Source of the DNA: a virus
Reading direction: 5' to 3' (one strand)
Virus record (IMG/VR): IMGVR_UViG_3300011116_000381
Span: 1-20,975 of that record
DNA length: 20,975 nucleotides
This document shows positions 1-20,975 of this stretch, one piece after another. Below the pieces are notes generated by a model. That model was not told the origin of the DNA, ran no database searches, and worked only from the letters and a program-made list of their open reading frames with translations. Position numbers and translations under genes: made by a program. Positions within the stretch are counted from its first letter, which is position 1. Every line of letters begins with the position of its first letter.

Positions 1-202
1 AATAGTTATTTTCAGCAGTAAATGTAACAACTCCTGCAGAAGCAGTTACATTTGTAATAATTGATTGACCAACTTTATGCCGAAGTGTTAAACCGTGTGG
101 CAGAATAAAAGATGTTTGTTGATTAGGTGTGATCGTATTAGAAGATTGTTGCCACGATGAAACTTGCGTTCCAGCTTTCGTTTTGCGAAATATGTTTGAC
201 AA
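1..202 (-). CDS. Second tail-fibre/tip protein, N-terminal part only (runs off the window)
   Basis: A TTG start at 202 has a strong Shine-Dalgarno (AGGAG, then ATAAA, then TTG) directly after the stop of the Gly-rich gene, and the frame stays open for 67 codons to the left edge. The visible protein begins (M)SNIFRKTKAGTQVSSW and carries QTSFILPHGLTLR, which is identical to residues 28-40 of the upstream 308-residue Gly-rich protein. QVSSW and the TP..QTS spacing are also shared. The two are therefore paralogues at the N-terminus, which in phage fibres is usually the part that docks on the virion. After the shared block this protein differs (HKVGQSIITNVTASAG...), so the distal, probably receptor-facing, part is different. 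Function is inferred from position and paralogy. The 3' end is outside the window. Confidence 0.8.
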   Translation of the reverse strand, partial: MSNIFRKTKAGTQVSSWQQSSNTITPNQQTSFILPHGLTLRHKVGQSIITNVTASAGVVTFTAENNY

Positions 203-210
203 TTTATCTC

Positions 211-1137
211 CTAGTAGAAAATGTAAAGAATACCAGCGCCACCAGAAGCAGAACCACCACCACCACCTCCGCCGCCAAGGCCACCTGCACCACCATTAAC
301 TCCAGATGCGTTAGTTCCATTTCCAGCAACACCACCACCACCACCGCCTGCGCCATTAGTATTAGTTCCAGTTGTTCCTGCACCGCCAGTAGTTGTTGCG
401 CCAGTCAAAATGTTTATTCCATTTCCACCATTGCCACCTGTACGAGAACCTGTTGAAGTTGTAGCATTGCCTCCACCGCCGCCGACTAAACCTGAACCAC
501 CATTACCAGCAATAAGCGTTCCTGAACCAGTAACAATATGGTTTCCACCACCGCCACCTGAAATGCCATTACCGCCATTGCCGCCGTTTACTCCCGCAGT
601 GATAGAACCACCACCACCGCCCGCGCCACCGCCAATGCCGCCGTTACCGCCGCTACCAGAACCACCAGCACCACCAGAAATTGCATAATAATTTGTTGCT
701 CCAGAACCACCACCGCCACCACCACCTACACCTTGTCCAGCACTACCTAGCAATGTTGTTCCACCTTGAGAACCAGTACCACCACCTGCGATAATATGAC
801 CGTAGCGTGTATAACCACCCGTTCCTACTACGTTTGTTGCCCCAGCACCAACAATGCAAGTTGGGTTGGCTAAAGTCCAACCCCAAGCAACTCCACCTGC
901 ACCGCCGCCACCGTAAATACTGCCACCACCAGCGCCACCACCACCAACACAGATTGCATAAACCCAAGTGATACCTGCGGGAATTGTAACTGAGGTTGTA
1001 CCTGCGTTAATTGTGCGTCTAAGGGTTAAGCCGTGAGGCAAAATAAAAGATGTTTGAGATGCTGGAGTAACTGTGTCACTTTGTGACCAGCTAGAAACTT
1101 GCGAACTAGATTCGCCTCTACGAATCGGGTTAGCCAT
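211..1137 (-). CDS. Glycine-rich fibre or tip (adhesin-like) protein, 308 aa
   Basis: The first ~40 residues form a short head domain shared with the next gene (QVSSW...QTSFILPHGLTLR). Residues ~43-62 form a beta stretch (TSVTIPAGITWVYAICVGGG). From ~64 to 300 the chain is very rich in Gly, with runs of four to eight Gly separated by short Ser, Ala, Asn and Thr segments, ending in a hydrophobic GILYIFY tail. This architecture (TIPAG...VYA..VGGGGAGG, then poly-Gly) is one I recognise from glycine-rich phage tail proteins. Comparable poly-Gly domains, such as the gp38-type adhesins of T4-like phages, pack as polyglycine-II helices with receptor-binding loops at the tip. A host-recognition role is inferred. 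The ATG at 1137 shares its A with the TAA of the 120-aa gene, so the two are translationally coupled. Confidence 0.8.
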   Translation of the reverse strand: MANPIRRGESSSQVSSWSQSDTVTPASQTSFILPHGLTLRRTINAGTTSVTIPAGITWVYAICVGGGGAGGGSIYGGGGAGGVAWGWTLANPTCIVGAGATNVVGTGGYTRYGHIIAGGGTGSQGGTTLLGSAGQGVGGGGGGGSGATNYYAISGGAGGSGSGGNGGIGGGAGGGGGSITAGVNGGNGGNGISGGGGGNHIVTGSGTLIAGNGGSGLVGGGGGNATTSTGSRTGGNGGNGINILTGATTTGGAGTTGTNTNGAGGGGGGVAGNGTNASGVNGGAGGLGGGGGGGGSASGGAGILYIFY

Positions 1138-1499
1138 TAGGAAATCCTGTTGATATAACCTGAAACTGTAATAACATTTGCGGTTCCAGCGTAGGCAGCA
1201 ATTGTATTGCCTGCTGCACCTGTACCAGTCAAAATAAGTCCAGGTACCACAAGGGTTAAGCCTGACAATGACGGAATTGTAATTTTAATATCATCATCAA
1301 CTGCAGTTGTTCCACCATATTGAATAGTTAAAACAACGGCAGCAGTAGATGAATTGTAAGCATAAAGCCAAACTTCATCAATAACACTTGCAGATGTTCC
1401 TGTTGTGTGGATAGTTGTACCAGTTGAGGCAGTTGCAACCACCTTAATTGGTGAACCATCTGTTGCACCTGAGAATGGTACTTTGCTATACGTTGCCAT
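1137..1499 (-). CDS. Small beta-rich virion protein, 120 aa, probably tail/fibre-associated
   Basis: The start is the ATG at 1499 (MATYSKVPFSGATDGSPIK). The sequence alternates hydrophobic and polar/Thr/Gly residues with almost no predicted helix, consistent with a small beta-sandwich. It has a conserved-looking DEVWLYAYN strand in the middle, SGLTLVVPGLILTG later, and a C-terminal ANVITVSGYINRIS. From memory this pattern recurs as a hypothetical protein beside fibre genes in many environmental tailed phages, but I cannot name a family. It lies between the collagen-like and Gly-rich genes and overlaps the latter by one base, so a structural or fibre-chaperone role is likely by context only. 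No catalytic motif or signal peptide is visible. Confidence 0.75.
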   Translation of the reverse strand: MATYSKVPFSGATDGSPIKVVATASTGTTIHTTGTSASVIDEVWLYAYNSSTAAVVLTIQYGGTTAVDDDIKITIPSLSGLTLVVPGLILTGTGAAGNTIAAYAGTANVITVSGYINRIS

Positions 1500-1507
1500 T
1501 TGTTATC

Positions 1508-2284
1508 CTATCCGAATACCTGTTGAGAAATTACACTTTGGTCTGAATCATAAATTGCAGTTCCTGTTGTACCAGTAGAACCTGTCGGTCCTGTAATACC
1601 CTGTGCACCAGTAGAACCAGTTGGACCAGTAGAGCCTGTTGCTCCTACTGCTCCATTACTTCCTGTTGGTCCTGTTGCACCATTGGTTCCATTAGTTCCA
1701 TCTGCTCCAGTAGGACCAGTAGACCCAGTAGTGCCAACGGCACCAGTATTACCAACAGCGCCAGTATTACCTGTTGCACCTATTGCTCCCGTCGCTCCTG
1801 TAGGTCCTGTTGGCCCTGCAACCGTAGAGGCTGCACCTGTATTGCCAGTAGGTCCTGTTACACCTTGTGCTCCTGTAGGTCCAGTAGGACCCATGACAGT
1901 TGAATCTGCACCAGTAGGTCCAGTTACACCAGTATTACCTTGCGGCCCTGTAGGGCCTGTTAAACCTGTATTACCAGTTGCTCCTGTAGCACCTGTTAAA
2001 CCAGTAGAGCCTGTGGCTCCAGTTAATCCTGTGTTGCCCGTGGCTCCTTGAATGCCTTGTAGACCAACATCGCCTTGTTGTCCTTGTAGACCAGTTGGGC
2101 CAGTTGGTCCAGTAGGACCTATATCTCCAGGTGTTCCCTGTGGGCCAGCATCATTTGAAAGAGTCAATCCAACATTAGGTGTAACAGATTCAATAACAAT
2201 TATTGTATCCGTACCTGTAGCGTCTTCAACATTTACATAGACAGCAGGTTGGATACTTTCAATAATAACAAAGTCATCACTCAA
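1508..2284 (-). CDS. Collagen-like fibre protein, 258 aa
   Basis: A short non-collagen head (residues 1-46) precedes about 195 residues of Gly-X-Y triplets (roughly 47-241, DNA 1561-2146), dominated by GPT, GAT, GNT and GST triplets, and a short C-terminal tail ([16 protein letters not shown]). Such repeats form trimeric collagen-like rods in phage fibres. The head contains a tandem duplication ([10 protein letters not shown]... then [11 protein letters not shown]...) that looks like two beta units. The triplet rhythm breaks twice with nearly the same four-residue insert (STVM and STVA), 25 residues apart. The start is a TTG at 2284 overlapping the previous gene's TGA as TTGA, with a GGAG about ten bases upstream; no ATG lies nearby in frame. 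A fibre or fibre-linker role is inferred from the repeats and position. Confidence 0.88.
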
Positions 2285-2619
2285 GTTGTCACCGCTCCCG
2301 TTACAACAAACTGTCCTTCAAGAATTCGTTTTACTTCTGTGCCTGAATCTAAAATTAAATCATAAGCATTGCTGTTTGCCTTGAATCCTGCAGTAACACT
2401 TGCTGGAATATTAACAGTTACCTGACCATTAGTTGTACCAAGAGTAATATAATTACTTGTAGTTGCTACAATAACTGTTGTAGATGCGCCAATGAATGGG
2501 CGAACTGTCATAGTTGCTGTGTAGTTAGTTAAATCCCAAGGGGTTTCATCATTCTTAATCGTAAAGATAAAGTTAAATGTGGTACCTTGTTCACATACGA
2601 TATTATACGATGCACTCAT
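2281..2619 (-). CDS. BppU-N-like beta-sandwich virion protein, 112 aa
   Basis: The pattern [12 protein letters not shown], then [15 protein letters not shown], is one I recognise from small phage proteins related to the N-terminal domain of baseplate upper protein (BppU_N) and similar tail/fibre-anchoring beta-sandwiches. These share a QG-x-T-F strand followed by DLT-x-YTA-x-M-x-VR. The rest alternates short beta strands, with [16 protein letters not shown] and a final [11 protein letters not shown] strand, and has no helix or catalytic motif. The length equals a single domain, so it may be a stand-alone adaptor between the particle and the collagen-like protein encoded next. The ATG at 2619 is preceded by AAAGGGG at about seven bases. 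The family assignment is from motif memory and is moderate. Confidence 0.72.
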
Positions 2620-2641
2620 TTTGAAACCCCTTTAGATTAAA

Positions 2642-3175
2642 TTACTTATTCTTCTTTGCTGCTGCTACCGCTGCTGCACGACGCTTGTTTTCAGCGGCTA
2701 CCTGTGCTGCAGTCATTCCTTGGTTTGAACCACCACTAATTGCCTTGGCTGCGCCAAATACAAACTTAGCAAATGGGTCAGTTGTTCCTGACTTCTTTAC
2801 TGGAGCCTTAGTAGAAGTAGTCTTAGTTGCTGACATACGTGCTGCATCTGCACTTTTAGCAACTGGCTTAACAGGCTTCATTGAGCCAGCACGTGCTGCG
2901 TCTGGAGACTTAGCAACTGCCTTTGCTGATGCTTTAGCCTTTGCTAAACGGTCTGCACCGTACATGCGCTTAACGCCCTGTACATATGATGCATCTGTTG
3001 ATGTTGCTGCCTTCTTAAGAGAAGCAGCCATTCCTGACTTTTTGATTGAATCGATTGTTGCTTGACTTACTGGAGTGTATAGGTTAGAACCCTTCATTCC
3101 TTTACCGCCACCTTTTGGAAGTCCACGCTTTGGCTTCATCGCTGCTGCGCGAGCCTCATCTGCTGATTTTGCCAT
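2642..3175 (-). CDS. Basic Ala/Lys-rich phage protein with repeated SADEARAAA-type motif, 177 aa
   Basis: The protein starts MAKSADEARAAAMKPKRG. The motif recurs twice more as KSPDAARAGSMKP and KSADAARMSATK. A central segment (SQATIDSIKKSGMAASL...ASYVQGVKRMYGADRL) looks like a folded helical unit of a type seen in other phage hypothetical proteins. The C-terminus (AAQVAAENKRRAAAVAAAKKNK, helical) is strongly basic. I chose the ATG at 3175 rather than the in-frame ATG at 3181: AAGGTG lies eight bases from 3175 but only two from 3181, and 3175 gives the TAATG overlap typical of this operon. Related wording (ADEARAAASRP) opens the 458-aa protein, suggesting a shared binding or targeting element. 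Function is unknown; nucleic-acid or capsid-interior binding is a guess from the charge. Confidence 0.8.
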   Translation of the reverse strand: MAKSADEARAAAMKPKRGLPKGGGKGMKGSNLYTPVSQATIDSIKKSGMAASLKKAATSTDASYVQGVKRMYGADRLAKAKASAKAVAKSPDAARAGSMKPVKPVAKSADAARMSATKTTSTKAPVKKSGTTDPFAKFVFGAAKAISGGSNQGMTAAQVAAENKRRAAAVAAAKKNK

Positions 3176-3453
3176 TACCATTTCACCTTATCTGCCCAAT
3201 ATGCGGCACTCATTTTTCCTTTGGATATATTCTTAGCATGTCTTGCTTTGAAAGACTTACGACGTGCTGCATAGGCAGCAGATTCTCCTGCTTTTTTAGG
3301 TGAGCCAGAAACGCCTTGTTGTCCAAAGCGGATGGTCTTAACCTGGCTACCTACCTTAGCCACAACAACGTGTGACTTAGTAGGGTGGCTTGGAGTAGCC
3401 TTAGGCTTGTTATAGCCTGCGACTCCTGCCCGTGTTAGTCGTGAATCTTTCAC
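3175..3453 (-). CDS. Small strongly basic conserved phage protein, 92 aa
   Basis: The start is GTG (MKDSRLTRAGVAGYNKPK), with AAGGA about seven bases upstream and the preceding gene's TGA overlapping as GTGA. The C-terminal half (KTIRFGQQG ... KSFKARHAKNISKGKMSAAYWADKVKW region) is a pattern I have seen repeatedly in small hypothetical proteins of environmental phages, so the gene is real and probably under strong selection. I cannot give a reliable family name. It has 21 Lys+Arg against 3 Asp+Glu by direct count, no membrane segment and no Cys. KTIRFGQQG reads as a beta hairpin and the end as a basic helix ending in Trp, which suits nucleic-acid binding. That role is inference only. Confidence 0.82.
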   Translation of the reverse strand: MKDSRLTRAGVAGYNKPKATPSHPTKSHVVVAKVGSQVKTIRFGQQGVSGSPKKAGESAAYAARRKSFKARHAKNISKGKMSAAYWADKVKW

Positions 3454-3605
3454 TTCTTTTTCCTTGCTCCTGCATTGTCTATTAGATTTGGATAAGGACG
3501 ACCTGCTGCTTTAGCACGTGCCTTAGCCCTAGCCTTCTGTGCTGGTGTTAAAGGCTTTGACTTCTTCTTAGGGTTTTTAGTTTCCCAGAATGGTTTAGCC
3601 TTCAT
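3450..3605 (-). CDS. Very small basic protein, 51 aa
   Basis: Translation from the ATG at 3605 gives MKAKPFWETKNPKKKSK, then PLTPAQKARAKARAKAAGRP, YPNLIDNAGARKKK and a TGA. The stop overlaps the GTG start of the 92-aa gene, and the ATG shares its A with the stop of the 21-aa gene, so it sits in an unbroken chain of coupled genes. A Pro/Lys-rich N-terminus is followed by an Ala/Lys/Arg helix and a Lys-run C-terminus; I count 17 Lys+Arg against 2 acidic residues. This is compatible with a DNA- or RNA-binding peptide, but no domain is recognised. Support comes from the exact stop/start overlaps on both sides and composition matching its neighbours. Confidence 0.7.
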   Translation of the reverse strand: MKAKPFWETKNPKKKSKPLTPAQKARAKARAKAAGRPYPNLIDNAGARKKK

Positions 3606-3670
3606 CAGCACTTACACTTATTGTCTGGCTTACCGCATAAGCGGCAAGGTCCTGGTTTTCTAATTGGCAT
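3605..3670 (-). CDS. Micro-protein with CxxC and CxC, 21 aa
   Basis: The ATG at 3670 directly follows the TAA of the DUF6496-like gene (TAAATG). The frame reads MPIRKPGPCRLCGKPDNKCKC and stops in TGATG, shared with the next start. Four cysteines arranged CRLC...CKC in a 12-residue stretch, with basic residues around them, look like a minimal zinc-binding knuckle. Such stand-alone Cys4 mini-proteins are often missed by gene callers. The case for it being a gene is the perfect fit between neighbouring stop and start codons; without it there would be an unusual ~66-base gap in a region with essentially none. The Shine-Dalgarno is weak (GAAGAAG), so translation probably relies on coupling. Confidence 0.6.
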   Translation of the reverse strand: MPIRKPGPCRLCGKPDNKCKC

Positions 3671-3835
3671 TTACTTCTTCTTTCTTGCCATCTTCTTAGG
3701 CTTAGCCTTGCCAGCCTCTGAAAGAGCAATAGCAATTGCTTGTTTACGAGACTTAACTACTTTGCCACCCTTACCAGAGTGAAGTGTTCCAGTCTTGAAC
3801 TCATGCATAACTTTCTGAGTCTTGGTCTTCTTCAT
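3671..3835 (-). CDS. DUF6496-like small protein, 54 aa
   Basis: The ATG at 3835 overlaps the previous stop as TAATG. The protein reads MKKTKTQKVMHEFKTGTLHS, then GKGGKVVKSRKQAIAIALSE and AGKAKPKKMARKKK. The core KVMHEFK.GTL.SG.GG.VK.RKQAIAIALSEA is the signature I associate with DUF6496, a family of short proteins found in phages and bacteria with no established function. The full family length is present, so it is intact. The C-terminal Lys-rich tail (16 Lys in total, 2 Glu) makes it very basic. It sits in the middle of the small-gene cassette. Nucleic-acid binding is plausible but not shown. Confidence 0.82.
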   Translation of the reverse strand: MKKTKTQKVMHEFKTGTLHSGKGGKVVKSRKQAIAIALSEAGKAKPKKMARKKK

Positions 3836-4020
3836 TACTTCCAGCCCTTTGTAAGACTTGGAAGTGGATTTGTAGACTTCTTAAGCATACCTGGGTACTT
3901 CTTATCAATTGCTGCTCTTTGCTTCTTTATGTCAGCACCAGAATTAGCAGCCTTAACTTGACGCTGATATTCCTTAATAGCATCTTCTGTTGACATACTC
4001 TTGGTATAGTTATTTGCCAT
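3835..4020 (-). CDS. Small basic helical protein of unknown function, 61 aa
   Basis: The protein reads MANNYTKSMSTEDAIKEYQR, then QVKAANSGADIKKQRAAIDKKY and PGMLKKSTNPLPSLTKGWK. The first two-thirds predict as a helical pair (DAIKEYQRQVKAA / ADIKKQRAAIDKKYPGMLKK), followed by a Pro-containing tail ending in Trp-Lys. The ATG at 4020 is two bases after the preceding TAA, and its own TAA overlaps the next ATG by one base. I do not recognise a family. Composition and spacing match the neighbours, so it belongs to the same cassette downstream of the capsid gene. Confidence 0.78.
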   Translation of the reverse strand: MANNYTKSMSTEDAIKEYQRQVKAANSGADIKKQRAAIDKKYPGMLKKSTNPLPSLTKGWK

Positions 4021-4022
4021 GA

Positions 4023-4196
4023 TTACTTGCTGCCAAACATTCCACGACGTGCAGACTTCTTAGCAGTTTTCTTGGCTGTTTTTTTTACAGCCTTCTTCTT
4101 AGTACCATATTCTGCCATACGAGCAGACATTGGTTCTGACTTCTCATGCATTTTCATAGCCTTCATAGATGCGTACTTCTCGCCTTTAACTGACAT
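4023..4196 (-). CDS. Small Lys/Met-rich basic protein, 57 aa
   Basis: Translation from the ATG at 4196 gives MSVKGEKYASMKAMKMHEKS, EPMSARMAEYG, then a Lys-rich histone-like tail (TKKKAVKKTAKKTAKKSARRG) ending MFGSK and TAA. The start shares its A with the TAA of the 104-aa gene. The tail alternates Lys pairs with Ala/Thr at intervals of about three to four residues, as in H1-like or HU-tail sequences that coat DNA electrostatically. The N-terminal HEKSEPMSARMAEYG section resembles short phage proteins I have seen, but I cannot name the family. A DNA-binding role is inferred from composition only. Confidence 0.75.
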   Translation of the reverse strand: MSVKGEKYASMKAMKMHEKSEPMSARMAEYGTKKKAVKKTAKKTAKKSARRGMFGSK

Positions 4197-4510
4197 TAGA
4201 CTAGCCCTACTTCCTTTAGTTTAGATACTGTGTTATTTTGAATTAAGTTACTACTTGGCATGGTATTTGAATCGTAAGCCTTACCCATAGCATCAGATGC
4301 TCTACGGGCTTCTTGAATCTTTGCCATGCTTGTTCCTGCTGGTTGGATGCCATCAGCACGTGCTTGCTTGTATGCATCCATTTCTCTATCCCACGCTTTG
4401 TTAGTCATTGCCTTGCTAGATGAAGCATCTCCTGGACTCATTTGTAGTCCTAGAACTTTGCATCCAAAGCAACCTTCAACATCCTCAGGATGGTCTTGTC
4501 TATGTATCAT
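4196..4510 (-). CDS. Conserved small phage protein with CFGCK motif, 104 aa
   Basis: The protein starts MIHRQDHPEDVEGCFGCKVLG. A CxxC pair at residues 14-17, close to His3 and His7, could make a single metal-binding knuckle. The middle (NKAWDREMDAYKQARADGIQPAGTSMAKIQEARRASD) is helical, with a GIQPAGT turn that I recognise from recurring small proteins near the capsid genes of actinobacterial phages. No enzyme motif is present. The ATG at 4510 overlaps the end of the 83-aa gene by four bases, and the TAA overlaps the next start by one. The functional assignment stays open; a head-associated or metal-binding regulator are the two readings. Confidence 0.78.
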   Translation of the reverse strand: MIHRQDHPEDVEGCFGCKVLGLQMSPGDASSSKAMTNKAWDREMDAYKQARADGIQPAGTSMAKIQEARRASDAMGKAYDSNTMPSSNLIQNNTVSKLKEVGLV

Positions 4511-4758
4511 ATTGTCTCCACTGTGTAACCTGCTGCTTCTAGAGCAGCCTTTTCTCCTGGACTAACTTCATACGAATATCCACCAATGTAAGCAGCCTCT
4601 GCAGACTCTATCTCTTCGCTAGAAGGAGTACGAAGTTCGTAATACTCTCCATCTATCTTGAGCACTGAGATGCCTCTTACAAGCCTGTAACGGCTAAATA
4701 AGCGACCTTCACCTGCAGGACCTTCACTGATTGTAGGTGTTGTAAATCTATATGCCAT
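4507..4758 (-). CDS. Conserved small protein following the capsid gene, 83 aa
   Basis: The ATG at 4758 has an excellent Shine-Dalgarno (AGGAGG, then CTAA, then ATG). The protein (MAYRFTTPTISEGPAGEGRL, then FSRYRLVRGISVLKIDGEYYELRTPSSEEIESAE, then AAYIGGYSYEVSPGEKAALEAAGY) has a first half that reads as a small beta unit and a second half as a short strand-helix with the phrase GG-x-x-Y-x-V-S. It matches a recurring type of small protein encoded right after major capsid genes in actinobacterial phages. Its role there is not established to my knowledge (head completion or decoration are options). Unlike the rest of the cassette it is mildly acidic. Confidence 0.8.
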   Translation of the reverse strand: MAYRFTTPTISEGPAGEGRLFSRYRLVRGISVLKIDGEYYELRTPSSEEIESAEAAYIGGYSYEVSPGEKAALEAAGYTVETI

Positions 4759-4787
4759 TTAGCCTCCTAAGCCGTTTTATGGATAGA

Positions 4788-4805
4788 GCAGGAGTTACCC
4801 CCTGC
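4788..4805 (-). other. RNA hairpin with GUAA tetraloop after the capsid gene
   Basis: In the minus-strand transcript GCAGGGG pairs with CUCCUGC (seven pairs, one G-U) around a GUAA loop of the stabilising GNRA type. It lies in the 69-base gap between the capsid stop and the next gene. No U-run follows immediately, so it is a poor intrinsic terminator. It could protect the 3' end of capsid mRNA or mark a processing site, letting the capsid gene be expressed above its downstream neighbours. That use is inference. Confidence 0.5.
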
Positions 4806-4827
4806 CCCACCCATCTAATTACTTAGA

Positions 4828-6015
4828 TTATGGACGAACTGATGAAGCAGTTTCAATGCGGTACAATGCAGCCTGGCGATAAACAGCCCAGTTGATGATA
4901 CCGTGCCAGCCGACTGGACGGAAACGGTTCAACTTGTCTACAACGTTACCAAACTCAATGCTTGGTTCCTTCCATACTGCCTCAGCAAGTGCTTGCTGTC
5001 CTAGTACGTAAGTGTTGAAAACGCGGCACTTTGGAGTCACTGTAAGAGTGTTTGTTCCAACTGTACCTGAGTTAGCGACAGACACTGTGAATGTAGTGTT
5101 TGTTGCACCAACTGAGATTGCTGTAATCAAGGCACCTGAACCTACGTTAGTACCAGAGATAGCATCTCCAACCTCAGCAAGACCACCGAAAGCACCATTT
5201 GCTGCCACGATTGTGTACTCACCTGAAACACCGCTTACTGCTGGAGCAGTAGCAAGTGCTGTCTGAGCAGCACCTGTGTTTGTTGAAGTCATTGTAGGTG
5301 TCTCAATGAAGCGAACACCTTCCCATGCGCCGATTTCGCCAGCGTATAGTGATTGAATGTTCTGGTACTCGTTTGGTGTACGCCAGATGTTGTTTCCTGT
5401 CTCTGTACGGAGGTCATGAGAAACTTCTGGGTGAACATACGCTGTGTACATTCCACCGCGAGTAGCAACATTTGAAGCACGCAACTTTGTTACTGCGTAA
5501 CGGATGTCGCGACCCTTCAATGTATCTGTTGTTGTGATTGTTGACTTTGCTGCAGTTGTAGAAAGTGCACCAGCAGATTCGCGGATGACGTTTGTACCTG
5601 CATCAAGAACAGATGCAATTCCTGCATCTAGAGTCATAGCCATGTTGAATGAGACTGCGTTAGCAATCCATGGGTCAACATCTGCAAGTGACATTAGTGA
5701 CAACTTGCGTGTTGGAAGCACTACGCGACCTAGTTCTTGCTGTGAAACATCAAGAGTTGTAGTTGCTGGTAGTACTACTGCATCTGGGTCTACAGTTTCA
5801 GCGAGTGTTGCACCAGCAATTGTGGTGTCAGCAATATCGTTGTGGAACTGGAAACGGATTGAAGAACCGTCGTGAGTTGGATTTCCGACCTTCTTGTCCG
5901 CGATAGCGCGGAACTGTGGTGTGTTACGCAAGTTGAGTTCAATCAACTTGTCATAAGCCATAGTTACAAGATTGGAACCTAACCCAGAGGTTGAAGTTGA
6001 AAAGACATCGGCCAT
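4828..6015 (-). CDS. Major capsid protein, N4-gp56-like HK97 fold, 395 aa
   Basis: The N-terminus (MAYDKLIELNLRNTPQFRAIADKK) and the block TLDVSQQELGRVVLPTRKL, followed by helix-rich DLRTETG...EYQNIQSLYAGEIGAWEGVRFIETP, follow the N4-gp56 family pattern. In that family the phrase (G)EIG...GVRFIET marks the start of the core strand before a variable region, and the C-terminus is a basic helix-strand. Here a Thr/Ser/Gly-rich, beta-like segment of about 80 residues (roughly 240-320) lies between that phrase and RVFNTYVLGQQALAEA, suggesting an inserted surface domain. The gene follows a scaffold-like gene. The ATG at 6015 has AAAGGGG about ten bases upstream. Assignment to the capsid role is strong; the exact family is from motif memory. 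Confidence 0.9.
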   Translation of the reverse strand: MADVFSTSTSGLGSNLVTMAYDKLIELNLRNTPQFRAIADKKVGNPTHDGSSIRFQFHNDIADTTIAGATLAETVDPDAVVLPATTTLDVSQQELGRVVLPTRKLSLMSLADVDPWIANAVSFNMAMTLDAGIASVLDAGTNVIRESAGALSTTAAKSTITTTDTLKGRDIRYAVTKLRASNVATRGGMYTAYVHPEVSHDLRTETGNNIWRTPNEYQNIQSLYAGEIGAWEGVRFIETPTMTSTNTGAAQTALATAPAVSGVSGEYTIVAANGAFGGLAEVGDAISGTNVGSGALITAISVGATNTTFTVSVANSGTVGTNTLTVTPKCRVFNTYVLGQQALAEAVWKEPSIEFGNVVDKLNRFRPVGWHGIINWAVYRQAALYRIETASSVRP

Positions 6016-6049
6016 TTGGCGATATCCCCTTTCTGGTTAGTGTGCGGTT

Positions 6050-6529
6050 TTAATTACCGCTGAGAATGGATATAATTTCTTCTTCTGAACTTGCGTTAGC
6101 AATACGATTTTCTATATCGTTAGAAAAAGCAGGTGTATCTGCGCCAGTTAGCACTGAATCCATTTTCCGCATAGCGGTGATATCATTTTGATTTACTGCT
6201 GGCTTAGGTGCTGGTGTGTATCCGAATACATCACCATTTGCATCTAACCAGTTACTAATAGCATCTTCAGATGCCTCAATATCAGATGGAATAAACTGTG
6301 CAATCTTTTGATTTACACCTTTGGATGCAAGTACATCCTTTAGAATCCGCTCTTTTTGGGCTTTGGTGAGTTCACCATAAGATGATTCAAGTTCCTTAGT
6401 CTTGCGCTGTTCAGCCTTTAATTGCTTACGTAGTCGCTTAACAAGGTCTGAATCTGATTCAAATACAGGTGTACTTGTCTCGTCATCGTCTTCGTCATCT
6501 GCCCAGTAGTTGTCGCGGTTTTCGCTCAT
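6050..6529 (-). CDS. Capsid scaffold-like acidic coiled-coil protein, 159 aa
   Basis: The start was chosen at the ATG at 6529 (MSENRDNYWADDEDDDETS) because AAGGGAGA lies about six bases upstream. A longer GTG start at 6559 would place this ribosome site inside the coding region. The protein has a highly acidic N-terminus, a charged coiled coil (residues ~28-65, DLVKRLRKQLKAEQRKTKELESSYGEL), a helical middle, and a C-terminal helix (SNDIENRIANASSEEEIISILSGN). This layout, and its place directly upstream of the major capsid gene, are typical of scaffolding proteins that guide shell assembly and then leave or are degraded. No protease motif is visible. The call rests on position, size and composition. 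Confidence 0.82.
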   Translation of the reverse strand: MSENRDNYWADDEDDDETSTPVFESDSDLVKRLRKQLKAEQRKTKELESSYGELTKAQKERILKDVLASKGVNQKIAQFIPSDIEASEDAISNWLDANGDVFGYTPAPKPAVNQNDITAMRKMDSVLTGADTPAFSNDIENRIANASSEEEIISILSGN

Positions 6530-6611
6530 AGCGAGTCTCCCTTTTAGTAGTTGTCGCACACCTCAATCCAGATGGGGTTTCTGTATTGGCTTGTACTATC
6601 GGTCTTGTACG

Positions 6612-6638
6612 CCCTCTAGGGCCGATTGGTCTAGAGAG
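6612..6638 (-). other. Stem-loop in the gap between the 737-aa and scaffold genes
   Basis: In the minus-strand transcript CUCUCUAG can pair with CUAGAGGG (eight pairs, one G-U) around an 11-base loop. It falls in the 6530-6645 gap, the longest intergenic stretch inside the structural operon. No U-tract follows, so it is not a classical terminator. A processing or stability role that separates internal-protein mRNA from head mRNA is possible. I see no convincing promoter in the gap, only an AT-rich AATATAAAA near 6650. Confidence 0.35.
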
Positions 6639-6645
6639 GATTCTT

Positions 6646-8859
6646 TTATATTGTTCCTAGTATGTTTCTCTTTGCCAAGGAACTAGATGTAATTCCTGAT
6701 GAACCTTGGAAGGCACGGGTCTCTAGTTCTTTCAAACGCTTGCGACGTTCTGACTCAAGTCCGCTGAACTGTTCTTTCTCAAGTTCTGACTGAACCTGGC
6801 CCATAGTTGCAACGCGTTGGTTCTCATAGATTCCTGAAAGTTTAGTTGTTGTACCAAGTTGAGCGGCAATATTTTCAAAGCCTTGAGCAGCAAGTGCAGA
6901 TGCTTCTGTCTCTGACATGCCTTTCTCAACCAATGTCTGTGCAAGAGCCTTGAATCGTTCACTATTGAACTGAATACCAGACTGTGCACGACGAACAGCC
7001 TCGGCAGCAAATGCACCAGTTGTTCGGTTAATATTGAGTTGTTCTTGACCAATCTTAGAATCCATAAAGAAATCCTTTAGGTCTGCAGATGTAGCAATAT
7101 AGCCAAGTTTCTGCAATGCCTCGACGTATGATGGGTCTTGATTGTTTGACTTGAGGGTTGCAATGTTTGCTCGCTCAGCCAAATCTTTAGCAGATACATT
7201 GTTCTTGGTGTATTGCTTTAGGGATTCCTTGTCAAGATACTTTTTACTTAGACCGTACTTGTCTACTACCTCTTTGTAACCCTCAACTGCATTGAATAGT
7301 TCATTAGCAGATTTAGGGGTTACTAGACCTTCATTAAGATAGCCATACTCAGCATAGAATGGAGATTCAATCTTTGTTCCATTTTTAAGTGTATAGTCTT
7401 TATTGTTTAAGAATATCTCTGTAGCATTGTCGTAGTCTAGACCTTCTTTAAGAAGGCTAGTTAAGAACGATGTAGAAGAGTCAAGAATTGATGAAGTAAA
7501 GCCTAAGGAACGAAGTGATGCTTTAAGATAAGTTATATTAGTTGTAGGGCCTGTATCACCTGTGGCACCTGTGGCACCTGTAGCCCCACCTGTTGCACCT
7601 ATAGCACCAGTAAGTCCTGTGGCTCCTGCTTTAGGAATAATTGCAGATGTACCATCAGAATAAGTTACTGTCTTGCTACCATCAGGATTATCAACAGTTA
7701 GGACAATTGTTTTTGTTCCAAGTGTTGCTGGTGCTGCTTCTACAATTGTATTTGCACCTACTGCACTTGATGCAGTTGCTGCGGTTGTGCCACCTGCAGA
7801 ACGAGCACCATACTTTGCTTGATTCTCTGGAGTGTCTGGAGCCTGATAGAGTTTCCACTCACCAGTATTAACTCCACCAATCCATGAGTAATAGTTAAGC
7901 ATACCATTTGCAGGAGCAGGTGCTTCTGGACGAACAGCAAAGTTCTTCATTGGGTCAGTTGCTGCACGTGCTGCTGCATCGGCAGCCATTGCTGCTTCAC
8001 GTGCTGCTTGAATGTAATCAGTCTTTTCTGTCTGAGTCATTGCTGCACGTTGTTCAGGAGTCAAATCAGCATAAGCAGTCTTTGTTGGGTCTGGCTTTGT
8101 ATCTACTGCTCCCGTGGCTCCTGTTGCACTACCTGTTGCACCAGTAGCCCCAGTTGCGGTACTCTGTGTTCCAGTAGCGCCTACTGATGCTGCTTGTACA
8201 CCAGCCAATGTTGTTGTATTAATAGTTGTTGCTGCAGGAGTCGGAGTAACGGGAGTCGCCACTGGCGTAGGAGTTACTGTAGGTGCTGCTGCTGCATCTG
8301 CTGCTTCTTTTGCTTTGAATGCTTGATATGTTGCTGCTTGTTCTGTTGCTAACTTTAATGCTGCAGCCTGTGCTGCAGCAGTCTTTGCTGCTGCGGCGGT
8401 GGCGGCGGCGTCTGCTTGAGCCTTAGCATCTGCTGCAGCCTTATCTGCTGCTGCCTTTGCATCCGCAAGTGCTTTATCTGCCGCTGCTTTATCTGCAGCA
8501 GTTTTTATCGCTGCTGCTTGGGCAGCCGCTTCTGCCTGTGCCTTTGCAGCCGCTTGTGCTGCTGCGGCAGCAAATGCTGCATTGATAGCAGCCTGTGCTG
8601 CGGCGGCAGGCTTTGCATCTTCAATAGCCTTTTGCGCTGCCGCTGCTTGTGCATTTGCAATTGCTTGTGCTTGTGCTGCGGCTGCGGCCTGTGCTGCTGC
8701 CTGCGCTTGTGCTGCGGCTATTGCTGCTGCATTTTGTGAATCTGTTACGCTAGAAACAGGTGCTGTAGGCGCTGGTGTTGGAGTAGGTGTTGTAGTAGTG
8801 GTTGTGGTGGGTGCAGTTGAACCTTCACCATCAACCATCATTCTTGTACTAATAGCCAT
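6646..8859 (-). CDS. Ala-rich, collagen-like internal virion protein, 737 aa
   Basis: Regions in order: a Thr/Pro linker (residues 13-37); a very Ala-rich helix (43-192, repeated AAAQA and AADKA units, probably an extended coiled coil); a second Thr/Pro linker (193-211); short collagen-like GATG triplets (226-251); a mixed region with YADLTPEQRAA; a second GATG block (411-437); and a globular helical C-terminal part (440-737). The C-terminal part has FLNNKDYTLKNG, YLNEGLVTPKSANELFNAVEGY and GLSKKYLDKESLKQYTKN, a pattern I associate with internal proteins of aquatic and actinobacterial phages, and it ends SGLESERRKRLKELETRAFQGSSGI. The ATG at 8859 overlaps the previous stop as TAATG. Internal or ejected location is inferred from similarity and position; no lytic-enzyme motif is seen. 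Confidence 0.8.
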   Translation of the reverse strand: MAISTRMMVDGEGSTAPTTTTTTTPTPTPAPTAPVSSVTDSQNAAAIAAAQAQAAAQAAAAAQAQAIANAQAAAAQKAIEDAKPAAAAQAAINAAFAAAAAQAAAKAQAEAAAQAAAIKTAADKAAADKALADAKAAADKAAADAKAQADAAATAAAAKTAAAQAAALKLATEQAATYQAFKAKEAADAAAAPTVTPTPVATPVTPTPAATTINTTTLAGVQAASVGATGTQSTATGATGATGSATGATGAVDTKPDPTKTAYADLTPEQRAAMTQTEKTDYIQAAREAAMAADAAARAATDPMKNFAVRPEAPAPANGMLNYYSWIGGVNTGEWKLYQAPDTPENQAKYGARSAGGTTAATASSAVGANTIVEAAPATLGTKTIVLTVDNPDGSKTVTYSDGTSAIIPKAGATGLTGAIGATGGATGATGATGDTGPTTNITYLKASLRSLGFTSSILDSSTSFLTSLLKEGLDYDNATEIFLNNKDYTLKNGTKIESPFYAEYGYLNEGLVTPKSANELFNAVEGYKEVVDKYGLSKKYLDKESLKQYTKNNVSAKDLAERANIATLKSNNQDPSYVEALQKLGYIATSADLKDFFMDSKIGQEQLNINRTTGAFAAEAVRRAQSGIQFNSERFKALAQTLVEKGMSETEASALAAQGFENIAAQLGTTTKLSGIYENQRVATMGQVQSELEKEQFSGLESERRKRLKELETRAFQGSSGITSSSLAKRNILGTI

Positions 8860-10235
8860 TATTCACGCCCTAACTTACTCTTAAGACTTTGGAACATATT
8901 AACTGATTCATTGATTGCTGTAGATGTCTTGCCATAACCTGCATCACTCATAATCAATTTAGTCATTTCCCAGTCGTTAGGTAGGCGATACTTACCGTCA
9001 TCACCTTTGAAGTTGAGGGCTTGCTTAAGAATAGGGTCTTTCTCTGTAACGTCTCTTTCAAGAGCATTAGATAGTGACTGCATGAGTGGCTTGACATACT
9101 TGTCAGCATCTTCTCCTGCATTAACATAATCTGCGATTCCCATGTACTTAGCAGCAACTTGGTTGCGGATAGTAGTCTTGTATTGTTTAATCTTTTCTTG
9201 TGCAACATTCTGGTCTGTTGTCGCTAGGATATCCTTGATAACAGGAGCCAATGTCCCCAAGTCAGGTGCTGTTGCATAATTTTTTGTACTTGCACTTACT
9301 AGGTCATCATAGATAGCCTTAGCAGCGCCACCAAGATTCCCAGCAGTAAACTTCTCATTTGGGAAGTTCTTAACTAGGAAGTCAGCAACGAATTGCTGTT
9401 GCTCTTGTTCAGTAAAGCCTTCACCACTTGTAATTGTATCTGTCTTATTAATTGTCTTATATTGTAAGACGCCATCAGCATTCTTTAACTGCTTTGCATA
9501 GACAGGGTTGCCAAACTTATCAATCTTCTGTTTCTTAGTATTAGGGTCAATAACAGGCTTACTCTTCTTATCATAGAGCGGAGCAAAAGATGTAGTCTGA
9601 TTAGTTGTAGTTGTAGGTTGCTGGTCTTTAGCAGTACTATTCCACTGCTTTACAAACATATCATCTAGTTCTTTAGTAGCAGCAACACCAAAAGCAGCAA
9701 AGTATGCGTCATTAAAGTCTGAGCGTGCATCAGTAATATCTTTTAACTGTAATGCTGTGGATACTTGCTTATTGTACTTTGTAGTAGTATCAGGTTGTTT
9801 AATTGCAGGTTTAGCACCTACACCATAGTTCTTAAGAGTCTGTAGATAGGAAATAGGGTCTGCATTATTAGCAGCAGCAAGACCAATGATTGTAGCCATT
9901 GCAGAGTCATCTCCAGGCCCAATTACACCAATCGGTGTCTTAGCCTTTGAGAAGCCTGTAGCACGGGCAAGTGACTGCCAGTAGTCAAACATATTAGTCT
10001 CTTTAGCACCAGTAGGTGCTGCTTGAGCACTAAGCATACGCTTTAGATTCTGTAATTCAATAGCCTTTGCTGTAGCATCTGGAGCATTAAGATAAGGCAA
10101 ATAAGGGTTAGTAGCGCCATACATGTTAGCAGGCATTCCACTCATGATTGCATTAGACATTGATGAGAAAGCAGTTGGACGCGATGCAGCAGCACGCGCT
10201 TCATCTGCAGTTTTATAAACTATTTTGTCAGCCAT
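8859..10235 (-). CDS. Putative internal virion protein, 458 aa
   Basis: The protein opens MADKIVYKTADEARAAASRP, echoing the SADEARAAAMKP motif of the small 177-aa protein. It is mainly alpha-helical with Thr/Gln-rich linkers (PTTTTNQTT near residue 213). A segment DFNDAYFAAFGVAATKELDDMFVKQWN (~170-197) has the Y-x-x-x-FG-x-x-x-T-x-x-EL spacing seen in other internal-type phage proteins. There are no transmembrane spans and no recognised enzyme motif. It is encoded between the 1937-aa and 737-aa proteins with one-base or two-base spacing, so the three are probably made and assembled together, like the internal core proteins of T7-type podoviruses. That comparison is by context, not by sequence similarity. 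Confidence 0.75.
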   Translation of the reverse strand: MADKIVYKTADEARAAASRPTAFSSMSNAIMSGMPANMYGATNPYLPYLNAPDATAKAIELQNLKRMLSAQAAPTGAKETNMFDYWQSLARATGFSKAKTPIGVIGPGDDSAMATIIGLAAANNADPISYLQTLKNYGVGAKPAIKQPDTTTKYNKQVSTALQLKDITDARSDFNDAYFAAFGVAATKELDDMFVKQWNSTAKDQQPTTTTNQTTSFAPLYDKKSKPVIDPNTKKQKIDKFGNPVYAKQLKNADGVLQYKTINKTDTITSGEGFTEQEQQQFVADFLVKNFPNEKFTAGNLGGAAKAIYDDLVSASTKNYATAPDLGTLAPVIKDILATTDQNVAQEKIKQYKTTIRNQVAAKYMGIADYVNAGEDADKYVKPLMQSLSNALERDVTEKDPILKQALNFKGDDGKYRLPNDWEMTKLIMSDAGYGKTSTAINESVNMFQSLKSKLGRE

Positions 10236-10236
10236 T

Positions 10237-13200
10237 TTAGCCCTTCAATTGTCCTGCGAATACTCCGTAGTACATACGAGAGAATGATGGATTTTCTAAC
10301 ATTAGTTCCTCAGCCAATGAAACAAGTTCATTGCGCATTAGCGTTGCCAATCCACCCTTTGCAGTTAGTTCTGCATAGTTAGATACCTTTGCTTTATTTA
10401 ACAAAGTTTGGAACTCTTGATACTTAGGATAGAAAGTTGAAACTTGGTTATACACAGAAGACTGAGTAAATGCTGGGTCTTGTAGTGCTTCACCAATACG
10501 AGCAATACGCTCCTGAGCAGTGCCAGTTGTGACAGTATCAGGTGGTCGAGAACCACCAAATTCCTTGTTTAACTTGTCAATCTGCTCTTTGTACCAGAAG
10601 TCTGGGTAGCGATTAGCAATCTGCTGTTCTGCAATTTGGTCCTTAAGCATTGAATAAACCATGCTCTCAGCCTCATTAGAAAGTTCTGTAGCAGATAGGC
10701 TACGACGTGCACCAGTTGTTTTTTGCCAGTTATAGTACTTAAGTGAATACTCGCCACCAGGGAAGAAGTAAGGAACTACATCTCCAGGAGAACGGGCATA
10801 TTTATCAGCAGCACTTGGGTTATTGTTCAACCAAGTCCATGCATCATCAGTACCACGTACGTTGCCTGTAGAGCCACCTAGTGCAATAAGCAAGTTATTA
10901 GCACCAAATGTCTCAGCAAACTGGTATACAGACTTGCCATAATCACCTGGGTTCTTGCGAGAAATCGCATCCCAATGTGAGTAAAGCATTGTCAAAGTCA
11001 TAAAGTTCATCTTGTTGTCAGGATTCTTAATCTTTGCAAGAATCTCTGTAGATGGTGTAGCAGGTGAGATGCTTTGGAACAGTGCGTTCAAGAAGCCAAC
11101 CTCACGAGATAGTGATTCAGCATCATGGAATAACTTTGTACGCGCACTATCACTTGCTAATGGATTAGCACCATAATCACCTGTAGAGGCTAGGTATGAT
11201 GCCCAGTCCTTAATACCACGCTGAACCATTGTTTCATCACCCATACGGTAAGCAATAGTCTTGCGTAGCCATGCTGGAAACACGAAGTCTTCTGCAGATT
11301 TAGGTGCACCAAATGGTGTAATAATGTCACGTAAGATATCATTAACTGGACCAAATGCTGTAGTCTTTCCACTTGCAGCATACAATCCCTGTAGTGCAGG
11401 TCCAATACCAGGCAATCCTGGGTTAACCTGACCAAATGCTAAGTTAAGTGACTGTACTGGTGCAGTAATCTGCATAGCACTACGCATATCTACGTTCATG
11501 CCAGCCATAGCACCCATTACAGAGCCTACTAGAGGAATCTTAAACTGCTTATTAGTTGACCCTGGCTCTGTGTAAAAGAAACCCTGTTGGTCGTCATAAG
11601 TCATACCAGTCACATCATAAAGGGTGTTTGAACCCTGTTGATTGAGTGAGTTGTATGCCTTACCAAACTTGATAGCAGGAACTGGGTTAGCCCAGAATAA
11701 TTCGTTCCACTTGTTAAGTGTATTGTAGTGTGCCTGTGCGAATGGGAATGCTAAACGCCATGCGTTAGCCCATTGATTCTGACGAGCAGCATCATAGAAT
11801 AGGTCTTTAACATACTTAGATGCCTCACGAGCAGCCATCTGATGTAGTGTCTGTAGGTCAGTTCCACCTTCTTGTACATAACCAGGCTTTTCACGCTTCT
11901 TAACTTCTTGTTGAAGCAGACGAAGAGTAGGATGCTTGCGTCCAATAGTCTTCTTGCCAAATACTACAGGTGCTAAAGAGTTGTTTGCATTCTTAAGCAT
12001 TGTGGTTAGGTCTTCTGTCTTGACCATAGGCACATATCCACCCATAAAGTCCCAGTATGACATTTGATATTCAGGACCAAAGTTATACTTGCTCTCTAGA
12101 CGAGTTGCTAGTTCAAAGAACTTATCAACTATGTAAGTAATCTCTTTAGGTCCAGCCTGTCCAATAGCGCGCTCTGTAGTAACGAATACGTTAGAACCAG
12201 CAACATCATCAGGTGTAAAGTTCTTCTCAATAGCCTTAAGGAATTGCTTTTCAGCAATATCCATTTCAGCAGTATTCTTGATATTCTGTGCATAAGGTGC
12301 ACGAATCTTAGTTAGTTTTCCATTATTTTCTACAACAACTTCACCATTGCGTAACAGTTCTAGTACTAAGTGTGACTTAGGACCACTACCAGCAAGCGCC
12401 TTGATGTTACCTGCAACAGTATCTACCTGCTTCTCATCAAAGAGATAGACAAAGATATTGTCTGCATTGAAGTTATCTGGAGTAAACTCTGCAGTTGGGT
12501 CCTTAAGGAAAAGATTACGAATGCCTTCATTCTTCTGGAATACACCAGTTGAGAAGTCCTTAAGCACATTGTTAGGAGCATCATAGTTGTCAATAAGTTT
12601 CTGTACATACCCACGTTTGGCTGCTTCATCACCATTCTGCATCAACTTGACTACATCTGGGATAAACTTATCAGCCACAAAGTTGTTCATGGTGTAGGCA
12701 AAGCCTTCCATAAACTGTGGATGGCTAGAATCTACTACCTTATAAAACTTAAAGACTTGTGAATGTTTACTAGAGCGCATATCAGATACTGATTGCTTAC
12801 GATTAATCTGTGCACGCCAACCACGAACTGCATCTGATAGTTCTTCTTCTGCATCTGCATTCTTAAAACTGTTACCCATTGCATCATACTGATACTTACC
12901 CCAACGAGATACCAACTTCTGGAACTGATTACCTTGTGGGTCTGCAATTACCATTGATAAGAATGACAGAGGGCTAGAAATAATATTGTTATGTCCTGAG
13001 AACAACTGACGCATCTGCATTTCTGCAATGTTACGGAAGATGTATGAGAATCGGAATACTAACTGTGCTGTACGCCATACATCGCCAAACTCTTCTGCAA
13101 GTACTTTACCTTGACGAACACGACCATAAACAGCATTAGCCTGGAAGTTAGTAAGAGTCTTTAGGACTGCTTTGCTATCAGGAAGGTTAATCATATCGCG

Positions 13201-16050
13201 CAATAACTGGTGTTCTAGAATTGCATCAGGCAATTGAACAGCATCTCCGCCAGCATTAACAATTGTAGGTACGCGGTTTTCTGCAATTGAACCTAGGCTA
13301 TAAGCCTTTTCGATTGCTTCTTCCTTGCCAGTAATCTTTGTTGAACGCTTAAGGATATCCATCTCTTCAGGAGTAAGGCTGAGTTTCTTGCCAATCTCTT
13401 CAGTAATATCTGTAATGCTTTTTTCAATTGCTACAGCACGTTCTTGATTTGTAGTAGCCTTGAATAAATTGCGCTGGGCAGCAGCAATAATTGCTTCTTG
13501 ACGGTCTTTGCCAAGCACTGTCTTAAATGCTGCAGAACTAATCCAGTCTTCAATTCCGTTTACAGTACCTGATGCATCACCTAAATTAAGCATTGTTCCA
13601 CGTACATAGAATCGGTTAAACGACTTCTCAATGGCTTCTGCCATGCGTACTGGTGTAAATGATACAGGGTCTACAAGACGTGCTAGAGGGTTTGCTGTCA
13701 TCTTACCAGCCTGTGCCTTAAGTCCTAGTGACAAAGAAGCCTTAAGATTACGTGGGTCTGTACTTTCTACACCCATATGGTTAAGGAATACCTTTAGTAC
13801 ATCATCAGATGTTTTAGCAGCAACTAATGAATCTACCATCTCTTTATCTAGTTTCTTACCAAAGAATCGATGAATAGTAAGTGCATCATCTTCTTTTGCT
13901 ACAATCTCTGCAATTTCATTAAAGCGACGACCAAGCATGAACTGCAATGGCTTGCTAAAGTCTTTGCCAACTTGTCCACCAAATGCATCAACAATTCCAA
14001 TTTCAGAACTAAGTTGCTCACGTAGTGCAGTCTTTTCTGAGATTTCAGTTTCAATTTTAAGAATCTTCTTAAGACCCTTGTACTCTGGGTCATTAATAAG
14101 TTCGCGTAGAATCTCTGGGTCTTTATTAGCCAAGTCACGAAGAGATGAAATATAGGCAATACGGTCATCTAATTTAATCTGCTGATTAACAATGTCATCT
14201 AATTGGTTCTGACGTTTAGCAAGTGATGTTTCTGTATCCTGAATAGAACCAAGTAACTTAGCAATATTAGGACCAAGATTAGTTGGGTCAGTAATTTCTG
14301 CTGCAGCCATAGCAACCTCTGCGCGAGATGCAGCAAGTCGTGGTGTATTAGTGATTACAAAACCACCCTTACCACCATAGATTGAACGAATGTTTGAAAA
14401 ACCGTCAACTTTCCAGATTTCAGCAACAGCATCTGAGATTTTAGCCATAACAGCAGGGTTCTTAATCTGTGCTACACGACCAATCAAGGAACCAAGGCTT
14501 TCACCTTGTACAAGTTCATCCCCCGCTGTATATAAAGACCCTAAGAAGCCTTCAAAGTTTGCTGTGTCTTGCTTAAGTGAACTAGCAAGGTCATCAAAAG
14601 CCTGCATAGCAGAAACATCGCCAGTTTCAGTAGCAAATTGGTCTAACTTATCAATTAATTGTGCACGACGAGCAGACTCTTCTGTAATCTCATCTAGGGA
14701 TGCACCCTTAAATGTGTCTGCAAGGTCAAGCAACTTAAAATCTTCGCTACCTTTAGCAGTCATAACGTACTCATCTAGACCAGAAGCACCAACTGTAATT
14801 TTTCCTGCTTCAGGAAGTTCATCTGTTATGATTAATCCTTCAAAGAATCCACCAGTGTTCTTCATATCGGCAGACAAAGTATCTACTGCTTTAGTTAGTT
14901 CACCATTTTGAACCTTAGGATTATATACAAACCACTCAGCAACCTTATTTGGTGAAAGAGTTGCAGCAGCAGTTGGGTCAGTTGCAAGATTTGAAAAGAT
15001 ATCTTTCTCAGTATTGAGCATTTTTGCAACAGTCTTAGACATAAGTTGTGACTTTTGCTTTTCAATTGTGCTAACTTCAAGAGAAGTCTTCTGATATTCA
15101 GATGAAAGACGCTTGTATCCCTTTGCTGCTTCCTTCTTACCAAGAGCCTCAAGTTCCTGAATGTCCTTGGTTACGCTAGCAACCTTCTCATCCTTAAGTG
15201 CTTGCTGTCCTGCTGTTGATAAAGGTGAGACTATTTCCTTAAATTTTGAAATCTTCTTACCTTGGCTGATAACTTTAGTAGCAGCGCCTGCACCAACCCA
15301 TGTAGATGGGTCAAGTGCGATGTTCAAAGTTGCATCAAGCAATCCTGACATGACTTTGTATGCTGTTGAATCTGGAGTTGCGCCAATTGACTTGGCTGCG
15401 AAACGTCCAATAGTAAATGATTGACCATTAATCTTGCCATAGGCAGCCATAGCCTTAGCCTGGTCTTTGCCTACACGTGATTCAGGCCCAATAAAGAATC
15501 CAGAACCTGTATCTACACCAGGCTTACCACCAACAACATCTGAAATTAAAGAACCAAACTGTGTATTCTTTCCACCAAGTGTTGCTAAATCTTTTACAAA
15601 CTGTCCTGCATTACCTGCAGATACGTCACGTGTAAGTGTAGTTACAAGGTCATATGGCTGACGTAGCATAGCAAAACCTACACGAGTAGCACCCTTGATA
15701 GGGTCATAGATTGCATTACTAAATGCTGAACCAATAGAACCTAAAAGTCCACGGTCTTTTTTAACATTAGACTTAATCTTCTCAACGTTCATTGCATCGT
15801 TTTTGAGTTGAGTGATACCGTCTACTGAAACAATCTTACCGATACCAGGAGTATCAACAGTTAATCCCTGCTTGACCATAGACATTACTAGGTCTTTACT
15901 CATATTTGGATAGCGCGAAGTAATTGCGTTAAAGTTATCAAATTTATCTGGAGTCAAGGTAGCAGCCTGCATGGAAACCATACGGCGCATTGTCTCGCCT
16001 TGGTTATTATACAGTGACTGAGCAGCAGGTGATAATGTTGGATTAGCCAC
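10237..16050 (-). CDS. Giant virion protein, 1937 aa, probably internal/ejected
   Basis: An N-terminal region (1-235) includes RGLLGSIGSAFSNAIYDPIKGATRVG, a possible amphipathic helix. LLDATLNIALDPSTWVGAGAATK follows at ~237-259, with coiled coils at ~285-350 and ~610-695. Around 1000-1030 is SYIFRNIAEMQMRQLFSG, and around 1430-1475 is WRLAFPFAQAHYNTLNKWNELFWANP. I recognise these last three phrases as recurring in very large virion proteins of aquatic and actinobacterial phages, whose function is not established. I looked for single-subunit RNA polymerase, lysozyme, transglycosylase and ADP-ribosyltransferase motifs and found none. The GTG start at 16050 overlaps the previous TAG as TAGTG with only a weak upstream purine run, so translation probably depends on re-initiation. 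Size and position suggest a packaged internal protein. Confidence 0.85.
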   Translation of the reverse strand: MANPTLSPAAQSLYNNQGETMRRMVSMQAATLTPDKFDNFNAITSRYPNMSKDLVMSMVKQGLTVDTPGIGKIVSVDGITQLKNDAMNVEKIKSNVKKDRGLLGSIGSAFSNAIYDPIKGATRVGFAMLRQPYDLVTTLTRDVSAGNAGQFVKDLATLGGKNTQFGSLISDVVGGKPGVDTGSGFFIGPESRVGKDQAKAMAAYGKINGQSFTIGRFAAKSIGATPDSTAYKVMSGLLDATLNIALDPSTWVGAGAATKVISQGKKISKFKEIVSPLSTAGQQALKDEKVASVTKDIQELEALGKKEAAKGYKRLSSEYQKTSLEVSTIEKQKSQLMSKTVAKMLNTEKDIFSNLATDPTAAATLSPNKVAEWFVYNPKVQNGELTKAVDTLSADMKNTGGFFEGLIITDELPEAGKITVGASGLDEYVMTAKGSEDFKLLDLADTFKGASLDEITEESARRAQLIDKLDQFATETGDVSAMQAFDDLASSLKQDTANFEGFLGSLYTAGDELVQGESLGSLIGRVAQIKNPAVMAKISDAVAEIWKVDGFSNIRSIYGGKGGFVITNTPRLAASRAEVAMAAAEITDPTNLGPNIAKLLGSIQDTETSLAKRQNQLDDIVNQQIKLDDRIAYISSLRDLANKDPEILRELINDPEYKGLKKILKIETEISEKTALREQLSSEIGIVDAFGGQVGKDFSKPLQFMLGRRFNEIAEIVAKEDDALTIHRFFGKKLDKEMVDSLVAAKTSDDVLKVFLNHMGVESTDPRNLKASLSLGLKAQAGKMTANPLARLVDPVSFTPVRMAEAIEKSFNRFYVRGTMLNLGDASGTVNGIEDWISSAAFKTVLGKDRQEAIIAAAQRNLFKATTNQERAVAIEKSITDITEEIGKKLSLTPEEMDILKRSTKITGKEEAIEKAYSLGSIAENRVPTIVNAGGDAVQLPDAILEHQLLRDMINLPDSKAVLKTLTNFQANAVYGRVRQGKVLAEEFGDVWRTAQLVFRFSYIFRNIAEMQMRQLFSGHNNIISSPLSFLSMVIADPQGNQFQKLVSRWGKYQYDAMGNSFKNADAEEELSDAVRGWRAQINRKQSVSDMRSSKHSQVFKFYKVVDSSHPQFMEGFAYTMNNFVADKFIPDVVKLMQNGDEAAKRGYVQKLIDNYDAPNNVLKDFSTGVFQKNEGIRNLFLKDPTAEFTPDNFNADNIFVYLFDEKQVDTVAGNIKALAGSGPKSHLVLELLRNGEVVVENNGKLTKIRAPYAQNIKNTAEMDIAEKQFLKAIEKNFTPDDVAGSNVFVTTERAIGQAGPKEITYIVDKFFELATRLESKYNFGPEYQMSYWDFMGGYVPMVKTEDLTTMLKNANNSLAPVVFGKKTIGRKHPTLRLLQQEVKKREKPGYVQEGGTDLQTLHQMAAREASKYVKDLFYDAARQNQWANAWRLAFPFAQAHYNTLNKWNELFWANPVPAIKFGKAYNSLNQQGSNTLYDVTGMTYDDQQGFFYTEPGSTNKQFKIPLVGSVMGAMAGMNVDMRSAMQITAPVQSLNLAFGQVNPGLPGIGPALQGLYAASGKTTAFGPVNDILRDIITPFGAPKSAEDFVFPAWLRKTIAYRMGDETMVQRGIKDWASYLASTGDYGANPLASDSARTKLFHDAESLSREVGFLNALFQSISPATPSTEILAKIKNPDNKMNFMTLTMLYSHWDAISRKNPGDYGKSVYQFAETFGANNLLIALGGSTGNVRGTDDAWTWLNNNPSAADKYARSPGDVVPYFFPGGEYSLKYYNWQKTTGARRSLSATELSNEAESMVYSMLKDQIAEQQIANRYPDFWYKEQIDKLNKEFGGSRPPDTVTTGTAQERIARIGEALQDPAFTQSSVYNQVSTFYPKYQEFQTLLNKAKVSNYAELTAKGGLATLMRNELVSLAEELMLENPSFSRMYYGVFAGQLKG

Positions 16051-16487
16051 TAAATACCCAATTCGTTGTATGCTTCAACAATCATGCGTAATTGACGTGA
16101 ATCAGGATTTGCCATTAGCATTGCACGCGCAAGAACTGAACCTTGGTCGATTGCATCAACTGGTGAAGGTAGTACTTCTTGTCCTCCACCAGGACCATAG
16201 GTTGCACCCTCTGACAGAGGAACACCTGGTGTACCAGGAGCAAATGCATTAACAGCATCTACTGAACCTGTAAGAGGATTACCTTGTGGTATATTTGCTT
16301 GTGGTGTAGAAACATTAGTAGATGCTGCACCTGCAATAGATGTTAAATCTGAACGTTCACTGTAAGAACCACCAGATGCATTTTCAATCTTTGCTTCACG
16401 TTGAATCTTCGCAACACGTTCTGAGATATTATTGTCGGTACGCTTAGCGTCTGCTCCGACACCCGAGACTACTTCATTTACTGCCAT
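16050..16487 (-). CDS. Small protein of unknown function between portal and giant gene, 145 aa
   Basis: The ATG at 16487 overlaps the previous stop as TAATG. The N-terminal ~45 residues are charged and partly helical (TDNNISERVAKIQREAKIEN). The centre is Gly/Pro/Ser/Asn-rich and likely disordered (PQANIPQGNPLTG, YGPGGGQEVLPSP), and the C-terminus is a helix (ARAMLMANPDSRQLRMIVEAYNELGI). No domain is recognised. Its location next to portal and upstream of the large internal protein would fit an adaptor or chaperone, but this is only context. Confidence 0.75.
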   Translation of the reverse strand: MAVNEVVSGVGADAKRTDNNISERVAKIQREAKIENASGGSYSERSDLTSIAGAASTNVSTPQANIPQGNPLTGSVDAVNAFAPGTPGVPLSEGATYGPGGGQEVLPSPVDAIDQGSVLARAMLMANPDSRQLRMIVEAYNELGI

Positions 16488-16705
16488 TAGTCTTCATCCT
16501 CATCTAAGTGTTTTCTAACATCGTCTAGTGTTGGCGCTGATTGCATCCAGTCAGGATATGCTTGCTTTGCAGAAAGAATATACAAAGCATTATCAACTGT
16601 AAATCCTGCTTTACGCAATGACTTATAAAACTCATGTAACTCAATAGCGTACTGGTCTAGTTTTGAGTAGTTATCATCAACTACTTTTTTCTTCCTTGTA
16701 GCCAT
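16487..16705 (-). CDS. Small helical protein after the portal, 72 aa
   Basis: The protein is MATRKKKVVDDNYSKLDQYA, then IELHEFYKSLRKAGFTVDNALYILS, then a tail rich in Asp and Glu (TLDDVRKHLDEDED). A basic N-terminus, an amphipathic helical pair and an acidic C-terminus fill the whole length. AAGGA lies about seven bases upstream of the ATG at 16705. The FYKSLRKAGF-x-x-x-xAL...PDW phrase resembles small proteins found beside portal genes in actinobacterial phages. Function is not known to me. Confidence 0.78.
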   Translation of the reverse strand: MATRKKKVVDDNYSKLDQYAIELHEFYKSLRKAGFTVDNALYILSAKQAYPDWMQSAPTLDDVRKHLDEDED

Positions 16706-16714
16706 TTTGTTTCC

Positions 16715-18448
16715 TTATCCTAGTCCTGCTAACATTGTTGCTAAATCTGCTGGGGGTTGTTGAGGGGCTCCGCCAGAAGGTTGTCCAGGAGCCGCGGGGG
16801 ATGTGGGCGATTGCTCAACTGGGCCTTGTGTGCCTGGCGGAGCCATCTCTGGCTGAGTTGGTTGTTGAGGTGCTTCCACCTTAAACACTGCCAACGCAGC
16901 AGCCTCTATGCTCTCCCCTTTACGACGACGTTCAATAACGTCGGCAATATTTTGGATTAACTTAGTAGGGTCTTGACCCTGTGCTACCATTGCTGGAATT
17001 GCTTGTGCACTTGCAGTAATCGATGCAGTAAGATTCTCACGCATCTTTTCAATCTCAATACGTTGTTCTTCCATAGTAACGTTAACGCTCCATGGCAACT
17101 CACGACGAATGAAGTCCTTAGATACTAAGTCAGCACCTAATGCTTGTAGAGAGAAAATCAGAGCACGCGAAGGGTCTAATCCAGCCATCAAGCCATATCG
17201 GACTTCTACCGAAGTATCGCCCTTAATGTCCTTGCTTGGCATGTACTTTAACTCGTACGGTGTGCCTTGCGCTACGCCTCTGACACTCTTTTCCTTATTG
17301 AAAAGGAGTTCATCCATTTCAAAACATAACTTGATTACATCTTCCAACACCTCAGCAAGAACTGTTTGACCAGCCTTAATCTGAGAGTCGAAAGCACCAA
17401 GTAATGCTTGGACACCTTGACCAGTGATAACACTTGCGTCAATGTTTCCAGTTCTACCTTCAGGATATCGAGCACCTAAACGTAATTCAGATTGGAGTGC
17501 TGATTGCTCCTGGAAAGTAGCCGTGGGAATATCCAAACGGACACGCCCAACACCATTAGGTTGTGAAGTGCGGATGATTGCATCTGGGCCCATAGGCATA
17601 TCCAGAACATCGTCAGGCACAACGAGAGGGGCTTGGATTGACTTTTCAGCCGCTTCCATAGCCAAGTTTGCAAAACGTGCACGTGCAAGTTGTACAAAGA
17701 TTACATCATCAAACTGTCCACGAGGCTTACCATCAATAGATGGACGCTCTGCAATAACTACTGTCATTCTACCCATAGGGTTAATAGCACTGCTAAGGAC
17801 AAGGTTCTTGCGTGATGGTACATACAAAGTAATATTATTCTTATCCATGTAGCGGATAATTTCTAGTTCATTGTTTAGGTTCTGTTCAAAACCAAACTGA
17901 CCAAGGATTGCTCTCTGATGCTCAGGAAACTCATTGACGAGTTCACCCATGCTCTTTACATAACGCTTTGCGTATGCAACCAAACGACCAAAACGGTCAC
18001 GCTCATAGTAGACACCAGTTGGGTCTTCTACGCGGATGCGTGGCATATCGTTTTCCCAGTCTGCCTCAACGTGGACAGGTAAGAAACCATAGGAGAAGTA
18101 CTGGTCAGAACCACCATACATTTGAGTTTGTAGACGTGAATGATAAACATAGTTGTTAGCAATCATGCTGCGCTTATCAGCAAAAGCACGTGCTCTATCT
18201 GATGTTACATTTGTAGTCGAGCAGTTGATTGATGGCAATGGAGCCAATACTTCTGCTAAATCGCGTGCTGCAACGTCAACAAAGTTAGCAACCATGGCAT
18301 GAGGCATACCATCTGGAAATAGGTCAGGATAAATCTCAACCATGCGTCCTTGACGCACAGCAAGCACATTCCCCATTTGTGAATCACGCTCTACGGCGCG
18401 ATGCTTCATAGCATCTACGCGACGCGCAATTAAGTCAATGTCTGCCAT
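16715..18448 (-). CDS. Portal protein, 577 aa
   Basis: The N-terminal phrase MVANFVDVAARDLAEVLAPLPSINC, the central QPNGVGRVRLDIPTATFQEQSALQSELRLGARYPEGRTGNIDAS segment and the helix QALLGAFDSQIKAGQTVLAEVLEDVIKLCFEMDE follow the plan of large portal proteins of actinobacterial phages, which form the dodecameric DNA channel at one head vertex. The C-terminal ~60 residues are a Pro/Gln-rich tail, likely disordered. I take the ATG at 18448 (MADIDLIARRVDAM) because AGGA lies about six bases upstream and just after the terminase stop. A longer frame from 18484 would overlap the terminase by 29 bases with no clear ribosome site. The gene directly follows the terminase, as usual. Confidence 0.9.
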   Translation of the reverse strand: MADIDLIARRVDAMKHRAVERDSQMGNVLAVRQGRMVEIYPDLFPDGMPHAMVANFVDVAARDLAEVLAPLPSINCSTTNVTSDRARAFADKRSMIANNYVYHSRLQTQMYGGSDQYFSYGFLPVHVEADWENDMPRIRVEDPTGVYYERDRFGRLVAYAKRYVKSMGELVNEFPEHQRAILGQFGFEQNLNNELEIIRYMDKNNITLYVPSRKNLVLSSAINPMGRMTVVIAERPSIDGKPRGQFDDVIFVQLARARFANLAMEAAEKSIQAPLVVPDDVLDMPMGPDAIIRTSQPNGVGRVRLDIPTATFQEQSALQSELRLGARYPEGRTGNIDASVITGQGVQALLGAFDSQIKAGQTVLAEVLEDVIKLCFEMDELLFNKEKSVRGVAQGTPYELKYMPSKDIKGDTSVEVRYGLMAGLDPSRALIFSLQALGADLVSKDFIRRELPWSVNVTMEEQRIEIEKMRENLTASITASAQAIPAMVAQGQDPTKLIQNIADVIERRRKGESIEAAALAVFKVEAPQQPTQPEMAPPGTQGPVEQSPTSPAAPGQPSGGAPQQPPADLATMLAGLG

Positions 18449-18455
18449 TTTTATC

Positions 18456-20327
18456 CTATTCGTTTTCGCCAAATTCATAGTCATTTAGATTGACCATATA
18501 GCGTTCTCGTTGTTGTCTTGGTGTTGCCCATTTATTAGGTAAGTGGCTTTGACCCATACGGGTTGTGCCAATGATTTCGCGTGCTCGTAGTTCACAGAAC
18601 CACAAAGCCATTACGCAGTCAGTCTTACCTTTAGTATCAGGCTTCCAAGTAATCAATTGCTGGATTAAAGCCTTAATGCCTTCTGAACCATCTTGTGATG
18701 GCAATTCCATTAAATTATCATCTTGATGTGTATTACCACGCATAGTCCCAAATAGACCAGACATAGCAGCCACACCAAAACCTGTATCCCATTTATTTCT
18801 ACCTGTGAACTGGCTAGAGAATCTCACACCAGCAGAGGCAAGAAAGTTACGCAAGACTTCATCTAAGGCATAAGCCTTCTGATGAGCATTGGTTTCAATA
18901 CGTAGTTCTTGTGGGCGATACTTATCAACCCACTCTTCAATCAACTTCTGAATCTTTTGCGGTGTAGGCTCCTGCATATTCTCTACATCCAAGATGTATC
19001 GCTTACGAGTTTGCCTATCTACAGTCATAACAACTGCTGCGGTATTGCCACTCATAGCAGGGTCTAGACCCATAATGGTATACCAGTGACCACGTTCATC
19101 AGGATGTCCAGCAGCACCAGGCTTTAGAGGTCCTCGTTTGCGCATCCTATTGACAGAACCTTGGACACACGCAGGGGGAAAGATTGAATCCTCTTGGACG
19201 TCTTGCTGTTGATAAACAAGTGCCCAAGCAGAAGGAGAGACTTCTGAACGTCTACGAAACAGTGCTGGCCCATTCCATTTAGGATAAAGACCGTCTTCAT
19301 CGGGTAGGATGTTCTCATCTGAACCCTCCCATGGGATATTAGACTTTGGCCAAAGGGTAATCCATTTTTCGGGGTCATCGTCATACTCCAATACTGCAGG
19401 CATCGACATGTATGTAAAGGGAGTTTTGCCACCAGTCCAGTGGTCAGGGTTTCTAATCTCGCGGTATAAATCATTTGAGGCGATACGTGTGCCTACGATA
19501 AGTAACTTACCAGAATCACCTAGACGAGTTACAACGTCTCGCTGCAACCACAATAGTTGCTTTTCCCATTCATGAGCGTTAGATGTAGTAACAACGTCGT
19601 CAAGAATGATAAGGTTAGAACGCGCACCAGTGATTTGACCACCAACACCCAGAGCCTGAACAGTCGGGTCCTTTTCGGTGGAATCGCGGCTGAGATAAAT
19701 ACGGTCAGCCTTCCAGGTATCAGCATCTTCTTTCCATCCTCCAGCAGAACCATAGACACTCTGCATCTTAGCCCAGCGTTCATGAGATAGGCGCTGCTTG
19801 ATAGAGTAGAGATACTCCTTGGCACGCTCTTGAGTTTTGGAGACGATAGTAATCTTAATATTGGGGTCCATGGCAATACGGTAGACACAGTAGTTGACTG
19901 TGATAACTGTAGACTTAGCGTGCTCAGGCGGAACGTTTAAGAGCAAACGCTTAGCCGAGGCTGGCTCATAGACCATGCTATTGTGGATGTAACTTGGCTC
20001 ACGTCCTTCTAGGATATCAATCCAGGAACGGTGGTGAGGAAAAATCGGGCTATCTAGAAACTCTGCTGAGAACTGCTCAAAGCCTATCTTGTACTTGACA
20101 TCTCCTGTGGTAATGCTGAGAACCTTTTCGCCCTCTAAACGGGCTTTCTCCAAGGACTTCATAAACTGCTCGTCCTGGCGCCAGGTCTTCATGACATCTG
20201 GCTTACGGTCAGACCTTGCTATGGCATCATCTAGGGATAGTCCCTGACTTACAAACTCAATTACCTTTGCCTTAGCCTCTTTGAGTGCTATGACATTATG
20301 GTGTTCTTTACCTTTGCCTGCTGCCAT
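18456..20327 (-). CDS. terL: Terminase large subunit with N-terminal helix-turn-helix segment, 623 aa
   Basis: Residues ~17-64 (IEFVSQGLSLDDAIARSDRK..MKTWRQDEQFMKSLEKAR) look like the helix-turn-helix DNA-binding part of small terminases. An ATPase domain follows, with a Walker A-like VPPEHAKST (132-140) that lacks the usual glycines, Walker B LIILDD (239-244) and a coupling motif LLIVGTR (275-281). The nuclease domain has GLDPAMSG (Asp422), LRIETNAHQK (Glu478) and KTDCVMALWF (Asp570), the acidic triad of RNase H-like terminase nucleases. The protein pumps DNA into the prohead and cuts it. The ATG at 20327 is preceded by AAGGGGAG at only about three bases, which is unusually close. No separate small-terminase gene is present next to it in the window. 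Confidence 0.93.
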   Translation of the reverse strand: MAAGKGKEHHNVIALKEAKAKVIEFVSQGLSLDDAIARSDRKPDVMKTWRQDEQFMKSLEKARLEGEKVLSITTGDVKYKIGFEQFSAEFLDSPIFPHHRSWIDILEGREPSYIHNSMVYEPASAKRLLLNVPPEHAKSTVITVNYCVYRIAMDPNIKITIVSKTQERAKEYLYSIKQRLSHERWAKMQSVYGSAGGWKEDADTWKADRIYLSRDSTEKDPTVQALGVGGQITGARSNLIILDDVVTTSNAHEWEKQLLWLQRDVVTRLGDSGKLLIVGTRIASNDLYREIRNPDHWTGGKTPFTYMSMPAVLEYDDDPEKWITLWPKSNIPWEGSDENILPDEDGLYPKWNGPALFRRRSEVSPSAWALVYQQQDVQEDSIFPPACVQGSVNRMRKRGPLKPGAAGHPDERGHWYTIMGLDPAMSGNTAAVVMTVDRQTRKRYILDVENMQEPTPQKIQKLIEEWVDKYRPQELRIETNAHQKAYALDEVLRNFLASAGVRFSSQFTGRNKWDTGFGVAAMSGLFGTMRGNTHQDDNLMELPSQDGSEGIKALIQQLITWKPDTKGKTDCVMALWFCELRAREIIGTTRMGQSHLPNKWATPRQQRERYMVNLNDYEFGENE

Positions 20328-20341
20328 GACTCCCCTTATTA

Positions 20342-20364
20342 AACCCTCATATAAAACCAGGGTT
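20342..20364. repeat. Inverted repeat just upstream of the terminase start
   Basis: AACCCT and AGGGTT can pair around an 11-base AT-rich loop, 14 bases before the terminase ATG. In the transcript it could form next to the ribosome site. Confidence 0.4.
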
Positions 20365-20382
20365 ATTTCCCCCTTATCGCTC

Positions 20383-20398
20383 GGCTCGCTTGCGAGCC
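20383..20398. repeat. Perfect inverted repeat GGCTCGC/GCGAGCC
   Basis: GGCTCGCTTGCGAGCC has seven-base arms around TT, so it is strong as DNA or RNA hairpin. No T-run follows on either strand, so it is not an intrinsic terminator. It would lie in the 5' leader of the terminase mRNA if the proposed promoter is used. Confidence 0.55.
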
Positions 20399-20421
20399 TC
20401 GCTACCCCCTCGTATGTTCGT

Positions 20422-20441
20422 GGCTGGCATCAAAGCCAGCC
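20422..20441. repeat. Perfect inverted repeat GGCTGGC/GCCAGCC
   Basis: GGCTGGC and GCCAGCC (seven bases each) flank a six-base ATCAAA loop. It also falls in the presumed terminase leader and has no adjoining T-run. Confidence 0.55.
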
Positions 20442-20524
20442 CTTACGGTCTGTCTTAGCCACCCACTCACAGTCAGATAAACTCACTCTGTAGTAGTCGT
20501 TCGTTTATCGTTACATATATACTA

Positions 20525-20593
20525 ACCCGTTCAAATATAAAAACCGAACGGTACTATATATTAAATGTGACGAAAGTCACCCGTTTTATTATA
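20525..20593. promoter_or_regulatory. Operator-like ACCCGTT repeats around the candidate promoter
   Basis: ACCCGTT occurs at 20525-20531 and again at 20579-20585, each followed by a similar AT-rich stretch ending TATA (12 of 15 positions agree over 20525-20539 and 20579-20593). An inverted copy, GAACGGT, lies at 20546-20552, so CCGTTC and GAACGG also form a hairpin at 20527-20551. The copies flank or touch the proposed -35 and -10 elements, the usual arrangement for repressor or activator binding. No regulator gene is in the window. Confidence 0.35.
20553..20580 (-). promoter_or_regulatory. Candidate promoter for the terminase/structural operon
   Basis: On the minus strand GTGACT (four of six matches to TTGACA) is separated by 16 bases from TATAGT (five of six matches to TATAAT). 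The start site would be near 20546, giving a leader of about 220 bases before the terminase ATG that contains three strong hairpins. The -35 overlaps the small hairpin GTGAC-GAAA-GTCAC. It is the best sigma70-like pair I found here, but an AT-rich region yields such matches by chance. Confidence 0.35.
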
Positions 20594-20619
20594 CTAATAC
20601 GGACATACGGGACACTAGA

Positions 20620-20648
20620 GGCCAAATACTGTAAAAATATTTTTGGCC
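20620..20648. repeat. Inverted repeat GGCCAAA/TTTGGCC
   Basis: Seven-base arms flank a 15-base AT-rich interior. It lies upstream of the candidate promoter and could be a protein-binding site or part of an unwinding region. Confidence 0.4.
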
Positions 20649-20662
20649 GATAGTGTATACCT

Positions 20663-20705
20663 ATAGCCAGGGGCTATTAATAGCACTGGGGTCGCTGGGG
20701 CGACC
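20663..20705. repeat. Two adjacent small hairpins
   Basis: ATAGCC/GGCTAT (20663-20677, three-base loop) is followed by GGTCGC/GCGACC (20690-20705, TGGG loop). After the second, on the plus strand, ACGAAGTTTTTC follows, so a weak plus-strand terminator facing incoming transcription is possible. Confidence 0.4.
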
Positions 20706-20767
20706 ACGAAGTTTTTCAGCGAATGATGAGCGCGAGGGACGAGCGCATTCGCGTCTTTATCCTCTAT

Positions 20768-20784
20768 CCCGTCTGCAAGACGGG
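20768..20784. repeat. Perfect hairpin CCCGTCT-GCA-AGACGGG
   Basis: Seven-base arms surround a three-base loop, and it ends three bases before the large imperfect palindrome. On the plus strand a T-rich stretch (GGCTTTTAG) starts a few bases later, giving a weak terminator reading. Confidence 0.5.
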
Positions 20785-20786
20785 CA

Positions 20787-20822
20787 GGCTTTTAGTATTT
20801 CGCGTACGCGATAATACAAGCC
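20787..20822. repeat. 36-nt imperfect palindrome centred on TCGCGTACGCGA
   Basis: Matching arms are nested: GGCTT/AAGCC outside, GTATT/AATAC in the middle, and the perfect 12-base palindrome TCGCGTACGCGA in the centre. The only interruptions are TTA on the left arm and one T on the right. The symmetry covers nearly the whole 36 bases, so it is more likely a protein-binding, origin or resolution site, or a cruciform, than chance. Confidence 0.6.
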
Positions 20823-20834
20823 ATCGGCAGACCC

Positions 20835-20854
20835 GAGCGAGCGAAGCGAGCGAG
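20835..20854. repeat. GAGC repeat forming a mirror repeat
   Basis: GAGCGAGCGAAGCGAGCGAG reads the same in both directions on one strand and consists of four-base GAGC units broken by one extra A. It is a purine-rich low-complexity element; no function is claimed. Confidence 0.5.
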
Positions 20855-20927
20855 GCGATTTTTGTTTGTGTTGGGCGAATAAGGGGCTGAGCGTGTGGGG
20901 TGACTATCTGCCCGCCTGTTGGCTGTT

Positions 20928-20957
20928 CGGGCTTCTGCGGGCTTCTGGTGGCTTCTG
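20928..20957. repeat. Three tandem 10-bp repeats at the window edge
   Basis: CGGGCTTCTG occurs twice in a row (20928-20937, 20938-20947), followed by a third copy, GTGGCTTCTG. A 10-bp period places each copy on the same face of the helix, as iterons or terminase-binding repeats often do. The array may continue beyond the edge, since CTGCGGGC closes the window. Confidence 0.5.
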
Positions 20958-20975
20958 GCGGGTATCCCTGCGGGC

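Follow-up and report, generated by a model that had tools for sequence, protein, structure and literature searches.

A conserved three-hairpin leader before the large terminase gene, beside a probable genome end and a putative late promoter, in a phage lineage probably infecting actinobacteria

The final 648 nt of the viral record IMGVR_UViG_3300011116_000381 (positions 1 to 20,975 of that record, 20,975 bases in all, hereafter the window) lie upstream of the terminase gene terL and hold, side by side, a probable genome terminus, a core resembling a promoter and a leader of three hairpins. The structured leader is real and conserved, and more than a hundred related phages keep the hairpin element. 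It is also undescribed: our search of open-licence papers found no description of it, and Rfam 15 (4227 families) gave no match above the gathering cut-off, with two sub-threshold matches only (E 2.9 and 3.4). With slightly better than even confidence, we read the region as a composite of genome terminus, late promoter and structured late-operon leader in a freshwater actinophage lineage that has the Planktophila phages and the Streptomyces Beephvirinae as relatives. The leader itself is conserved and covarying, has tandem GA mismatches, lies before terL and occurs once in each genome checked.

Genes for terL, the portal and the major capsid protein were recognised in the window. terL, the large terminase subunit and first gene of the late operon, occupies 18456 to 20327 on the minus strand (PHROG 38, E 7.5e-69; Pfam Terminase_6C), and no convincing gene was found from 20328 to the end of the record at 20975, so the limits that the initial annotation had given for its hairpin array, 20328 to 20975, were correct. 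No small terminase gene was recognised beside terL (window 16715-20975). The genome type is of about 40 kb; the window also encodes a 1937-aa protein at 10237-16050 without PHROG or Pfam match, and predicted structural-region proteins with collagen-like GPTG/GATG repeat tracts (1508-2284 and 6646-8859). Relatives were collected as a terL set of 80 IMG/VR contigs, in which clade A is the large group adjoining the window phage, a clade B set of 80 contigs, whose terL is about 61% identical to that of clade A, and a pattern set of 110 loci newly gathered by the pattern of hairpin P3, some of which are contigs of the earlier sets. Among cultured phages, the relatives are E7 and F5 of Planktophila (OX376640/OX376641; PMC10202952) and the Streptomyces Beephvirinae, so the host of the window phage is probably an actinobacterium.

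The dense hairpins described before were real. With perfect arms of at least 6, loops of 3-20 and a length of 648 nt, we counted 11 perfect hairpins, against a mean of 2.3 and a maximum of 8 in dinucleotide shuffles (0 of 500 reached 11) and a mean of 3.2 and a maximum of 7 in 648-nt segments of the rest of the contig. RNA folding gave z-scores of -2.2 for 206 nt of the late strand, -3.4 for 378 nt of the opposite strand and -2.6 for the whole. The three repeats spaced by 10 bp were exact (GGCTTCTG at 20930, 20940 and 20950; period 10 was recovered), the long imperfect palindrome was present at about 20719-20752, as was a 45-nt stem at 20612-20656, and the unusual composition was confirmed, the GC content being 0.38 in the AT-rich core and 0.555 over 20700-20899. 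The features of 20328-20975 are:

20379-20402, minus strand: hairpin P3, GC-GA-GGCTCG(CAAG)CGAGCC-GA-GC, with tandem GA/GA and a variable inner stem
20416-20470, minus strand: hairpin P2, GGCTGGC...GCCAGCC, with flanks GT-GA-G...C-GA-AC
20476-20509, minus strand: hairpin P1, GATAAAC-GA-AC...GT-GA-GTTTATC, the first stem past the TATA element
20516-20533, minus strand: TGAACGGGTTAGTATATA, the promoter-like core, conserved, one copy per genome
20527-20551, minus strand: inverted repeat CCGTTC-N13-GAACGG, overlapping the promoter-like core
20567-20580, no strand assigned: GTGACTTTCGTCAC palindrome (GTGA-N6-TCAC), about 53-59 nt before TATATA
20590-20606, plus strand: TATACTAATACGGACAT, a candidate -10 for a divergent promoter that, taken with GTGACG for its -35, matches the consensus at 9/12
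20612-20656, plus strand: stem ACACTA-GA-GGCCAAA...TTTGGCC-GA-TAGTGT, with GA/GA on the plus strand
20663-20677, no strand assigned: hairpin ATAGCC(AGG)GGCTAT
20690-20705, no strand assigned: hairpin GGTCGC(TGGG)GCGACC, then conserved CCCAGT on the terL strand
20719-20752, no strand assigned: long imperfect palindrome, GCGAATG...CATTCGC
20834-20858, no strand assigned: CGAG-rich hairpin and short repeats
20864-20870, minus strand: CACAAAC copy
20896-20904, minus strand: putative cut region GTCACCCCA, homologue of GTCNCCCAA, placed by homology only
20928-20962, minus strand: 10-bp repeats (CAGAAGCCCG)

Read 5' to 3' on the terL strand, the order in the clade is GATAGTCNCCCAACACAAAC, with short tandem repeats ahead of it in many members, then hairpins that vary and conserved blocks (GCGACCCCAGT and ACT(A/C)TC...AATATTTTTnCAGTATT), then GTGA-N6-TCAC in part of the clade, CGTTC-N13-GAACGGGTTAnnnTATATA, P1, P2, P3, a G-rich stretch and terL. 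The counterparts of the 10-bp repeats are GAAGCC repeats in near relatives and other short tandem units in others, and at a place similar to 20834-20858 relatives have TC/TC hairpins, which means GA/GA on the opposite strand. That the 45-nt stem is a universal hairpin was rejected, since many relatives lack its 3' arm, although its core, AATATTTTTnCAGTATT on the terL strand, is widely conserved. The initial annotation had named conservation of the arms in related phages as the test of its observation, and this held for three hairpins, while the other hairpins were not universal.

The three stems of the leader are preserved by matched changes on both arms. We took P1 (an outer stem, GA/GA and RC/GY) and P3 (GY, GA/GA and the variable inner stem) from 64 sequences, and 863 of the 878 pair cells were Watson-Crick, with 6 G-U and 2 A-C. 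Mapped on the terL tree, 12 of 14 positions showed pair changes, with up to 14 changes at one position by parsimony. There were 19 distinct outer stems of P1 among the 64 sequences, and P3 was Watson-Crick at all 6 positions counted in 61 of 61 extracted sequences, with pair types varying at 5 of them. A second count, which included P2, used 34 distinct leaders aligned with MAFFT; 98.5% of the cells were paired, two-sided changes were found at 16 of 20 pairs, and two-sided cells numbered 108 against 2 one-sided. For P2, 97% of the cells were paired, with two-sided changes at 5 of 7 pairs. The paired share dropped to 24-36% in slid-partner controls, which preserve relatedness, and was reached by none of 500 shuffles. 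As the leaders are related to one another, shuffle counts cannot be taken as probabilities.

Downstream of the promoter-like core, GA/GA clearly dominated among 2x2 mismatches (71 of 87 distinct hairpins, late strand, against 8 distinct stems with TC/TC), whereas upstream of the core TC/TC was found in 10 and GA/GA in none. The 8 stems with TC/TC are P2 of one set of relatives, with GA/GA on the opposite strand. The stems have the YGAR context on both strands, which favours sheared tandem G.A pairs, and tandem YGAR loops are characteristic of folded RNA. Such loops, the fixed place of the stems after the promoter-like core and directly before terL, and the predominance of GA/GA on the late strand downstream of that core speak for action as RNA, which we favour, but not strongly, over action as single-stranded DNA. 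The near lack of G-U is unusual for RNA: G-U made up 6 of 869 standard pairs in the stems (0.7%), compared with 54 of 444 (12%) in the tRNA acceptor stems of five Streptomyces phages used as a benchmark. This lack would suit hairpins folded in single-stranded DNA, as a replication origin, a role that the initial annotation had considered, or a lagging-strand start, with stems on different strands either side of the AT-rich core, and so would the GA/GA strand switch at that core (Fisher p 9e-9, calculated on sequences that are not independent), the joint occurrence of repeats, AT-rich core and hairpins, and the opposite-strand P2. In that case phage genome ends would carry a new class of signal in folded single-stranded DNA, made of tandem-GA hairpins on opposite strands either side of the AT-rich core, kept by strict Watson-Crick covariation and read in replication or packaging instead of as RNA, and we consider this unlikely. 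A further idea, that each GA hairpin faces along the transcript it belongs to, was weakened by the opposite-strand P2 and by those relatives whose ORF left of the site runs rightward.

Among contigs reading towards terL, an excess have their end in this region. Nine distinct contigs (L017, L021, L025, L056, L440, L448, L453, L470 and G017, the same as L497) start exactly at the C of CACAAAC, some 350-400 nt upstream, and three (L036, L433, L464) start 9 nt earlier, so that GTCNCCCAA is the 9 nt bounded by contig ends of relatives. For the first four contigs alone, the chance of such stacked ends was about 2e-4 under the local density. The search for early-side contig ends had few contigs and yielded one exact end, that of L316, which ends exactly at the corresponding point. 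The simplest reading of these ends would be a real DNA end at the CACAAAC motif, with a 9-nt stagger possible, and by homology the cut site of the window would be near 20896-20904. L476 and L485 start at other CACAAAC copies. Copies of the motif, often 14 nt apart, were found in L089 (1548-2506), L003 (3477-4466) and other clade-A loci, and besides the probable end upstream of terL there are further copies on the far side of an early gene of about 220 aa; ends may be marked by the motif and not by a single locus. No direct terminal repeat of about 250 bp was seen in the contigs, but a real repeat would collapse in assemblies. Exact end repeats of 123 nt (G001, G016) and 127 nt (G003, G018, G022, G026) occur at unrelated genome places and are likely assembler k-mer overlaps. 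The 123-nt repeat of G001, which had the look of a terminal repeat with its end in this region, was rejected as one, with the same length found elsewhere in G016 and 127 in others.

Four cultured Streptomyces Beephvirinae (Kumquat, WRightOn, FlowerPower, ZooBear) resemble the lineage of the window phage in having terL first, divergent early genes and a genome end upstream, as is probable here, and in a GTGA-N6-TCAC about 53 nt before TATATA. They have direct terminal repeats of 253-274 bp, not a short overhang, and lack a match to the P1-P3 model. In the three of them that have TATATA, this element follows the right boundary of the repeat by 125-134 nt, so their genome-end locus appears to match that of the window, while the type of end perhaps does not. 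The packaging-site reading of the initial annotation is supported in this way as a probable one for the upstream part, by contig ends stacked on one base and by terminal repeats at the same locus in the cultured phages, but the array as a whole is several things side by side. The whole array might be the packaging site, with the conserved stems part of terminase recognition and the hairpins and repeats guiding the terminase. In favour of this are the contig ends stacked at the junction of GTCNCCCAA and CACAAAC, the short tandem repeats that adjoin the end site and the terminal repeats at this locus in the Streptomyces relatives; however, the left part alone is tied to ends, P1-P3 lie some 350-500 nt off, past the promoter-like core, and their sequence varies freely with pairing kept, unlike a double-stranded DNA recognition site, which makes this reading doubtful.

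A covariance model built from the leaders found one strong copy per clade-A genome checked (88-110 bits), that of the window being at 20377-20523 on the minus strand (110 bits, E 2.7e-24). Matches in clade C were weak (19-23 bits), and there was no convincing match in clade B, E7 or Beephvirinae. terL was downstream at 109 of the 110 P3-pattern loci, and at the remaining one the contig stops 32 nt past the element. In L063 an insert of about 0.45 kb separates P3 from terL, and the element is kept. An ordinary 5' untranslated region, whose hairpins merely shield the mRNA or the terL ribosome site, would agree with the median of 21 nt between the end of the element and the terL start and with the fact that clades B and C and phage E7 have different hairpins in that position, but it is improbable, as tandem GA loops and strict pairing maintained in more than 60 sequences point to a specific partner.

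Upstream of P1-P3, the GTTC-N13-GAACGGGTTAnnnTATATA motif is near-invariant in the clade. The promoter-like core was single-copy in 14 of 15 records of one set and 13 of 14 of another, and a recurrent phage promoter was rejected on the ground that the core occurs once per genome. The GTTC/GAAC arms are kept in clades A and B, clade C has GTTAC/GTAAC at the same place, and the core is common to clade A, clade B and the cultured Planktophila phage E7. We infer that TATATA would be the -10 of a late promoter; a -35 for it was not recognisable. A promoter scan gave GTGACT-16-TATAGT as an alternative on the late strand, in which case the inverted repeat would sit inside the RNA, and GTGACG-17-TATACT on the other strand, the two sharing the palindrome; promoter matches of this type were no more frequent than in shuffles. 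The palindrome itself, GTGA-N6-TCAC, is a candidate CRP/FNR-type operator found in part of clade A and, at matching distance, in the Streptomyces relatives, and is absent in others. A sigma70-ECF-like protein is encoded by the phages and is a candidate for late transcription.

In the composite reading, the order towards terL would start with short repeats beside a probable cut in the DNA between GATAGTCNCCCAA and CACAAAC, then variable hairpins, then a putative single-copy late promoter made of the inverted repeat GTTC-N13-GAAC and TATATA, with the GTGA-N6-TCAC palindrome upstream of it in part of the clade, and then a predicted untranslated leader of about 110-150 nt with three tandem-G.A hairpins ahead of the terL ribosome site. 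The leader would be transcribed, and its hairpins would act in cis on the emerging late transcript, where they may serve transcription read-through or protection of the 5' end of the late mRNA; this particular job is the least certain step. Terminator-like sites were few on the late strand, so antitermination is not obviously needed.

Hairpins in phage leader RNAs downstream of promoters are known from HK022, whose antitermination RNAs putL and putR are about 70 nt each, with putL just downstream of its promoter (PMC9378689), and the window leader, behind its predicted promoter-like core, can be likened to them by description. The put RNAs have two stem-loops and an RNA triplex in early transcripts of a lambdoid phage (PMC9378689), whereas the window leader has three tandem-GA hairpins in the late operon of an actinophage. 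The Planktophila phages E7 and F5 are near in terL (58-59% aa), and E7 shares the GTTC-N13-GAACGGGTTA core, but their leader hairpins are without tandem GA and E7 is without a model match. The manA and wcaG RNAs are structured RNAs mostly derived from metagenomes, some of them phage-borne (PMC2864571); the element of the window is likewise structured, known mostly from metagenomes and carried by phages, but differs in that no Rfam family reaches its cut-off in the window. If the composite reading is true, phages probably of abundant freshwater actinobacteria, as judged from their kinship with the Planktophila phages, carry an undescribed structured element linked both with the control of late genes and with a likely end of the genome. 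Strict covariation together with scarce G-U makes the question of RNA versus DNA cleanly separable, and the contig-end signal is a cheap route to the termini of uncultured phages.

The region had also been proposed as a boundary between late and early operons, which fits G002-G004, where an early gene is divergent, but not some other relatives, which seemingly have a rightward ORF at that place; in L048, L053, L058-L060 and L035 this apparent ORF lies left of CACAAAC and ends in the TAG of GCAGATAG. In G002-G004 (L085, L088-L089, L091-L092), GTACGAT(T/A)ATCGTAC or GTACGGAATCCGTAC palindromes are repeated before successive early genes, a probable operator array with half-sites differing between phages.
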